Below, one piece after another: positions 1-59,826 of a stretch of DNA of 59,826 nt (within the stretch, counting starts at the first letter, position 1; each line of letters begins with the position of its first letter). Location of the stretch: assembly GCA_020854915.1 (NCBI GenBank), contig JAHKLT010000013.1, forward strand, positions 1 to 59,826. Reading direction: 5' to 3'. Under the pieces are notes generated by a model. The model saw nothing but the letters and a program-made list of their open reading frames with translations. It did no database searches and was not told the DNA's origin. This stretch comes from Methanobacteriaceae archaeon. Lineage in GTDB: Archaea; Methanobacteriota; Methanobacteria; Methanobacteriales; Methanobacteriaceae. The position numbers and the translations under genes are program-made.

Positions 1-360
1 AAAATAATCGAAAATTTTGATTTAATCGGTTTAGAAAACTTATCAGTACAGAACATGATAAAAAACAAACGATTAAGTCACAGTATAAGCCAAATATCAT
101 GGTCAAAACTTATTGACATGATAAAATACAAAGCCCAATGGTATAGTAAAAAATGCATACAAATAAGTAAAGTTTTCCCATCATCAAAGCTTTGTAACAA
201 ATGTGGATACAAAAAAGAAGATTTAACACTAACAATAAGAGAATGGACTTGTCCAGAATGCAGGACAAAACATGATAGAGACATTAATGCATCTATTAAC
301 ATTCTCAATGAAGCTATCCGAATGAATAATAAATGTACTACAGGACATGTAGGAATTTAA
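1..360 (+). CDS. tnpB: TnpB-family protein (IS200/IS605 type), 3' part only
   Basis: The reading frame is open from the first base of the window, so the gene begins upstream. Visible are the RuvC-II segment with GLENLSV (its Glu is a catalytic acid in TnpB) and a C-terminal four-Cys zinc ribbon (CNKCG and CPEC). DRDINASINIL follows, carrying the last RuvC aspartate. TnpB proteins are RNA-guided nucleases of IS200/IS605/IS607 elements. The product ends GHVGI and then TAA; reading through that codon would add ACATIEH before TAG. Family members commonly end in a Gly-Ile/Thr-x-Ala-Cys segment, so the TAA may be a late nonsense mutation. No tnpA is visible here. Family assignment is secure; activity is unknown. 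Confidence 0.85.
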   Translation, partial: KIIENFDLIGLENLSVQNMIKNKRLSHSISQISWSKLIDMIKYKAQWYSKKCIQISKVFPSSKLCNKCGYKKEDLTLTIREWTCPECRTKHDRDINASINILNEAIRMNNKCTTGHVGI

Positions 361-470
361 GCTTGTGCTACTATAGAACATTAGTTCTATCTAAACAAGA
401 AACTGTAGCTTATAATAGAGAGCAAAAATCTCCGAGTGAAACTTCATAAAATAATCACTCAGAGAGTATG
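361..470 (+). other. Hairpins after tnpB; candidate element right end / omega RNA
   Basis: Two inverted repeats follow tnpB. ATAGAAC (373-379) pairs with GTTCTAT (384-390) around a 4-base loop. CTCCGAGTG (430-438) pairs with CACTCAGAG (456-464) with one G-U pair. In IS605-type elements the right end and the guide RNA (omega RNA) lie just past or overlapping the 3' end of tnpB, so these hairpins are candidates for that role. The exact element boundary cannot be seen. Confidence 0.35.
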
Positions 471-556
471 TCAAAAGGCAAACTATTAATAACCCTATTT
501 AAAAAGTATGTTTATATCTTTTTTATATTATATATTTTTTAAAATGAGGAGATAGA

Positions 557-1414
557 TTGAAAACTAATTATATGGAAACATTTTTAATATTTATTCGTGG
601 ACTCTTGATGGGTTCTGCAGATATCCTTCCAGGAATTTCTGGAGGTACTATTGCTCTTATTACTGGAATTTATGAAAGATTAGTTCATGGTATTAGTAAA
701 ATCAATTTTACTTTTGTAAAACCATTATTAAAGGGAGATTTCAAAGAATTTAAATCTAAATTATTAGATGAAGTAGACTTTGCCTTATTTATTCCTCTTT
801 TACTTGGAATAGGTACTGCAATGTTAACATTAGCTAAATTGGTTTCTTATGCTATGGAAGTTCACACTGCATTTACGTATTCCTTTTTTTTAGGCCTTAT
901 AGTATCTTCTTCTTATATATTATTTACAAAATTAAGTGGAATTAATTTAAGAAATATCATACTTGCTATTATAGGGTTTATTTTAGCTTATATTTTTGTA
1001 AGTTTAAATCCTATAGCTACTACACATACTTTACCTGTAATTTTCATATCTGGTGTAATAGCTATCTGTGCTATGATTTTACCAGGGATTTCTGGTTCAT
1101 TTTTACTTTTACTTTTAGGTCAATATGAGTATATGTTAAATGCACTTCATGAAATGCGTCTTCCAGAAGTTATTACTTTTATTGTAGGTGCATTAATTGG
1201 AATTTTAGGTTTTTCTAAACTATTAGATTATTTGTTACAACATCATGAAGAAAGTACCATGGCATTATTAATAGGAGTTATGATTGGAACTTTAAAGATT
1301 CCTTTTGTTAAAATAAGCACTACAATGGCATTAACACTACCAAATATATTACCATGTATTGGGCTTGCTCTTATTGGTCTTGTAATTATAATTGTATTAG
1401 AGAGAAAATTCTAA
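557..1414 (+). CDS. DUF368 polytopic membrane protein
   Basis: A 285-residue hydrophobic protein carrying the DUF368 signature twice: GSADILPGISGGT near the N-terminus and ILPGISGSF near residue 175. This is the internal duplication typical of the family. I count about eight to nine membrane segments. Bacterial DUF368 proteins (PopT) recycle the polyprenyl phosphate carrier across the membrane; a matching role in pseudomurein or surface-glycan carrier recycling is inference. The start is TTG at 557, five bases after GAGGAGAT (545-552); ATG at 572 fits the ribosome site less well. It stands alone between a TnpB remnant and a long non-coding stretch. Confidence 0.85.
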   Translation: MKTNYMETFLIFIRGLLMGSADILPGISGGTIALITGIYERLVHGISKINFTFVKPLLKGDFKEFKSKLLDEVDFALFIPLLLGIGTAMLTLAKLVSYAMEVHTAFTYSFFLGLIVSSSYILFTKLSGINLRNIILAIIGFILAYIFVSLNPIATTHTLPVIFISGVIAICAMILPGISGSFLLLLLGQYEYMLNALHEMRLPEVITFIVGALIGILGFSKLLDYLLQHHEESTMALLIGVMIGTLKIPFVKISTTMALTLPNILPCIGLALIGLVIIIVLERKF

Positions 1415-1971
1415 AATTTTTATACAATATACAATTATATTTCTTATTTTTTTAAATGAATTATTGTTAATCCTTTTTTTATAAATTTAAGATTTAGTAT
1501 ATTTTTATTTTCTAATCTTATTCTTTAAATTATTTTATCAAATAATTATTTTTTTTATTTACACTTGAAATTATAATCTATTAGACATATATTTCAACTG
1601 TAAAATCTTTTAAAAAAATATCAAATAACAGTTTTTTACTTAATAAAATCATTTTACGCTGTTTAAAATTATTATTTTTAAAAAATTTAATTAATTTTTA
1701 TTTTTTAGATATTATTATTTTCATAAAACCCGTGAAAATATGATTTATATAATTATAAAAAGTATAGACTATAAATAAGCTCTTATTTTTATTTTATTAT
1801 TTTTATAAAGTTTATTAAACTATATTATTTTGTAATAAAACATCTTTATTCTTTAAAATTCAATAGAATTTTTACTTTTAATTAAAATTATTATAGAAAA
1901 GCTTTTATTATTTAAAAACAAAAAAAACTATTAGTATAAGTTTATCTTATATGTTTCAAGGAGATTTTAAA
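1415..1971. other. Non-coding AT-rich stretch
   Basis: About 560 bases of very AT-rich DNA with no credible reading frame or RNA gene. A short imperfect inverted repeat (TTTTCA...TGAAAA, near 1718-1738) is the only visible structure. The last 60 bases hold the promoter and leader of the next gene. Confidence 0.5.
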
Positions 1972-2760
1972 ATGGATATTGTAGATATTTTTAAGGAAAG
2001 TCTTTATTTTCCTACAAAAGATTTAAATAAATTAGTAATTTTAGGTGTAATTTTTATTATTTCTAATATTCCTACATTTTTATTAGGTTTTGGATTGAGT
2101 TTAGATAATTTTGATCCTAGTGGAATTTTAAGTTTAATTTTTGGAATTTTAAGTTTAATTGTTTCGATTTATTTATTTGGATATTTCATTAATATGCTTA
2201 GAAATACAATTGATTATCAAGATGAATTACCAGAATTCAATGATTTTTCTGACCATATTGTAGTTGGTATTAAAGGAATATTAATTGCAATATTTTATTT
2301 CATAATTCCAACAATCATTGCTTTTATTTTAGCATTTGTAACAGGTGCATTTGGTAAACTTGGGGAAATAGTTATGCTTAATGGACAAGCTATACCTGAT
2401 CAATTAGTTTCAGAATTCTTATTATCATCATCTATTGCAATTATATTATCCTGTATCATATTTATCATCTTTTCTTTACTCTATATTATTGCTCTTGTAA
2501 GATTTGCTGATAAAGGAAATATGGGTGCTGCAGTTGAATTTGGCGAAGTTTTTAAAACAATTGGAAATATTGGTTGGGGAAAATATATAGTATGGTATAT
2601 TTTAATGGGAATTGTCGGATTTTTCTTAGCAATTATATCAGGTATTTTAATTTTCATACCAATCATTGGGGTTATAATTAATATACTTATTATTAGATCA
2701 TATTCCATGATTTTTACAGCAAAAGCTACTGGTTTAATTTATAATGAAAAAGATAATTAA
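1972..2760 (+). CDS. DUF4013-type membrane protein
   Basis: A 262-residue protein with about six membrane segments and short polar loops, including YQDELPEFNDF after the second segment. It resembles the DUF4013 family, which is expanded in Methanobrevibacter; its function is unknown. The ATG at 1972 is chosen because AAGGAG sits at 1958-1963. An ATG at 1951 would put that ribosome site inside the gene. It is monocistronic. Family assignment is from pattern recall; membrane topology is directly evident. Confidence 0.7.
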   Translation: MDIVDIFKESLYFPTKDLNKLVILGVIFIISNIPTFLLGFGLSLDNFDPSGILSLIFGILSLIVSIYLFGYFINMLRNTIDYQDELPEFNDFSDHIVVGIKGILIAIFYFIIPTIIAFILAFVTGAFGKLGEIVMLNGQAIPDQLVSEFLLSSSIAIILSCIIFIIFSLLYIIALVRFADKGNMGAAVEFGEVFKTIGNIGWGKYIVWYILMGIVGFFLAIISGILIFIPIIGVIINILIIRSYSMIFTAKATGLIYNEKDN

Positions 2761-2904
2761 AATTATTTTTATTTTCTTATTTCATTTTTAAAATTATTTA
2801 ATTCTTTTTTAAATTAAATTACTCTTTTTTTATTTTTAATAAAATAAGTTAAGTTAATAAAAGTATAAAAATATAAATTAACTTATTCTAAATGGAATCA
2901 ACAT

Positions 2905-5505
2905 ATGATTATAATTAAACCTAAAAAAAAGATCTATGAAGTTTTCCCTATTGGTTCACCTAAAGGTGCTCTAAATTCCAAAAGAAAACCTAAATTTATA
3001 GGTTCTTTAAAATTTAAAAAAGAAGGAAATAAATTATCAATTAATAAGTTTATTGCTAATTATGAAAATGAAGAAAAATTATATCCTCCTTCTCAAGTTT
3101 TAAAGTTTTTTAAAAATCAAGCTATTTTTTTAACTGAAAAAGATGAAGAGCTAGAAGAGTTTTTAAAAAGTAATGATATTACTCCTAGATTTACTAAAAT
3201 TTGCAAGTTCTGTGTAAATGATGGAAATATTACAATTATTAACTCTAAAAATATGTATAAATATCATAATCAATTTATTTGTTATGATTGTGCTTTGAAT
3301 ACTATTAAAAGAGAACTTGATATGCAAAAGTATAATAAAAAAGTTTTTAGAAATTTTAAAAATCTACTTGATACAACTAAAGATTTAGAAAAGGTTATAA
3401 ATGTTATCAATCATAAATTTGATCCTTTAAAAAACTCTAATTTAACATTATTTGATAAAATAGAAATTGATAAAACTAATAAAATCCCTGAAGTTGATAT
3501 GGATAGGTTAAAAATTCCAAATGATTTTAAAAAGATTTTAATAGAAAATGGAAATAAAAAACTACTTCCAATACAAATTTTAGCTATTAATAAAGGATTA
3601 CTTAAAGGAGAAAACATATTAGCAGTTTCTGCAACAGGAAGTGGAAAAACATTAATTGGTGAACTTGCAGGAATTCCTAAAGCATTAAATAGGGAAAAGT
3701 TTATTTTTTTAACTCCTCTTGTTGCTCTTGCAAATCAAAAATATAGGGATTTTAAAAAGAAATACGAAAAATTAGGTTTAAAAGTAGCTATTAAAGTTGG
3801 AAAAAATAGAGTTAAAGCTAAAGGTGAACTTAATTTTAATAATTCAAGTATTAAAGATGCAGATATAATTGTTGGAACTTATGAGGGAATTGATTTTCTG
3901 ATTCGAAGTGGAAATTATAAAGACTTAGAAGAATTAGGTCTTATTTTAATAGATGAGATTCATACATTAGATGATATTGATAGAGGAATTAGATTAAATG
4001 GATTAATTAAAAGAGTTAAAAAATTATTCCCTAAAACTCAAACAATAGCTTTATCAGCTACTGTTAAAAACCCTAATTTTCTAGCTAATATTTTAGATGC
4101 TAATTTAGTTGAGTATTCTAAAAGACCAGTTCCAATTGAAAGACATTTGATTTATACAAGAAACGAATCTGAAAAAAGATTGATTATTCGAAAGCTTATT
4201 GTTAAAGAATTTAATGAAGTGTCATCTAGAGGATTTAAAGGTCAAACAATTATTTTTACAAATTCTCGGCGTAAAACTCATCAATTATCTAATTATTTAT
4301 CTAATAAAGGATTAAATGTTAAGGCATATCATGCAGGTTTGTCTTATTATAAAAAAGAAAGAATTGAAAAAGATTTTGACAAGGGAAAAATAGCTGCAGT
4401 TGTTACTACTGCTGCTTTAGCTGCAGGAGTTGATTTTCCAGCATCACAAGTTATTTTTGATACTCTTTTAATGGGAAATTCATGGATTTCTCCTAATGAA
4501 TTTTCACAAATGACAGGTAGAGCAGGAAGGCCAAGTTATCATGATATTGGAAAGGTATTTTTACTTCCAGAGGTTGCAAATTCTTTTGATAATGAAAGTG
4601 AAGAACTTGTTGCTTTAAATTTATTAGAAAGTGATGTTGAAAAAGTGCATATTGATTATACTTATGAGGATACATTAGAAGAAGTTTTAGCAGATATTTC
4701 TTCTTTTACTGTTAAAAATTTAGATGAATTAAAAAATTTATATAAAGATACTAATTTACCTATAAGTTTAAGTGAGATTATTGAGGAATTAGCTAGTAAA
4801 TCCTTAATTAAAGTTCACTCATCTAAATTTAATGTAACTGTTTATGGGAGAGCTGTTTCTATGTCCTTTCTCATGATTCATGAAGCAGATTTTATAAAAA
4901 ATTCATTGAATAATAAAGATTATCTTAAGAATTTATTTAATAATGGATCTAATAAACTAGAAATTAATATTTTAAACAATTTAAATGATAAAAAGAAAAT
5001 AAATGTAGATAGATTAAAAACTAAATATATTGCAATGGAATTAGAATTAATAGAAAATGCATACTTATCACCACTTATTCATTCGAAATTAGCTAGTTCT
5101 CTTAAAATGAATATTTCATCAAGATTATTTTCAGAATCTACATTAGATATTATCTCATCTGGTGATACTATTTCAAAATTAGATTCTAAGTTTCAAGATG
5201 CATTATTAAATTTACAAATTGACTTTTTAAAGTGTTCTTGTGAGGAAAAACCATTTTGCAAGTGTCTTCAACGTGGAATATCTGAAATTATAATTGAAGA
5301 TAGATTAAAAGGATTAGATCCTATTGATATTTCAGATAAGTTATTTAAAAAATATCAAATTCAGATTTATCCAGGTGATATTTTTACATGGCTTGATGCA
5401 TATCTTAGGAATTTAGATGCAGTAAAAAGAATAGGTAATGCATTTAAAATGAAAAACTTCAAAAAAGAAGCTGAATATTTAATAAAAGCTATTGAAAAAT
5501 CTTAA
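2905..5505 (+). CDS. Ski2-like superfamily 2 helicase with N-terminal zinc knuckle
   Basis: 866 residues. The N-terminal domain contains a Cys4 site (C100, C103, C126, C129). The helicase core follows: Walker A ATGSGKT at 243-249, DEIH at 350-353, LSAT, and motif VI QMTGRAGRP at 535-543. The C-terminal third resembles Ski2-type winged-helix and helical domains and holds a second Cys cluster (CSCEEKPFCKC). Large DEAD/DEAH helicases of this build, with a methanobacterial N-terminal domain (DUF5814 as I recall), are conserved in the order. An RNA or DNA repair/processing role is inference. There is no strong ribosome site at the ATG. The 3' end abuts a decayed mobile-element copy. Confidence 0.85.
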   Translation: MIIIKPKKKIYEVFPIGSPKGALNSKRKPKFIGSLKFKKEGNKLSINKFIANYENEEKLYPPSQVLKFFKNQAIFLTEKDEELEEFLKSNDITPRFTKICKFCVNDGNITIINSKNMYKYHNQFICYDCALNTIKRELDMQKYNKKVFRNFKNLLDTTKDLEKVINVINHKFDPLKNSNLTLFDKIEIDKTNKIPEVDMDRLKIPNDFKKILIENGNKKLLPIQILAINKGLLKGENILAVSATGSGKTLIGELAGIPKALNREKFIFLTPLVALANQKYRDFKKKYEKLGLKVAIKVGKNRVKAKGELNFNNSSIKDADIIVGTYEGIDFLIRSGNYKDLEELGLILIDEIHTLDDIDRGIRLNGLIKRVKKLFPKTQTIALSATVKNPNFLANILDANLVEYSKRPVPIERHLIYTRNESEKRLIIRKLIVKEFNEVSSRGFKGQTIIFTNSRRKTHQLSNYLSNKGLNVKAYHAGLSYYKKERIEKDFDKGKIAAVVTTAALAAGVDFPASQVIFDTLLMGNSWISPNEFSQMTGRAGRPSYHDIGKVFLLPEVANSFDNESEELVALNLLESDVEKVHIDYTYEDTLEEVLADISSFTVKNLDELKNLYKDTNLPISLSEIIEELASKSLIKVHSSKFNVTVYGRAVSMSFLMIHEADFIKNSLNNKDYLKNLFNNGSNKLEINILNNLNDKKKINVDRLKTKYIAMELELIENAYLSPLIHSKLASSLKMNISSRLFSESTLDIISSGDTISKLDSKFQDALLNLQIDFLKCSCEEKPFCKCLQRGISEIIIEDRLKGLDPIDISDKLFKKYQIQIYPGDIFTWLDAYLRNLDAVKRIGNAFKMKNFKKEAEYLIKAIEKS

Positions 5506-5522
5506 ATCTTTTCATTAAAATA

Positions 5523-5857
5523 ATCTAAATCATGATATTTTTTATCAACATACTTATTATAATTACCAAAAATCAAAAGAATAAACATTAAAATCCTTCA
5601 AAATCATACTAACACAAACACCACCATTCAAACAAAAAAAATTATCAGAATCCACCAACATATCTTAAAATCAATAAAAAATTTTAATAAAGCATAGTAC
5701 TAATAATACTAATATTATTTAAAATTAACTATAAATAAATATTAAAACAACAAATAATTAAATAAAAACAATTAAAACAAGTATTAAAATAATTAAACAA
5801 AGAATTAATTAAAATAAAGAAAAAGTATAAATAATAAACATTAAGTTTCTAGAGGTG
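5523..5857 (-). repeat. Decayed IS end, inverted copy of 54785-55100
   Basis: Read on the minus strand from 5857, this stretch matches 54785-55100 at roughly 80-85% by eye, starting at the shared end CACCTCTAGAAACTTAA. Inside, the minus strand starts a frame beginning MILKDFNVYSFDF. With one frameshift it continues GNYNKYVDKKYHDLDYF and stops just before the helicase gene. The homologous copy encodes MILKDFDVYFVDFGGNFNKY. The sequence looks like the left end and transposase start of an insertion sequence now reduced to a fragment. The family could not be identified. Confidence 0.6.
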
Positions 5858-5879
5858 GCTTCTTTTCATTATTTATATA

Positions 5880-5967
5880 TAGTGTGTTACCAAACTTTTT
5901 CATATAAATGCATGTTTTATTTATATATAGATATTAAATTAATTAAAAAATATTAGGTAAACAACTA
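5880..5967 (-). mobile_element. MITE copy 1 (88 bp)
   Basis: Reverse-oriented copy of the element at 8646-8734. Its ends read TAGTGTGTTACC (5880-5891) and GGTAAACAACTA (5956-5967). It is flanked on both sides by TA (5878-5879 and 5968-5969), the expected target duplication. It lies 22 bases from the decayed IS fragment and upstream of the small membrane protein gene, so it may contribute to that gene's leader or promoter. No coding capacity. Confidence 0.8.
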
Positions 5968-6024
5968 TAATTTTAAAAATATTTATATTTTATAATATTA
6001 AATTCTATATTAAGGAGATTTTAA

Positions 6025-6192
6025 ATGGATAATCAATTAATTTTAAGAATTATTTTTGTTATTATAATTATTATTGTTGCAATTTTAATTATAAATTCAT
6101 TAGTTGAACCTGGAATTGTTAATGTTATTTTAAAAATTGCTGTAGCTATTGGTATGGGACTATTTTTAAGAAATTATTTAAACAACCGTTAA
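6025..6192 (+). CDS. Small two-helix membrane protein (55 aa)
   Basis: ATG at 6025 follows AAGGAG (6012-6017). The product is 55 residues: a first hydrophobic helix rich in Ile/Val (about residues 6-24), a short linker with VEPG, and a second helix (about 30-48) ending FLRNYLNNR. No family recognised. It lies 11 bases upstream of the DUF371 gene in the same direction, so the two are probably co-transcribed. The ribosome site and clean frame support a real gene. Confidence 0.7.
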   Translation: MDNQLILRIIFVIIIIIVAILIINSLVEPGIVNVILKIAVAIGMGLFLRNYLNNR

Positions 6193-6203
6193 ATAGATTA
6201 AAT

Positions 6204-6617
6204 ATGATTTTTGAAATTTTAACTAAAGGACATAAAAATATTTCATCAAAACATAAGTCTACGTTTGAAATTACTTGTGATGAAAATATCACACCGAAAG
6301 GAGATTGTATTATTGGTGTAGCTATGAATAAAACATTAAATGATTTATCAGATGAATTTAAAGATAAAATAGCTAGAGATGGTGCAAAAATTAAGGTAAT
6401 TTTATCTACTTCTAATGGATATGATGAAATTATTGGAGAAGGTCATCCTAATTTAACACTTAATCATCCAACAGATTTAGTTTGTAGAAAAAGTTCATAT
6501 ACATGTTCTAGAACATTGATGATTAATTCAAATAAGGCTGCAATTGATTTAAATCAAAATTTAATTGAGGATTTAAAGAATAATAGAGAAATGTTAGTTA
6601 AAATTCAAATTATTTAA
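6204..6617 (+). CDS. DUF371 family protein
   Basis: 137 residues with the archaeal DUF371 pattern: GHKNISSKHKSTFEIT at the start, ITPKGDCIIGV, then GHPNLTLNHPTDLVCRKSS in the centre. The conserved Gly-His, Asp and Lys residues suggest a small binding or enzymatic protein, but no function is known. It sits between a small membrane protein and tRNA-Leu. Length matches the family. Confidence 0.8.
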   Translation: MIFEILTKGHKNISSKHKSTFEITCDENITPKGDCIIGVAMNKTLNDLSDEFKDKIARDGAKIKVILSTSNGYDEIIGEGHPNLTLNHPTDLVCRKSSYTCSRTLMINSNKAAIDLNQNLIEDLKNNREMLVKIQII

Positions 6618-6693
6618 TAGTTAAGTTTAAATATATAAAAAAATATATTTTTTAATACTTGCTTTTTATAATTCTATTTTTTATTATTTAAAT

Positions 6694-6777
6694 GCGGGGG
6701 TGGTCGAGTGGTCAAAGGCGATAGGTTGAGGGCCTATTGGGTTAGTCCCTTCGCGGGTTCAAGTCCCGTCTCCCGCA
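6694..6777 (+). tRNA. tRNA-Leu (GAG)
   Basis: An 84-base cloverleaf. The acceptor stem GCGGGGG pairs with CTCCCGC, and the discriminator A is at 6777. The anticodon stem ATAGG/CCTAT encloses loop TTGAGGG, giving anticodon GAG. A long variable arm typical of class II leucine tRNA follows, and the T-loop is TTCAAGT. CCA is not encoded. No intron is visible. A T-rich run follows and could terminate transcription. Confidence 0.95.
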
Positions 6778-6872
6778 CTATTTGAAAATTATTTTTGTTT
6801 TTTCATTGAATAAGTATTTATAATAATTAAGTAAAATTTAGTATTATTAATTAAAATTTTAAAGGTGATTAA

Positions 6873-7715
6873 ATGAAGGCAGTTATACCTGCAGCAGGAT
6901 TTGGAACTAGGTTTTTACCTGCAACTAAAGCTCAACCAAAAGAAATGTTACCAGTTTTTGATAAACCAACAATACAATATGTAATTGAAGAGGCAGTAGC
7001 TTCAGGCATTGATGATATTCTAATAATAACAGGTAAAGGTAAAAGATCTATTGAAGACCACTTTGATAAATCCTTTGAATTAGAACATACCTTAAAGATT
7101 GCAGGTAAAGATGAATTTTTAGAACAAGTTCAAGCTATTACAGATTTAGCAGATATCTATTATGTACGTCAAAAAGAACAAAAGGGTTTAGGGGATGCAA
7201 TTTATTGTGCTAAAAAACATGTTGCAGATGAACCATTTGCAGTTATGTTAGGAGATACAATAACCAAGGGTTCAATGCCATGTACAAAACAATTAATCGA
7301 TACATATAACAAATATGATTCATCAGCAATAGCTCTTGAAAGGGTTCCAACTGAAAAAGTAGAAAGATATGGTATTATAGATGGTGTTGAAATTGAAAAG
7401 AATACTTATGAAATTAATAAATTAGTTGAAAAACCACCTGTTAGTGAGGCACCTTCAGATTTAGCTATTATGGGTCGTTATGTTCTCTCACCAGATATTT
7501 TTGATTTAATTAAAGAAACTGCTCCTGGTGTTGGTGGTGAAATTCAACTTACTGATGCTTTATCAAAATTAAACAGTATTTATGGATCTATTTTTAATGG
7601 TAAAACTTATGATATTGGTAATAGGTTAGAATGGCTTAAAACATCCATTGAATTTGCTATGGATGATGATATGGCTCGAGATGATTTAATTCAATATATG
7701 AAAAATTTGATTTAA
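6873..7715 (+). CDS. galU: UTP--glucose-1-phosphate uridylyltransferase
   Basis: 280 residues. The nucleotidyltransferase signature AAGFGTRFLPATKAQPKEML is at the N-terminus, with the sugar-nucleotide motifs MLGDT (about 124), VEKP (about 190) and GGEIQLTDAL (about 229). The enzyme makes UDP-glucose from UTP and glucose-1-phosphate for cell-wall and surface glycans. ATG follows AGGTGAT. Length is normal for GalU. Transcribed alone; the downstream DNA is a pseudogene. Confidence 0.95.
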   Translation: MKAVIPAAGFGTRFLPATKAQPKEMLPVFDKPTIQYVIEEAVASGIDDILIITGKGKRSIEDHFDKSFELEHTLKIAGKDEFLEQVQAITDLADIYYVRQKEQKGLGDAIYCAKKHVADEPFAVMLGDTITKGSMPCTKQLIDTYNKYDSSAIALERVPTEKVERYGIIDGVEIEKNTYEINKLVEKPPVSEAPSDLAIMGRYVLSPDIFDLIKETAPGVGGEIQLTDALSKLNSIYGSIFNGKTYDIGNRLEWLKTSIEFAMDDDMARDDLIQYMKNLI

Positions 7716-7822
7716 GGTTTCATCATTAAATTATGTATTATTTATTACACTTCAATAATAATTAGTTCTCAAATGCTCTATAAAAGAATTAAAATTTATA
7801 AAGGAAGTGGAAAAATATGCAT

Positions 7823-9070
7823 ATGAAAAATGAATAATTAATAGAACAATTCTCTAACTCACGAAACCACAGATACAACACAAAAAAATCATATAGACTA
7901 ATTTTAAGGAGATACAGTGAATACTAGGAATTACCTTTACAAAAACTATTAAATGAAGCTAAAAAAGAAGAAGAAAACGGCAAAAGATGGAAAAAAAGAA
8001 AACTCAAAAATAGATTAACAGAATATCGCCTACATTTATATAATACTTATTCCAAAAAAGTAGCGAAACTACATTTCAGCAGAATAATAACATTTTATAA
8101 ACACTATGAAATAGAAGTACATCAATTACCTTATTTTAATGAAAGACTTGTTGAAGATGTACCACCAATTACTTATTCCGATTTACCAGATGATAAAATA
8201 ATTAAAAAAGCACTAAAAATATCATCAAATAATTTAAGAGCATTAATATTATTTATAAGTAGTAGTGGAACATCTTTATCTGATTCTATAGGTTTAACAT
8301 GTCGCGATTTTGTAAATACGACAAAATAATAGTATTATAAATAACACATAAATGAATTATTAAACGATTTAAAAGACAATAACAGTTTAATTCCTAATTG
8401 GAAAATAAAAAGACATAAAACACAAGGATATTACTACACATTCACTAGTCCAGAAGCCACAAATGAAATAATACATAATTTATTATCCCAAGAAAAAATA
8501 TTAAGCAATCAAACACCATTATTCAATTTTAATGCGCATTATGCAGGAATATTATTCCATAAAATTAATGAAAAATTAGGACTAGGAAAAATAGGAAATT
8601 ATGGAAGATTCAGAAGCCACATGTTAAGAAAATTTCATTATAGTATAGTTGATTACCTAATATTTTTTAATTAATTTAATATTTTATATATAAATAAAAC
8701 ATGCATTTATATGAAAAAGTTTGGTAACACACTATAATTTACAAAATCATGAAAAAATATTAACATTAGATGAAATTGATTTTTTACAAGGAAGAGTAAA
8801 ATCAAAAACAAGATTAGCATATTTCATGGAAAATCCCAATAAACTAAAAAAGAAATATATAGATGCATTAAATGCAATCACTATAAATTTAGATGTTAAT
8901 AAATTTGATATGAAAACACCAGAATTTATTAAAGTTGAAACTGAAAGAGATAATTACAATGAAGAAGTTAAAAGATTAGATGAAATTGAAAAGAGTCAAA
9001 TAAATTAATGGAAATAGTAAAAGAAAAATTCACAGATAATAGATTAAAAGATTTAATGAAAGAACTATAA
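7823..9070 (+). pseudogene. Tyrosine recombinase (integrase) pseudogene, split by a MITE
   Basis: The frame from ATG 7823 reads as an integrase of the type common in Methanobrevibacter but is broken by in-frame stops: TAA at 7835, TAG at 7925, and TAA TAG plus TAA around 8326-8342. None involves a shift. Recognisable parts are the SAM-like domain (NTKKSYRLILRRYSEY), the catalytic core with KRHKTQGYYY, and SHMLRKFH. Where the first catalytic Arg is expected, the sequence is SGTSLSDS. After HYS the gene is interrupted by the 89-bp element at 8646-8734. It resumes as NLQNHEKILTLDEIDFLQGR, with AYF giving the Tyr nucleophile. A further frameshift near 9003 separates the last part, MEIVKEKFTDNRLKDL. 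Clearly inactive. Confidence 0.9.
8646..8734 (+). mobile_element. MITE copy 2 (89 bp), inserted in the integrase pseudogene
   Basis: Ends are TAGTTGATTACC (8646-8657) and GGTAACACACTA (8723-8734), imperfect terminal inverted repeats matching at 9 of 12 positions. Flanking TA dinucleotides are at 8644-8645 and 8735-8736. Removing the element plus one TA joins the host codons in frame (HYS then NLQNHE), which defines the boundaries and the TA duplication. TA duplication is typical of IS630/Tc1-mariner transposases, which would have to act in trans. A TTG-initiated frame starting inside the element at 8721 is only the host pseudogene's 3' part. Confidence 0.88.
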
Positions 9071-9200
9071 AAAAAGATTAATGAATAAGCATATGTTTCA
9101 TTAATATAAATAATGTTTAAATTTTAATAAATTAAACATAACTTTTTTTAAATACAAGTCTATTTTTTTACAGACTGAACCAAAAAAAAGTAGAATATAT

Positions 9201-9575
9201 TTAAGTCGTGGATAATGCTGTTTCCATTTTGGGAATATTATAATCATTAATAATATCTTTTTTAATAGAAACATCTGCTGGTTTTTCATGTATTTTATAT
9301 TCAAAAATAGCTTCTACATGAATCATATCATCAGTAACAAGAATAGCTACATTTATACCAGGGGAAGTTAAATTTCTTTTTTCAGTATCTAATATTTTTG
9401 ATGCACTAATAAATTCTAAAGCAAAAGGAACATTATTTTCATCGAAATCTAAATATACTCCATTATCTAATTCTATGGTTTTTCCATGATTAAATTTTCC
9501 TTTTTTATGAATATCTATTAAATCATATTTGTAATCATAATTATATTCAATATTATCATGCATTTTTATTTTCAT
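9201..9575 (-). CDS. DUF2283-like protein, putative antitoxin partner
   Basis: 124 residues. The segment TIELDNGVYLDFDENNVPFALEFISASKIL (about residues 33-62) matches the DUF2283 pattern: an acidic beta-hairpin followed by E-x-x-x-ASK. The C-terminal 60 residues (AILVTDDMIHVEAIFEYK) are an extension I do not recognise. It starts one base after the stop of the upstream gene, with the ribosome site GGAGA inside that gene's last codons, so translation is coupled. DUF2283 genes commonly sit next to DUF4258-type genes and are treated as toxin-antitoxin-like; this is association, not proof. Confidence 0.6.
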   Translation of the reverse strand: MKIKMHDNIEYNYDYKYDLIDIHKKGKFNHGKTIELDNGVYLDFDENNVPFALEFISASKILDTEKRNLTSPGINVAILVTDDMIHVEAIFEYKIHEKPADVSIKKDIINDYNIPKMETALSTT

Positions 9576-9576
9576 T

Positions 9577-9891
9577 TTAATGACGTCTCCTATTAGAATT
9601 CTTCTTTATAATAGTTAAAATATCTATTTCGTTGTTGTTTAATATGTTAATAATAATATATAAATCTTCTTTTTTATTGTATTCATAGATTAATTCGAAC
9701 CTTTCGGAATGATATAAGGTCTTTTGAATCCCTACGGGAATTTCATCTACTAATTTAGAGTTTACAATATTAAAATCAACATCTCTTTCATTAGCTTTTT
9801 CTTCATAATGAGGAATTTTTTTTATACCATATATATTATCTTTTAGGCTTTCCAAAACATTTTTAGCATCATAAATATTATAATCAGTCAT
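9577..9891 (-). CDS. DUF4258-like small protein, putative toxin partner
   Basis: 104 residues: HYEEKANERDVDFNIVNSKLVDEIP followed by beta strands (FELIYEYNK, LYIIINIL, IDILTIIKK) and a basic tail NSNRRRH. The layout, a helix with H...ER followed by an antiparallel sheet ending in a conserved Thr, resembles DUF4258 and the RelE-like ribonuclease fold. It is the first gene of a two-gene operon with the DUF2283-like gene. ATG follows AAGGTG. The family call is tentative. It sits beside mobile-element debris, a typical place for such pairs. Confidence 0.5.
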   Translation of the reverse strand: MTDYNIYDAKNVLESLKDNIYGIKKIPHYEEKANERDVDFNIVNSKLVDEIPVGIQKTLYHSERFELIYEYNKKEDLYIIINILNNNEIDILTIIKKNSNRRRH

Positions 9892-10175
9892 AAAAACAAA
9901 AACACCTTTATTAATATTATTTTAAAATTTTACATTTAAAGATTCCTATTTAATTTTTTTCAGTTTATATCTTTTTTTTATACTTATTTTTTTGTAATTT
10001 TTACTTATTTTTTTTAAAAGTTTACATGTGTATTTTTTGGATTTTTGCTATTCAAAGTAACAAAATATTAGCTTATTTTCTGAATAATATTATAATTTAA
10101 CTGAATAATAATGTTTAAATATTTTAATTTACTATAATAATAATTGTAGAAAAATATTTTTAATGTGGTATTATT

Positions 10176-10718
10176 ATGGGTTTGTTTAGCAAAAAAAAGT
10201 CACCTGAAGAAGAGGAAAAAGATAAGAATATCAAAAAAATATTAGGAGGTTTTACCTGGACTAAGGAAGTAAGTATTTTATTTAAAAAATATAATAAGGG
10301 TGCTTCTCCAGAGCAAGCTGCATGGAATCAAACAAAAAAAGAAGCTAAAGAAGGTAAAATAGAACCAAGTCAATATTTAAGTCGTTTAGAACAACTATTA
10401 GGAGAAACACCTACTCAAGAAAAAGAAAAATTATTATTCTATGATGAAATGCCAAACCATATCTTAAAACAAAAAATCAATGAAGACCAATTAAATATGG
10501 TAAGGCAAGAAGCAGGGACAGGATGGGCTAATCTTGCTAATACATTGTCCTTTAACAGTTATCAACAGTTAGTGTCATGGACTCAAAAAGCTATTATTGA
10601 TCAGAATAAATCATTAATAAGGCAAATTGAATTCCAGCAAAGAACTTTAGATGCACAGCAAAAAACTTTAAATGAGATTTTAATTGTTCTTAATGAAATA
10701 AAAGATAAAAAACAATAA
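10176..10718 (+). CDS. Uncharacterised soluble protein with C-terminal coiled coil
   Basis: 180 residues, no family recognised. It begins MGLFSKKKSPEEEEKDK, a charged leader, followed by a helical segment with Trp residues (FTWTKEVSIL, AAWNQTKKEAKEGKI). The last 45 residues form a heptad-rich Gln/Leu helix (IRQIEFQQRTLDAQQKTLNEIL) that should be a coiled coil. There is no signal peptide. The ribosome site is weak (GTGGTATT). It stands alone between the toxin-antitoxin-like pair and the radical SAM operon. Confidence 0.65.
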   Translation: MGLFSKKKSPEEEEKDKNIKKILGGFTWTKEVSILFKKYNKGASPEQAAWNQTKKEAKEGKIEPSQYLSRLEQLLGETPTQEKEKLLFYDEMPNHILKQKINEDQLNMVRQEAGTGWANLANTLSFNSYQQLVSWTQKAIIDQNKSLIRQIEFQQRTLDAQQKTLNEILIVLNEIKDKKQ

Positions 10719-10934
10719 GTATGATAGAAAAGAAAGATTATTAAAAAATTTTTGTAAATAAAAAGACTTTATGAAAAATTAAGAAAAACATTGAATAAAT
10801 AAATCATTTTGAGATTGTCCATTAATTGGTTTTTTGGAAATTTAAAAAGTGGGTATTGACCCTATAATCTACTGAAGTTTTATATATTACTTATATGTTG
10901 AAGTAGAAAAATTAGTTAAAATGTAACAAATTTT

Positions 10935-12062
10935 TCATGGCTTCATCATTAAATCCATTATACTAAATTTTCCATCATTACTTTCTTTTTTATTATTCAT
11001 TCCAGGAATAGCTGATTTTAAAAATTCTTTATTAGCTCTTTTTGAAACTTCTTTGAATATTTTTTTATAAGATTCACATTGAGGATCCACTGCTTTTGGT
11101 GTTTTATTTGCAACGATTGCATTGTATGGGCATCCTCCTTTACAGTATTTCATAAATTTACAGCTATTACAATTATCTTCAACGTATTCTCTAAATTCTT
11201 GAAGTTTGTCCCATGCAGGAGATTGTTCTATGTCTTCTTTTTTTGGTTTATTTTTAACATTTCCTAAGATATATTCATCCATTCCAACAAATCTGTAGCA
11301 GGGATAAATTGAACCATCATGGCCAATAGCTAGTGTAGTGCCTATACAATCTGCAAAAGTGCATAATGTTCCTCTACGTCTTAGTGTACTTTTACAGATA
11401 TGATCTAAATCAACTATTGAAAATTTATCTAAATCATAAAGATATTTATCTAACCATTCTACTAATAAATCTCCATATTCATTAGCATCTAATGTCCAAG
11501 GATCTGCATTGTCTCCTCTAAGTGATGGAAGAGCTCCATGTATTTTTAAATTCATATTATTGTTTTTAAAAAATTCATAGATTTCATCACTTTCTTTTTT
11601 TGATTCTGATGTTATAGTTGATACAAAATTAATGTTTAATCCTTTTTCCTTAGCTAAATTGTAACTATTCATTGTTTTATCAAAATAGCTATCTCCTCTT
11701 TGATTATCATTTATTTCTTTAGGACCATCGATACTTGTACTAACATTTACATTATATTTTTTAAATAAATCAATAAGTTCTTCGTCTAAAAGCCAAATAT
11801 TGCTTTGGATTGAAAAACCATCTAATTTTGTGTTTTTTTGAAGTTTTTGAAGAGCTTCTTTGTAAAAATCATAACCTGGAATTAAAGGTTCGCCTCCATG
11901 AAATGTAAAGTGAATAGTTTCATTATTAAAATTATTTATCCAATCAATAATATTATCTATTAATGAAATATCCATTATTTCATTTGTATTTTCACTTCCC
12001 CAACAATATTTACAGTTTGACTGACAGTTTAATGTGGGGATAATCATTACATGAAAACTCAT
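10935..12062 (-). CDS. Radical SAM/SPASM peptide-modifying-type enzyme
   Basis: 375 residues. The radical SAM cluster motif is C13-x3-C17-x2-C20 (CQSNCKYC), followed by the glycine motif HGGEPL. The C-terminal SPASM region has CTFADC, YPCYRF, CNSCKFMKYCKGGCP and a final PQC, enough cysteines for two auxiliary 4Fe-4S clusters. The layout is that of sulfatase-maturase/peptide-maturase relatives; I recall a methanogen family (TIGR04083, Mhun_1560) of this form. It begins seven bases after a gene for a 66-residue Cys-rich protein, its probable partner or substrate. ATG follows GTGAT. The reaction is unknown. Confidence 0.85.
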   Translation of the reverse strand: MSFHVMIIPTLNCQSNCKYCWGSENTNEIMDISLIDNIIDWINNFNNETIHFTFHGGEPLIPGYDFYKEALQKLQKNTKLDGFSIQSNIWLLDEELIDLFKKYNVNVSTSIDGPKEINDNQRGDSYFDKTMNSYNLAKEKGLNINFVSTITSESKKESDEIYEFFKNNNMNLKIHGALPSLRGDNADPWTLDANEYGDLLVEWLDKYLYDLDKFSIVDLDHICKSTLRRRGTLCTFADCIGTTLAIGHDGSIYPCYRFVGMDEYILGNVKNKPKKEDIEQSPAWDKLQEFREYVEDNCNSCKFMKYCKGGCPYNAIVANKTPKAVDPQCESYKKIFKEVSKRANKEFLKSAIPGMNNKKESNDGKFSIMDLMMKP

Positions 12063-12069
12063 TTTATCA

Positions 12070-12270
12070 CTATAATTTATTTAACTTCTTTAAGATTTCT
12101 GTTTTTTCATCTTTTTCTGGATCTTTTTTTTCAAATATATAACTACAGTTATTACATTTAAATGTATCGAGTCGTGCATGTGCATTATGGTTATCGATAA
12201 TCTGTCTGTGGGCAGTTTTATCTTTTGAACCACATTCAGGACATTCTTTTAATAAATCTTCTAATTTCAT
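12070..12270 (-). CDS. Cys-rich small protein paired with the radical SAM enzyme
   Basis: 66 residues with CPECGS near the N-terminus and CNNCSY near residue 41, separated by DKTAHRQIIDNHNAHARLDTFK, then a charged Lys/Glu tail. It could be a rubredoxin-like zinc ribbon or a peptide substrate of the adjacent radical SAM enzyme; I recall a family of such methanogen peptides (TIGR04165). First gene of the operon, ribosome site AAGGTC. The strongly defined central His/Asn/Arg segment suggests a conserved function beyond metal binding. Confidence 0.75.
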   Translation of the reverse strand: MKLEDLLKECPECGSKDKTAHRQIIDNHNAHARLDTFKCNNCSYIFEKKDPEKDEKTEILKKLNKL

Positions 12271-12587
12271 TTTTTGACCTTTTTAATAATTAGTTTATTT
12301 TTACTGATATTAGTTTATTTTTATATCTAATTTAATTTATTAAGATTATTAAATTTTGTTTAATCAAAATTATTAAAAGAAATTAGCTTGGTTTATATTC
12401 ATTATTAACATTTTATAATAAAATAATCAGTTGGAGAGTATGTTAAATTAAGAACTAGTGAATTATATGTATATTAATTAATTTAATGACTAATAGCTCT
12501 TTGTTTCATATATTTTTATTTTTTTTAAACTGTTAAATTTAAATATAACTATTAATAAATTTTACTATATGCTTTTGGTGTTATGTT
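12271..12587. other. Divergent intergenic region
   Basis: 317 AT-rich bases between the divergent Cys-rich peptide and hisG genes. It must hold promoters for both directions. I see no RNA gene, riboswitch or repeat. Confidence 0.4.
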
Positions 12588-13574
12588 ATGAGTAAAATTA
12601 TTTTGGGGCTTCCAAAAGGAAGTTTAAACAACGTAAATAGGGGAAATACTTATCAACTATTGGTTGATGCAGGATATGATGTTAAAGGGTATGAACCAGG
12701 GAATGAATCTTATGAAATTGATATTGTTAATGATAGAGATATTGTAGCATATTTATCAAGACCACAAAGCACTCCAGTAGAACTTAATCGAGGAATAGTT
12801 GATATTTCTATTGTTGGTGAAGATTGGGTTAAAGAGGAATCTGTTTTAAAAGAAAATAATATAACTAAAATTGGTGATTTAGGTTATGGAAATACTAAAT
12901 TAGTTGTTGCTGTTAAAGATGATTCTCCTTATAGTAGTCTTTCAGATTTTTTCAGAGAAAATAGGGATAGAAAAAATCCAATTTTATGTTTCACTGAATA
13001 TCCTAATTTAACAAGAAAATATATAATGGAAAATGATGGATATAAAGAAATTTATGGTGATTCTGTTCCATTTGTACAAGTTAGAAGTTTAATTGATGGT
13101 GGAAATAAAAATGTGCAGATTATTAACTCTGATGGTGCTACAGAAGTTTATATTGCTAAAGGTGCAGATTTGATTGTAGATAATACTCAAACTGGCAATA
13201 GTTTAAAAAAAGCAGGACTTAAAGAACTTGAAACTATTTTAGAATCTTCTGCTGGATTGTATGCTGGTGTAAATTGTACTGGAGATAAGATGGAAAAAGC
13301 CAATATGATTTATAAACAACTGTATGGTGCTATTATTGGTAGAAAATATTTTGATGTTAAATTTAATATTGATAATAGTAAAATTGGGGAAATTACTGAA
13401 TTTTTACTTTCAAATGAACTATGTTCTGATGAACCAACTGTTAATAAAGGAAATTCTTTTTCTCAAATTAATGTTTCAATTCCTAAAAATAAATTCCCTA
13501 TTATGATTGATGGAATTAAGAGCTTTGGAGCTTCATCTATTATTCGTAATGATTTAAAACAATATATTGAATAA
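12588..13574 (+). CDS. hisG: ATP phosphoribosyltransferase (HisG), divergent long form
   Basis: 328 residues. The N-terminal [21 protein letters not shown] and PRPP-binding region [14 protein letters not shown] (about residue 200) match HisG. The C-terminal [17 protein letters not shown] and FGASSI match the regulatory HisG_C domain. HisG joins ATP and PRPP in the first step of histidine synthesis. The sequence is divergent in places ([11 protein letters not shown] in the first loop) and no other his gene is nearby, so a paralogue with an altered role is possible. It starts a same-strand run with the HTH-CBS and dys genes. Confidence 0.75.
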
Positions 13575-13615
13575 TAAAATATGATTTAAATAAAATAATT
13601 TATGTAGGTGCTTCA

Positions 13616-14521
13616 ATGTTAACTGATGTACAAAAAGAAATCTTACAAAATTTAATAAATTTGTATCAGGATTCTGATGGTAAATCTATAAAAGGTGAAG
13701 ATATTGCTTCTGTTATGAATAGGAATCCTGGAACTATAAGGAATCAAATGCAAGCTCTTCGTAGTTTAGGGTTTGTTAGAGGTGTTCCAGGTCCAAGAGG
13801 TGGATATAAACCTACTGTTGAGGCTTATCATAATTTAAACATCTCAGTTTCTGATAATCAATCGAAAGTTTCTTTATATAAAGGTAATAAACAAATTGAA
13901 AATCTTTCTGTTGCAAAAATTGAATTTACAAGTATTCCTCATCCTGGTGAATGTGAAGCAGCTATTAAAGTTTTAGGAAGCATAAAAGATTTATCTTTAG
14001 GGGATGAAATAAGAATTGGACCTACTCCAGTTAATAATTTAGGTATTATTGGTGAAATTGTTGGTAGAGATGATATGGATAATATTATTCTTTTAGATAC
14101 TAAAACTATTAGAAGTATTCCTAAAAAAACAGTTAAAGATATTGCTAGTTTGGATTTGATTTCTTTAAATCCTGAAAATAATGTTAAATCTGCTTCAAGT
14201 ATTTTATCTGATAATTCTATTGATGGTGCTCCTGTTATAAAAGATAATCAAGTTTTGGGAATGTTAACAGTAACTGATATAGTTAAAGCACTCGCTGATG
14301 GTGAAGAAAACTTGAAAGTTAAAGATATAATGTCTAAAAAAGTATGTCTTGTTAATGAAAATGTTAAAATAGCTAATGCTATTGATGTAATGTCAAAAGA
14401 ACATATTGGAAGATTAGTTATATCTAATGATAATAATGAACCAGTGGGAATTGTAACTCGGACTGATTTAATTAAATCTATTACTAATTTTGAAAAATTC
14501 CCAATAGAAACTTTTAAATAA
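13616..14521 (+). CDS. HTH-CBS domain transcriptional regulator
   Basis: 301 residues. An N-terminal winged helix (LTDVQKEILQNLINLY to GPRGGYKPT, about 1-68) is followed by a beta-rich middle domain. Two CBS repeats end the protein (about 180-232 and 240-298; DIVKALADG and GIVTRTDLIKSI). CBS pairs usually sense adenine nucleotides or S-adenosyl ligands, so this is a likely ligand-controlled regulator; the target is unknown. ATG follows AGGTG; the stop lies 16 bases before dys. Such HrcA-like plus CBS proteins are common in Methanobacteriales. Confidence 0.85.
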   Translation: MLTDVQKEILQNLINLYQDSDGKSIKGEDIASVMNRNPGTIRNQMQALRSLGFVRGVPGPRGGYKPTVEAYHNLNISVSDNQSKVSLYKGNKQIENLSVAKIEFTSIPHPGECEAAIKVLGSIKDLSLGDEIRIGPTPVNNLGIIGEIVGRDDMDNIILLDTKTIRSIPKKTVKDIASLDLISLNPENNVKSASSILSDNSIDGAPVIKDNQVLGMLTVTDIVKALADGEENLKVKDIMSKKVCLVNENVKIANAIDVMSKEHIGRLVISNDNNEPVGIVTRTDLIKSITNFEKFPIETFK

Positions 14522-14537
14522 ATTTGTTTGTGTTTAA

Positions 14538-15458
14538 ATGGAAATCGATCAAATCAATATTAAAAAAGATATGAAAATATCTGAGTTAATCGATGAATTT
14601 GAATCTTCTGGTGTTTTAGGCTCAGGTAGAGTTTCAAGATCATGTAATATTTTAGCTGATATGCTTGATGATGAAGAGATGAATATATTTTTAAGTTTTG
14701 CAGGCCCTATGGTTCCAGGTGGACTTCGAAATATTATTAGTTCTATGGTTAAGAACAATCAAGTAGACTTAATAATTACTAGTGGGGCAAATATCACACA
14801 TGATCTTTTAGAAGCTTTTGGTGGAAGACATTATAAAAATTTCCACTCTTCTGATGAAGAATTAAATTCTGAAGGTATTGGTCGTATTGGAGATGTTTTC
14901 ACAAAATCAGAAGATTTTGAAGTTTTTGAAAAGGAAATCACTGAAGTTTTTAAAAAAATTCAAAAAGAAAATAAAAAGATTTCTATTCAAAAATTACTCT
15001 ATGAAGTTGGTCTTCTAATTGAAGATGAAAACTCAATTTTATACAATGCATCAAAGAATAATATTCCTATTTTTGCTCCAGGTATAATTGATAGTATGCT
15101 TGGATTGCAATTATGGATGTTTACTCAAGATAATGAATTTGTTCTTGATGCTGTTGAAGATATGTCCTATTTATCTGATATTGTTTTTGAAAGTAAAAAA
15201 GTAGGAGGAATATTCCTTGGAGGAGGTATTCCAAAACATTATGCATTAGCATCTAATATTTTAAAAGGTGGTATTGATGCAGCTATTCAAATTACTATGG
15301 ATCGACCAGAATCAGGTAGTTTAAGTGGTGCACCATTAGAAGAAGCAAAATCTTGGTCTAAAGCTAAATGTAGTTCAAATTTAGCTACAGTTATTGGTGA
15401 TGTAACAATAATATTTCCATTAATACTTGCTGGAGCCTTAGATAAAATAAATAAATGA
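14538..15458 (+). CDS. dys: Deoxyhypusine synthase
   Basis: 306 residues matching archaeal deoxyhypusine synthase: FESSGVLGSGRVSRS near the start, SFAGPMVPGGLR, TSGANITHDLLEAFGGRHY, a central FAPGIIDSMLG and the C-terminal DRPESGSLSGAPLEEAKSWSKAK. The Lys of SWSKA corresponds to the catalytic Lys (SWGK in many homologues), with Ser instead of Gly before it. The enzyme transfers aminobutyl from spermidine to aIF5A in an NAD-dependent reaction. Probably co-transcribed with the regulator upstream and the membrane protein downstream. Confidence 0.88.
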   Translation: MEIDQINIKKDMKISELIDEFESSGVLGSGRVSRSCNILADMLDDEEMNIFLSFAGPMVPGGLRNIISSMVKNNQVDLIITSGANITHDLLEAFGGRHYKNFHSSDEELNSEGIGRIGDVFTKSEDFEVFEKEITEVFKKIQKENKKISIQKLLYEVGLLIEDENSILYNASKNNIPIFAPGIIDSMLGLQLWMFTQDNEFVLDAVEDMSYLSDIVFESKKVGGIFLGGGIPKHYALASNILKGGIDAAIQITMDRPESGSLSGAPLEEAKSWSKAKCSSNLATVIGDVTIIFPLILAGALDKINK

Positions 15459-15462
15459 TTTT

Positions 15463-15993
15463 ATGAATTCTATTTTTCTTCCTATTTTTTATAGTTTATC
15501 TGGATTTTTAATGAAATATTCTGATGATGAATATGATGAAAATTCTAATAAAAATAAAGCTATTTTTTTAGGTATTCTATGTGGTTTATTTACAGCTTTT
15601 GCATCTATAATAAATCAAGATGCAGCAATTATCTTTATAGCTATTCTAATTGGAAATTTAATAGCTTTTAAAGTTGATGGTATTCATCATATAGCTACAT
15701 TAATAACATTTGTAATATTGATTTTAATATTTGGAATTTCAAATATAAGTTTACTTGCATTAGTAATAGCTATTTTAGGAGCTTTCATTGATGAAAAAGG
15801 TAATGATAATTTAAAAATATATAATAAAAGTAAGTTTTTAAAGTTCTTCTTTGATTATAGATTTACAATGAAAATAGCTATTTTATTATTAGCTATTTTA
15901 GGATTTTTAAGTTTTGAAAGTTTTATTTTCTTCTTATTATTTGAAATAAGCTATGAATTTGCTGGATTTATCTTTAAAAAATTAAATAATTGA
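15463..15993 (+). CDS. Polytopic membrane protein, function unknown
   Basis: 176 residues with about six hydrophobic segments and a conserved-looking acidic loop (KYSDDEYDENSNKNK) after the first, plus VDGIHH in the middle. It is four bases downstream of dys and overlaps the convergent pyrF stop by 12 bases. No family recognised; it may be a small integral-membrane enzyme or a channel. Confidence 0.7.
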   Translation: MNSIFLPIFYSLSGFLMKYSDDEYDENSNKNKAIFLGILCGLFTAFASIINQDAAIIFIAILIGNLIAFKVDGIHHIATLITFVILILIFGISNISLLALVIAILGAFIDEKGNDNLKIYNKSKFLKFFFDYRFTMKIAILLLAILGFLSFESFIFFLLFEISYEFAGFIFKKLNN

Positions 15994-16629
15994 TTTAATT
16001 ATTTCATCTAATGTTTTTTGAGGATTTTGTGAATTATAAACACTTCTACCAATAATCAATGAATCAGCATATTTTAAAGTTTCTTTAGGATCTCCTCCTT
16101 GTGTTCCAACACCTGGAGATATGATATTTGCATCTGTTCCAACAATATTTCTAATTTTACTTAATCTATCAAGTCTTGTTGATGGAGCTACAAAATTTTT
16201 TATATTCATTTCTAAACCCATTTTAGCTATTTCGTCTGCATTTTTTTGTATAAATTTTAGAGCACCAGGATGTGACATTTCAGTTAATAAAAATAATTCT
16301 TTTTTATAATCTAAACTCGAATTTAGGCATGATTCAACACTATCTGGGCCTACAAAACCATGGCAAATTATTGCATCTGCACCATTTTCATATGTTATAT
16401 CACATATTTTTTTATTTGTCTCTGGAATATCAGCTACTTTGTAATCACAGATTATATTAAAATTAAAATTTTCTTTTATTGTACTTATAGATTCTATTCC
16501 TTCTGCTAATGTTAGGGGATAACCAATTTTAACAGTATTTATTTTGTCTTTTATTTTGCCACAGAGTTTCAATGTTTCATCAATATCCATTAAATCTAAT
16601 GCTACTATAATATTATTTTTTACTTTCAT
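15982..16629 (-). CDS. pyrF: Orotidine 5'-phosphate decarboxylase
   Basis: 215 residues of the archaeal OMP decarboxylase type. VALDL is at the N-terminus, the catalytic motif DYKVADIPET near residue 62 supplies the Asp-Lys-Asp network, and the phosphate-binding ISPGVGTQGGDP and LIIGRSVYN are at the C-terminus. It makes UMP in pyrimidine synthesis. Convergent with and overlapping the membrane protein gene; preceded by a weak ribosome site. Confidence 0.93.
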   Translation of the reverse strand: MKVKNNIIVALDLMDIDETLKLCGKIKDKINTVKIGYPLTLAEGIESISTIKENFNFNIICDYKVADIPETNKKICDITYENGADAIICHGFVGPDSVESCLNSSLDYKKELFLLTEMSHPGALKFIQKNADEIAKMGLEMNIKNFVAPSTRLDRLSKIRNIVGTDANIISPGVGTQGGDPKETLKYADSLIIGRSVYNSQNPQKTLDEIIKSII

Positions 16630-16977
16630 ACTATCTCTTTAAATGTTTTTTAATAATTATTTATTTATGTATTGTTTTTATAGATTATGGTTTTTATTTA
16701 ATAGACTTTTAAAATTTTAGCTGTTTTTTTAAAAGTTCATTTTGTTTAATGTTACTAATCTAATTTAAGATAATATTAATCTTTATAAAATTGTACCTAC
16801 TAATAAATTCACATTCTAATAATTAATCAAATTTATTTTAATCTATTCTATGTTGGTTTTAATTATTTTCAAATAAAAAATTTTATTAATGAGTATTAAC
16901 TATTTTATTATATCAGATTATTTTTATATAAATTAAATATAGTTTGATGATATAATTATATATTTGGAGAAATTAAA
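16630..16977 (+). promoter_or_regulatory. Divergent region with TATA box of the cbi operon
   Basis: 348 AT-rich bases between the divergent pyrF and cbiM. TTTTTATATAAAT at 16921-16933 is a good TATA box for cbiM, giving an expected transcript start near 16955 and a short leader with GGAGA (16966-16970). I looked for a cobalamin riboswitch and a NikR-type operator and found neither. Confidence 0.5.
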
Positions 16978-17655
16978 ATGCATATTATGGAAGGGTTCTT
17001 ACCACCTATGTGGTGTCTATTATGGTTTATTCTTTCAATACCAGTAGTAGTCTATGGAATCATAAAAATCAAAAAAGTTACAGAAGAAATTCCAGAATCT
17101 AAAGCTTTACTTGCTGTAAGTGGAGCTTTTATGTTCGTTCTTTCTTCATTAAAATTGCCTTCTGTTACAGGTAGTTGTTCACATCCAACAGGTAATGGTT
17201 TTGGAGCAGTAATTTTTGGACCTGCAGTGACCTCAGTTCTTGCAATTATTGTTTTACTTTTCCAAGCAGTATTACTTGCTCACGGTGGATTAACTACTTT
17301 AGGAGCTAATGTATTTTCAATGGGTATTGTAGGACCTTTTGTTGCTTGGGCTGTTTATAAAGGTATTGTAAAATCTAAAATCTCTTCATCTATTGCAATT
17401 TTCTTTGCAGCATTCTTTGGAGATTTAATGACTTATGTTACAACTTCTTTCCAACTTGCTCTTGCATTTCCAGATCCAACTTTTGAAGGGTCTTTAATTA
17501 AATTTTTAGGAATTTTTGCTATTACTCAAATACCTCTTGCAATAGCTGAAGGTTTACTAACTGTTGTAATTTGGAATGCATTAAAAGATGCAAAACCTAA
17601 AATACTTGAAAAACTTAACCTTCTCTCAAGTAAAGAAGTTGGAGCTTCAAAATAG
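16978..17655 (+). CDS. cbiM: Cobalt ECF transporter S component CbiM
   Basis: 225 residues. The conserved metal-binding N-terminus [10 protein letters not shown] begins the protein (Met1-His2 ligate the metal in CbiM/NikM). [15 protein letters not shown] and [20 protein letters not shown] follow, with seven hydrophobic segments. It captures cobalt, or nickel in NikM variants, for cobamide or F430 enzymes. First gene of cbiMNQO. ATG follows GGAGA. Confidence 0.92.
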
Positions 17656-17663
17656 GTGGTATT

Positions 17664-17957
17664 ATGGATACAAAAACAACTAACATTGTATTAATTATAT
17701 TAGTAGTTATTATCGCCATTCTTCCCTTATTGATGTATGGTGGCCTTGGTGAAGACGAAGGCTATTTTGGTGGATCAGATGGGGCAGCTGGTGATGCTAT
17801 TGAAGAATCTGGCTATGAACCATGGTTTTCATCGTTTTGGGAACCACCTAGTGGTGAAATAGAGAGCTTATTATTTGCTCTTCAAGCAGCTATAGGTGCA
17901 CTTATCATTGGATACTTCTTTGGTTTATGGAGAGGACAAAAAAACAAGGAGAATTAA
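17664..17957 (+). CDS. cbiN: Cobalt transport protein CbiN
   Basis: 97 residues: one N-terminal membrane helix, an extracytoplasmic loop with EDEGYFGGSDGAAGDAIEESGYEPWF, and a second helix ending FFGLWRGQ. This is the CbiN layout; CbiN assists metal insertion into CbiM. It starts eight bases after cbiM with GGTGG as ribosome site. Confidence 0.92.
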   Translation: MDTKTTNIVLIILVVIIAILPLLMYGGLGEDEGYFGGSDGAAGDAIEESGYEPWFSSFWEPPSGEIESLLFALQAAIGALIIGYFFGLWRGQKNKEN

Positions 17958-17975
17958 TTTCTCCTTTTTATTATT
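17946..17975 (+). terminator. Hairpin plus T-run after cbiN
   Basis: AAGGAGAA (17946-17953) pairs perfectly with TTCTCCTT (17959-17966) around a 5-base loop spanning the cbiN stop, and T-rich DNA follows. It may end or attenuate transcription between cbiMN and cbiQO, leaving CbiMN in excess. Confidence 0.5.
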
Positions 17976-18119
17976 TTTTTTTAAATTTTTATTCTTATTT
18001 GAGATTTTTAAATTATTTTTCTATATGAAATATTCTACATATGAAGATATTTAATCTAATTATATTTAATAACTATAATTAATAAATAAAAGATTAGTGA
18101 GATAATATAAGTTGATTTT

Positions 18120-18809
18120 ATGAATTTTGATATTGATTATATAGCCCATAATAATAAATTATCCCAGATGGATACATATTTAAAAATTTTAATAGCTATT
18201 CCTATAATGCTTATAGCTTTAATAGCTGATAATTTATTATTGGATTTTGTGGTTTTTATTGTTATGGCTATTGGAATCACTATAGTTGCAAAAATATCTG
18301 TTAAACACTATATAAAATTTATTTCTATTCCATTCATCTTTGCATTTGTTTCCTGTATTTTTTTAATATTCTTCTTTGGAAAGGGCGAAGTTATTTTTGA
18401 AACTGGAATTTTTGGAATAGTAGTAAGAGATGATGCACTAAATTTAGGAGTGTATACTTTTTGTAGGGTTTTTGCTTGTTTTTCATGTTTAGGATTTTTA
18501 ACTCTTACAACACCTATATCAGATTTACTTCATTTTTTACATAGATTATATGTTCCAAAAATACTTATTGAGATTGCTTTATTGATGTATACAACAATCT
18601 TTATATTTTTAGATCAATTAGATGTTATGAGAAATGCTCAAGAGACAAGACTTGGTTATATTGGAACTAAAAGCACATATAGATCATTAGGATTTTTATT
18701 TTCAAATTTATTTATAAGATCTTTAGAAAAAAGTGAAACATTACAAAATTCATTAAATTCAAGAGGATATGATGGGGAATTACCTATTTATGAACCTTCA
18801 AAAAAATAG
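18120..18809 (+). CDS. cbiQ: Cobalt ECF transporter transmembrane protein CbiQ
   Basis: 229 residues with five to six membrane helices. The cytoplasmic coupling segments of the ECF T component are present: AQETRLGY at about residue 178 and SLNSRGYDGELP at about 209 (the two Ala-Arg-Gly-type motifs, here Glu-Thr-Arg and Ser-Arg-Gly). It connects CbiM to the CbiO ATPase. A 160-base gap separates it from cbiN, so it may have its own promoter. Confidence 0.9.
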   Translation: MNFDIDYIAHNNKLSQMDTYLKILIAIPIMLIALIADNLLLDFVVFIVMAIGITIVAKISVKHYIKFISIPFIFAFVSCIFLIFFFGKGEVIFETGIFGIVVRDDALNLGVYTFCRVFACFSCLGFLTLTTPISDLLHFLHRLYVPKILIEIALLMYTTIFIFLDQLDVMRNAQETRLGYIGTKSTYRSLGFLFSNLFIRSLEKSETLQNSLNSRGYDGELPIYEPSKK

Positions 18810-18820
18810 GGGGAATTTTT

Positions 18821-19651
18821 ATATTAGATGTTAAAAATATTAGCTATTCTTATAACGATGGACATAAAGCATTAAAAAATATATCTATGAAAATAGATAA
18901 AGGAGACATGGTTTTTTTACTTGGAAAAAATGGAGCAGGAAAATCTACTTTATTTCTACATTTTAATGGAATTTATGAACCTGATGAAGGTGAAGTTTTT
19001 ATTGATGGTGAATTATTAAAATATGATAAAAATAGCCTTATAAAAGCCAGACAAAAAGTTGGGATTGTTTTTCAAAATCCTGATGATCAGCTATTTGCAT
19101 CAACTGTTGAAGAAGATGTTGCTTTTGGACCATTGAATATTGGATTATCTCAGGAAGAAACAGAAAAAAGAGTTAACAATGCTTTAAAAGTTGTAGGTAT
19201 GGAGGGGTTTAATAAAAAACCTCCTCATCATTTAAGTGGTGGACAAAAGAAAAGAGTAGCTATTGCGGGAATTTTAGCTATGAATCCAGATATCATGATT
19301 TTAGATGAACCTACTTCTGGACTTGATCCTAATGGTGCTTCAAAAATTCTTAAACTTCTTAAAGATTTAAATAAAAGAGACATGACTATTGTAATTTCTA
19401 GTCATGATGTAGATTTAGTACCGATTTATGCTAATAAGGTTTTTATTATTGATCAAGGTAAAATTATTGATGAAGGAACTCCTGAAGAAGTCTTTGATGA
19501 TATTGAGTTAATTAGGGATTCTAATTTACGTCTTCCAAGAATTACTCACCTCTTTGAAATTTTAGATAAAGAAGATCACATTGACTTTAAAAATATTTAT
19601 CCTTTAACAATCTCAAAAGCTAGAAAATTAATAAAAGATAAACTTAAATAA
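18821..19651 (+). CDS. cbiO: Cobalt ECF transporter ATPase CbiO, apparent ATA start
   Basis: 276 residues if begun at ATA 18821. From there the frame reads ILDVKNISYSYNDGHKALKN, exactly the beta-strand start expected of CbiO. The ribosome site TAGGGGGA ends seven bases upstream. The first ATG, at 18887, would remove 22 conserved residues. Walker A GKNGAGKS, Q-loop FQNPDDQLF, signature LSGGQKKRVAIAGIL, Walker B ILDEPTSGLD and the switch His (SSHDVD) are intact. It powers metal uptake. The missing ATG is either true AUA initiation or a start-codon mutation. Confidence 0.85.
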   Translation: MLDVKNISYSYNDGHKALKNISMKIDKGDMVFLLGKNGAGKSTLFLHFNGIYEPDEGEVFIDGELLKYDKNSLIKARQKVGIVFQNPDDQLFASTVEEDVAFGPLNIGLSQEETEKRVNNALKVVGMEGFNKKPPHHLSGGQKKRVAIAGILAMNPDIMILDEPTSGLDPNGASKILKLLKDLNKRDMTIVISSHDVDLVPIYANKVFIIDQGKIIDEGTPEEVFDDIELIRDSNLRLPRITHLFEILDKEDHIDFKNIYPLTISKARKLIKDKLK

Positions 19652-19670
19652 CTATTAATTTAAAAAATAA

Positions 19671-20165
<495 letters not shown>

Positions 20166-20179
20166 TTATATGTGTTAAC

Positions 20180-20899
20180 ATGGAATCAAATTTTACAATA
20201 TCAAGAGATGATAAAAAATCTATTTATATTATTATACCTGCATACAATGAAGAAAAACGTGTAGGTAATGTTTTAAAAAAAGTAGCTAGTTTAGGTTATA
20301 AAATCATTGCTGTAAATGATGGTTCAAGTGATAATACTTTAAATGTTTTAAAAAGTGTACAAAAAGAATATCCTGATAATATTTATGTTTTATCCCATAT
20401 TATTAATATGGGTGCCGGTTCAGCTACAAGAACAGGGCTTGATGCTGCATTAAAACATAATCCTAGCTATGTAGTGACTTTTGATGCTGATGGACAACAT
20501 GATTATAATGATATAGCTAATGTTTGTGAACCCTTAATAAGTGGAAGAGCTGAAGCTGTTATTGGGGCAAGACCATTTGAGGACATGCCATTAGATAAAA
20601 ACTTTGCTAATACTATTATGACTTTATTAACAGAAATTTTTTATCATGTTAAAGTTAAAGACTCTCAAACAGGTTTTAGAGCTTTTACAGCTTCTGCTGC
20701 AAGAAAATTAAAAATTGAATCACATGGTTATTTAATATCTTCTGAATTCATTAAAGAAATTAATAAAAACAATCTTAAATTTGAAGAAGTTACAATTAAA
20801 ACTATTTACACTGATGAAACTCAGAAAAAAGGGACTAATGCTTTAGTTGGAATTAAAATCATGTTAAGAATGATTCGTGAAGTATTTTATAAACATTAA
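20180..20899 (+). CDS. Family 2 glycosyltransferase (polyprenyl-phosphate sugar type)
   Basis: 239 residues of GT-A fold: IIPAYNEEKRVGNVLKK, the nucleotide loop VNDGSSDNT, the DxD-type metal site TFDADGQHDY and the DSQTGFRAFTASAARKL acceptor motif. It resembles dolichyl-phosphate mannose/glucose synthases. No C-terminal membrane helices are present; these may be supplied by the adjacent DUF2304 protein. It would transfer a sugar to a lipid carrier for N-glycans or surface glycans. Confidence 0.88.
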   Translation: MESNFTISRDDKKSIYIIIPAYNEEKRVGNVLKKVASLGYKIIAVNDGSSDNTLNVLKSVQKEYPDNIYVLSHIINMGAGSATRTGLDAALKHNPSYVVTFDADGQHDYNDIANVCEPLISGRAEAVIGARPFEDMPLDKNFANTIMTLLTEIFYHVKVKDSQTGFRAFTASAARKLKIESHGYLISSEFIKEINKNNLKFEEVTIKTIYTDETQKKGTNALVGIKIMLRMIREVFYKH

Positions 20900-20911
20900 T
20901 AAGGAGATATT

Positions 20912-21274
20912 ATGAATGGAACCCCTTTATACCCATTAACTTTTATTATTATTGCTATTTTAGCTATTGCAATAATTTATTTAAAATTTAGAGAAAAGAA
21001 AATTTCTTTAACATCATTTATTCTTTGGATTTTTTTATGGGTTATGATTGTTATTATAGCTATTGATCCTAAATTTAGTGAAATTTTCGCTCGAATATTT
21101 GGTATATCTAGAGGATTAGATGCTATTTTTATAATGGCTATTATCAGTTTATTATATATGTGTTTTAAACTTTTTTTAAAAATAGAAAAGCTAGAACAAA
21201 ACATAAATAAACTTGTTAGAGAATTAGCTATAAAAAATGAAATTAATCTTGAAAATGAGGAAGATAAAGATTAA
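20912..21274 (+). CDS. DUF2304 membrane protein
   Basis: 120 residues: three hydrophobic segments (about 7-25, 36-52, 70-90) followed by a short coiled coil (KLFLKIEKLEQNINKLVRELA). It matches DUF2304, which is usually encoded next to a GT2 glycosyltransferase as here (12-base gap). A membrane-anchor role for the transferase is inference. ATG follows AAGGAGA. Confidence 0.82.
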   Translation: MNGTPLYPLTFIIIAILAIAIIYLKFREKKISLTSFILWIFLWVMIVIIAIDPKFSEIFARIFGISRGLDAIFIMAIISLLYMCFKLFLKIEKLEQNINKLVRELAIKNEINLENEEDKD

Positions 21275-21303
21275 TATTCCTTTTTTTAATAGAGGATATT
21301 TTT

Positions 21304-21963
21304 ATGATTTATTTTAGAGGTTGTACTGCAAGAGAAAAAGAAACTACAATAGCTGATGCTACTGAAGAATTATTAAAACTTGCAGGAGTAGATTATACTA
21401 TATTAGAAAATGAAAAATGCTGTGGTTCAGTCTTACTTAGGACTGGTTTTGTTGATGAAGCTAAAGAGCTAATTAAAAAAAACACTGAAGATTTTAAAGG
21501 AGAAACAATTTTAACTTCATGTGCTGGTTGTTATAAAACATTAAAAAAGGATTATAAAGATATTGATGTAATTCATATTTCTCAATTACTTGAAAAACTT
21601 ATTGAGGATGGTAAACTAAAATTCGATAAAAAAGACATAAATATTACATACCATGATCCTTGTCATTTAGGAAGACATTGTAATGAATTTGATGCTCCAC
21701 GAAATGTATTGAATTCTGTTTCTAAGTTAAAAGAAATGGGAAATAATAGGGAAAATGCAAGGTGTTGTGGAGCAGGTGGTGGAGTTAAATCTGCTTTTCC
21801 AGATATTTCAAAAGAAATTTCACAATCTAAAATTGAAGAAATCGAAAATACAAATTCAGAATATCTTATAAGTTCTTGTCCTTTTTGTAAATTAAATTTA
21901 AAAGAAACTTCTCCAATTGAAGTATTAGATATTACTGAATTTCTAACTAAGGTGATTAAATGA
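21304..21963 (+). CDS. CCG-domain iron-sulfur protein (HdrB/LutA-like)
   Basis: 219 residues with two CCG modules: CCGSVLLRTG...CAGCYKTLKKDY, and HDPCHLGRHC...CCGAGGGVKSAFP followed by SCPFCKLNL. CCG modules bind non-cubane or 4Fe-4S clusters in heterodisulfide reductase B, LutA and GlpC. The gene overlaps the next one (ATGA) by four bases, so the two products likely form a complex. Substrate unknown; organic-acid or thiol/disulfide redox is plausible. Confidence 0.85.
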   Translation: MIYFRGCTAREKETTIADATEELLKLAGVDYTILENEKCCGSVLLRTGFVDEAKELIKKNTEDFKGETILTSCAGCYKTLKKDYKDIDVIHISQLLEKLIEDGKLKFDKKDINITYHDPCHLGRHCNEFDAPRNVLNSVSKLKEMGNNRENARCCGAGGGVKSAFPDISKEISQSKIEEIENTNSEYLISSCPFCKLNLKETSPIEVLDITEFLTKVIK

Positions 21964-23162
21964 ATGAAGATGAACTAAAAACAATGCGTAATTCATTTAA
22001 CACTGTTAAAAATAGGTCTTCACCATTTTTAAAAGAGCCTAAAACTATTGAATTACAAGAAAAAGTTAAAAACATTAAAAAAGATGCAATAGCTAATGGT
22101 GAAAAATTAATGAAGGAAGCTATTAATTCTTTAAAAAGAAATGATATAGATGTTTTTATAGCAAGTGATGATCTAGATGCACAGGAGATAATTTTGGATT
22201 TAGTTAAGGGGGAAGGTTCTAAATACATTGCTAAATCTAAATCAAACACATTAGGTGAAATTAAAATTTCAAAATTTTTAAAAAAGGAAGGCTTTGAAAT
22301 TATAGAAACAGACCTTGGAGATAGAATTTTACAACTTAAAAAAGATGATAATAAACCAGTTCATCCTACAGGTCCAGCATCTCATTTAAATGTTAATCAA
22401 ATTAGGGATATTGTTAATGATGCTATGGATGCAAACCTTAAAAATGATCCTAAAGAAATTATGGAATTTGTAAAAAAAGATGTTTTAGGAAAACTTGAAG
22501 ATTGTCAAATTGGAATTAGTGGAGCTAATTCAATAGCTTCACAAGAAGGTTCAATTGTATTAATTCATAATGAAGGTAATATATCTTTAATTGCTTCTAA
22601 AAAATTACATATCGTTGTTGCAGGAATTGATAAATTTGTTCCAACTATTGAAGATGCTATATCTATTGGAAAGCTTGAAATAATTTATGCAACTGGTAGT
22701 CCTGTAACTTCTTATATAAATATTATTTCAGGACCTTCAAAAACAGCTGATATTGAAAAAAAGCTTTTAAAAAATATGTATGGTGCTGAAAAAGTAGTTG
22801 TAATATTGCTAGATAATGGAAGAAGTGAAGCTATTGATGAGTGTCTTATGTGTATAGGTTGTGGAAACTGTATTGTTTCTTGTCCAGTATATAATGCTAT
22901 TGGAAATAAATTTGGGTTTAACAATTATCTAGGTGGTAGAGGAGTAGCTATGAGTAATTTTATTGAAGATGAAAAAGTTAGCTATGATGCAGGTCTTTTC
23001 AAATGTACATTATGTGGTTTATGTTCTATAAATTGTCCTGTTTCTATTCCTACAAATGAAATTATTGAAAAACTTAGAAAAAGCTCTAAAGATAAAGGTT
23101 TTTCACCAGATGTTCATAAAAAAATAAAAGATAATATTGAAAAAAATAATTCTCCTTATTAA
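21960..23162 (+). CDS. LUD-domain protein with two 4Fe-4S clusters (LutB-like)
   Basis: 400 residues. A LUD domain (about 60-275; TGPASHLNVNQI, GISGANSIASQEGSIVLIHNEGN) is followed by a ferredoxin-like part with CLMCIGCGNCIVSCP and CTLCGLCSINCP. In bacteria LutA, LutB and LutC oxidise lactate; here the LUD and ferredoxin domains are fused and paired with the CCG protein upstream. Lactate or another 2-hydroxyacid as substrate is inference. No LutC or separate dehydrogenase is seen. Confidence 0.85.
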   Translation: MNEDELKTMRNSFNTVKNRSSPFLKEPKTIELQEKVKNIKKDAIANGEKLMKEAINSLKRNDIDVFIASDDLDAQEIILDLVKGEGSKYIAKSKSNTLGEIKISKFLKKEGFEIIETDLGDRILQLKKDDNKPVHPTGPASHLNVNQIRDIVNDAMDANLKNDPKEIMEFVKKDVLGKLEDCQIGISGANSIASQEGSIVLIHNEGNISLIASKKLHIVVAGIDKFVPTIEDAISIGKLEIIYATGSPVTSYINIISGPSKTADIEKKLLKNMYGAEKVVVILLDNGRSEAIDECLMCIGCGNCIVSCPVYNAIGNKFGFNNYLGGRGVAMSNFIEDEKVSYDAGLFKCTLCGLCSINCPVSIPTNEIIEKLRKSSKDKGFSPDVHKKIKDNIEKNNSPY

Positions 23163-23216
23163 TTATTTTCAAAATGATTTTATAAAATAAATGAATATAT
23201 ATAATCAGGTGATTAT

Positions 23217-24440
23217 ATGAAATCTGATTGTTTAAAAATTTCTGAAGGTATTTATTGGGTTGGTGTTCTTGACTGGGATTTAAGAGATTATCATGGATAC
23301 ACTTTAGATGGTACTACTTATAATTGTTATTTAGTTTTTGGTGAAAATAAAACTGCTCTTATTGATAATGTATTTCCTGGAACTTCTGCTCAACTATGGG
23401 CTCGTGTAAAAGATGCATTTGAAAAAGAAGGTAAAGATTTTAAAATTGATGTTATTGTTCAAAATCATATTGAAACAGACCACAGTGGATCTTTAACTGA
23501 ATTCATTAAAAAATTCCCTGAAGTGGAAGTTTATTGTTCTCAAATGGCTGTTAATGGTTTAAAAAATCATTTACCATCTCTTAAAGACTTTGAATTTAAC
23601 ACTGTTGCTACTGGTGATACTTTAGACTTAGGTGGTAAAACTTTGGCATTCGTTGAGGCTCCAATGCTTCATTGGCCAGATAGTATGTTTACTATGTATA
23701 TGGAAGAGGGAATCCTATTTTCTAATGATGCATTTGGTCAACATATTTGTTTAAGTGAAAGATATGATCATGAAATTGATGAATATATTTTAATGGAATC
23801 AGCTCAAAAATTTTATGCTAATTTAATAACACCATCTTCAATGATGTATATGAATAAATTAAAAGAGATTACTGATTTAGGAATAGCTGAAAAAATTAAG
23901 ATGATTGCTCCATCACATGGTCAAATATGGACAAATCCTGAAAAAATTATCAATCAATATGTTGATTGGGCTACTGGTAAATGTAAGGATAAAGTTACTT
24001 TTGTTTATGATACAATGCATCATTCAACACAAAAAATGGCTCATGTAATGGCTGAAGGAGTCATGTCTGAAGGTGTTGAAGTAAAAATGTACTTCTTACA
24101 TGAAGATAATAGAAGTGATGCAGTCACAGATATATTAGATAGTAAAGCTGTTTTTATTGGTTCTCCTACAATAATGAATAACCCATATCCAAGTTTAGGA
24201 GATATTGTTTATTATTTAACAGCATTAAACTTCAAAGCTACTACTTATACTAAAAAAGCAGTTCTTTTTGGATCAAAAGGATGGGGTGGAGGAGCTAATA
24301 ATAAACTAGCTACTGATTTAGAATCTGCAGGATTTGACATTGCTGAAACTTATGATACAATTTATATTCCTAATAGTGATGTCTATGATGACTGTTATGA
24401 AATTGGTAAGAAAATAGCTAAAGAAATAAAAGATAATTAA
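23217..24440 (+). CDS. fprA: F420H2 oxidase (flavodiiron protein)
   Basis: 407 residues. The N-terminal metallo-beta-lactamase-like diiron domain holds H84-x-E86-x-D88-H89 (HIETDH), the later His ligands (MLHWPDS) and APSHG. The C-terminal flavodoxin domain (from about 260; [34 protein letters not shown]) binds FMN. FprA of methanogens reduces O2 to water with F420H2, protecting against oxygen. Rubredoxins and a DtxR regulator are encoded elsewhere in the window. ATG follows AGGTGAT. Confidence 0.94.
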
Positions 24441-24512
24441 ACTTATTTTACATGATTTTTAAATATTTGTAGAATAAGTTAAAATTATATTTTTTATTTA
24501 ATTTTTTTATTT

Positions 24513-24599
24513 TAGTTGATTACCTAATATTTTTTAATTAATTTCAATATCTATATATAAATAAAACATGCATTTATATGAAAAGTTTGGTAACACACT
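24513..24599 (+). mobile_element. MITE copy 3 (about 87 bp)
   Basis: Direct-orientation copy of the element at 8646-8734, nearly identical through the middle, with ends TAGTTGATTACC (24513-24524) and GGTAACACACT (24589-24599). The TA duplication is not clean here: TT precedes the element and the final A-TA is altered. It therefore appears to be an older or end-damaged copy. It lies in the gap between fprA and the thermosome gene. Confidence 0.8.
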
Positions 24600-24929
24600 T
24601 AATAGAAACGATAGTTTAATGAATGATTGGTTACTTTATATATTAATGGTTTATTTATTAATTTTTTTTTGATTATGGAAATATGATATTTTTATATCAT
24701 CCAAAATGTTAAAATAACAATATAAACACTAAAATAAGAAAAATACAAAATAACATAATGATTAATAGAATATTTAGCACTTAAAATCATAAAAAACACA
24801 AGTTAATAAAAAACTTTTTACAAAATCTATATTCGAAAGCTTTTTATATTACTTTAAACCCAGTTATATATATTAGTCTACTTTTGACTGTAAAGTCTTT
24901 TATTTTAATTAATTTATTTAGGTGAAACT
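24600..24929 (+). promoter_or_regulatory. Thermosome upstream region
   Basis: AT-rich non-coding DNA after the MITE. AAGCTTTTTATATTA (about 24838-24852) is the best TATA-box candidate, about 80 bases before the thermosome ATG. AGGTGA at 24920-24925 is the ribosome site. I do not recognise a heat-shock operator with certainty. Confidence 0.45.
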
Positions 24930-26612
24930 ATGGCAAACGTTAATCAACCAATTTTTATATTACCGGAAGATACAAAAAGATTTAAGGGAAAAGATGCATT
25001 AAGTATGAATATTAATGCTACTAAAACATTAGCAGGTATTATTAGGACTACTCTTGGTCCAAAGGGTATGGATAAAATGGTTACTGATTCATTAGGTGAT
25101 ATTATTTTAACTAATGATGGTGCAACTATTTTAAGAGAAATGGATATTACTCAACCTGCTGCTAGAATGCTTGTTGAAATAGCTAAAAAACAAGAAGATA
25201 TTGTAGGTGATGGAACAACTTCTGTAGTTGTAATAGCTGGAGAATTATTATCTAAAGCAGAAGAATTATTAAATGAAGGTTATGCTACACCATTAGTTAT
25301 TAAAGGATTCAGAGATGCACTTGCAAAATCTTTAGAAATTTTAAATAATATTTCTATTAATGAAAGCGATAGGGATACTTTGAAAAAAATAGCTATTACT
25401 GCGATTACAGGTAAAGGTGCTGAATTTGAGAAGGATTTACTTTCAGATTTAATTGTTGATGCAGCTATTAAAGTGGAAGAAAATGGTGATATTGATAAAG
25501 ATAATATTAACATTCAAAGAATTTCAGGAGGAGCTGTTGATGATTCTTTTATTGTTGATGGTTTAATAATTGATAAATCTCCTATTTCTAAAAATGTTCC
25601 AAGAGATATTGAAAATGCAAAAATAGCTATTTTAAAATATCCTCTTGAATTTAAAAAGACTAATACTGAGTCTAAGATTAAAATAACTGATCCGTCTCAA
25701 ATGCAAGCTTTCATTGATAATGAACAAGAAATGCTTAAAGATTTAACTGATAAAGTTATTGATTCTGGTGCTGATGTTTTATTCTGTCAAAAAGGTATTG
25801 ATGAAACTGCAGAAAATACTTTAAGAAGAGCAGGTATTGTTTCTTATAAGAGAGTTCGTGGAACTGATATTAAAAGAATTTCTAAAGCTACTGGTGCTAA
25901 ATTAGTTTCTGATATTGAAGATTTAGATAAACAAAGTCTTGGTGAAGTTGGTCATTTCTACATTGAAAAAATATTCGATCATGAAGTAACATTCCTTGAA
26001 GAGTGTGATAATCCTAAGGCTACATCTATAATTTTAAGAGGTAGTACTCGTCATGTTACAGAAGAAGTAAAAAGAGCTTTAGATGATGCATTGGGTGTTG
26101 TTGCTACAACAATTGAAGATGGTAAAATTCTTGTTGGTGGGGGAGCTTGTGAAATCCAACTTATTAAAGAACTTAAAAATTATGCTGAATCAGTTAGTGG
26201 TAAAGAACAAATAGCTATTTTAGCTTTTGCTGATGCATTTGAAGTTATTCCAAAAACTTTAGCTGAAAATGCAGGTTTGGATACTATTGAAATGGTTGCT
26301 AATCTAAAAGCAGCTAATGAAAACTCTAAATTTATGGGTTTAAATGTTTATGAAGGCAAAATAATTGATATGAAATCTGCTGGTGTTTTAGAACCATTAA
26401 AAGTTAAAATACAAGCTATTCGTTCTGCTTGTGAAGCTTGTGAAATGATTTTAAGAATTGATGATATGATTGCTGCAAGAGGGGCATTAGAAGCTACTGG
26501 AACTGATGATTCTGGTAATGATGATAGTGGTATGCCTCCAATGGATGAAATGGGTGGAGGAATGCCTGGTGGAATGCCTGGTGGAATGGGTGGAATGCCA
26601 CCTATGATGTAA
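24930..26612 (+). CDS. thsA: Thermosome subunit (group II chaperonin)
   Basis: 560 residues. Chaperonin signatures: RTTLGPKGMDKM, the ATP site GDGTTSVVVIAGELL, a helical-protrusion apical domain, and VVGGGA-type GGGACEIQLIKEL with the equatorial DTIEMVANL. The C-terminal tail is the usual flexible GGM repeat. It folds proteins in a double-ring ATP-dependent cage in the cytoplasm. Full length with its own promoter. The subunit paralogue (alpha or beta) cannot be decided here. Confidence 0.95.
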   Translation: MANVNQPIFILPEDTKRFKGKDALSMNINATKTLAGIIRTTLGPKGMDKMVTDSLGDIILTNDGATILREMDITQPAARMLVEIAKKQEDIVGDGTTSVVVIAGELLSKAEELLNEGYATPLVIKGFRDALAKSLEILNNISINESDRDTLKKIAITAITGKGAEFEKDLLSDLIVDAAIKVEENGDIDKDNINIQRISGGAVDDSFIVDGLIIDKSPISKNVPRDIENAKIAILKYPLEFKKTNTESKIKITDPSQMQAFIDNEQEMLKDLTDKVIDSGADVLFCQKGIDETAENTLRRAGIVSYKRVRGTDIKRISKATGAKLVSDIEDLDKQSLGEVGHFYIEKIFDHEVTFLEECDNPKATSIILRGSTRHVTEEVKRALDDALGVVATTIEDGKILVGGGACEIQLIKELKNYAESVSGKEQIAILAFADAFEVIPKTLAENAGLDTIEMVANLKAANENSKFMGLNVYEGKIIDMKSAGVLEPLKVKIQAIRSACEACEMILRIDDMIAARGALEATGTDDSGNDDSGMPPMDEMGGGMPGGMPGGMGGMPPMM

Positions 26613-27007
26613 TTTTTTTAAATTCATCATTCATTCTTATTTTAAATATATTCTATTTTTAATTTTTATTTTAATTATAGACTTTTTTATTGATTGTTTT
26701 TTATTAGAATAAGATAAATTCATTTTTATTTTGGATAAAACAATTAAATTTATTCTTTTTTTTACTTTTTATTCAAACTTTGTTCTTTAATTATATTTAC
26801 ACTATTTTTTATCTTTTTATGCTTAATACTAAAATATTTAAAGTTTATTTTTTAAAAACTATATGTTTTATGTAGTTATTCATTAAATATAATCTTTTTA
26901 ATACACTATTCTATATAAAAAGCTTTATATACACTTTTAGATAATATATAAATATGTACATGGGGAAAAATAATTTTTCATGTTTTTTATTTTGTGGAGG
27001 TTAAAAT
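26613..27007 (+). promoter_or_regulatory. Intergenic region with promoter and ribosome site of the wall enzyme
   Basis: 395 AT-rich bases. AGCTTTATATACAC (26921-26934) is a strong TATA-box candidate, which places the transcript start near 26955 and gives a leader of about 50 bases. GTGGAGG (26994-27000) is a strong ribosome site with no ATG, GTG or TTG in frame behind it. The only in-frame codons at the right distance are ATT at 27008 and 27011. Confidence 0.6.
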
Positions 27008-30000
27008 ATTATTAAGAAAAATATAGCATTATTTGCATTTGTTTTACTTATTTTCTTTTCGTCTTTAAGTGCAACTTTTGCAATTGATAATAATGAATCT
27101 TTAAATTCATTAGATCAAAGTGATTTTGAATCTTCAGATTTAATTTCTACTAATAATGCTAATAATGTTATTAATCAAAATGAAAATTTTGCTAATTCAA
27201 CTAATTCTGTTTCATCAGATATTAATGATGATGTAATATCAAAAAACTTATATGAATCAAATTATGTTTCTGTAAGTAGTGATGTAATTTCTAAGTTAAA
27301 TTATGATTCTTCAGATGATGATGTTGATAGTAATGTAATTGGTGAATCTAATGTTTCTCTTAATAGTGATGTAATTGGTGAATCAAATGCCTCAGATGAT
27401 GATTCTGATAGTGATGTAATTGGTGAATCTAATTATGTTCTTTCAAATGTCAATGTAGTTGCTGAAGCAAATCAGGCTTCTTCAAAAATTGATACAAAGA
27501 TAGATTCTTCTGATGTTGAAATTTTTTATAAAAATGGAACAAGATTTTCTATTTTATTAAAAGATAAAAATGGTGCGATTTTACCAAATCAAAATGTTGT
27601 TTTCACTGTTAATGGTAACAATTATGAAAAATCAACTGATAAATCTGGTTATGCAAGTATTGCTATCAATTTAAATCCAGGTATATATGATATTAGAATA
27701 ACATTTAAAGAGAATGATCTTTATAATGAATCTAGTGTTTTAAATAAGATTACAGTTAAAAAAACTATTGATGCTAAGGATGTAATCAAATATTATTTAA
27801 ATGGTACTCAATTTTATGCTACTTTTTTAGATGGTAATGGTAATCCTTTAAGTAATCGTAATGTTACTTTTAATATTAATGGTGTTTTTTACACTAGAGC
27901 AACTGATTCTAATGGTGTTGCAAACTTAAACATTAATTTAAATCCAAATGAATATATTCTTACGGCTATTCATCCCGATACTGAGTATTTTTATTCAAAT
28001 AATATAAAAGTACTTCCAACTATTTTAAGTGAAGATATTGTTAAAGGCTATTTAGAAGATAAACAATTTTATGCTACTTTTTTAGATGGTAATGGTAATC
28101 CTTTAAGTAATCGTGATGTTACTTTTAATATTAATGGTGTTTTTTACACTAGAGCAACTGATTCTAATGGTGTTGCAAAGTTAAATATTAATTTAAATCC
28201 AAATGAATATATTTTGACTGCTTTAAATCCTGTTGATAATTTGCAAAGAAGCTATAAAATAACTGTTCTTTCAATTCCTAACTTTTCTATAATTAATTCT
28301 AATTTTATTGAAGGTAAAAACAATAGTTTTGAATTAAGTTTAAAAGTTAATGATGTCTCTATAATTAACCAAGAGATTAAATTTACAATTAATGGTGTTT
28401 CATATATTAGAAAAACTAATGAATTAGGAGTAGCTTCCTTATCTATTAATTTAATTCCTGGAACTTATGATATTTATTATAGTTTCCAAGGGAATTCTAA
28501 AGTTAAGGGAATTAATGGTTCTACCCAAATTAATGTTCTTGCTGATATATCTCCAGTTAACACTCAAGTTAATGCTTATTGGTTATTTGGTGGAGACATG
28601 AAAAAAGTTGACCTTGCTCAACTAAGTTCTAATGGTGTAAATACTGTATTCTTAAACTTCTATGCAATTTCTGCACATGGTAAAAGTAGTGTGGAATCAT
28701 GGATAGCTACTGCAGCTACACATAATATAAAAGTCCATATTTGGATGCAAGCTTTTTATGAAAGTGGATGGATTTTACCTGTAAAAAGTGATGGTACTTA
28801 TAACCAAGAAATCTTTGATAAAAAAGTCAAGGAAGCTATTTCTTATGCTAATATTAAAGGTTTATCTGGTATACATATAGATTATTTAAGATTTAATGGA
28901 AATGCTTATAAGTATTCTAATGGTATTGAAGCTATTAATGAATTCGCTAAAATGATTTCTGAAGAAATTAAAAAAGTTAATCCTAATTTAATCTTATCTG
29001 CAGCGGTAATGCCTGAGACAACTTCAAATCCTACTCATTATGGTCAGGATGTTTCTGTTTTAGGTAAATATTTAGATGTAATTGTTCCTATGATTTATAA
29101 AGGTAATTACAATGCAGACACTTCATGGATTTCTAAAACTACTAATTGGTTTGTAGCTAATTCTGCAGGAGCTCAAGTTTGGGTAGGTTTACAAGGATAT
29201 GTTTCTGATTGGGATGATAAATTTTTATCTCATTCTGAATTATCTAATGATGCCCAAACTGCTTATGATGCAGGAGCATATGGTGTTAGTATTTTCAGAT
29301 TTGGTGCAAGTAATATTATTAATTTTAATAATATCAAAATCCCTTCTAATCCAGAAGATGGCGTTGTTGGAGAATCTGTTTCTTCACAGGATATTATTAA
29401 AGCAGCTTCTGAATTAAAGACACATATAGAAAAAAATGGAATATTGCCTGTTTCTATTTCTGTTAATGGAAAAATCATTTCAGTTTCTGAATTTTTATAT
29501 TTAATGGCTAAGGTAATTGCTAATTATGAATCTGGTAATAAAAACTTTGGTATTGTTTTAGTTTCTGCACCTGATGATTCTAAAGGAGACAAAATTCTTA
29601 GTCAACTTAATAAAAAAGATTATTTAACTGTTGCTTCAGAAATTATTAGAATTGTAGATTCAAATAAAAAAGCACCTACTAATGTAACTAGTCCTATTGG
29701 AAATATTCAATACAACACTTTAGTTTATTCATTTTCCAAAATTTTAAACTTCATTGGGTCTTCAAATTCTTTACCTAACTATGTTTATACTACAGATTTA
29801 TTAGATAATTATATGCTTACTGTCACTATGAAACCTAGTGCTTCAAATTTAAATGGTCAATATCAATCTATTTATTACACTACTACTTGGCTTAATCATT
29901 GCCCTAATTGTGGATATTATGGTACTTTATTAATTAATCCTAAAGGTGTTCCTGAAGGAGAATTAACTTGTGCCTGTTGTGATTCTGATTATTGTGGTGT

Positions 30001-30934
30001 TTCTGGATTTGAAAAAATTCATAGTGCTGATCGTAAATCTTTAACTAAAATTAGTTCTGAAGGTACTAATCAAGTTGGAAGTTCTGGTGATTCTTTTGCT
30101 ATCAATGATATTTTAGATATGTCAGTTCGTTTGAAAAATTATATTTCTTCTAATGATAGATTACCAAATTATGTAACTCTTAAAGATAAACAATATTCTA
30201 TGGCAGAAGCATTATATTTAATGACTTCTGCAACTTTGAATATTAATAATGGTAATTTTTCAAATATTAAAGCTATTAATGCTTCTGATGCTCCAAGTCC
30301 TGAAGGAGATCTTATTAATTCTAATCTCAATAAGACAAATTATCTTGATCTTGCAAATAGGATTATGAATTTTATTAAAACAAATGGTTATGCTCCTAAT
30401 TTTGCTTCTAGCTCTATTGGTAAAGTTATATTTTCTGAATTAGTTGATTCTTATTCAAGAATATTATCATATTATAAAGATAATGATAATAATTTACCAG
30501 CTCAGGTAGCTATAAAATATTCTGGAGGATCTAGTAAATCTATATCTGATTTAGCTAAATCTTTAACAAAAGATCTTACATCTGATTTAGAAAAAGCTAC
30601 TGCTTTATTTAATTATGTTAGAGATAAGATAGGTTATAGCTATTATGAAAATACTAGAAAAGGAGCTGAAGGTACTTTACTTTCTGGTTCTGCTAATTGT
30701 TGTGATATGTCTCATTTATTAGTAGCTCTTGCAAGATCTAGTGGATTAACAGTTAATTATGCTCATGGAAAATGTCAGTTTAGCACTTTTAGTGTTGGGC
30801 ATGTATGGGTTGAATTCACAATAGGTGGTAAAACTTATTCTGCTGATCCTTCTAGTGCTAGAAATTCATTTGGTTCTATTAAAAGTTGGAGTCTTATAAC
30901 TTTTTATAATCGTCATGAGACTTTACCATTCTAA
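27008..30934 (+). CDS. Secreted pseudomurein-active multidomain protein, apparent ATT start
   Basis: 1308 residues if begun at ATT 27008. Order of parts: signal peptide (about 1-26, ending SATFA); a Ser/Asp/Asn-rich spacer with VIGESN repeats; four Ig-like repeats (about 175-510; YATFLDGNGNPLSNR); a TIM-barrel glycosidase-like domain (about 517-767; HIWMQAFYE, GIHIDYLRF, VPMIYKG). Then come pseudomurein-binding repeats near 790, 866, 1029 and 1110, with a Cys-rich knuckle (CPNCGYY to CACCDSDYC) near 964-997. A transglutaminase-fold domain (1175-1308) ends the protein, with Cys1231, His1265 and Asp1280. That domain resembles PeiW/PeiP endoisopeptidases, which cut pseudomurein peptides. A wall-remodelling or autolysin role is inferred. 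There are 402 open codons before the first in-frame ATG/GTG/TTG. Confidence 0.88.
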   Translation: MIKKNIALFAFVLLIFFSSLSATFAIDNNESLNSLDQSDFESSDLISTNNANNVINQNENFANSTNSVSSDINDDVISKNLYESNYVSVSSDVISKLNYDSSDDDVDSNVIGESNVSLNSDVIGESNASDDDSDSDVIGESNYVLSNVNVVAEANQASSKIDTKIDSSDVEIFYKNGTRFSILLKDKNGAILPNQNVVFTVNGNNYEKSTDKSGYASIAINLNPGIYDIRITFKENDLYNESSVLNKITVKKTIDAKDVIKYYLNGTQFYATFLDGNGNPLSNRNVTFNINGVFYTRATDSNGVANLNINLNPNEYILTAIHPDTEYFYSNNIKVLPTILSEDIVKGYLEDKQFYATFLDGNGNPLSNRDVTFNINGVFYTRATDSNGVAKLNINLNPNEYILTALNPVDNLQRSYKITVLSIPNFSIINSNFIEGKNNSFELSLKVNDVSIINQEIKFTINGVSYIRKTNELGVASLSINLIPGTYDIYYSFQGNSKVKGINGSTQINVLADISPVNTQVNAYWLFGGDMKKVDLAQLSSNGVNTVFLNFYAISAHGKSSVESWIATAATHNIKVHIWMQAFYESGWILPVKSDGTYNQEIFDKKVKEAISYANIKGLSGIHIDYLRFNGNAYKYSNGIEAINEFAKMISEEIKKVNPNLILSAAVMPETTSNPTHYGQDVSVLGKYLDVIVPMIYKGNYNADTSWISKTTNWFVANSAGAQVWVGLQGYVSDWDDKFLSHSELSNDAQTAYDAGAYGVSIFRFGASNIINFNNIKIPSNPEDGVVGESVSSQDIIKAASELKTHIEKNGILPVSISVNGKIISVSEFLYLMAKVIANYESGNKNFGIVLVSAPDDSKGDKILSQLNKKDYLTVASEIIRIVDSNKKAPTNVTSPIGNIQYNTLVYSFSKILNFIGSSNSLPNYVYTTDLLDNYMLTVTMKPSASNLNGQYQSIYYTTTWLNHCPNCGYYGTLLINPKGVPEGELTCACCDSDYCGVSGFEKIHSADRKSLTKISSEGTNQVGSSGDSFAINDILDMSVRLKNYISSNDRLPNYVTLKDKQYSMAEALYLMTSATLNINNGNFSNIKAINASDAPSPEGDLINSNLNKTNYLDLANRIMNFIKTNGYAPNFASSSIGKVIFSELVDSYSRILSYYKDNDNNLPAQVAIKYSGGSSKSISDLAKSLTKDLTSDLEKATALFNYVRDKIGYSYYENTRKGAEGTLLSGSANCCDMSHLLVALARSSGLTVNYAHGKCQFSTFSVGHVWVEFTIGGKTYSADPSSARNSFGSIKSWSLITFYNRHETLPF
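27809..28214 (+). repeat. Direct 151-bp repeat pair encoding Ig-like modules
   Basis: 27809-27959 and 28064-28214 are almost identical, differing by a few bases (for example SNRNVT versus SNRDVT). Each encodes one Ig-like module. The identity is far higher than for the flanking modules, so this is a recent internal duplication and could recombine to change module number. Confidence 0.85.
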
Positions 30935-30976
30935 ATTTTTAATTTTTTTCTTTTTCTTTTATTTTTATTTTCTATT
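30935..30976 (+). terminator. T-rich terminator-like tract
   Basis: Directly after the wall-enzyme stop comes a run of T-rich blocks. Archaeal RNA polymerase terminates on oligo-T without a hairpin, so this is a likely terminator. Confidence 0.45.
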
Positions 30977-31088
30977 AAACTAATTATATTTTCATCTAAT
31001 TTTTAGGCATGACAAACTTATTATATGAATAAATATTAATATGAATAAGTAGTATATATATTAATTAATTCTATTTTGAGGAAAAAAT

Positions 31089-31808
31089 ATGGCAAAAGAA
31101 TTAAGTGAAAATATTGAAGAATATTTAGAAGTTCTTTATCGTGAAGGTAGCAATAAGGAACAAGTTTCAACCACTACCATATCTAAAAATTTAGGGATAG
31201 CTCCAGGTAGTGTTACTCAAATGCTTAAAAAATTAGAGTCTTTAGGTTATATTGAGTATGTTCCCTATAAAGGAGCTATTTTAACAGATTCTGGAATGAA
31301 AATAGCTCAAAAAATCACCCGAAAACACAGGATTCTAGAAAAATTTTTAGCTGAGATTTTAAATATTAAAAAAGAGAATATTCATGAACAAGCTTGTGAA
31401 ATGGAACATTCATTATCTGATGAAGCTGAAAGAGCTTTATGTCATTTGTTACAACACCCTGATTTATGTCCTACTGATAATATTATTCCTGCTTGTGATT
31501 TAGATTTTAAAAATTGTGATGAATGTGACTCTACCCACGATTTTGAGGATATAGATAATAGAAAATACTCATTATTATCGTTGACTGAATTAAATGAGAA
31601 TTCCAATGGAGAGGTCTTTTTTATTAGAGGTGAAAAAGGATCTATTTCTAAAATTCATGAGCTAGGTATTGATATTGGAACAGATATTACCTCAAAAACG
31701 TCTAATACTTCACGTTCTAATAATATTAGGGTTTTAAAGGATAATATGGATGAAGTTAAGATTCCTCTTGATTTAGCTCATAATATTTTTGTTAAAGTTT
31801 CAGAATAG
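31089..31808 (+). CDS. DtxR/MntR-family metal-dependent regulator
   Basis: 239 residues: an N-terminal winged helix (SENIEEYLEVLY, TTTISKNLGIAPGSVTQMLKKLESLGYIEYVPYKGAILT), a dimerisation and metal domain (HEQACEMEHSLSDEAERAL, with the His/Glu/Cys ligand pattern of DtxR), a Cys-rich stretch (CPTD, ACDLDFKNCDEC) and a C-terminal FeoA/SH3-like domain (about 160-239). It probably represses iron or manganese uptake genes. The Cys-rich stretch suggests an added metal or redox sensor. ATG follows GAGGAAA. Confidence 0.9.
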   Translation: MAKELSENIEEYLEVLYREGSNKEQVSTTTISKNLGIAPGSVTQMLKKLESLGYIEYVPYKGAILTDSGMKIAQKITRKHRILEKFLAEILNIKKENIHEQACEMEHSLSDEAERALCHLLQHPDLCPTDNIIPACDLDFKNCDECDSTHDFEDIDNRKYSLLSLTELNENSNGEVFFIRGEKGSISKIHELGIDIGTDITSKTSNTSRSNNIRVLKDNMDEVKIPLDLAHNIFVKVSE

Positions 31809-31890
31809 TTTTTTTTTAATTAGATTTATTAGTTATTAGGATTATATATAAAATGTAATTCTTATTTCATTATTTTTTTTAGGTGATTTA

Positions 31891-32406
31891 GTGAAAGGTA
31901 TTTTAAATGATGATGTTATAACAATTTTTATTGAAGAAGGAAGTAAAAAACCAATTTCTTTAAATCAAAAAAGTTTTTTTGGTAAATTACATGATGATTT
32001 TTTAGAGCTTTCTTTAATTGAAGCATCTTATTTAATGGAGAAAGGACGTCTAGACATTTATGAAAATGATGAAAAATGTGAATTTAAGTATATTCTTAAT
32101 TTAATTAAAGAAAAAGACAGTTATGGTAAATATATCGTTTATAAGGATCTTAAAGATAGGGGATATATTATTAGAACTGGTTTTAAATATGGTGCAGAAT
32201 TTAGATTATATGATAGGGGAAGCCAGCCTGGTGATGGTCATTCTGATTACTTAGTTAAAGTATTCTTTGAAGATAATAATATTCCAGTTATGGACTTTGC
32301 AAGTTATGTCAGAGTTTCTCATGGTGTAAATAAAAATTTTCTTTTAGCTGTTGTTGATGAAGATTTAGATATTACTTACTATAACATCGAATGGACTAGA
32401 CCATAA
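31891..32406 (+). CDS. endA: tRNA-intron endonuclease
   Basis: 171 residues, the homotetrameric short form. The C-terminal catalytic domain has YGAEFRLYDRG (Tyr), GHSDYLV (His) and VRVSHGVNKNFLLAVV (Lys), the catalytic triad of the splicing endonuclease. It removes introns from tRNA and rRNA precursors at bulge-helix-bulge sites. GTG start at 31891 after AGGTGAT. Confidence 0.93.
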   Translation: MKGILNDDVITIFIEEGSKKPISLNQKSFFGKLHDDFLELSLIEASYLMEKGRLDIYENDEKCEFKYILNLIKEKDSYGKYIVYKDLKDRGYIIRTGFKYGAEFRLYDRGSQPGDGHSDYLVKVFFEDNNIPVMDFASYVRVSHGVNKNFLLAVVDEDLDITYYNIEWTRP

Positions 32407-32517
32407 TCTCTTTTAAATTAAAAGAATGATTAATATTATCATATTTAAAATATTTTCTATTAGAATTATTTTATATAATTTCTAAAATTAAAACTCTTAT
32501 TGAAAAAAGGTGATTAT

Positions 32518-33606
32518 TTGATTGACCCATGGGCATCATCAACTGTTGATTATGATAAATTAGTAAATCAATTTGGAATAAAAAAATTTTCAGAAATTTT
32601 ACCTCAAATTATAAATCCTGGAAGATTAATGAGAAGAGGTGTTGTATTTGGTCATAGAGATTTTGAGAAAATAAACAATTTAATTAATACTGATAAAGAA
32701 TTTACAGTAGTTACAGGTATGATGCCAAGTGGTCAAATGCATATTGGTCATAAAATGGTTGTAGATCAATTAAAATGGTATTTGGATAAAGGAGCTATTT
32801 TGTCATTACCAATTGCAGATATGGAATCATATGCTGCAAGAGGTATAAATTTTGAAACTGCAAAAGATATAGCTATTAATGAATACTTAAGTAATTACAT
32901 TGCTTTAGGTTTAGATTTGAATCATAAAAATGTTAATGTTTATCTTCAATCTCAAAATGAACTTCTAAAAGATTTAACATTTAAATTATCTAAAAAAACC
33001 AATTTTAATGAACTTAAATCTATTTATGGATTTAGTCCATCTACAAATTTTGCACATTTATATGCTCCTCTTATTCAAGTTGCAGATATTTTATTTCCTC
33101 AAATTGAAGAAATGGGTGGGCCAAAAAGAGTTGTTGTTCCTGTTGGTATTGATCAAGACCCTCATATCAGACTTACAAGAGATATTGCAGAAAAAATGAA
33201 TGATGATTTAAGTTTTATTTCTCCTTCATCAACTTATCATAGATTTTTAACTGGTTTAACTGGTGATAAAATGTCAAGTAGTAAACCAAAAACTGCAATA
33301 TATTTAAATGAAAGTCCAGAAATTGCAGAGAAAAAAGTTAAAACTGCAAAAACTGGTGGTCGTGAAAGTTTAGAAGAACAAAAAAAATTAGGTGGTAATC
33401 CTGATCAATGTGTTGTTTATGAGATGTTAGTTTATCATTTAATTGATGATGATAAAGAACTTAAAAAAATCTATGATTCTTGTAAAGATGGTAGTCTTTT
33501 ATGTGGTGAATGTAAAGGAAGAACAAGTGAATTAATGAAGAAATTATTTGAAGATTTATCTAAAAAACAAGAAGATTCTAGAGAAATAGCTAAAAATTTG
33601 ATTTAA
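32518..33606 (+). CDS. trpS: Tryptophan--tRNA ligase
   Basis: 362 residues if begun at TTG 32518 (MIDPWASSTVDYDKL); AAGGTGAT sits just upstream. The in-frame TTG at 32500 would place that site inside the gene. A class I synthetase: HIGH-type motif HIGH near residue 75, KMSSS at 251-255, and GIDQDPHIRL. It charges tRNA-Trp. The stop lies five bases before the next gene. Confidence 0.93.
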   Translation: MIDPWASSTVDYDKLVNQFGIKKFSEILPQIINPGRLMRRGVVFGHRDFEKINNLINTDKEFTVVTGMMPSGQMHIGHKMVVDQLKWYLDKGAILSLPIADMESYAARGINFETAKDIAINEYLSNYIALGLDLNHKNVNVYLQSQNELLKDLTFKLSKKTNFNELKSIYGFSPSTNFAHLYAPLIQVADILFPQIEEMGGPKRVVVPVGIDQDPHIRLTRDIAEKMNDDLSFISPSSTYHRFLTGLTGDKMSSSKPKTAIYLNESPEIAEKKVKTAKTGGRESLEEQKKLGGNPDQCVVYEMLVYHLIDDDKELKKIYDSCKDGSLLCGECKGRTSELMKKLFEDLSKKQEDSREIAKNLI

Positions 33607-33611
33607 GTGAT

Positions 33612-34265
33612 GTGATGGGGAATAAACTTATTGATTCATGTTATAATGAGATAAAAGAAGCTTTCATTTTAAACAAAATCTTAATAGCTATTAGCTCTTT
33701 TATGTTTTTTATTCCTTTAATTATTGGTTTTATTTTTTCTTCTAATATTAGTTCTTTTTTACAAGCAACTGTTGATAAATTGTCTAGAGATGTTAAAGAT
33801 GGAACAATTCAATTTAATTTTCAAACAATTTTTTTAAATAATATTTCTATTGTTATTAGAGAATATTTCATCGGAATATTCTTTCTCATATACACAAGTT
33901 TTATTTTAATTTATAATGGTTTATTTGTAGGATATTATTTAGGTACAAGTGATAATTTATTTAAATCTCTTGTTTTAATCATTCCACATGGAATATTTGA
34001 ATTTTTTTCTATTATTATAGGTGGAGTTTCTGGGTTTTTATTAGGTATTTTTATATTAAAGTTGATTTATAATATAATATATCCAAAAAAAGATAAATTA
34101 TCCATAAGTGATAGGATAATTTTTTCAATTGAAGAAAATTTTATCAAATTTAAGCATTCGCTAATATTTTTTACAATCTCCTGTATAAGTATGTTAATAG
34201 CTGTATTTATTGAAGTTTATTTTACTATTTATATTGGAGATTTTATATTTAACTTATTTAAGTGA
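33612..34265 (+). CDS. SpoIIM-like (DUF95) membrane protein
   Basis: 217 residues with five membrane segments. The central IREYFIGIFFLIYTSFILIYNGLFVGYYLG and IPHGIFEFFSIIIGG correspond to the conserved region of the stage II sporulation M family, whose role in archaea is unknown. GTG 33612 or ATG 33615 are both possible starts. It lies between trpS and thrC and is probably co-transcribed with both. Confidence 0.82.
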   Translation: MMGNKLIDSCYNEIKEAFILNKILIAISSFMFFIPLIIGFIFSSNISSFLQATVDKLSRDVKDGTIQFNFQTIFLNNISIVIREYFIGIFFLIYTSFILIYNGLFVGYYLGTSDNLFKSLVLIIPHGIFEFFSIIIGGVSGFLLGIFILKLIYNIIYPKKDKLSISDRIIFSIEENFIKFKHSLIFFTISCISMLIAVFIEVYFTIYIGDFIFNLFK

Positions 34266-34269
34266 TTTT

Positions 34270-35466
34270 ATGATACGTTGTGTTGTTTGCGGAGAAGAAT
34301 ATAATAACGATGAAATAATTTATACATGTACTAATTGTGGTTCTGTTTTAGAACTTGTTAATGATGTTGATGTTTCTAAAAATATTTTTGAAAATAGAAA
34401 AGATACTTTATGGAAATATAAAGAGCTTATTCCTGTTAATGAAGATAAAATTGTTACTATTGGGGAAGGTGGAACTCCTTTTTGTAAATGTGATAAATTA
34501 GGAGAAGAATTAGGTGTTGAATTATTTGTTAAAGTTGAAGGATCTAATCCTACTGGTAGCTTTAAAGATAGGGGAATGACTGTTGGTATGACTAAAGCAA
34601 TGGATTTAGGTGTGGATACTGTAGGTTGTGCTTCAACTGGAAATACTTCTGCTTCTCTTGCAGCATATGCAGCAAGAGCTGGGCTTAGATGTATTGTATT
34701 TTTACCTTCAGGGAAAGTAGCTTTGGGAAAACTTGCACAAGCAATGTTTCATGGAGCTGAAGTTGTTTCACTTAGGGGTAATTTCGATGAAGCATTAGAA
34801 GCTATGACTAGCTTAGCTTTGGAAAAACATCTTTATCTTCTAAATTCAATTAATCCTTTTAGATTAGAAGGACAAAAAACTATTGGTTATGAAATCGCAC
34901 AAGATCTTGAATGGAAATCACCTGATAGGATTATTTTACCTGTTGGTAATGCAGGAAATATTTCAGCTATTTGGAAAGGTATAAGTGAATTTTATGATAT
35001 GGGTTTTATTGATTCTAAACCTATGATGACTGGTATTCAAGCTGAAGGTGCATGTCCTATTACAAATGCATTTAGAAAAAAATCTATGGAAATAGATCCT
35101 GTTGAAAATCCTGAAACAATAGCTACTGCAATAAGAATTGGTTCTCCAGTTAGTTATACAAAAGCATTAAATGCAATCTATGATTCCAATGGATACTCAC
35201 AAACTGTTAGTGATGAAGAAATTTTAGCAGCTCAAAAATTACTAGCTCAAAAAGAAGGTATTGGTGTTGAACCAGCATCTGCTGCATCAATTGCAGGCCT
35301 TAGAAAATTAAAAGATGAGGGTGTAATTGATAAAGGGGAACAAATTGTTTGTGTAGTTACTGGTCATTTACTTAAAGATCCAAATACAGCTATTGAAGCT
35401 TCAACAGAACCAGTAGAACTTGATGCAGATATTAATAAATTAAAAGAATTACTTTTAAATAAATAA
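34270..35466 (+). CDS. thrC: Threonine synthase
   Basis: 398 residues from ATG 34270 (MIRCVVCGEEY); the frame is open further upstream but overlaps the previous gene and adds a hydrophobic stretch foreign to the family. An N-terminal zinc knuckle (CVVCG, CTNCG) is followed by the PLP-fold: NPTGSFKDRG with the PLP Lys at residue 99, GCASTGNTSASLAAYAARAG and LPVGNAGN. It converts phosphohomoserine to threonine. Confidence 0.93.
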   Translation: MIRCVVCGEEYNNDEIIYTCTNCGSVLELVNDVDVSKNIFENRKDTLWKYKELIPVNEDKIVTIGEGGTPFCKCDKLGEELGVELFVKVEGSNPTGSFKDRGMTVGMTKAMDLGVDTVGCASTGNTSASLAAYAARAGLRCIVFLPSGKVALGKLAQAMFHGAEVVSLRGNFDEALEAMTSLALEKHLYLLNSINPFRLEGQKTIGYEIAQDLEWKSPDRIILPVGNAGNISAIWKGISEFYDMGFIDSKPMMTGIQAEGACPITNAFRKKSMEIDPVENPETIATAIRIGSPVSYTKALNAIYDSNGYSQTVSDEEILAAQKLLAQKEGIGVEPASAASIAGLRKLKDEGVIDKGEQIVCVVTGHLLKDPNTAIEASTEPVELDADINKLKELLLNK

Positions 35467-35500
35467 TCACCTTTTTTTACTTTTTTTACTTTTTTGATTA
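35467..35500 (+). terminator. Oligo-T terminator tract after thrC
   Basis: Three T-runs of six to seven bases (for example 35472-35478) follow the stop in quick succession, typical of archaeal intrinsic termination. Confidence 0.5.
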
Positions 35501-35659
35501 ATATTTTTTTAATGTTTTAAAATTTAAGGGTTTTTAATCGTTTTCTTTTCTTGTATCTTATAAGTTTATATTTTATATTAATCATTTTTATTTTTAAAAT
35601 TTATAGCTATTTTGATTTACAGTTTTAATATTAAAAATTATTTGTCATAATTAAAACAT

Positions 35660-35764
35660 AACCTATATTGATTGTATATATCATCAAAAATTAAGGTTAT
35701 AAAATCAATATATTTATATATAATGAACAATACATTTAGTATTACAAGTTATGAGGTGTTAATT
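35660..35764 (+). promoter_or_regulatory. Histone promoter with inverted repeat
   Basis: A TATA-box candidate (ATATATTTATATATAAT, about 35708-35723) precedes the histone ATG by about 45 bases. TATATTGATT (35664-35673) is mirrored as AATCAATATA (35703-35712), the latter overlapping the TATA box, a possible operator. GAGGTG (35753-35758) is the ribosome site. The DNA from 35500 to 35660 shows nothing else. Confidence 0.4.
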
Positions 35765-35968
35765 ATGGAATTACCAATCGCTCCTGTAGGGAGAATTTTA
35801 AAAAATGCTGGTGCAAAAAGAGTAAGTGATGATGCTAAAATTGAATTAGCAGAAGCTATCGAAGAATGTGGAAATGATATGGCTAATAAAGCTGTTGGAT
35901 TTGCACGTCACGCTGGTAGAAAAACTGTTAAAGCTGAAGATGTTAAATTAGCTGCTAAAACTGAATAA
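35765..35968 (+). CDS. Archaeal histone
   Basis: 67 residues: [24 protein letters not shown], then the long helix [42 protein letters not shown] complete HMf-type histone fold. It wraps DNA as dimers or longer oligomers. ATG 35765 is chosen because GAGGTG precedes it; the frame is open upstream but that extension is not histone-like. Cys is present in the central helix. Confidence 0.95.
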
Positions 35969-35998
35969 TTTTACTAATTTAGCTTTAATTTTAATTAT

Positions 35999-36027
35999 TT
36001 AGTAAAGTTTACTTTAAACTTTACTAA
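35999..36027 (+). terminator. Terminator-like hairpin after the histone gene
   Basis: A 12-bp perfect stem TTAGTAAAGTTT / AAACTTTACTAA (35999-36010, 36016-36027) with loop ACTTT, followed by a T-rich run. A strong candidate for 3'-end formation of the histone transcript. Confidence 0.6.
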
Positions 36028-36403
36028 TAATACTTTTTATTTTATTATTTTTTTTTAATTTAATATACTATTTTTCATTAACTTTATAAACAATAAATTA
36101 TATACTTAATAATGTCTAGTTCTCTAGAATTATTTCATTAATTACTAAATTTTTATTTTTAGCATAGCTAAATAATATCAAAATTCAGAAATATTTGTAT
36201 TGAAAGTTTAACTCCTCTTTTTTAAAACATGGAGTTATATTTAGTGATATATGATTATATTCAAGAATTAGTAGATAACTAATTATTTAAATTATATAAT
36301 TAGTGTAATTACTGTTTAAGTAATTATTTATATTATAGCTATTATTGTAGTTATAATATTTGCCGATGGATGGCACAGCCAGATGAAAAAGGAGGTAAAT
36401 AAA
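36028..36403 (+). promoter_or_regulatory. Leader of the L7Ae operon with K-turn-like hairpin
   Basis: AT-rich non-coding DNA leading to the L7Ae gene. Just upstream of the ribosome site, TGGC (36371-36374) pairs with GCCA (36378-36381). It is flanked on both sides by GA (36369-36370 and 36382-36383), as in the tandem sheared G-A pairs of a kink-turn, which is what L7Ae binds. The distal stem is weak. AGGAGG (36390-36395) follows directly. Autoregulation by L7Ae is inference. Confidence 0.35.
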
Positions 36404-36772
36404 ATGGCAAAAGTTTATGTAAAATTTGATACACCTGAAGAATTAGCTGATCAGGTAGAAGAAGCATTAGAAGTAGCGAAACGTACCGGTAAGGTGGCAA
36501 AAGGAACCAATGAGGTTACTAAATTTATTGAAAGAGGAGACGCAGCTCTTGTTGTAATAGCTGAAGATGTTGATCCTGAAGAAATTGTAGCTCATATTCC
36601 AGTTCTTGCTGAAGAAAAGGAAATTCCATTTGCATATTTAGCAACTAAAGAAAAAGTTGGTGGAGCTGCTGGTTTAAGTGTTGGTACTGCTTCTGCTTGT
36701 ATAGTTAATGCTGGAGACGCTGAAGAATCAGTGAATGAAATTGTTGAAAAGGTCGCAGAACTTAAAGATTAA
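36404..36772 (+). CDS. rpl7ae: Ribosomal protein L7Ae
   Basis: 122 residues: MAKVYVKFDTPEELADQVEEAL, the RNA-binding KGTNEVTKFIERG, and VIAEDVDPEEIVAHIP. Binds kink-turns in 23S rRNA, box C/D and H/ACA guide RNAs and RNase P. The start is ATG 36404 after AGGAGG; an ATG at 36383 lies before the ribosome site and is rejected. First gene of L7Ae-S28e-L24e-ndk-infB. Confidence 0.95.
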   Translation: MAKVYVKFDTPEELADQVEEALEVAKRTGKVAKGTNEVTKFIERGDAALVVIAEDVDPEEIVAHIPVLAEEKEIPFAYLATKEKVGGAAGLSVGTASACIVNAGDAEESVNEIVEKVAELKD

Positions 36773-36802
36773 TCATTTGATTAATTCTATAAGGTGATTT
36801 AG

Positions 36803-37009
36803 ATGGAAGAAGGAACTCCAGCTGAAGTTATTGAAGTTCTTAAAAGAACTGGAATGACTGGTGAGGTAATGCAAATTAAATGCAGAATCCTCGATGGAAG
36901 AGATAAAGGTAGAATATTAACAAGAAACATCATGGGTCCTGTTAGAGAAGGCGATGTTTTAATGTTACTTGATACTATTAGGGAAGCTAAGGAAATTAAA
37001 ACTCCTTAA
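36803..37009 (+). CDS. rps28e: 30S ribosomal protein S28e
   Basis: 68 residues with [39 protein letters not shown], the S28e signature OB-fold. Small-subunit protein near the mRNA exit. ATG follows AGGTGAT; second gene of the operon. Confidence 0.95.
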
Positions 37010-37032
37010 TCTAATATAGAAGGTGTACGTAC

Positions 37033-37194
37033 ATGAGAACTTGTTCATTCTGCAGTAAAGAAATAGATGAAGGTACTGGAAAAATGTATGTCAAAAAAGA
37101 CGGATCTATCTATTTCTTTTGTGGCAGTAAATGTGAAAAAAACATGATTCAACTTGGTAGGGTTCCAAGGAAAGTTAAATGGGTTAAACAATGA
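37033..37194 (+). CDS. rpl24e: 50S ribosomal protein L24e
   Basis: 53 residues: [23 protein letters not shown] then [23 protein letters not shown]. Four cysteines form the L24e zinc site. ATG 37033 follows AGGTG; the stop overlaps the ndk start by four bases (ATGA), so translation is coupled. Confidence 0.95.
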
Positions 37195-37643
37195 TTGAAA
37201 AAAGTTTTGTAATGATGAAACCTGATGCTGTTGCAAGACGTCTTATGGGTAAAGTTTTAAACAGATTTGAAGAAAAAGGTCTTAAAATCGTAGCTATGAA
37301 GATGATACACATTGATGAAAGCTTAGCTAAAACTCATTATGGCGAACACAGTGACAAACCATTTTTCAATGATTTAGTATCATATATTACTTCATCACCA
37401 TCACTTGCTATGGTTATTGAAGGTGATGATGCTATTAGTTTAATTAGAAAAATTGTAGGTGCTACAAATCCAAAAGAAGCAGATCTTGGAACTATTAGAG
37501 GGGATTTTGCTATGGATACTGGAAGAAATATTATTCATGCTTCTGATGCTCCTGAATCTGCAGAAAGAGAAATTAATCTTTTTTTTAAAGATGATGAAAT
37601 TTGTGAATATGAAATAACAGACAATATTTGGCTTTATGAATAG
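37191..37643 (+). CDS. ndk: Nucleoside-diphosphate kinase
   Basis: 150 residues: [25 protein letters not shown], and [16 protein letters not shown] with the phosphorylated His at 116. Makes NTPs from NDPs; its position before the GTPase infB gene is conserved in archaea. Five bases separate it from infB. Confidence 0.95.
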
Positions 37644-37648
37644 ATATT

Positions 37649-39439
37649 ATGAAAATTAGATCTCCGATTGTATCAGTTTTAGGTCATGTAGACCATGGTA
37701 AAACTTCATTACTAGATTTTATTAGGGGAAGTACAATTGCTGATAAAGAAGCAGGTGGTATTACTCAACATATAGGTGCTACTGAAATACCTATAGATAC
37801 TATTAATAATATTTGTGGAGATTTTATTGAGAAATTAACTATTAAAGATACAATTCCTGGACTATTCTTTATTGATACTCCTGGTCATGCAGCATTCACT
37901 ACTTTAAGAAAACGTGGTGGTGCATTAGCTGATTTAGCTATTTTAATAGTGGATATGAACGAAGGATTTAAACCTCAAACATATGAGGCACTAAATATAT
38001 TAAAACTATATAAAACTCCTTTTATTGTTGCAGCTAATAAAGTAGATAAAATTTTTGGATGGGAATCTAAGACAAATGCTTCATTTAATGAAACATTTCA
38101 AAATCAAGCTAAAAATGTTAAACAAGACCTTGATAATAAAATTTATGAATTAGTGGGAACACTACATAAAGAAGGATTCCAATCTGAAAGATTTGATCGA
38201 ATTAGTGATTTTTCAACACAGATTAGTATTATACCTATTAGTGCAAAAACTGGTGAAGGGATTATAGAATTAATAGCTATGCTTCTTGGTCTAGCTCAAG
38301 AATATCTAACTGAACAATTACAAATTCAAGAAGATGCTCCAGCAAAAGGAACAGTTTTAGAAGTTAAAGAAGAAACTGGTTTAGGAATGACAATTGATAC
38401 GATTATTTATGATGGAGTTCTCCGAAATAATGATGAAATTGCCTTAATGGTTTCTTCAGATGATGTTTTAACTACTAAAATAAGGTCTATTTTAAAACCT
38501 TTACCTCTTGAAGAAATGAGAGATTCTAAAAAGAAATTCAAAAAAGTTAAAGAAGTTGTTGCAGCTGCAGGAATCAAAATTGCTGCTCCAAACTTAGATA
38601 ATGTTATTTCTGGTTCACCACTTAGAGTTTTAAATAATAAAGACGATTCAGAAAATGAAATTCTAAAAGAAATAGAAGATTTAACAATTGAAACAGATGA
38701 TGAAGGAATTTTAGTTAAAGCTGATACTTTAGGTTCTCTTGAAGCTATGGTTAAATTGCTTCATGAATTAAATATTCCTATTCGTTCTGCAGAAATTGGT
38801 GATGTAAATCGTCGAGATATTATAAACTCTACTATAGCTCAAAAAGAAAATGAGCTTCATGGAGCAATTATTGCTTATAATGTAAAAGTCCATCCTAAAT
38901 GTGAAGAAGAGTTATCTACTTCAAATATTCGTCTTTTTTCAGGTGAAGTAATTTATAAAATTGTTGAGGAATATGAAGAATGGATTAATGAAATTGAAGA
39001 AGCTAATAAAAAATCAGTTTATGAAAATATTGTTAAACCAGGTAAATTTATGGTTTTACCAAAATTAATTTTCCGTCAAAGTAAACCTTCAATAGTTGGT
39101 ATTGAAGTATTAAGTGGTACTGTTAAACAAAATCAAAAAATTATTAATTCTAATGGTGATGTTGTAGGCACAGTTATTAGTATGGAAGATAAAGGGGAAA
39201 CATTACCTTCAATATCTCGTGGTGAACGTGTAGCTATGGCTATTAAAGATGCTATTGTAGGTAAACATTTTGATGAAAGTGATGAGCTTTATGTTGATAT
39301 TCCTGAAAATCATTTTAAATATATTGAACGTGAATTGAAAGATAAATTAAGTGAAGATGAATTTGAAACTCTTCATAAATTTTTAGAAATAAAACAAAAA
39401 ATAGACCCCGAATGGGGTGTTTTTGGACTTTTTGAATAA
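37649..39439 (+). CDS. infB: Translation initiation factor aIF5B (IF-2 homologue)
   Basis: 596 residues. GTPase motifs: G1 [10 protein letters not shown]2 [11 protein letters not shown]3 DTPGHAAF, G4 NKVDKI, then beta-barrel and the C-terminal IF2-type domains, lacking the long bacterial N-terminus as expected for archaea. Promotes subunit joining and initiator tRNA positioning. Full length. Confidence 0.95.
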
Positions 39440-39473
39440 TTATTATAAATAAAAATTAAAGGAGGAAAGTATC

Positions 39474-39860
39474 ATGGTATTTAAAGTTGTTGTCTCTGAT
39501 AAGGAAGAAAGCCATCAAATAGAATTTGATGATGCTAATAAAAAAATTATTGGATTATCTATTGGAGATGATTTTGATGGTGGAATCATCGGTTTAGATG
39601 GTTATGATTTAAAAATCACTGGTGGTAGTGATAAAAATGGTTTTACTATGAGAAAAGATGTCTTTGGTTCTGGAAGAATTAAGAGTTTATTAACCGATGG
39701 CGTTGGTTATAAACCTAAATCTAAAGGTACTAAAAGACGTAAAACTGTTAGAGGGAAAACTATTTCTGATGATATAGTTCAAATTAATACTGTTGTTGTA
39801 TCAGCAGGTAATAAAAAAATAGCTGATATTTTGAATACTGAAGATGAAGAGGAAGAATAG
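39474..39860 (+). CDS. rps6e: 30S ribosomal protein S6e
   Basis: 128 residues: IGLSIGDDFDGGIIGLDGYDLKITGGSDKNGFTMRKDV, then GVGYKPKSKGTKRRKTVRGKTIS, diagnostic for S6e. ATG follows GGAGGAAAG. It starts a second long translation gene run. Confidence 0.95.
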   Translation: MVFKVVVSDKEESHQIEFDDANKKIIGLSIGDDFDGGIIGLDGYDLKITGGSDKNGFTMRKDVFGSGRIKSLLTDGVGYKPKSKGTKRRKTVRGKTISDDIVQINTVVVSAGNKKIADILNTEDEEEE

Positions 39861-39904
39861 TATTCTACTCTCTTCAATCTTATAAATTTAAAAAGGTGTA
39901 ATCT

Positions 39905-41119
39905 GTGAAAGTACAATCTGATGTAAACATTGGTTTAGTAGGTCATGTAGACCATGGTAAGACAACTCTTACTAAAGCTTTATCAGGAATCTGGACAGAT
40001 ACCCATAGTGAAGAAACAAAAAGAGGAATTTCTATTCGTTTAGGCTATGCTGATATCGAATTTAGGAAATGTGAAGATTGTGAAGAGCCTTTATGTTATA
40101 CTACATCTGAAATTTGTGAAAACTGTGGTAAAAAAACTGAGTTATTGAGGAAAGTGTCTTTTGTTGATGCTCCTGGACATGAAACTTTAATGGCAACTAT
40201 GCTCTCTGGAGCTGCTATAATGGATGGTGCAGTTTTAGTTATAGCTGCAAATGAATATTGTCCTCAACCTCAAACTAAAGAACACTTAATGGCACTTGAT
40301 GTTATTGGCGTTAAAGATGTTATTGTTGTTCAAAATAAAATTGATATTGTTTCAAAAGAAAGAGCTATTGAAAGTTATAATGAAATTAAAGAATTTGTTA
40401 AAGGTACTTGTGCAGAAGATGCTCCAATTATACCAGTTTCTGCTCAACAAGGTGCAAATATCGATATATTAATAGATGCTATTAATAAAAAGATTAAAAC
40501 TCCTAAACGTAGTTTAAGAAAATCACCTTTAATGCATGTTGCAAGATCTTTTGATATTAATAAACCTGGTTCATCTCCTGATTCTATTAAAGGAGGGGTT
40601 ATTGGTGGAACTTTAGTTCAAGGTAATCTTAAAGTAGGAAGTACTATTGAAATTCGCCCAGGTATTAATAATAATGATGAATGGATTGGTTTAAAATCTG
40701 AAATTATTGGTTTAAATGCTAATGGTGAAGATGTTGATAAAGTTGGTCCTGGTGGTTTAATTGGTGTAGCTACTAAATTAGATCCATCTTTAACTAAAGC
40801 AGATTCTTTATCTGGATCTGTAGCTGGAAAAGTTGGCTCACTTCCTGATGTTCTCCATAGTTTTGATATGGAAGCACATTTACTTGATCGTGTTGTGGGA
40901 ACTAAAGAAGAAAAGGATGTTGCTCCTATAAAACTTAAAGAACAGTTAATGATTAATTGTGGAACTACAACAACAGTGGGTGTTGTTAGTTCAACTAAGA
41001 AAAATAAAATTAATGTTAAACTTAAACTACCTGTCTGTGCTGATAAAGGAGATAGGATTGCTTTGAGTCGTCGTGTTGGAGCTCGATGGAGATTAATTGG
41101 TTATGGTATTATTCTTTAA
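39905..41119 (+). CDS. eif2g: Translation initiation factor 2 subunit gamma
   Basis: 404 residues. [10 protein letters not shown], the zinc knuckle CEDCEEPL...CENCG, DAPGHE, NKIDIV, and three beta-barrel domains. Gamma is the GTPase core that delivers initiator Met-tRNA. GTG start at 39905 after AAGGTG. The PIN nuclease gene follows, an arrangement I recall as common in archaea. Confidence 0.95.
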
Positions 41120-41132
41120 TTAATGGGATAAA

Positions 41133-41524
41133 ATGGAATCTAATGAAGTAGTTATAGATACAAATTTTTCATGATTCCCTTTCAGTTCAATGTTGATATT
41201 ATTGATGAACTTGAAAAAGCTTTTCCGTCTTATAATTTGGTAACTCCTCTATTTGTAATTGATGAGTTAAAAGGATTAAAAAATAATAAGAAAAGTAAAA
41301 TTAGGGTAAATGCTAGCTTAGCTCTTAAGATTGCAAACTCTTCTAAGATTGAAATTAAAAATATTCCACTAAATAAAAATGAATCTGTTGATGATGCTTT
41401 AATTAGAGTTTCAAAAGTCTTAGCTACTAATGATATTGATCTAAAAAAACGTGCAAAAGAAAAAGGTATAGTAGTTGCATATTTAAGACAGAAAAGATAT
41501 ATAAATATTGATGGAAAGTTATAA
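41133..41524 (+). pseudogene. PIN-domain nuclease (Fcf1-like, COG1412 type), frameshifted
   Basis: From ATG 41133 the frame reads MESNEVVIDTNFS and then meets TGA at 41172. From 41171 another frame continues MIPFQFNVDIIDELEKAF to the end at 41524. Adding one base to the T-run at 41165-41169 joins both into one PIN domain, with the catalytic Asp in VVIDTNF, FVIDELKGL in the middle and LATNDIDLKKRAKEKG near the C-terminus. The gene next to aIF2-gamma in archaea is typically such an Fcf1-like rRNA-processing nuclease. The single-base loss is a real mutation or a sequencing error; without repair the catalytic Asp is lost. Confidence 0.85.
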
Positions 41525-41563
41525 TTTATTATAATATTTTATAAAATTTATTAGGTGATTTAA

Positions 41564-42088
41564 ATGAATTTATGGAGTGATCTTGAACCTGGTTCTAATA
41601 TACCTGATGTAGTTACTGCTGTTATTGAAGTACCTAAAGGATCAAGAAATAAATATGAATATGATAAGGATAATGAAGCCTTTTTATTAGATAGGGTTTT
41701 ATATTCTCCTGTAATTTACCCTGCTGATTATGGTTTTATTCCTAAATCTACTTATTATGATGGAGATCCGATGGATATTCTTGTTTTAATGGAACAAGCA
41801 ACTTTTCCAGGATGTATTATTGAAGCACGACCTATTGGAATTATGGGTATGATTGATGGTGGGGATAAAGACTATAAAATATTGTCTGTTCCAGCAGATG
41901 ATCCTAGATTTGAGGATATAACTGAAATTGATCATGTCCCTAAACATTTATTAAAGGAAATAGAACATTTCTTCAGTATTTATAAAAATCTTGAAGGAAA
42001 AGAAGTTGAAGTTTTAGGTTGGAAAGATTCTAAATCTGCTAAAGAAGAATTAATATCTTCTTTAGAAATGTATAAAGATAAATATTAA
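41564..42088 (+). CDS. ppa: Inorganic pyrophosphatase
   Basis: 174 residues of family I: PKGSRNKYEYDKDNEAFLLDRVLYSPVIYPADYGFIP and GDGDP-equivalent DGDPMDILVL, with the metal Asp residues and KDYKI present. Hydrolyses PPi from biosynthesis. ATG follows AGGTGAT. Confidence 0.95.
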   Translation: MNLWSDLEPGSNIPDVVTAVIEVPKGSRNKYEYDKDNEAFLLDRVLYSPVIYPADYGFIPKSTYYDGDPMDILVLMEQATFPGCIIEARPIGIMGMIDGGDKDYKILSVPADDPRFEDITEIDHVPKHLLKEIEHFFSIYKNLEGKEVEVLGWKDSKSAKEELISSLEMYKDKY

Positions 42089-42104
42089 AATTTGAGGGAT
42101 AAAC

Positions 42105-42662
42105 TTGTATTACATGACTAAAATTGAAGACACAGTAAGAATTCCACCATATCGTTTTGAAGACCCTCTTGAAGAAGTAGCCATTCAAACATTAAATGAA
42201 ACATATAATGGTTCATTAGATAAAAATTTAGGGTTACTTGTTAATGTTAATGAAATTGTTGAAATTGGTGATGGTAAGCTTATTATGGGTGATGGTGCTC
42301 CATATCATAATGTTGTTTTTAAAGCAATATTTTTTAAGCCAGAACAACAAGAAATTATTGATGGTGAAGTAATTGAAATAGCTGAATTCGGCGCTTTTGT
42401 TAGAATTGGTCCTATGGATGGTTTGGTTCATGTTTCTCAAGTCACTGATGATTATATTAACTATGATTCTAAAAGAGGAGCATTAATTGCAAAAGAATCT
42501 AATAAATCTTTAGATGAGGGTGATTTAGTTAGATCTAGGATTGTAGCTATTAGTCTTAAAGATAATTCAATTAAAAATACTAAAATTGGTCTTACAATGA
42601 GACAAAATGGATTAGGAAGATTTGAATGGATTGAAGAATATAAAAGGAAGGCTAAAAAATGA
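42105..42662 (+). CDS. rpoE: RNA polymerase subunit Rpo7 (RpoE')
   Basis: 185 residues: TTG start 42105 ([22 protein letters not shown]), N-terminal RNP-like domain with LLVNVNEI and [17 protein letters not shown]-terminal S1 domain ([25 protein letters not shown]). Forms the polymerase stalk with Rpo4. GAGGGAT precedes the TTG. The stop overlaps spt4 by four bases. Confidence 0.95.
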
Positions 42663-42835
42663 ATGCATGTACTTCTTGTAAAATGTTATCTTCAAAAGAA
42701 CGTTGCCCTGTTTGTGGTAATCCTACTAGTTCAAATTGGAGTGGCTTGTTAGTTATTACTAATCCTGATGAGTCCGCTGTTGCTAAAGAACTTGGAATAA
42801 GTTTAGCTGGTGAATATTGTCTTAGAGTAAGATAA
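42659..42835 (+). CDS. spt4: Transcription elongation factor Spt4 (RpoE'')
   Basis: 58 residues: [10 protein letters not shown]...[31 protein letters not shown]. The four-Cys zinc site and the Spt5-binding region are complete. Works with Spt5 to keep the polymerase clamp closed. ATG 42659 overlaps the rpoE stop. Confidence 0.94.
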
Positions 42836-42852
42836 ATAAATGAGGTATAATT

Positions 42853-43353
42853 TTGTATAAAATTAATGATAAAGTAACTCCTCAGGTTAAAGAACCTTTG
42901 GGTAATTTATATCCTTACTTTGAAGATGCTATTAATGATATTAAAAATTCTAAATTTTTTATATCTGTAGGTGATGCTACTTTAAATAATTTAATTCAAA
43001 ATAAAATATATCCTAATTTAAGTATTATAGATAATCTTATTCAAAGAAAAAATCATGATTATAATATTATAAAATCAGAAATGGTTTATAATGCAAAAAA
43101 CCCTTCAGGATTCATTACTGATGATTTATGGGAAACCATAGAAACTGCCATTAATACAGCTAAGAATGATAATTTTCATCATTTGATCGTTGTTGATGGG
43201 GAAGAAGATCTTGCTGTTCTTCCATGTGTTTTATTAGCACCTGAAGATGCTACTATTGCTTATGGGCAACCGAATGAAGGATTAGTCCTTTTTAATGTTT
43301 CTGATGTCAAAAATAAAGCAAAAACTATTTTAGATAATTTTACAAAACTTTAA
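42853..43353 (+). CDS. GTP-dependent dephospho-CoA kinase (DUF359)
   Basis: 166 residues matching the archaeal DUF359 family: SVGDATLNNLI, DNLIQRKN (acidic catalytic region), VDGEEDLAVLPCVLLAPEDATIAYGQPNEGLVLF. It completes coenzyme A synthesis using GTP in archaea. TTG start at 42853 after GAGGT. It sits between spt4 and S24e, the usual archaeal position. Confidence 0.9.
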   Translation: MYKINDKVTPQVKEPLGNLYPYFEDAINDIKNSKFFISVGDATLNNLIQNKIYPNLSIIDNLIQRKNHDYNIIKSEMVYNAKNPSGFITDDLWETIETAINTAKNDNFHHLIVVDGEEDLAVLPCVLLAPEDATIAYGQPNEGLVLFNVSDVKNKAKTILDNFTKL

Positions 43354-43364
43354 GAGGTTTAAAT

Positions 43365-43703
43365 ATGGAAATAGATATTGTTAATCAAAAAGATAATAAA
43401 GTATTAAATAGAAATGAAGTTAAATTTGTTTGTAACTATGAAGGGGAAGCTACTCCTAAATTAACTGATGTTAAAAGCAAATTAATAGCTTTATTAAATA
43501 GTAAAAAAGATTTAATTGTTATAGATTCACTTCAACCTCACTTTGGTGAAGCTAAAGCTTTAGGATATGCTAAAGTTTATGATTCTAAAGAAGATTTAGA
43601 ATACATAGAAACTGAAAGTGTTATTGCTAAAAATGCTCAAGAAGAAGCTTCAGAAGAATTAGGTGAAGAAGTTTCAGAAGATGAAGAAAATAGTGAAGAA
43701 TAA
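43365..43703 (+). CDS. rps24e: 30S ribosomal protein S24e
   Basis: 112 residues: NKVLNRNEVKFVCNYEGEATPKLTDVKSKL, VIDSLQPHFGEAKALGYAKVYDSKED, then a Glu-rich tail (about 90-112). Matches S24e; the acidic tail is longer than the core. Confidence 0.94.
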   Translation: MEIDIVNQKDNKVLNRNEVKFVCNYEGEATPKLTDVKSKLIALLNSKKDLIVIDSLQPHFGEAKALGYAKVYDSKEDLEYIETESVIAKNAQEEASEELGEEVSEDEENSEE

Positions 43704-43717
43704 AAGGAGTTTTTAAT

Positions 43718-43870
43718 ATGAAAATATCTAGTCTTTATAAAGTAGATGGAGATAAATTAGAAAGAAAAAATCCTATTTGCCCACGTTGTTCAAATGGTGT
43801 TTTTTTAGCAGATCATAATAACAGATTATCTTGTGGAAAATGCGGATATACTGAAATGAAAAAGAAATAA
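43718..43870 (+). CDS. rps27ae: 30S ribosomal protein S27ae
   Basis: 50 residues: MKISSLYKVDGDKLERKNPICPRC and LSCGKCGYTE. Four cysteines form the zinc ribbon. ATG 43718 follows AAAGGAG. Confidence 0.94.
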   Translation: MKISSLYKVDGDKLERKNPICPRCSNGVFLADHNNRLSCGKCGYTEMKKK

Positions 43871-43889
43871 CTTTTAATAGGTGAGCTGT

Positions 43890-45299
43890 TTGAATTTAAG
43901 AGCTGGTCGGCTTAAAAAGCAAATGAGTGATGAAGCCGCTGATTATACTTCTTCTTTATCATCAGATATGGTGATTTTTGAAGCAGATATAAAATGTAAC
44001 TTTGCACATGTTCTAATGCTTAAAGAAGAAAAGATTATTGATAATGATATTGCAGATAAAATTTTAGAAGCTTTAGATAAGCTTAAAGAAGAAGGATATG
44101 ATGCTTTAACTTTTGATAATTCAGTTGAAGATATTCATATGGCTATTGAAAATTATGTTACGGATATTGTTGGTTCTGATGCAGGTTTTATGCATACAGC
44201 AAAATCTAGAAACGATCAAGTAGCTACTGATATTCGTTTAGTACTTCGTGATAAAATAACTGATATACAACTTGGTATTTTAGAGTTTATTGAAGGTTTA
44301 ACTTTATTTGCAAATGAACATTTAGAAACAGTAATGGTTGGTTATACTCATCTTCAACATGCACAACCTATTACAATAGCTCATCATTTAATGGCTTATG
44401 CTCAATCATTAAAAAGAGATTATGAACGTTTAAATGATACTTATAAAAGGGTTAATTTAAATCCTTTAGGTTCTGCTGCTATGACTACTACTAGTTTTCC
44501 TATTAATAGGCAGTTAACAACTGACTTACTTGGATTTGATGCTTATCTTGAGAATTCTATGGATGGAGTTGCTTCAAGAGATTTTATAAGTGAAACTGTT
44601 TTTGATTTGTCTTCTCTTATGACTACTCTTTCTAAAATTTGCGAGGAGTTAATTTTGTGGAGTAGCTATGAATTTGGTGTTGTTCAAATAGCTGATGAAT
44701 ATTCTTCTACATCATCTATAATGCCTCAAAAAAAGAATCCTGATGTTGCTGAACTTGCAAGATCAAAGGCTACAATTGTTAATGGAGAACTAATTAGTAT
44801 ATTAACAATCTTAAAAGCTATTCCTTATACTTATAATAGAGATTTACAAGAAATTACTCCTCATTTATGGAATTCTATTTTTATTAGTGAAGAAACATTA
44901 AACATTGTTACAAAAATGCTTTTATCTGTAGAATTTAATAAAGATAGATGTTTAGAACTAGCGGGGAGTAATTTTGCAACTGTTACTGATTTAGCAGATA
45001 TTATGGTTCGCGAAAAGAAAATACCATTTAGAACTGCTCATAAAATTGTTGGTCGTGTTGTTAATGAGGCAATAGATCAAGACAAAAATATTAATTCTAA
45101 ATTCATCGATGAAATAGCTATTGATTTAGATTTTGATCCTTTAAATTTAGATGATTCTTTAGTTAAAAAAGTTTTAAATCCTTTAGAAAATGTTAAAATT
45201 AGATCTGTTCCTGGTGGTCCTTCTCCAGAAATGGTAAAAATAGCTATATCTAATCTTAATGAATTTTTAGATGAGGAATTTGAAAAAAAAGGTATTTAA
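43890..45299 (+). CDS. argH: Argininosuccinate lyase
   Basis: 469 residues from TTG 43890 ([22 protein letters not shown]); AGGTGA at 43879-43884 fits this start, while the GTG at 43881 lies inside the ribosome site. Fumarase-superfamily signature [11 protein letters not shown], plus SRNDQVATD and [10 protein letters not shown]. Final step of arginine synthesis. The 3' end overlaps the convergent zinc-ribbon gene by four bases. Confidence 0.94.
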
Positions 45300-45478
45300 T
45301 TAGTTTTTTCTTTTTGGTTATTTTCCCAATCTTCTTTTATTTCTTTTGATAATTCTTTATCTCCTATAATTATAGGTCCTGTATAATCACAATTTTTACA
45401 TACCCACATAGACCAATTTTGAGGAATTATCCAGTCAACATCTGTTGATCCACATCTTGGACACATTTTTAAATCCAT
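45296..45478 (-). CDS. Small zinc-ribbon protein
   Basis: 60 residues from ATG 45478: [29 protein letters not shown], then an acidic tail. A two-CxxC zinc ribbon with a Trp-rich loop ([12 protein letters not shown]). It follows the PP-loop gene; the ribosome site AAGTGAT overlaps that gene's stop, so the two are coupled. Possibly a partner of the PP-loop enzyme; function unknown. Confidence 0.75.
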
Positions 45479-45483
45479 TTTTA

Positions 45484-46515
45484 TCACTTATAAAAACTCC
45501 ATATTAAATCTAATGCTTCACCAGATTCTAATGCACCAGTTCTAGTTTCTCTTAAAATTCTTTGAATAGAAAATTTTTTCATATGAGAATATTTCTTGTG
45601 AACTTCATATAATAATGGGCATCCAAAACCTTCTATTTTATTTATATTATAATCTGATATAATATTTTTAATTTCTTGTTTTTGACTAATTGTTATAGCT
45701 GGAAGGTTTAATCTAGTAATATTTTCTTTCGTTTTAATGGATTGACTTCCTGTTGAAATCATATCTCCATAAATAACTAATGGTATATTATTATCATTTG
45801 CATATGTATTTATTGTATTTTCTATTTTTTTAGAACAATTTCCACATGGATGACTTTTACCATTTAATGATTCCCTAATAATATTATCATATTCTATTGG
45901 TATATATTTATGTGATACATTTAATTCTTTTGTTAGATTGTTTATATTTTTTTTAAATTGATTTGGTAAAACTATTGTTCCAGGATCAATTGTAATAGCT
46001 ATTGGATTAAATCCTAAAAATTTAGATAAAATTAATGAGAAATTACTATCTACTCCTCCAGATAAAGCTACACATGTTTTAAAATTACTTGTTTCATTGA
46101 AATTATTTTCTTTTATGAAATCTTTTAAATGGAATGTATAAATATTTTCTATTTTGTAGTTTAATAGTTTTTTTAAGTTATTAAAAGGGTTTATATCTAA
46201 TTTTGTCTTTGATATGAATTGATTTAAATACTTCAAAGATAATTTTAATTTGTACTTTTTTAAAATATAATCTTCATAACTTTCGACATGGATTTGATTA
46301 AGATTTAATTCTTCTTTTAATCTTCCAACTACCCATCCACCTTTTCCAATTACAGCAGACTTATCAACACGGTCTTCTCCAATAATCCAAAGTTCATTAT
46401 TTTTTAAAATGATTTCTTGAATATTTATATCTACTTCATCATGTTGAATTTCGCTTCTAATTTTATTTATACATTCTATTATTGAATTTTTTTTAATTAG
46501 CTTCTTATTTCTCAT
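45484..46515 (-). CDS. PP-loop ATPase with KH-like N-terminal domain
   Basis: 343 residues. N-terminal KH-type RNA-binding motif (DKSAVIGKGGWVVGRLKEEL, about 53-73). Then a PP-loop ATP pyrophosphatase domain with SGGVDS near residue 155, a Cys pair HPCGNCSKKIE and ETRTGALESGEALDLI at the end. Such ATPases activate tRNA bases or thiolate substrates (TtcA, ThiI and TtuA relatives). A tRNA or rRNA sulfur-transfer role is inferred. It is followed by a coupled zinc-ribbon gene. Confidence 0.85.
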   Translation of the reverse strand: MRNKKLIKKNSIIECINKIRSEIQHDEVDINIQEIILKNNELWIIGEDRVDKSAVIGKGGWVVGRLKEELNLNQIHVESYEDYILKKYKLKLSLKYLNQFISKTKLDINPFNNLKKLLNYKIENIYTFHLKDFIKENNFNETSNFKTCVALSGGVDSNFSLILSKFLGFNPIAITIDPGTIVLPNQFKKNINNLTKELNVSHKYIPIEYDNIIRESLNGKSHPCGNCSKKIENTINTYANDNNIPLVIYGDMISTGSQSIKTKENITRLNLPAITISQKQEIKNIISDYNINKIEGFGCPLLYEVHKKYSHMKKFSIQRILRETRTGALESGEALDLIWSFYK

Positions 46516-46538
46516 AATTATTCTAATTTTTATTTAAA

Positions 46539-46991
46539 TCATGTTTCACAAATAACAGTTATATTATTATCAATTTTAAACTCCTTTGCATTAAAGACAA
46601 ATTTTTCATTAAAATCAAGTGTTTCAACATGATTTAACAATACATCGTTTTCTATTAATGATTTTATATCTTCAATGAACTTATTCCAATACAATTGAAC
46701 TTGGGCATTTTTAAAAGTTTCTTTTGGTAGTTTGTCGCCCCAACTTCCTTCTTGAAGGAATTTTAATTTTCTATTTTCTTTTTCATATTGTACATTCATT
46801 TTTATCTCAAAATTAGCTATTCCAGTAATTCTTTGTTTTATAGAATAGTTAATCTCTTCAGGCATATTGTTTTTTCTATTATTTTCAATTAATCTTAAAA
46901 TAATATTTTCATAACTTTCATTATCACTTCGTGATAGGGCTTTTAATTTTTTTTGGGTTTTGTGCGAAATTTGAATTGTGGTTTTTTTCAT
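46539..46991 (-). CDS. Ribbon-helix-helix-type protein with unknown C-terminal domain
   Basis: 150 residues from ATG 46991: MKKTTIQISHKTQKKLKALS resembles the beta strand and first helix of ribbon-helix-helix DNA-binding proteins, followed by SYENIILRLIENN. Residues 55-150 are an alpha/beta domain I do not recognise (WGDKLPKETFKNAQVQLYWNKF). The frame is also open to TTG 47060; no ribosome site decides, and leaderless translation is possible. No toxin gene neighbours it. Upstream of it a bidirectional AT-rich promoter is shared with the acyltransferase. Confidence 0.65.
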   Translation of the reverse strand: MKKTTIQISHKTQKKLKALSRSDNESYENIILRLIENNRKNNMPEEINYSIKQRITGIANFEIKMNVQYEKENRKLKFLQEGSWGDKLPKETFKNAQVQLYWNKFIEDIKSLIENDVLLNHVETLDFNEKFVFNAKEFKIDNNITVICET

Positions 46992-47128
46992 ATTATCATA
47001 TATATTTTTAAAACTCATAATATAAGAAACTTTATCAGAGGGCTTTATTTCAAAAATCAATAATAATACAATAATAATATATATAATGTTAAATATATTA
47101 TACTTATAAATTATTTTAAGTGATTAGT

Positions 47129-47743
47129 ATGGTAAAGTTTTTAGGAATTATGGGGGATAAAGATAATCAAACTGATGATGTTTATTCTTTTAAGAAAGAA
47201 GACAATATTCAGTTTGGAGTAGCTTATAAGCGCTTTTCTAAAGCTCCAGTTATTGGAAAAAATTATACTATTCGTTCTAATTCAATAATTTATAATGATG
47301 TTGTTATTGGTGACAATTTTAGAACAGGGCACAATGTTGTAATACGTGAAAATACAAATATTGGGGATGATGTTTTAATTGGCACAAATACTATAATTGA
47401 AGGAGATTGTGTTATTGGAAACGATGTAAGTATTCAATCAAATGTTTATATTCCTACTAATAGTATTATAGAAGATAATGTTTTTATAGGTCCTTGTGCT
47501 TGTTTTACAAATGATAGGTATCCTGTTCGTGTGGATTATGGATTACAAGGACCTCAAATTAGACGAGGTGCTTCTATTGGTGGAAATACTACTTTTCTTT
47601 CAAACTTAGAAATAGGTGAAGGATCTATGGTTGCAGCAGGTGCTGTTGTAACAAGAAGTGTACCTCCTTATTATTTAGCTATTGGAACTCCAGCTAGGAT
47701 TAAACCACTTCCTGATAAGTTTAGAGTACCCAATATGATTTAA
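47129..47743 (+). CDS. Left-handed beta-helix acyltransferase
   Basis: 204 residues from ATG 47129 after AAGTGAT; GTG 47120 lies within that site. Hexapeptide repeats ([LIV]-G-x-x): [77 protein letters not shown]. The fold and the NxxVxxGxxV-type end match sugar O- or N-acetyltransferases (WbbJ/NeuD group). Acts on a nucleotide-sugar or surface glycan. It is followed directly by rubredoxin genes with a 46-bp duplication at the boundary. Confidence 0.88.
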
Positions 47744-47820
47744 TTGAGATGATATTTTGACTAAATACAATGTAAGTACCCAATATGATTTAATTGAGAT
47801 GATATTTTGACTAAATACAA
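47725..47820 (+). repeat. 46-bp tandem duplication at the rubredoxin start
   Basis: 47725-47770 is repeated exactly at 47775-47820 (period 50). Each copy holds the last codons and stop of the acyltransferase, the ribosome site and the first codons (TTG ACT AAA TAC AA) of rubredoxin. The first copy's TTG (47757) opens a 17-codon frame ending TGA at 47808, overlapping the real rubredoxin TTG (47807), so it acts as a possible leader ORF. Confidence 0.9.
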
Positions 47821-47968
47821 ATGTATAGTTTGTGGATTTATTTATGATAGTGAAAAAGGTGATCCTGATAAAGATATTGCACCTGGAACTGAATTTGAAG
47901 ATCTTCCTGATGACTTTAAATGCCCTCTTTGTGGGGCTGGAAAAGCATTATTTAAAAAAATTGAATAA
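47807..47968 (+). CDS. Rubredoxin 1
   Basis: 53 residues with TTG start at 47807. Two CxxCG knuckles (CIVCGFIYD and CPLCGAG) and [12 protein letters not shown] Fe(Cys)4 electron carrier, possibly serving FprA or rubrerythrin in oxygen defence. The start region is duplicated upstream (47725-47770). Confidence 0.92.
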
Positions 47969-47989
47969 TATAATTTAATGGTGATTATT

Positions 47990-48148
47990 ATGGATAAGTA
48001 TATATGTATAGTTTGTGGATATGTTTATGATCCTGAAAAAGGTGATCCTGGCAATGGTATTCCTGAAGGAACTGCTTTTGAAGATTTACCTGATGATTGG
48101 CTATGCCCATTATGTGGTGTAGGTAAAGATCAATTTAAAAAACAATAA
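47990..48148 (+). CDS. Rubredoxin 2
   Basis: 52 residues from ATG 47990, GTGATT ribosome site. [19 protein letters not shown] and [16 protein letters not shown] canonical rubredoxin, about 70% like rubredoxin 1 by eye, so the pair is a gene duplication. The stop abuts the convergent YigZ gene. Confidence 0.93.
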
Positions 48149-48748
48149 TTAAATTTTTTTTAAAGCTCTTTTATCTTTAAAACTAATTCTAATTTTTAAT
48201 TTTAACTTATTTTTAATTTTATTTATATTTTCTTTTTCTTCTGAAATTATTTCATAGTGAATTTTTTCATCAAATCTTTTATTAATAATATTTACTTTAT
48301 GATTTCGCAACGCTTGTTCTATTTCTTTAATTTCACTATAATCAAAAATTATTTCATAAACATCATAAAAATCTATTTCAATGATTTCACTATTATTAAT
48401 AGCTTCTAAAACTGATTTATTATAAGCTCTAACAAGTCCACCTGCTCCTAATTTTATTCCTCCAAAATATCTTGTTACAATAGCTACAATATTATGTAAA
48501 TTATTTTTTCTAAGTGCATTAATCATTGGTTTACCTGCTGTTCCACTTGGCTCACCATTATCATCATATCCTTCTCCATCATTTACAATATAAGCTGTGC
48601 AATTATGTGTTGCATCACTGTATTTAGAGGATATTTCACCTATTATTTTCTTACTTTCTTTTTGTGTTTGTGCAGGATACAATCTACAAATAAATTGAGA
48701 TTTTTTAATCTTTATTTCGCTTTTAACAGGTTTTTCTATTGTTTTCAT
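48149..48748 (-). CDS. YigZ/IMPACT family protein (UPF0029)
   Basis: 199 residues: KSQFICRLYPAQTQKESKKII, DATHNCTAYIVNDGEGYDDNGEPSGTAGKPMI, FGGIKLGAGGLVRAYNKSV. The fold is the ribosomal protein S5-like UPF0029 domain plus a C-terminal ferredoxin-like DUF1949 domain. Role unclear; related to translation-stress regulators. Convergent with rubredoxin 2. Confidence 0.9.
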   Translation of the reverse strand: MKTIEKPVKSEIKIKKSQFICRLYPAQTQKESKKIIGEISSKYSDATHNCTAYIVNDGEGYDDNGEPSGTAGKPMINALRKNNLHNIVAIVTRYFGGIKLGAGGLVRAYNKSVLEAINNSEIIEIDFYDVYEIIFDYSEIKEIEQALRNHKVNIINKRFDEKIHYEIISEEKENINKIKNKLKLKIRISFKDKRALKKI

Positions 48749-48832
48749 ATTTTACCATTTTTTTAAAAGAAAATTTATATATTTCAGAATTCATATTATA
48801 TTTATAAAATAATTTTTTTTGAGGTGAGTAAT

Positions 48833-49204
48833 ATGAGTAAAAAAATTGCAAATGTTTTAGTTATTTTTATAGTTTCTATTTTAGCTTTAAGTTGTGCTAA
48901 TATTTTTGCATTTGTAACTGGTGGAATACTTTTACCTATTGATAACTCTATAAACAATACTGATTCTATAATAAACAATAATTCTTCTGAAGAAGTGATC
49001 TATCCTGAAAGTTCATCAAATTATGAGTCAAGTGATAGTTATGATAATTCATATTCCAATTATCAACAAGAAAGTTCTAATGGAGTTCAAGAACAACAAT
49101 ATCAGGAAGAACCAGTAAGACCTGAACCTACTCCAGAACCTACTCCAGAACCTACTCCAGAACCCAGTCCAGAACCTAGTCAAAATTTAAGTATAAAACA
49201 ATAA
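48833..49204 (+). CDS. Secreted or membrane-anchored protein with PEPT repeats
   Basis: 123 residues from ATG 48833 after GAGGTGA; GTG 48824 lies inside that site. One hydrophobic helix (about 6-27, VLVIFIVSILALSCANIFAF), then a Ser/Asn/Tyr/Gln-rich stretch and a run EPTPEPTPEPTPEPSPEPS. The 12-base repeats encoding PEPT (about 49129-49184) can slip and change length. Probably a surface spacer protein; no domain recognised. Confidence 0.7.
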   Translation: MSKKIANVLVIFIVSILALSCANIFAFVTGGILLPIDNSINNTDSIINNNSSEEVIYPESSSNYESSDSYDNSYSNYQQESSNGVQEQQYQEEPVRPEPTPEPTPEPTPEPSPEPSQNLSIKQ

Positions 49205-49229
49205 AATTTCTTTTTATTAATAATCAGTT

Positions 49230-49922
49230 TTAAAAGTCTAATAACTTTTCAACATCTAATAACACAGAGTTTATAGCTAGATTAAACAATTGTTCTCCAT
49301 AAACTTCATCAACATAAACTCCATTGTTTTCAATTTCTTGTGCACCTTCTTCTATACTTGGGTCATTTTCACGAGCTTTAGTAAATCCATATAATCCTAC
49401 TTCACTATAAACTTTTACATTGGCTTGGTTTTCTAATTCTTCTTCATTTAAAATTCCAAGTACTTTTCCCATTGATAATTCACCACTACCTCCATGAGGA
49501 CCTTCATTTTGAATTATTGTATTATTAAATATTATGGATAATGAAGTTTCTACTTCAATGTCATATAATTCATTTAATAATGGTACATTACCTCCATGAG
49601 CATTTATGATTATAATTTTTTCAATATTTAAAAATTCTTTTGCATAATTTAAAATAGCTATAATATTTTTTTTTAAAGTTTCTAAACTTTCATGTTTGCC
49701 ATGGTCTATTTCTTTTATTTCATGCGCTGGATATATTACTCCTAAGAATTTAGCACCACTTTCAAGGGATGATTTAAAAGCTATGTAAGATGCAATTTTA
49801 GCATCAGTATCTATTGGTAATGCTGGGCCATGATTTTCTAAGTGTGATCCTAAAGCTAGAATTCCAATATTATGTACTTTTTTATTTATTATTTTTCCTG
49901 CAGTATATCTTAAATCAGCCAT
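49230..49922 (-). CDS. arfB: 2-amino-5-formylamino-6-ribosylaminopyrimidinone monophosphate deformylase
   Basis: 230 residues of the creatininase fold: LGSHLENHGPALPIDTDAKIA (metal His and Glu), IINAHGGN and GPHGGSGELSMG. In methanogens this family is ArfB, which deformylates the GTP-derived pyrimidine in riboflavin and F420 precursor synthesis. Transcribed with the PUA-protein gene five bases upstream. ATG follows GTGAT. Confidence 0.88.
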   Translation of the reverse strand: MADLRYTAGKIINKKVHNIGILALGSHLENHGPALPIDTDAKIASYIAFKSSLESGAKFLGVIYPAHEIKEIDHGKHESLETLKKNIIAILNYAKEFLNIEKIIIINAHGGNVPLLNELYDIEVETSLSIIFNNTIIQNEGPHGGSGELSMGKVLGILNEEELENQANVKVYSEVGLYGFTKARENDPSIEEGAQEIENNGVYVDEVYGEQLFNLAINSVLLDVEKLLDF

Positions 49923-49926
49923 AATA

Positions 49927-50406
49927 TCACTTTAAATCAAAATTCCAAATATTATCTCCAACATAATGTTTTGTTTCAATAGCTTTTCCAATATCATTAT
50001 TAACCATTTCTGAGCCTGTAATTAAGCTTACACCAATAGCTAATGGTTTTTTATGTGTTTCATCTATTATTAAAACAATATCATCAGGTTCTATATTTTC
50101 ATCAGCATTAACAATTCCTGGACTCATTATGTCTGCACCATTACTTACAAACTTAATAGCTCCCATATCAACAGTTACAGTTTTTCCAGTAAGATTTCCA
50201 GATAAAGCAGCTTTTAAAGTGGGGTATGGTTTATCTTCAATTAAAATTATATAAGGTTCATCATCTACTAAAATAAAGGAATTTGGGTCTGCTTCTAAAT
50301 ATTCAACTTTACTATTATCGGATATAATGGAACTATATTCTCCTAATTCTTTTTTTATCTCCTTTATTTTCTTTTTTTTTAAATAATTTCTTTTTCTAAT
50401 TTTCAA
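49927..50406 (-). CDS. PUA-domain RNA-binding protein (DUF1947/MCT-1 type)
   Basis: 159 residues from TTG 50406 after AGGTG. N-terminal pre-PUA region (KIRKRNYLKKKKIKEIKKELGEY) and C-terminal PUA domain (TVTVDMGAIKFVSNGADIMSPGIVNADENIEPDDIVLI). Homologues of MCT-1 and the archaeal DUF1947 proteins bind RNA or ribosomes. Operon partner of arfB. Confidence 0.88.
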   Translation of the reverse strand: MKIRKRNYLKKKKIKEIKKELGEYSSIISDNSKVEYLEADPNSFILVDDEPYIILIEDKPYPTLKAALSGNLTGKTVTVDMGAIKFVSNGADIMSPGIVNADENIEPDDIVLIIDETHKKPLAIGVSLITGSEMVNNDIGKAIETKHYVGDNIWNFDLK

Positions 50407-50661
50407 TATTAACACCTATAAATTCCCTTTTTAATTTATTATATATTTATATAGTTAATTATCTTTTCTATTTTATTTATTTTTACTAATCATTTGTTAT
50501 TTAAAAGGATATCTAATAACATTTATATAGTAGTTTTTTCAAAATATTTATATTGATTATTATTGATATAAATTGATATTAGTAATAAATCTAATTTGAA
50601 AAACTAATTTTTGTATTTAATTGTTTTTTAATTAAATTACATTTAAATATTATTATATTAG

Positions 50662-50922
<261 letters not shown>

Positions 50923-50969
50923 ATTATTATAATATTTTTTTTATTTAAAGGTATAAAGGAGGTTAATTA

Positions 50970-51155
50970 ATGAAAGGTACTCCCTCAAAGGGTAAGATGA
51001 ATAAAACAACTCATAAGAGATGTAGACGCTGTGGAAGAAACACTTATCACATTCGTAAAAAAGCTTGTGCTTCTTGTGGGTTTGGAAAATCCAAAAAAAT
51101 AAGAAGATACAGTTGGCAAAATAAAAAACCTACAACTGGTCAAAGACTAGTTTAG
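50970..51155 (+). CDS. rpl37e: 50S ribosomal protein L37e
   Basis: 61 residues: [39 protein letters not shown]. The zinc site is CRRC/CASC. ATG follows AAGGAGG. Confidence 0.95.
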
Positions 51156-51269
51156 TTAACTTTAATTTTTTATAAAACTTTTTAGTTTTATTATTTATTT
51201 TTATTTTAATTAATTATAATAAAATTTTTGTAATAAATAAGGTCGTAGCGGTATTATTAAGGTTATTAT

Positions 51270-51941
51270 ATGAAGATTTTCGATGAATTGAATATTACAC
51301 CTAATGATGAAAAATTATTTGATATTGCTTTAACACATGGGTCTTGTTCTATTAAATTAGGAACAAATGAAGATTATGAAAGGTTAGAGTATTTAGGAGA
51401 TTCTGTTTTAAACATGATAGTATCTGAATATTTATATAATAAATATCCAGATAAAGGTGAAGGAGCTCTTACAAAGCTAAGAGCTAATTATGTTTGTCAA
51501 ACCGCTTTGATTCATTATTGTAAAAATATGGGCTTAAATGAATATTTAACTATTTGTATTAATGAAAATCATATTAGTCAAAACGAAATTTTATCAATCC
51601 ATGCAGATATTGTTGAAGCGTTTTTAGGAGCTATTTTTTTAGATCAAGGAATTGAAAAAGCAAGAGAATTTGTTTCTAAATATATTTTTAAACATGTTGA
51701 TAATAGAAAAATATTTTTCCGTGATTATAAATCTAGAATAAAAGAACATGCTGATGTTAATAACTTAGTAATAAAGTATGAATTAGTTGCTGAATATGGT
51801 ATTCCGCATAATAAGACATTTATTATTAAAATACTTATTAATGGAGTAGAGTATGGTATTGGTAATGGTAAGAATAAAAAAGAAGCTGAACAAATTGCTG
51901 CACATAAAGCTATTAAAAAATTAGGTCTTCAACATATGTAA
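51270..51941 (+). CDS. rnc: Ribonuclease III
   Basis: 223 residues. RNase III signature ERLEYLGDSVLN near residue 39, HADIVEAFLGAI with the second catalytic Asp/Glu, and a C-terminal double-strand RNA-binding domain (about 150-220; NGKNKKEAEQIAAHKAIKKL). Unusual among archaea but present in some Methanobacteriales. ATG follows AAGGTT. It lies 13 bases before metX. Confidence 0.92.
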   Translation: MKIFDELNITPNDEKLFDIALTHGSCSIKLGTNEDYERLEYLGDSVLNMIVSEYLYNKYPDKGEGALTKLRANYVCQTALIHYCKNMGLNEYLTICINENHISQNEILSIHADIVEAFLGAIFLDQGIEKAREFVSKYIFKHVDNRKIFFRDYKSRIKEHADVNNLVIKYELVAEYGIPHNKTFIIKILINGVEYGIGNGKNKKEAEQIAAHKAIKKLGLQHM

Positions 51942-51954
51942 TTTTGGTGTTTCG

Positions 51955-53415
51955 ATGAATAAAGAATCTATTGGTATTGTCAAAACAAAATATTTCAAAA
52001 TTAAGGATGAAATTGTATTAGACTCTGGTAAAAAACTTAATGATATCACAGTTGCTTATGAAACATATGGTGAATTAAATAAAGAAAAAAATAATGGAAT
52101 TTTAGTTTGTCATGCATTTTCTGGAGATGCTCATGCAGCTGGTTGGCATGAAGGGGATAATAAGCCAGGATGGTGGGAAAGTTTAATAGGTTCTGGAAAA
52201 GCACTAGATACAAAAAAATATTTTATCATTTGTTCTAATGTATTAGGTGGATGTAAAGGTACTACTGGTCCTTCATCTATTAATCCTGAAACTGAAAAAC
52301 CTTATGGTATTGATTTTCCTGTAATAACTATTAGAGATATGGTTATTGTACAAGAAAAACTTATTCGTTCTTTAGGTATTGATAAACTAATTGTTATTGG
52401 TGGATCAATGGGTGGAATGCAAACACTACAGTGGGCAATTACTTATCCAGATATGGTTAAAAGAGTTATTCCTATTGCAACAACTGCTAGGTCAACACCA
52501 CAGCAAATTGCTTTCAATGAAGTTGGAAGACAGGCTATTACTGCAGATCCTTCATGGCATAATGGGCAATATTATGAATCTGGGGAAATTCCAAAAAATG
52601 GATTATCAGTTGCTCGTATGGTAGCTCATATTACTTATTTAAGTGATGAGTCAATGTATTTAAAATTTGGAAGAGATCTTCAGGATAAAAAAGAAATAAC
52701 ATATGATTTATCAATGGATTTTCAAGTTGAAAGTTATCTTCATTATCAAGGAGAATCATTTGTTAAAAGATTTGATGCAAATAGCTATTTATATATAACA
52801 AAAGCAATTGATTACTTTGATTTATCTCTTAGTGGATCTTTAATTGATGGTTTAAAAAATATTAAATCAAAAGTTCAAGTGGTTTCAATTGATTCTGACT
52901 GGTTGTATCCTACAGAACAATCAATGGAATTGGTTTCTGCTCTTGCTGCAAATGATATTGAGGTTTCTTTTTCTGAATTAAAATCTAGTTTTGGTCATGA
53001 TGCATTTTTCTTAGAAGAAGGACAATTGACTTATATTTTAACAAAGTTTCTAGAAGATTATGTTGTTGAGGATTTAATGAAAGAAGATGTTCCAACAATT
53101 AAAGAAAATGCAGAAATTAAAGATGCAGCTATTTTAATGGTAAATCAACAAATAACTCATCTTCCAGTTATAACTGATGAAAATAAATTAATTGGTATTG
53201 TTACTTCATGGGATTTGTCAAAATCAATAGCTAGTGGTTGTAATGGTTTGAAAGATGTTATGACAAAAAATGTTAAATATTGTAATGCAACAGACACTAT
53301 TGAATCTGTTGCAGAGACAATGAGGAAACATGAAATTTCTTCTTTACCTGTTGTAGATGAATCTTTAAATTTAAAAGGTTTGATATCTATGGATCAAGTT
53401 AGTCATTTAATTTAA
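51955..53415 (+). CDS. metX: Homoserine O-acetyltransferase with C-terminal CBS pair
   Basis: 486 residues. An alpha/beta-hydrolase with nucleophile Ser151 in GGSMGGM, then Asp and FGHDAFFLE (His). Residues about 365-486 form two CBS domains (ILMVNQQITHLPVITDENKLIGIVTSWDL; KHEISSLPVVDESLNLKGLISMDQV), a methanogen fusion that likely senses adenosyl ligands such as SAM. It makes O-acetylhomoserine for MetY, encoded convergently. Confidence 0.93.
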   Translation: MNKESIGIVKTKYFKIKDEIVLDSGKKLNDITVAYETYGELNKEKNNGILVCHAFSGDAHAAGWHEGDNKPGWWESLIGSGKALDTKKYFIICSNVLGGCKGTTGPSSINPETEKPYGIDFPVITIRDMVIVQEKLIRSLGIDKLIVIGGSMGGMQTLQWAITYPDMVKRVIPIATTARSTPQQIAFNEVGRQAITADPSWHNGQYYESGEIPKNGLSVARMVAHITYLSDESMYLKFGRDLQDKKEITYDLSMDFQVESYLHYQGESFVKRFDANSYLYITKAIDYFDLSLSGSLIDGLKNIKSKVQVVSIDSDWLYPTEQSMELVSALAANDIEVSFSELKSSFGHDAFFLEEGQLTYILTKFLEDYVVEDLMKEDVPTIKENAEIKDAAILMVNQQITHLPVITDENKLIGIVTSWDLSKSIASGCNGLKDVMTKNVKYCNATDTIESVAETMRKHEISSLPVVDESLNLKGLISMDQVSHLI

Positions 53416-53417
53416 AA

Positions 53418-54710
53418 TTATTTTTGTACTGCTTTTTTTAGTGCTTGGTCTATATCATCAATAATATCTTCAACATCTTCAATACCTACAGATAATCTAA
53501 TAAAATCTGCACTTACTCCAGATGCAAGCTGTTCTTCTTCAGTAAGGTTTGAGTGAGTTGTACTTGCAGGATGTATAACTAAACTTTTTGCATCACAAAT
53601 ATTTGCAAGATGGGATAAAAGTTCAACACTTTCAATGAATTTTTTACCTTCATTAATTCCACCTTTTATTCCAAAACCAATAATTCCACCATATTTTCCA
53701 TTAAGATATTTTTTTGCAAGTTCATGACTTTCATTATTTTTAAGACCAGGATAGTTTACCCAACTAACTGCTTCATGATTTTCTAAAAATTCAGCAACTT
53801 TTAAAGCATTTTCACAATGTTGATTAAGTCTTAAAGATAATGTTTCAAGACTTTGTAAAAGCAAAAATGAATTAAAGGGACTTATTATAGAACCTAAATC
53901 TCTCATCATTTGAACTCTAGCTTTAGTAATGTATGCTTCATCACCAAAAGATTCTACATATTTTAATCCATGGTATGATGGATCAGGTTCTGTAAATTCA
54001 GGAAATTTGCCATTTGTCCAATTAAAATTACCAGAATCCACAATAACTCCTCCAAGACTAGTGCCATTACCAGATATAAATTTTGTAGCAGAATGTACAA
54101 CAATATCTGCACCATGTTCTATAGGTTTTACAAGTGTAATAGCTGAAGTATTATCTACTATCAAAGGAATATTATTTTCATGAGCTAATTTGGATAATTT
54201 CTCAAAATCAGGAATGTCTAATTTAGGATTACCAATTGATTCACAATAAAGTGCTTTTGTTTTATCATTAATAGCTGCTTTAAATTCTTCTAATTTTTGA
54301 GAATCTACAAAATTTACTTTAATTCCAAATTTTTTTAATGTATTTTTAAATAAAGTAAATGTTCCACCATAAAGATTATCTGCAGAGACAATTTCATCGC
54401 CTGATTGAGCTATATTTAATATTGAAAGTGTAATAGCTGCAAGTCCAGATGCTTGAGCTAAGGCACCAATTCCTCCTTCAATAGCCGCTACTCTTTTTTC
54501 AAAAACTTCTGTAGTTGGGTTTGTAATTCTTGTATAAATATTTCCTGGTTCTTCAAGAGCAAAAAGTTTTGCAGCTTGTTCTGTACTTTCAAAAACATAA
54601 GAACTTGTTTGATATATAGGAACAGCCCGTGCACCAGTTGCAGAATCTGGTTCTTCTTGACCTGCATGTACTTCTAATGTTCTTTCCCCATATTTTTTCT
54701 TTTTTTTCAT
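53418..54710 (-). CDS. metY: O-acetylhomoserine sulfhydrylase/aminocarboxypropyltransferase
   Basis: 430 residues, Cys/Met metabolism PLP enzyme: [39 protein letters not shown] Lys in [16 protein letters not shown], and [11 protein letters not shown] near the end. Makes homocysteine from O-acetylhomoserine and sulfide. Convergent with metX, stops two bases apart. ATG follows AAGGAAT. Confidence 0.94.
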
Positions 54711-54784
54711 TTTAAAGATTCCTTTTATTTTAATAATTAGTTATATTTATTTTTCAATATATTTATTTTTTTCTAATTTAAAAC

Positions 54785-55100
54785 ACCTCTAGAAACTTAA
54801 GGTTTTTTATTGATATTTTTTCTTTATTTTACTTAATTATTTGTTTTATTATTTTGATACTTCTTTTGATTGTTTTTATTTAATCATTTCTTGTTTTAAT
54901 ATTTATTTATAGTTAATTTTAAATATTGTTAGATAATTATTAAATTTTTTTTATTGATTTTAAGATGTGTTGATGGATACTGATAATTTTTTTTTGTTTG
55001 GATAGGGGATTGTGTTAGTAATGATTTTAAAGGATTTTGATGTTTATTTTGTTGATTTTGGGGGTAATTTTAATAAGTATGTTTGATAAAAAATTATCTA
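54785..55100 (+). repeat. Decayed IS end, direct form of the copy at 5523-5857
   Basis: Begins CACCTCTAGAAACTTAA and matches the reverse complement of 5857 back to about 5523 at roughly 80-85% by eye. ATG at 55020 opens MILKDFDVYFVDFGGNFNKYV then stops (TGA TAA). The two copies share the same outer end and a similar protein start, so they are remnants of one insertion-sequence family. Neither encodes an intact transposase. Confidence 0.65.
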
Positions 55101-55744
55101 TTAAAACCTAATAAACTTGTTAGGAATAGGAAAGATGAGTTTGGAGGATGTTACTGTTTATCCTTTGGTTGAATGTGGCTGTACTAATGCTGTTGAAGTT
55201 TTATTATTTTATTAGAAAACGAACAGGTGGATGATAATATGGAGATTTCTAATTAGGGGTGTGGGTAAAGAGCTTATTTAGATCCTGTTGTTTATGAACC
55301 AGATGAATTAGGATTATATTGAATGGAATATATAAAGATTTAGGGTTCTAGATTTTTATGAAAAAAAGAAGAATGTCTGATGGTTGTTTGATGTGTTTTA
55401 AGATAGGATTATGTTGATTTTCTAAAAGTACAAATGAATTTCGTCTTAAAATTCATATATATATTTAGTAAAATGAATACACATTGACTTAAAGCATTTT
55501 TCATAAAGTCGATTTTCATCTGATTTTAAGGTATGTGAATTTTCCTTATTATTAAAATCAGAGCTTTAGATTTTAGAATTTGTACTGAAGAGGGCAATAC
55601 CATTTGTACTTTTATGGGATAAATGCTCAATGGACTCTAAACATCTGAAATAAGATATTAAATAACTTCGATTTTTCCCAAAAATATAGAACCCTATAAT
55701 ATATAATAAATGTCATAATAATAATAATTTAATGGAGGTTTATA
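55101..55744 (+). other. Decayed coding debris and promoter of the adhesin gene
   Basis: The frame continuing from the IS remnant has many stops but retains coding texture (for example VECGCTNAVEVLLFY, and a later ILEFVLKRAIPFVLLWDKC), consistent with a dead transposase. From about 55694 a TATA-rich stretch (CTATAATATATAATAAA) is the likely promoter for the adhesin; GGAGG at 55734-55738 is its ribosome site. Confidence 0.45.
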
Positions 55745-55753
55745 ATTGATATT

Positions 55754-58700
55754 ATGATATTTAAAAAGAGGATATTGAAAATATTAATAGTAATATTTGT
55801 ATTACTATTAGGTTTAAATACTGTAAGTGCTGAAGGAAACTTCACAGATTTACAAGATACGATAGACAACAATCAAAATAATGTTGATTTAGATAAAGAT
55901 TATAAATTTAATAATAATATTGACACTGCTTATGTAGATGGTGTTAATGTAAAGTATGATAATTATGTTCTTGATGGTAAGGGATATACAATAAATGGTA
56001 ATAATGAAGCAAGAATATTTCAAATAACTGGTGAAAATGTAACAATAAAAAATGTGAATTTAATAAACGGAAAAACAACAAATAATGGAGGAGCAATATA
56101 CACACAAACAAACAATTTAAAAATAATAAACACCACCTTCACAAATAACGTCGCAAATTTGGGTGGTGCAATAAGTGCAACTAATGTAAATGTTACTGGT
56201 TCTAGTTTCACAGACAACACCGCAACAAGACAGGGTGGTGCAATAAATGCAAATAATGTAAATGTTACTGGTTCTAATTTCACAGGTAACACCGCAAGAA
56301 GCTGGGGTGGTGCAATATTTGCAAATAATGTAAATGTTACTGGTTCTAAATTCACAATTAACACCGCAAATTATGGTGGTGCAATATTTGCAGCTAATTA
56401 TACTTATAATGTGGAAATTACTGATTCTAATTTCACAAATAACACCGCAAATTATGGTGGTGCAATATATACAACTAATGTAAATGTTACTGGTTCTAAT
56501 TTCATAGGCAACACCGCAACATACCGGGGTGGTGCAATAGATGCATATAATGTGAATGTTACTGGTTCTAATTTCATAAATAACACCGCAAATGTGGGTG
56601 GTGCAATATGGGCAAATAATGATGTGATTGTTTCTGGTTCTAATTTCACAGGCAACACCGCACGTTATGATGGTGGTGCAATATGGGCAAATAATGATGT
56701 GATTGTTACTGGTTCTGATTTCATAAATAACACCGCAAACCAGGTTGGTGGTGCAATAAGTGCAACTAATAATGTGGAAGTTATTGGTTCTAATTTCACA
56801 GGCAACACCGCAAACCAGGATGGTGGTGCAATACATTCAGATAATGATGTGAATGTTACTGGTTCTAATTTCACAGTCAACACCGCATTTCAGGGTGGTG
56901 CAATAAGTGCAAATAATGTGATTGTTACTGATTCTAATTTCATGAATAACACCGCAACAAGAGGGGGTGGTGCAATAGATGCATATAATGATGTGATTGT
57001 TATTGGTTCTAATTTCACAAATAACACTGCAAATTTTGGTGGTGTAATATATGCAGATAATGATGTGGATGTTATTGGTTCTAATTTCATGAATAACACC
57101 GCAAATTATAGTGGTGGTGTAATAAGTGCAACTAATAATGTGAATGTTACTGCTTCTAATTTCATAAATAACACCGCAAATAATGGTGATGGTGGTGCAA
57201 TAAGTGCATATAATGATGTGAATATTATTAGTTCTAATTTCATAAATAACACCGCAAATAATGATTATGGTAGTGCAATAAGTGCAGATGGTGGTGCAAT
57301 AAGTGCAGATAATGATGTGAATGTTACTGCTTCTAATTTCATAGGCAACACCGCACAAGATGGTGGTGGTGGTGCAATATATGCAGATAATGATGTGAAT
57401 GTTATTGGTTCTAATTTCATAGGCAACACCGCAAATGATAATGGTGGTGCAATATTTACATATAATGATGTGAATGTTATTGGTTCTAATTTCATAGGCA
57501 ATACCGCAAATTTTGGTGGTGCAATATTTACATATAATGATGTGAATGTTTCTGCTTCTAATTTCATAGGCAATACCGCACAAGATGGTAGTGGTGGTGC
57601 AATATTTACATATAATGATGTGAATGTTTCTGCTTCTAATTTCATAGGCAATACCGCAAATTTTGGTGGTGCAATATTTACATATAATGATGTGAATGTT
57701 TCTGCTTCTAATTTCATAGGCAATACCGCACAAGATGGTAGTGGTGGTGCAATATATGCAGATAATGATGTGAATGTTACTGGTTCTAATTTCACAAATA
57801 ACACCTCAAATTTTGGTGGTGCAATACGTGCAACTAATGATGTGAATGTTATTGGTTCTAATTTCATAAATAACACCTCAACATACGATGGTGGTGCAAT
57901 ATATGCAGATAGTGTAAATGTTTCTGATTCTAATTTCATAGGCAACATCGTATACTGGGGTGATGGTGGTGCAATATATGCATCTGATTATTTAAGTGGT
58001 AATACTTATGTAAGTGTTACTGGTTATGTAAGTGTTTCTGGTTCTAATTTTACAGACAACACCGCACAAGATGGTAGTGGTGGTGCAATATATGCAAAGA
58101 ATATGAATGTTACTAGTTCTAATTTCACATCCAACACTGCAACATATTGGGGTGGTGCAATAAGTGCATTTAATGTGAATGTTATTGGTTCTAATTTCAT
58201 AGGCAACACCGCAACAAACTGGGGTGGTGCAATAAGTGCAGGTAGTGTAAATGTTACTGGTTCTAGTTTCACAGGCAACACTGCAACATACTTGGGTGGT
58301 GCAATACATGCAACTAAAGATGTAAATGTTTCTGCTTCTAATTTCACAGGTAACACCGCACAAGATGGTATTGGTGGTGCAATAAATGCAGATAATGTAA
58401 ATGTTACTGGTTCTAATTTCATAGGTAATACCGCAGCATACTTGGGTGGTGCGATAATTGCAGATAATAATTTAAATGTTGTTGGTTCTAATTTCATAGG
58501 TAACACCGCAGAGTATGGTGGTGCAATATATGTGCATGGAAATATAACTGAAATAATGAATGGTATATTTGATGGAAACTCTGCTGTTAATGGTTCTGCA
58601 ATTTATACATCTGGAGTAAATACTTATTTAACAAACTTGACCTTTTTATATAATCAAGCATATTCCTATGCATTACCAATTTTAGTTGAACCAAAATATG

Positions 58701-59826
58701 AATATAATATTCCTGTTGAGATAATAATAGTTCTTATTGGTGGGAATAATATTGTAAATGCAATATATAATGTTCAAGATTCTAATTCAATTGAATTTCA
58801 TAATGTTACATATGTTACAGTTAATGGTATGAGAACTACAGGGCCCGATGAAATACATCCTGTTATTGGAGCAGAAAATAGTCAAAATGGTACAATATTG
58901 TATCAAGATAGTCGTGAATTTATACAAGACCTTTTTACTATTGTTGTTTTTGATGAAAATGGTAATGTGGTTTTAAATGTAACTAATAAAACAAATATTT
59001 ATGGTAATGTTTCTTATATTTTAAATGGTTTGGAACCAGGTAATTATACTATAACTTCAACTCATCCTGAAGATAGCTTTTATAAAGGTATTACTAATAC
59101 AACAACTTTTATAGTTGAGCCATTAGTAAATTTAGCAGTTAATATAACTACAGTTTATAATGTTTATTATGTTGATGATGAAATTATTTGGTATATAAAC
59201 TTAACAAATTATGGCCCACATAATGATAGAAATGTACGTGTTTCTACTTTATTTGATAATAATGTAGATTATATAGGTTATACTGCTTCAAAAGGAACTT
59301 ATGATCCAAACACAGGTATTTGGTCTATTGAGTACTTGAATAAAAGTGAAGTAGTTACTTTAATTATAAGAACAAAAGCTCTTTCTGTTGGAAATACAAC
59401 ATTAACTGTTAATGCAACAGGTGAATATACAGAGAATAATTTAACAAATAATATAGCTAATCATACAGTACAAATCATTGATTTAACATTAAATAAAACT
59501 GCTAATATTACTAATCCTAATTTTGGTGATAATGTTGGGTATACTGTTACTATTGTAAATAATGCTAATGTTATTGCTAATAATATTCTTGTTCGTGATA
59601 CTTTAGGTGCTGGTTTAGAGTATGTTAGTGCTAGTGATAATGGCGTTTATGATCCTGTTACTCGTACTATAACTTGGACTGTTGATTTAGCTGCTGGTGA
59701 AACTAAGAATTTTACTGTTGTTGCTAATGTTGTTTCTTATGGTGTTTTAAATAATACTGTTACTGTTGGTAATAAAAATAAAGTTGTTAATGTTACTGTT
59801 CCTGAGGTTGTTCCTGATAAGACTGT
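55754..59826 (+). CDS. Giant secreted beta-helix adhesin-like protein, 5' part
   Basis: Open from ATG 55754 to the window end: at least 1357 residues without a stop. Signal peptide about 1-27 (KKRILKILIVIFVLLLGLNTVSA), then a short N-terminal domain, then about 33 rungs of the type GGAI-x-ADNDVNVTGSNFIGNTA (residues about 100-925), a right-handed parallel beta-helix. Ig-like and DUF11-type domains follow (DLTLNKTANITNPNFGDNVGYTV). GGAGG (55734-55738) lies 15 bases upstream, a long gap. ATT at 55745 is in frame at the usual distance, so the true start may be ATT (MDIMIFKKR) or ATG 55754. Surface adhesin of the Methanobrevibacter type; substrate unknown. Confidence 0.9.
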   Translation, partial: MIFKKRILKILIVIFVLLLGLNTVSAEGNFTDLQDTIDNNQNNVDLDKDYKFNNNIDTAYVDGVNVKYDNYVLDGKGYTINGNNEARIFQITGENVTIKNVNLINGKTTNNGGAIYTQTNNLKIINTTFTNNVANLGGAISATNVNVTGSSFTDNTATRQGGAINANNVNVTGSNFTGNTARSWGGAIFANNVNVTGSKFTINTANYGGAIFAANYTYNVEITDSNFTNNTANYGGAIYTTNVNVTGSNFIGNTATYRGGAIDAYNVNVTGSNFINNTANVGGAIWANNDVIVSGSNFTGNTARYDGGAIWANNDVIVTGSDFINNTANQVGGAISATNNVEVIGSNFTGNTANQDGGAIHSDNDVNVTGSNFTVNTAFQGGAISANNVIVTDSNFMNNTATRGGGAIDAYNDVIVIGSNFTNNTANFGGVIYADNDVDVIGSNFMNNTANYSGGVISATNNVNVTASNFINNTANNGDGGAISAYNDVNIISSNFINNTANNDYGSAISADGGAISADNDVNVTASNFIGNTAQDGGGGAIYADNDVNVIGSNFIGNTANDNGGAIFTYNDVNVIGSNFIGNTANFGGAIFTYNDVNVSASNFIGNTAQDGSGGAIFTYNDVNVSASNFIGNTANFGGAIFTYNDVNVSASNFIGNTAQDGSGGAIYADNDVNVTGSNFTNNTSNFGGAIRATNDVNVIGSNFINNTSTYDGGAIYADSVNVSDSNFIGNIVYWGDGGAIYASDYLSGNTYVSVTGYVSVSGSNFTDNTAQDGSGGAIYAKNMNVTSSNFTSNTATYWGGAISAFNVNVIGSNFIGNTATNWGGAISAGSVNVTGSSFTGNTATYLGGAIHATKDVNVSASNFTGNTAQDGIGGAINADNVNVTGSNFIGNTAAYLGGAIIADNNLNVVGSNFIGNTAEYGGAIYVHGNITEIMNGIFDGNSAVNGSAIYTSGVNTYLTNLTFLYNQAYSYALPILVEPKYEYNIPVEIIIVLIGGNNIVNAIYNVQDSNSIEFHNVTYVTVNGMRTTGPDEIHPVIGAENSQNGTILYQDSREFIQDLFTIVVFDENGNVVLNVTNKTNIYGNVSYILNGLEPGNYTITSTHPEDSFYKGITNTTTFIVEPLVNLAVNITTVYNVYYVDDEIIWYINLTNYGPHNDRNVRVSTLFDNNVDYIGYTASKGTYDPNTGIWSIEYLNKSEVVTLIIRTKALSVGNTTLTVNATGEYTENNLTNNIANHTVQIIDLTLNKTANITNPNFGDNVGYTVTIVNNANVIANNILVRDTLGAGLEYVSASDNGVYDPVTRTITWTVDLAAGETKNFTVVANVVSYGVLNNTVTVGNKNKVVNVTVPEVVPDKT
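56050..58530 (+). repeat. Tandem repeats encoding beta-helix rungs
   Basis: About 33 imperfect units, mostly 69-81 bases, each encoding one rung. Identity is highest in 57508-57750, where two 150-bp double-units are almost exact copies (57508-57657 and from 57658), showing recent duplication by slippage or recombination. Their GC-richer core TGGTGGTGCAATA makes long reverse-strand frames that are not genes. Confidence 0.9.

Follow-up and report, generated by a model that had tools for sequence, protein, structure and literature searches.

Near-cognate start codons appear to be preferred for exported proteins in Methanobacteriales: a candidate AUU start in a secreted wall protein gene

The window, a stretch of 59,826 nucleotides from a gut-type methanogen (Methanobacteriaceae archaeon), contains a gene of 1308 sense codons whose frame is free of stops from ATT 27008 to the stop codon at 30932-30934 (Table 1). 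The initial annotation had described a secreted wall enzyme lacking ATG, GTG and TTG in the first 402 codons. The sequence was re-read, and the first such codon in frame is indeed the TTG at 28214-28216, codon index 402; GTGGAGG at 26994-27000, TAA at 27002-27004 and the ATT triplets at both 27008 and 27011 are likewise where they had been placed. Because the TAA is in frame, there is no usable start upstream. Elsewhere in the gene, canonical starts have a density of 2.1%; at that density, 402 consecutive codons lacking one have a probability of about 2e-4.

Table 1. Features of the 1308-codon gene and its leader, and a second AUU candidate in the window.
Feature	Position	Strand	Basis and remarks
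TATA-box-like promoter element TTTATATA	26924..26931	+	Putative, from sequence; transcript start expected ~25 nt downstream
Leader hairpin ACATGGGGAAAAATAATTTTTCATGT	26958..26983	+	Hairpin of different sequence at this site in relatives
Shine-Dalgarno (SD) GGAGGT	26996..27001	+	Last G of GGAGG (26996-27000) lies 7 nt before ATT 27008
In-frame TAA barring any upstream start	27002..27004	+	Sequence
ATT, probable start codon (AUU)	27008..27010	+	SD spacing 7; recurrence in the order
Second ATT, alternative start	27011..27013	+	SD spacing 10; TTG here in nearest relatives
Signal peptide IIKKNIALFAFVLLIFFSSLSATFA	27008..27082	+	Sequence and hydropathy rule; predicted cleavage after A25
Ig-like/MG4-like repeats (Big_1, Big_3_5, MG4)	27494..28537	+	Pfam; mostly before the first canonical start
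First in-frame canonical codon, TTG	28214..28216	+	A start here loses the signal peptide and most Ig-like domains
DUF4015 putative glycosyl hydrolase domain	28799..29137	+	Pfam
Best of four pseudomurein-binding repeats (PMBR)	30098..30178	+	Pfam
Transglutaminase-like core	30548..30835	+	Pfam
Second AUU candidate GGAGGTTTATA-ATT-GAT-ATT-ATG	55745..59824	+	Secreted, 1360 residues; SD spacing 6; ATG three codons on also possible

The predicted product fits the earlier description as a secreted wall enzyme, as it combines a signal peptide with Ig-like domains, a DUF4015 glycosidase-like domain, pseudomurein-binding repeats and a transglutaminase core. The repeats match PF09373 in four stretches with an E-value of 7.9e-27, and the signal peptide at residues 1-25, which the initial annotation had also noted, is supported by the sequence and by the home-made hydropathy rule with which signal peptides were called throughout this study. 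The full-length protein did not match any solved structure by sequence. A relative of the glycosidase-like domain with 55% identity is present in a Verrucomicrobia MAG (CAMNLN010000053.1), reflecting either transfer or contamination. Automated gene callers usually take only ATG, GTG or TTG, and would thus place the start at TTG 28214. Such a start would cost the protein its signal peptide and most of the Pfam Ig-like domains, which begin at about residue 163, and in a paralog from the same genome (contig C46) the first canonical codon lies 215 codons in. Translation from TTG 28214 therefore deserves almost no credence; the signal peptide and Ig-like domains upstream of it argue for translation beginning in the AUU region.

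The SD of the window gene is complementary to the 3' end of 16S rRNA, and its spacing of 7 nt is the mode for ATG genes, yet the codon at 27008 is ATT and not the AUG, GUG or UUG of an SD-led archaeal start. Close homologs of the window protein occur in many Methanobrevibacter genomes. Where the start can be read, their leader is GGAGG-TAAAAT-ATT-TTG-AAA-AAA or similar, with ATT 6-7 nt past the SD; AAT-TTG stands there in one relative and ATT-ATT in the window species, and in a second homolog in genome G005 ATT-TCG replaces ATT-TTG. In the closest relatives, an ATT equally far from the SD precedes TTG, which makes ATT 27008 a better start candidate than ATT 27011. The TTG directly after ATT in the nearest orthologs may itself be the start there; the relatives could thus use either codon, whereas in the window gene only AUU would remain.

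The initial annotation had offered two options, initiation at AUU or recent loss of the start. In the latter case, ATG or TTG would have turned into ATT in a gene on its way to becoming a pseudogene, or the assembly would be in error, which is conceivable since the window genome is a single MAG in a 75-contig assembly and since TTG lies one codon downstream of ATT in the nearest orthologs. A comparison with relatives, as had been proposed, found ATG at the position of ATT 27008 in none of the 12 starts inspected, ATT in 11 and AAT in one. With an intact frame of 1308 codons and an ATT shared by relatives, the gene does not have the marks of a pseudogene.

The leader also carries a hairpin between the promoter-like element and the SD. 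Across six relatives, three of its seven pairs show double-sided change with pairing kept, which amounts to modest statistical support, and hairpin energies alone are unremarkable (most z between 0 and -2.6). Hairpins between promoter and SD, differing in sequence with the pairing preserved, were also found in the leaders of loci L017-L026, L161, L048, L061 and L063, and a search of nine loci against Rfam gave no known RNA family. A role of the hairpin as an mRNA-stabilising or regulatory element is possible.

The codon at the SD-optimal position was then tabulated across some 540 kb of this genome for SDs of at least six bases and frames of at least 120 codons, with codon identity unconditioned and the sample partly picked for surface genes. 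Seven nucleotides past a strong SD, ATG was found 34 times, TTG 12 times, GTG five times, ATT seven times and three other codons once each. ATT (7/10) is thus the only non-canonical codon enriched at this spacing; at an ATT codon frequency of about 6%, a hand calculation gives a probability of about 4e-7 for seven ATT among ten. One of the seven sites (L165) may be spurious, and most of the others precede secreted proteins. One belongs to a non-secreted AAA/DUF4143 ATPase (L155:1415-2602, contig C37), which has an SD-ATT-ATT start and 73 codons without a canonical codon. Genes with AUH starts (H = A, C or U) in this genome encode secreted proteins in 7 of 10 cases, and those with canonical starts in 7 of 64 (Fisher p 1.7e-4). 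Secreted genes with ATG are likewise common in grid samples, so AUH genes are a minority class among the secreted genes.

Recurrence beyond this genome was followed with search patterns that fix the first two start bases as AU, and several of the samples were gathered by motif; the assignments of sampled genomes to genera and families (g3, g5, f1-f3) are our inferences. The pattern GGNGRNAAWATTTCG is present in 87 of 150 genomes, its control giving far fewer matches, and the loci inspected usually lie at SD-ATT-TCG with a signal peptide next. A search with GAGGTGRAAAAAT[G/T] gave ATG sites with varied second codons, and listed ATT sites that mostly continue with TC[G/A/T] (about 45 of 59, counted by eye); a search with GGAGGTGRAAATATN found ATC, ATT and ATA alongside ATG. 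AUU-UCG recurs from the window genome to families f2 and f3, and across the order the second codon is often UCG (rare here) after AUU and AAA after AUC. In the context of a strong SD and Lys-Lys (GGAGGTGANNNNATHAARAA), 35 AUH sites were found in 152 genomes of the phylum, compared with 15 for the AUG form and three for the control; in genus g5 the same context yielded 18 AUH and no AUG sites. The AUH pattern is present in many genera, including in single-contig genomes.

A link to export was evident in these samples. Among the long frames at SD-matched sites in the fetched loci, 51 of 53 AUH frames begin with a signal peptide vs 2 of 16 AUG frames, and counted per N-terminally anchored family the figures are 20 of 21 for AUH and 2 of 11 for AUG (p 1.8e-5). 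Frames of at least 60 codons behind SD, AUH and Lys-Lys have a signal peptide in 27 of 28 cases; one of these frames comes from G037, which represents the sister family. Viral contigs from IMG/VR, searched with these motifs as an outside control, gave 88 sites and 25 long frames, none with a signal peptide. In 23 genomes of another archaeal phylum, a search gave two AUG sites and no AUH site, a yield too small to weigh either way. The one exception is a family with the non-secreted frame INFKNMRDR..., which has an SD-ATC start in two genomes (L279, L280). Taken over the order, near-cognate starts look to be used preferentially for exported proteins, as a real rule and not the mark of a broken gene.

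The window gene is therefore not an isolated case, which makes a recent loss of its start unlikely: several more AUU or AUC genes lie in the same genome and dozens elsewhere, and neither a sequencing error nor a recent loss accounts for a recurrence in many genera and in single-contig genomes. We consider start loss or assembly error very improbable. Of the two options, initiation at AUU is strongly favoured by the recurrence within the genome and across genera, and we infer with considerable confidence that translation of the window gene starts at AUU 27008.

Within gene families, the codon at the start position varies. The clearest family is a secreted CobN-type chelatase, which at an SD spacing of 7-8 has ATC, ATA, ATT or ACG according to species; in genus g3 the codon is ATG or GTG. 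CobN/Mg-chelatase-like loci with ATC, ATA, ATT or ACG include L145:8145-13097 in the window genome (contig C3), L342-L371 and L209, and in G031, from another family of the order, the CobN-type gene also starts with ATC. Other families have ATC, ATT and ATA mixed, with ATG absent. Such interchange among orthologs is expected if the codons act as near-cognate starts. It also bears on a rival explanation, in which ribosomes start at an upstream or SD-overlapping ATG or GTG and enter the ATT frame by a programmed frameshift on the A-rich spacer. Several leaders do carry a GTG or ATG that lies within or immediately ahead of the SD, together with an A-run in front of ATT, but the frame relation of the upstream codon, judged by eye, varies among members, whereas the distance from SD to AUH stays near 7. 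Nor could an obvious slippery site be seen by eye in GTT-AAA-ATA of the window. Lacking a conserved frame relation and such a site, the programmed frameshift was set aside, as still less probable than the loss of a start.

The simplest mechanism for initiation at AUU would be near-cognate initiation with Met-tRNAi, placed by the SD. The strong SD would bring AUU 27008 into the P site, where the usual initiator tRNA (CAU) would pair with its first two bases. With the third base tolerated, the protein would begin with methionine. The initiator tRNA of genome G021 is ordinary, with A1-U72, a G-C-rich anticodon stem and CAU, and no second one was seen among most of the tRNA matches there. In the same matches a special initiator with an Ile-type anticodon was sought and rejected: the anticodon of the G021 initiator is CAU, and the one tRNA-Ile(GAU) present among them has the look of an elongator. 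By the same mechanism AUU, AUC, AUA and sometimes ACG would be used at normal SD spacing throughout Methanobacteriales, chiefly where the protein has an N-terminal signal peptide.

The AUH starts might be real and yet functionless, arising from weaker selection for AUG on surface genes and drift to near-cognate codons. Surface proteins evolve fast and CobN carries ATG or GTG in genus g3, as drift would have it; on the other hand, the AUU-UCG context is maintained across families f1-f3, AUH genes have a strong SD, AUH exceeds AUG in the context of SD and Lys-Lys, and AUH is rare among non-secreted genes. We regard drift as somewhat unlikely. A weak start behind a strong SD is not the simplest route to lower expression, and the combination suggests a rate-limiting or regulatory step over simple low expression. 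Strong ribosome recruitment together with a slow or factor-sensitive commitment step would then pace or co-regulate the synthesis of exported wall proteins. Archaeal aIF1 reportedly influences fidelity against non-AUG codons (PMC6237735), which makes an aIF1-sensitive control of AUH starts plausible. That the AUH class functions in the control of secretion is put forward tentatively. In its widest form the proposal, equally short of even odds, is that Methanobacteriales, and probably the G037 sister family, have a separate AUU/AUC/AUA/ACG class for Sec-exported proteins, marked by a strong SD and a fixed context (AUU-UCG, AUC-AAA), and that the secretome may be paced or switched as a block via start-codon fidelity, e.g. 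by the level of aIF1.

If this holds, gene callers limited to ATG, GTG and TTG clip or mis-start part of what the main methanogens of gut, rumen and digester export, and the signal peptides of these proteins then stay hidden from vaccine and adhesion studies, and the role of start-codon fidelity in archaea becomes directly testable. To our knowledge, there is no earlier case of start-codon identity partitioned by protein destination. A literature search, covering mostly journals without subscription, did not turn up any account of AUH starts in Methanobacteriales. Among 36 prokaryotic groups, Methanococci included, AUG-to-AUU switches numbered 1 in 61,358 (PMC5622118), and a review of archaeal initiation names, in the passages retrieved, only AUG, GUG and UUG as archaeal starts (PMC7531240). 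In the AUH genes the SD, the spacing and the initiator tRNA are nevertheless those of ordinary archaeal SD-led initiation, and by its domains the window product belongs with the PMBR/transglutaminase wall proteins of Methanobacteriales, the start codon alone being unusual.

Escherichia coli infC and pcnB have an AUU start with a good SD, are initiated with methionine and have a weak or factor-sensitive start, with IF3 controlling the infC type. The window gene resembles them, as read from its sequence, in having AUU at a good SD. In contrast to these isolated bacterial genes and their IF3, the present class is archaeal, comprises many genes, extends to AUC, AUA and ACG, and is linked to signal peptides. 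In Streptomyces, the GTC start of sigR is repressed by IF3 (PMC5472188). The use of a non-canonical start as a regulatory device acting through a fidelity factor, as in sigR, is here a proposal, and sigR differs in being one gene for a cytoplasmic sigma factor under bacterial IF3.

Follow-up and report, generated by a model that had tools for sequence, protein, structure and literature searches.

A secreted wall-binding protein of Methanobacteriales joining a glycosidase-type barrel to a transglutaminase-fold domain: a candidate pseudomurein-cutting enzyme

The window considered here is a stretch of 59,826 nucleotides from a Methanobacteriaceae archaeon (assembly GCA_020854915.1, contig JAHKLT010000013.1), and it contains a long gene for a multidomain surface protein (Table 1). 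The gene's open frame has no ATG, GTG or TTG before 28214, and ORF callers begin at the TTG found there, which falls within a set of Ig-like repeats. This truncated reading can be rejected: the frame stays open upstream of that TTG and encodes a signal segment there. The start region of relatives, when aligned, reads GGAGGTAA-AAT-ATT-TTG-AA(C/G), and the most likely start codon is ATT 27011, since it occupies the place of the relatives' TTG; the product would have 1307 amino acids. A GGAGGT lies upstream of this ATT at 26996-27001. A preliminary description of this DNA had placed the gene at 28560-30934. The gene is longer than that (27008/27011-30934), and 28560 falls at the start of the barrel, while the residue numbers given there agree with the 1308-codon frame.

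From the N to the C terminus, the protein consists of a signal segment, a linker, four Ig-like repeats, a (beta/alpha)8 barrel, a pseudomurein-binding repeat (PMBR) module, a Cys knuckle, a second PMBR module and a transglutaminase-fold domain. The earlier observation of a wall-binding protein joining a barrel to a cysteine-enzyme domain is confirmed, and its secretion is borne out by the hydrophobic N-terminal segment, which is matched in relatives. An NCBIfam search with the protein gave no match, and single-sequence searches of the PDB returned nothing for the whole protein or for its PMBR-transglutaminase part.

Table 1. Features of the gene and its product within the window
Feature	Residues	Coordinates	Strand	Basis
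Whole gene	1308 codons	27008..30934	+	Open frame; probable ATT start 27011, giving 1307 aa
Hydrophobic N-terminal signal segment	1-25	27008..27082	+	Sequence itself; hydrophobic N-termini likewise in relatives
Low-complexity linker rich in Ser/Asp/Asn	26-165	27083..27502	+	Sequence itself
Four Ig-like repeats	166-515	27503..28552	+	Pfam Big_3_5, Big_1, MG4
(beta/alpha)8 barrel, DUF4015/GHL10-like	516-775	28553..29332	+	PF13200, model, fold search
Asp625, strand 4 end	625	28880..28882	+	52/52 and 32/32 aligned sequences; profile alignment
Glu670, strand 5 end, MPE motif, second candidate catalytic acid	670	29015..29017	+	51/52 and 32/32 aligned sequences
Pseudomurein-binding module 1	790-945	29375..29842	+	PMBR at 867-894 and 898-928; homologous to module 2
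Cys knuckle, six Cys, CxxC...CxxC core	960-1000	29885..30007	+	Present in ten other distinct relatives
Pseudomurein-binding module 2	1025-1165	30080..30502	+	PMBR at 1029-1057 and 1106-1131; weak extra repeat at about 1138-1159
Transglutaminase-fold domain	1166-1308	30503..30931	+	PF01841, model, fold search
Catalytic Cys1231 (NCCD)	1231	30698..30700	+	Invariant in alignment A3, including Bacteroidales; NCxD also in Drs3, PeiW, PeiP
Catalytic His1265 (GHV)	1265	30800..30802	+	Invariant in alignment A3
Catalytic Asp1280 (ADPS)	1280	30845..30847	+	Invariant in alignment A3

The two binding modules match one another (E 1e-17 to 1e-18). Pfam scores four PMBR stretches in the whole protein (E 8e-27), which is the number first described, but by eye there are three repeats in each module, although a small repeat model recovers some but not all of the additional ones. 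The segment between the modules had been called a Cys4 knuckle. Four cysteines do form its CxxC...CxxC core, but there are six in all (965, 968, 988, 990, 991 and 996).

The barrel matches PF13200 (DUF4015, "putative glycosyl hydrolase") at residues 598-710 with an E value of 2.4e-8 and 33.9 bits against a cut-off of 27. Its model, with a mean pLDDT of 96.3, has eight strands alternating with helices, and the folds closest to it are those of Cwp19 (Z 23.7) and PgaB (Z 22.5); chitinase-like lectins are also among its structural neighbours. No match to PF02638 (GHL10) was found at E<=1, although Cwp19 is the nearest fold. The prediction of a glycosidase-type TIM barrel thus holds, and candidate catalytic acids are present at its strand ends: Asp625 and Glu670 are kept in 32 of 32 sequences spanning archaea, viruses and Bacteroidales. 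Other strand-end residues, including Arg628, Tyr697 and Tyr731, also show little or no variation among archaea, bacteria and viruses. Asp625 aligns with the final Asp of the GH18 DxDxE motif, and it is likely the counterpart of Asp196 in the Asp196-Tyr197 pair of Cwp19 (PMC5765458). Profile searches from the barrel reach GH18 relatives, the similarity being remote. Membership in GH18 is nevertheless rejected because the catalytic Glu is missing: the protein reads GIHIDYL, with Leu627 in its place.

The C-terminal domain matches PF01841 (Transglut_core) at residues 1181-1276 with an E value of 2e-16 and 60.7 bits against a cut-off of 23, and its triad is invariant. In the model (pLDDT 85.7), the Cys lies at a helix start, the His on a strand and the Asp just past the next strand, as is typical of the transglutaminase fold; the Cys-His-Asp geometry expected earlier, transglutaminase- or papain-like, is therefore present. 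Its fold matches are TglA (Z 13.6), 3isr (13.2), PeiP (12.5) and PeiW (12.3). The likeness to PeiW and PeiP (MEROPS C71, PF12386; 8jx4, 8z4f) on which the preliminary description relied stands at the level of fold, of the NCxD Cys and GH His motifs, and of several PMBRs preceding a domain with the Cys-His-Asp triad, and both enzymes are recovered in profile searches. It does not extend to family: identity is about 16%, PF12386 has no match in the protein at E<=1, and membership in C71 is rejected on the Pfam result, the enzymes being retained as ones that may work alike. PeiW and PeiP also lack the barrel, the Ig-like repeats and the knuckle of this chromosomal, secreted protein. A closer relative is the pseudomurein-binding repeat protein of Methanobacterium virus Drs3 (AXN53416.1), with the same PMBR and transglutaminase layout and 34% identity over 277 aa, although it is viral, only 300 aa long and without a barrel. 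In a tree, PeiW and PeiP sit apart on a long branch, and Drs3 is nested among methanogen transglutaminase domains; the relatives Drs3 and L094 score slightly under the PF12386 cut-off. No enzymatic or lytic test of the Drs3 protein was found in the literature searched.

The gene lies in a conserved chromosomal order, thermosome-[gene]-DtxR-endA-TrpRS. The fusion gene is found between the thermosome gene and DtxR-endA-TrpRS in L048, L050, L051, L056, L060, L065, L067 and L070, and L059 shares the synteny on the DtxR side, indicating an inherited core gene. The neighbours tested are housekeeping genes rather than virus genes, which agrees with the chromosomal location first assigned and rejects a prophage lysin or an artefact. 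The barrel is present in 133 of 151 Methanobacteriota genomes (86 of the 91 good ones) and the transglutaminase domain in 145 (89 of 91), at 1-17 copies per genome, and each occurs in all 20 genera searched. The two domains are sometimes separate, and genus g13 keeps barrels while nearly lacking this group of transglutaminase domains. The fusion itself is not unusual and occurs in at least 40 species. Within the short peptide patterns of one scan of genome contigs, with Methanopyrus, the other lineage that has pseudomurein, outside its reach, the close barrel clade appears restricted to Methanobacteriota, whose members make pseudomurein (PMC13135261), and Bacteroidales.

Both modules are reused by viruses and by bacteria. 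In virus contig L150, a gene for PMBRs and the barrel lies between the portal and head-protease genes, and L151 carries a similar gene together with a portal gene; in both, the barrel is accompanied by binding repeats only. The proteins of L144, L145 and L149 combine barrel and PMBRs with a C39-like C terminus, a layout shared by L148, and that of L147 joins the barrel to a C71-like end. In L144 and L148 the gene sits between tail-region genes and the integrase, which is the place of peiP in psiM2. PeiR, from the M. ruminantium provirus phi-mru, is the proven lytic counterpart of this layout: it joins PMBRs to C39 rather than a transglutaminase fold, lyses methanogens (PMC6189367) and has no barrel, which the viral proteins of L144, L145 and L149 place in front. 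In rumen and gut Bacteroidales, the barrel and transglutaminase are adjacent lipoproteins in a Sus-type locus (SusCD/GH20), where they cannot serve the building of pseudomurein. The same locus has a MurQ-like etherase, so murein is also indicated as a target.

Part of this architecture is already known. The group III adhesin-like proteins of Methanobrevibacter smithii and Methanosphaera stadtmanae have an N-terminal membrane helix, Ig-like (ABD) repeats, PMBRs and a C-terminal TG domain, all found here, and one M. smithii protein is listed with a "putative glycosyl hydrolase domain" (PMC11532034). In the part of that report available, the function is framed as adhesion, and the barrel, its fold, residues and distribution and an enzymatic reading do not appear. 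Relative to the papers searched, assigning the barrel as a glycan hydrolase appears to be new.

The known pseudomurein-cutting enzymes PeiW, PeiP and PeiR act on peptide bonds, and no characterised enzyme cutting the glycan was found in the literature searched. Since the same two modules occur in the lysins of methanogen viruses and in gut bacteria, we regard the barrel as strongly placed to be this missing enzyme. On this comparative evidence, the best reading is that the protein would cut both glycan and peptide, and we lean towards a housekeeping, autolysin-like enzyme that remodels the pseudomurein of Methanobacteriales. The exported protein may span the wall by its Ig-like repeats and be held on pseudomurein by its two binding modules. 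The barrel would then cleave the GlcNAc/GalNAc-TalNAcA glycan: Asp625 would stabilise the intermediate formed with help from the N-acetyl group, and the acid would be Glu670 or a different residue at a strand end. The Cys1231-His1265-Asp1280 domain would open a peptide or isopeptide cross-link via a thioacyl enzyme. We infer which bonds are cut, that the reaction is hydrolysis and not transfer, and that the protein serves the growth of the wall or the separation of cells.

The closest fold to the barrel, that of Cwp19 of Clostridioides difficile (GHL10; 5oq2), aligns over 249 residues with an rmsd of 3.2. Cwp19 is a surface wall enzyme with wall-binding repeats and probably shares with the barrel the Asp-Tyr pair where strand 4 ends; it differs in its Pfam family, its murein substrate and its sequence (16% identity). 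As C6 of TalNAcA is a carboxylate, the 1,6-anhydro reaction of Cwp19 is chemically impossible on this sugar, and the mechanism of the barrel must therefore differ. We know of no activity for any barrel of the clade or for the transglutaminase group. Cwp19 being a proven peptidoglycan-cleaving lytic transglycosylase (PMC6016235) supports a glycan-cutting barrel; counting against it are the absent GH18 acid and the undecided catalytic dyad of Cwp19 itself (PMC5765458).

The transglutaminase domain could instead build the wall, joining the Glu of one stem peptide to the Lys of another by transpeptidation, with the barrel trimming or binding glycan to allow the joining of new strands. Leahy 2010 (PMC2812497) and Lupo 2025 (PMC11915815) put forward such a role for the transglutaminases that pseudomurein archaea export; it would suit a domain that is near-universal and multicopy in organisms with no known penicillin-binding-protein-like cross-linker (PMC2812497). 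It is unlikely, however, given that the same transglutaminase group includes the viral Drs3 protein and the Bacteroidales lipoproteins, that viruses couple the barrel to lytic-type peptidases, and that genus g13 keeps barrels almost without this transglutaminase.

A protein that is mainly an adhesin, with a non-catalytic, lectin-like barrel that binds carbohydrate, and that attaches the cell either to partners or to the cell's own wall, would fit the TG/PMBR/Ig layout shared with the group III proteins (PMC11532034) and the chitinase-like lectins among the barrel's neighbours. The near-invariant strand ends and the viral proteins of L150 and L151, in which the barrel stands with binding repeats alone, make this quite improbable. 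An enzyme aimed outward, at bacterial peptidoglycan or environmental glycans for antagonism or scavenging, has precedents in archaeal peptidoglycan hydrolases that kill bacteria (PMC12352652), in the murein-cutting Cwp19 and in the MurQ-like gene of the Bacteroidales locus. But the protein has pseudomurein-binding repeats, its barrel occurs in all 20 genera of the pseudomurein-making phylum (PMC13135261), and methanogen viruses use it, so a target other than the producer's own wall is very improbable.

Returning to the remodelling enzyme, one could tentatively go further, though with more doubt than for the enzyme itself, and regard the barrel as the founder of a first family of enzymes that hydrolyse pseudomurein glycan. 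All pseudomurein methanogens would then have it as a core enzyme of wall growth. Their viruses would have recruited it repeatedly as a module for lysins, and rumen and gut Bacteroidales would have acquired it along with the transglutaminase, in a Sus-type locus for feeding on archaeal walls. If this is true, gut bacteria may eat archaeal walls, the question opens of how methanogens enlarge and split theirs, and a tool for methanogen lysis in DNA extraction, genetics and methane control could follow. The barrel is a concrete candidate for glycan cutting, small (260 aa) and expressible, with two residues to mutate.

The open frame around the fusion gene runs from 27008 to 30934. The 3' end at 30934 in the preliminary description is therefore kept, but its 5' end at 28560 falls well inside a frame that is open from 27008. 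Standard ORF calling starts the gene at TTG 28214, within the Ig-like repeats, and upstream of this codon lie a signal segment and a ribosome-binding site, GGAGGT (26996-27001). The start region reads GGAGGTAA-AAT-ATT-TTG-AAC/AAG in relatives and GGAGGTTAA-AAT-ATT-ATT-AAG in the window. Because the aligned relatives have TTG where the window has ATT, the start is very probably ATT 27011, which would give a protein of 1307 aa. The ATT stands behind a strong GGAGG site; L094, L095, and L061 belong to the same observation. In loci L094 and L095, several secreted proteins begin similarly, with GGAGGCGGT...ATT-A(A/C)G-CGA. Gene callers limited to ATG, GTG, and TTG skip or shorten such genes.

Layout of the fusion protein, with residues in the 1308-residue numbering of the preliminary description
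Feature	Position
Hydrophobic N-terminus	first part of the protein
Acidic/Ser-rich linker	between N-terminus and Ig-like repeats
Ig-like repeats (four)	between linker and barrel
Barrel	residues 516-775
Binding module 1	between barrel and Cys knuckle
Cys knuckle	residues 960-1000
Binding module 2	between Cys knuckle and transglutaminase-fold domain
Transglutaminase-fold domain	residues 1166-1308

Proteins of this type that join pseudomurein-binding repeats (PMBRs) to a transglutaminase-fold (TG) domain are listed in one paper as group III adhesin-like proteins, with one M. smithii protein given a “putative glycosyl hydrolase domain” (PMC11532034). In the open-access papers searched, where absence is no proof, neither a proposal nor a test of a pseudomurein glycan hydrolase was found, nor were Bacteroidales loci linked to pseudomurein.

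The barrel belongs to DUF4015 by Pfam, with a score above the cut-off. The TIM barrel of the preliminary description is confirmed by an AlphaFold2 model (mean pLDDT 96.3; profile of 32 relatives) with eight strands in barrel order. The closest solved folds by structure search, with which Foldseek agrees, are the glycosidase domains of Cwp19 (Z 23.7, 249 residues, 16% identity) and of PgaB/BpsB (Z 21.6-22.5). Cwp19 is a proven peptidoglycan lytic transglycosylase (PMC6016235). Sequence profiles also match 4s1a, GH18 enzymes, and the spore cortex-lytic SleL. The profile alignment pairs Asp625 with the final Asp of the GH18 motif DxDxE and has Leu627 at the position of the GH18 acid; an Asp-Tyr pair suggests that Asp625 is the counterpart of Cwp19 Asp196. 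Residues invariant in 32 barrels from archaea, viruses, and Bacteroidales include His577, Trp579, Asp625, Tyr626, Arg628, Glu670, Gln680, Asp690, Tyr697, and Tyr731. Many invariant residues sit at the C-terminal ends of strands, and the acidic Asp625 and Glu670 would be the natural catalytic candidates. TalNAcA, a sugar of the pseudomurein glycan, has a carboxylate at C6, which rules out the 1,6-anhydro product made by Cwp19; the linkage is to C3, which precludes simple uronic beta-elimination. The chemistry remaining would be hydrolysis, possibly N-acetyl-assisted.

The C-terminal domain matches Transglut_core (Pfam, E 2e-16), and its model (pLDDT 85.7) positions Cys1231, His1265, and Asp1280 as in transglutaminases. 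Its fold matches are TglA (Z 13.6), 3isr (13.2), PeiP (12.5), and PeiW (12.3). By sequence, the nearest annotated phage record is the PMBR protein from Methanobacterium virus Drs3 (34% over 277 aa). The TG tree joins Drs3 with the Bacteroidales copies (98/90), amid the methanogen TGs, and sets PeiW/PeiP far apart; support is weak at some of its deeper branches. The PeiW/PeiP-like Cys-His-Asp domain described earlier thus holds for triad and fold, but not for sequence family, since Pfam gave no C71 match and PeiW/PeiP are distant in the tree.

Of 151 phylum genomes, 133 have the barrel and 145 have TG (86 and 89, respectively, of the 91 good genomes), and each occurs in all 20 Methanobacteriota genera searched. 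Cross-checking contigs and frame lengths between the two sets of matches, together with loci read directly, shows barrel and TG sharing one frame in no fewer than 40 species, spread over several genera. At eight loci (L048, L050, L051, L056, L060, L065, L067, and L070) the thermosome gene and DtxR-endA-TrpRS flank the fusion gene on either side, just as they do in the window; at L059 the DtxR side was seen. In the window, the adjacent genes that were tested proved to be housekeeping genes. Given this shared order and these neighbours, the fusion gene is an inherited core gene, chromosomal as first described, and a prophage relic is rejected. In other copies the barrel stands by itself, closes a series of Ig repeats, or is accompanied solely by PMBRs. 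In the phylum scans, genus g13 keeps barrels (up to 9) with TG in one of six genomes; every genome of genus g8 has TG, and about half of them have barrels. The two activities can therefore be uncoupled, perhaps in connection with wall chemistry.

Viruses carry the barrel as well, at eight loci in an IMG/VR scan. Two encode proteins of PMBRs and barrel only, suited as minimal objects for testing barrel activity: 362 aa at 3624-4709 of L150, a virus contig that also has genes for terminase, portal, and head protease, and 333 aa at 1784-2782 of L151, which has a portal gene. The proteins of L144, L145, and L148 (589-605 aa) have an N-terminal barrel, no signal, PMBR modules, and a C-terminal domain carrying motifs of C39 type; Pfam supports C39 only weakly in L144, L145, and L149 (E 0.002-0.04, below cut-off) and not at all in L148. 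In both L144 and L148, tail-region genes lie on one side of this gene and an integrase on the other, the slot that peiP has in psiM2. The L147 protein has its barrel between Ig parts, and its C-terminal stretch matches C71 weakly (E 0.015). These five methanogen (pro)virus proteins, which join the barrel to a C39- or C71-like cysteine-peptidase-like domain, mostly with PMBRs, are candidate bifunctional lysins; PeiR, a PMBR and C39 protein, lyses methanogens (PMC6189367). Because the barrel tree places L150/L151, L149, and L144-L148 separately, viruses seem to have acquired the barrel more than once.

Six rumen or gut Bacteroidales MAGs each contain two to four matches to the barrel, of which the best share 33-42% identity with that of the window; in the barrel tree the Bacteroidales barrels are nested within the methanogen/virus clade (100/97). 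TG lipoproteins with weak PMBR-like repeats adjoin them. The order in L158 (G154:C52:8000-27999) and L159 is DeoR regulator, SusC, SusD, two GH20 hexosaminidase genes, MurQ-family etherase, barrel, PMBR-like repeat protein, barrel, C1-type peptidase, PMBR-like+TG, NagK-like kinase, NagP-like transporter, AAT-type amidase, glutamate-type symporter, M20 peptidase, and GHL10 protein. The barrel and PMBR-like repeat proteins are lipoproteins. Other handles of the Sus-type locus are L160, L161, L162, L087-L090, L092, and L093. The MurQ-like gene favours murein as substrate, or a changed role, which is possible since it falls below the TIGR00274 equivalog cut-off; the ancestry of barrel and TG favours pseudomurein. 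The locus is thus a candidate for pseudomurein (or murein) utilisation, with parts from methanogens or their viruses.

The strongest rival reading is that the TG domain forms a Glu-Lys cross-link, as has been proposed for exported transglutaminases (Leahy 2010, PMC2812497; Lupo 2025, PMC11915815), and the fold by itself is compatible with making or breaking one. The Bacteroidales locus is catabolic, so barrel and TG there are most simply degradative. Taken together, the core chromosomal gene, the virus lysins, and the bacterial locus are three independent settings that agree on wall breakdown by a barrel and a cysteine enzyme. We regard the barrel as quite probably a wall glycan hydrolase and lean towards a lytic TG domain; both together, counted as linked, are given slightly better than an even chance. 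For the chromosomal fusion protein, the likeliest role would be controlled wall remodelling during growth or separation.

Other proteins share parts of this architecture. On contig 33 of the same genome (L041:3755-6085, minus strand), a second barrel, 60% identical, comes with Ig repeats and PMBRs and without transglutaminase or Cys knuckle. On its contig 43 (L064:5533-7989, minus strand), an 819-aa virus tail/baseplate-like protein has this Cys knuckle too, followed by a domain with remote similarity to transglutaminases (weak match), which links the knuckle with viral wall-acting proteins. L074, filed as Lentisphaerae, has a barrel 50% identical to that of the window, and the tree places it within the methanogen clade; it is probably a misbinned contig. 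In Oscillospiraceae, a 1979-aa protein (L101:4212-10148) apparently has three tandem, distantly related DUF4015-type barrels.
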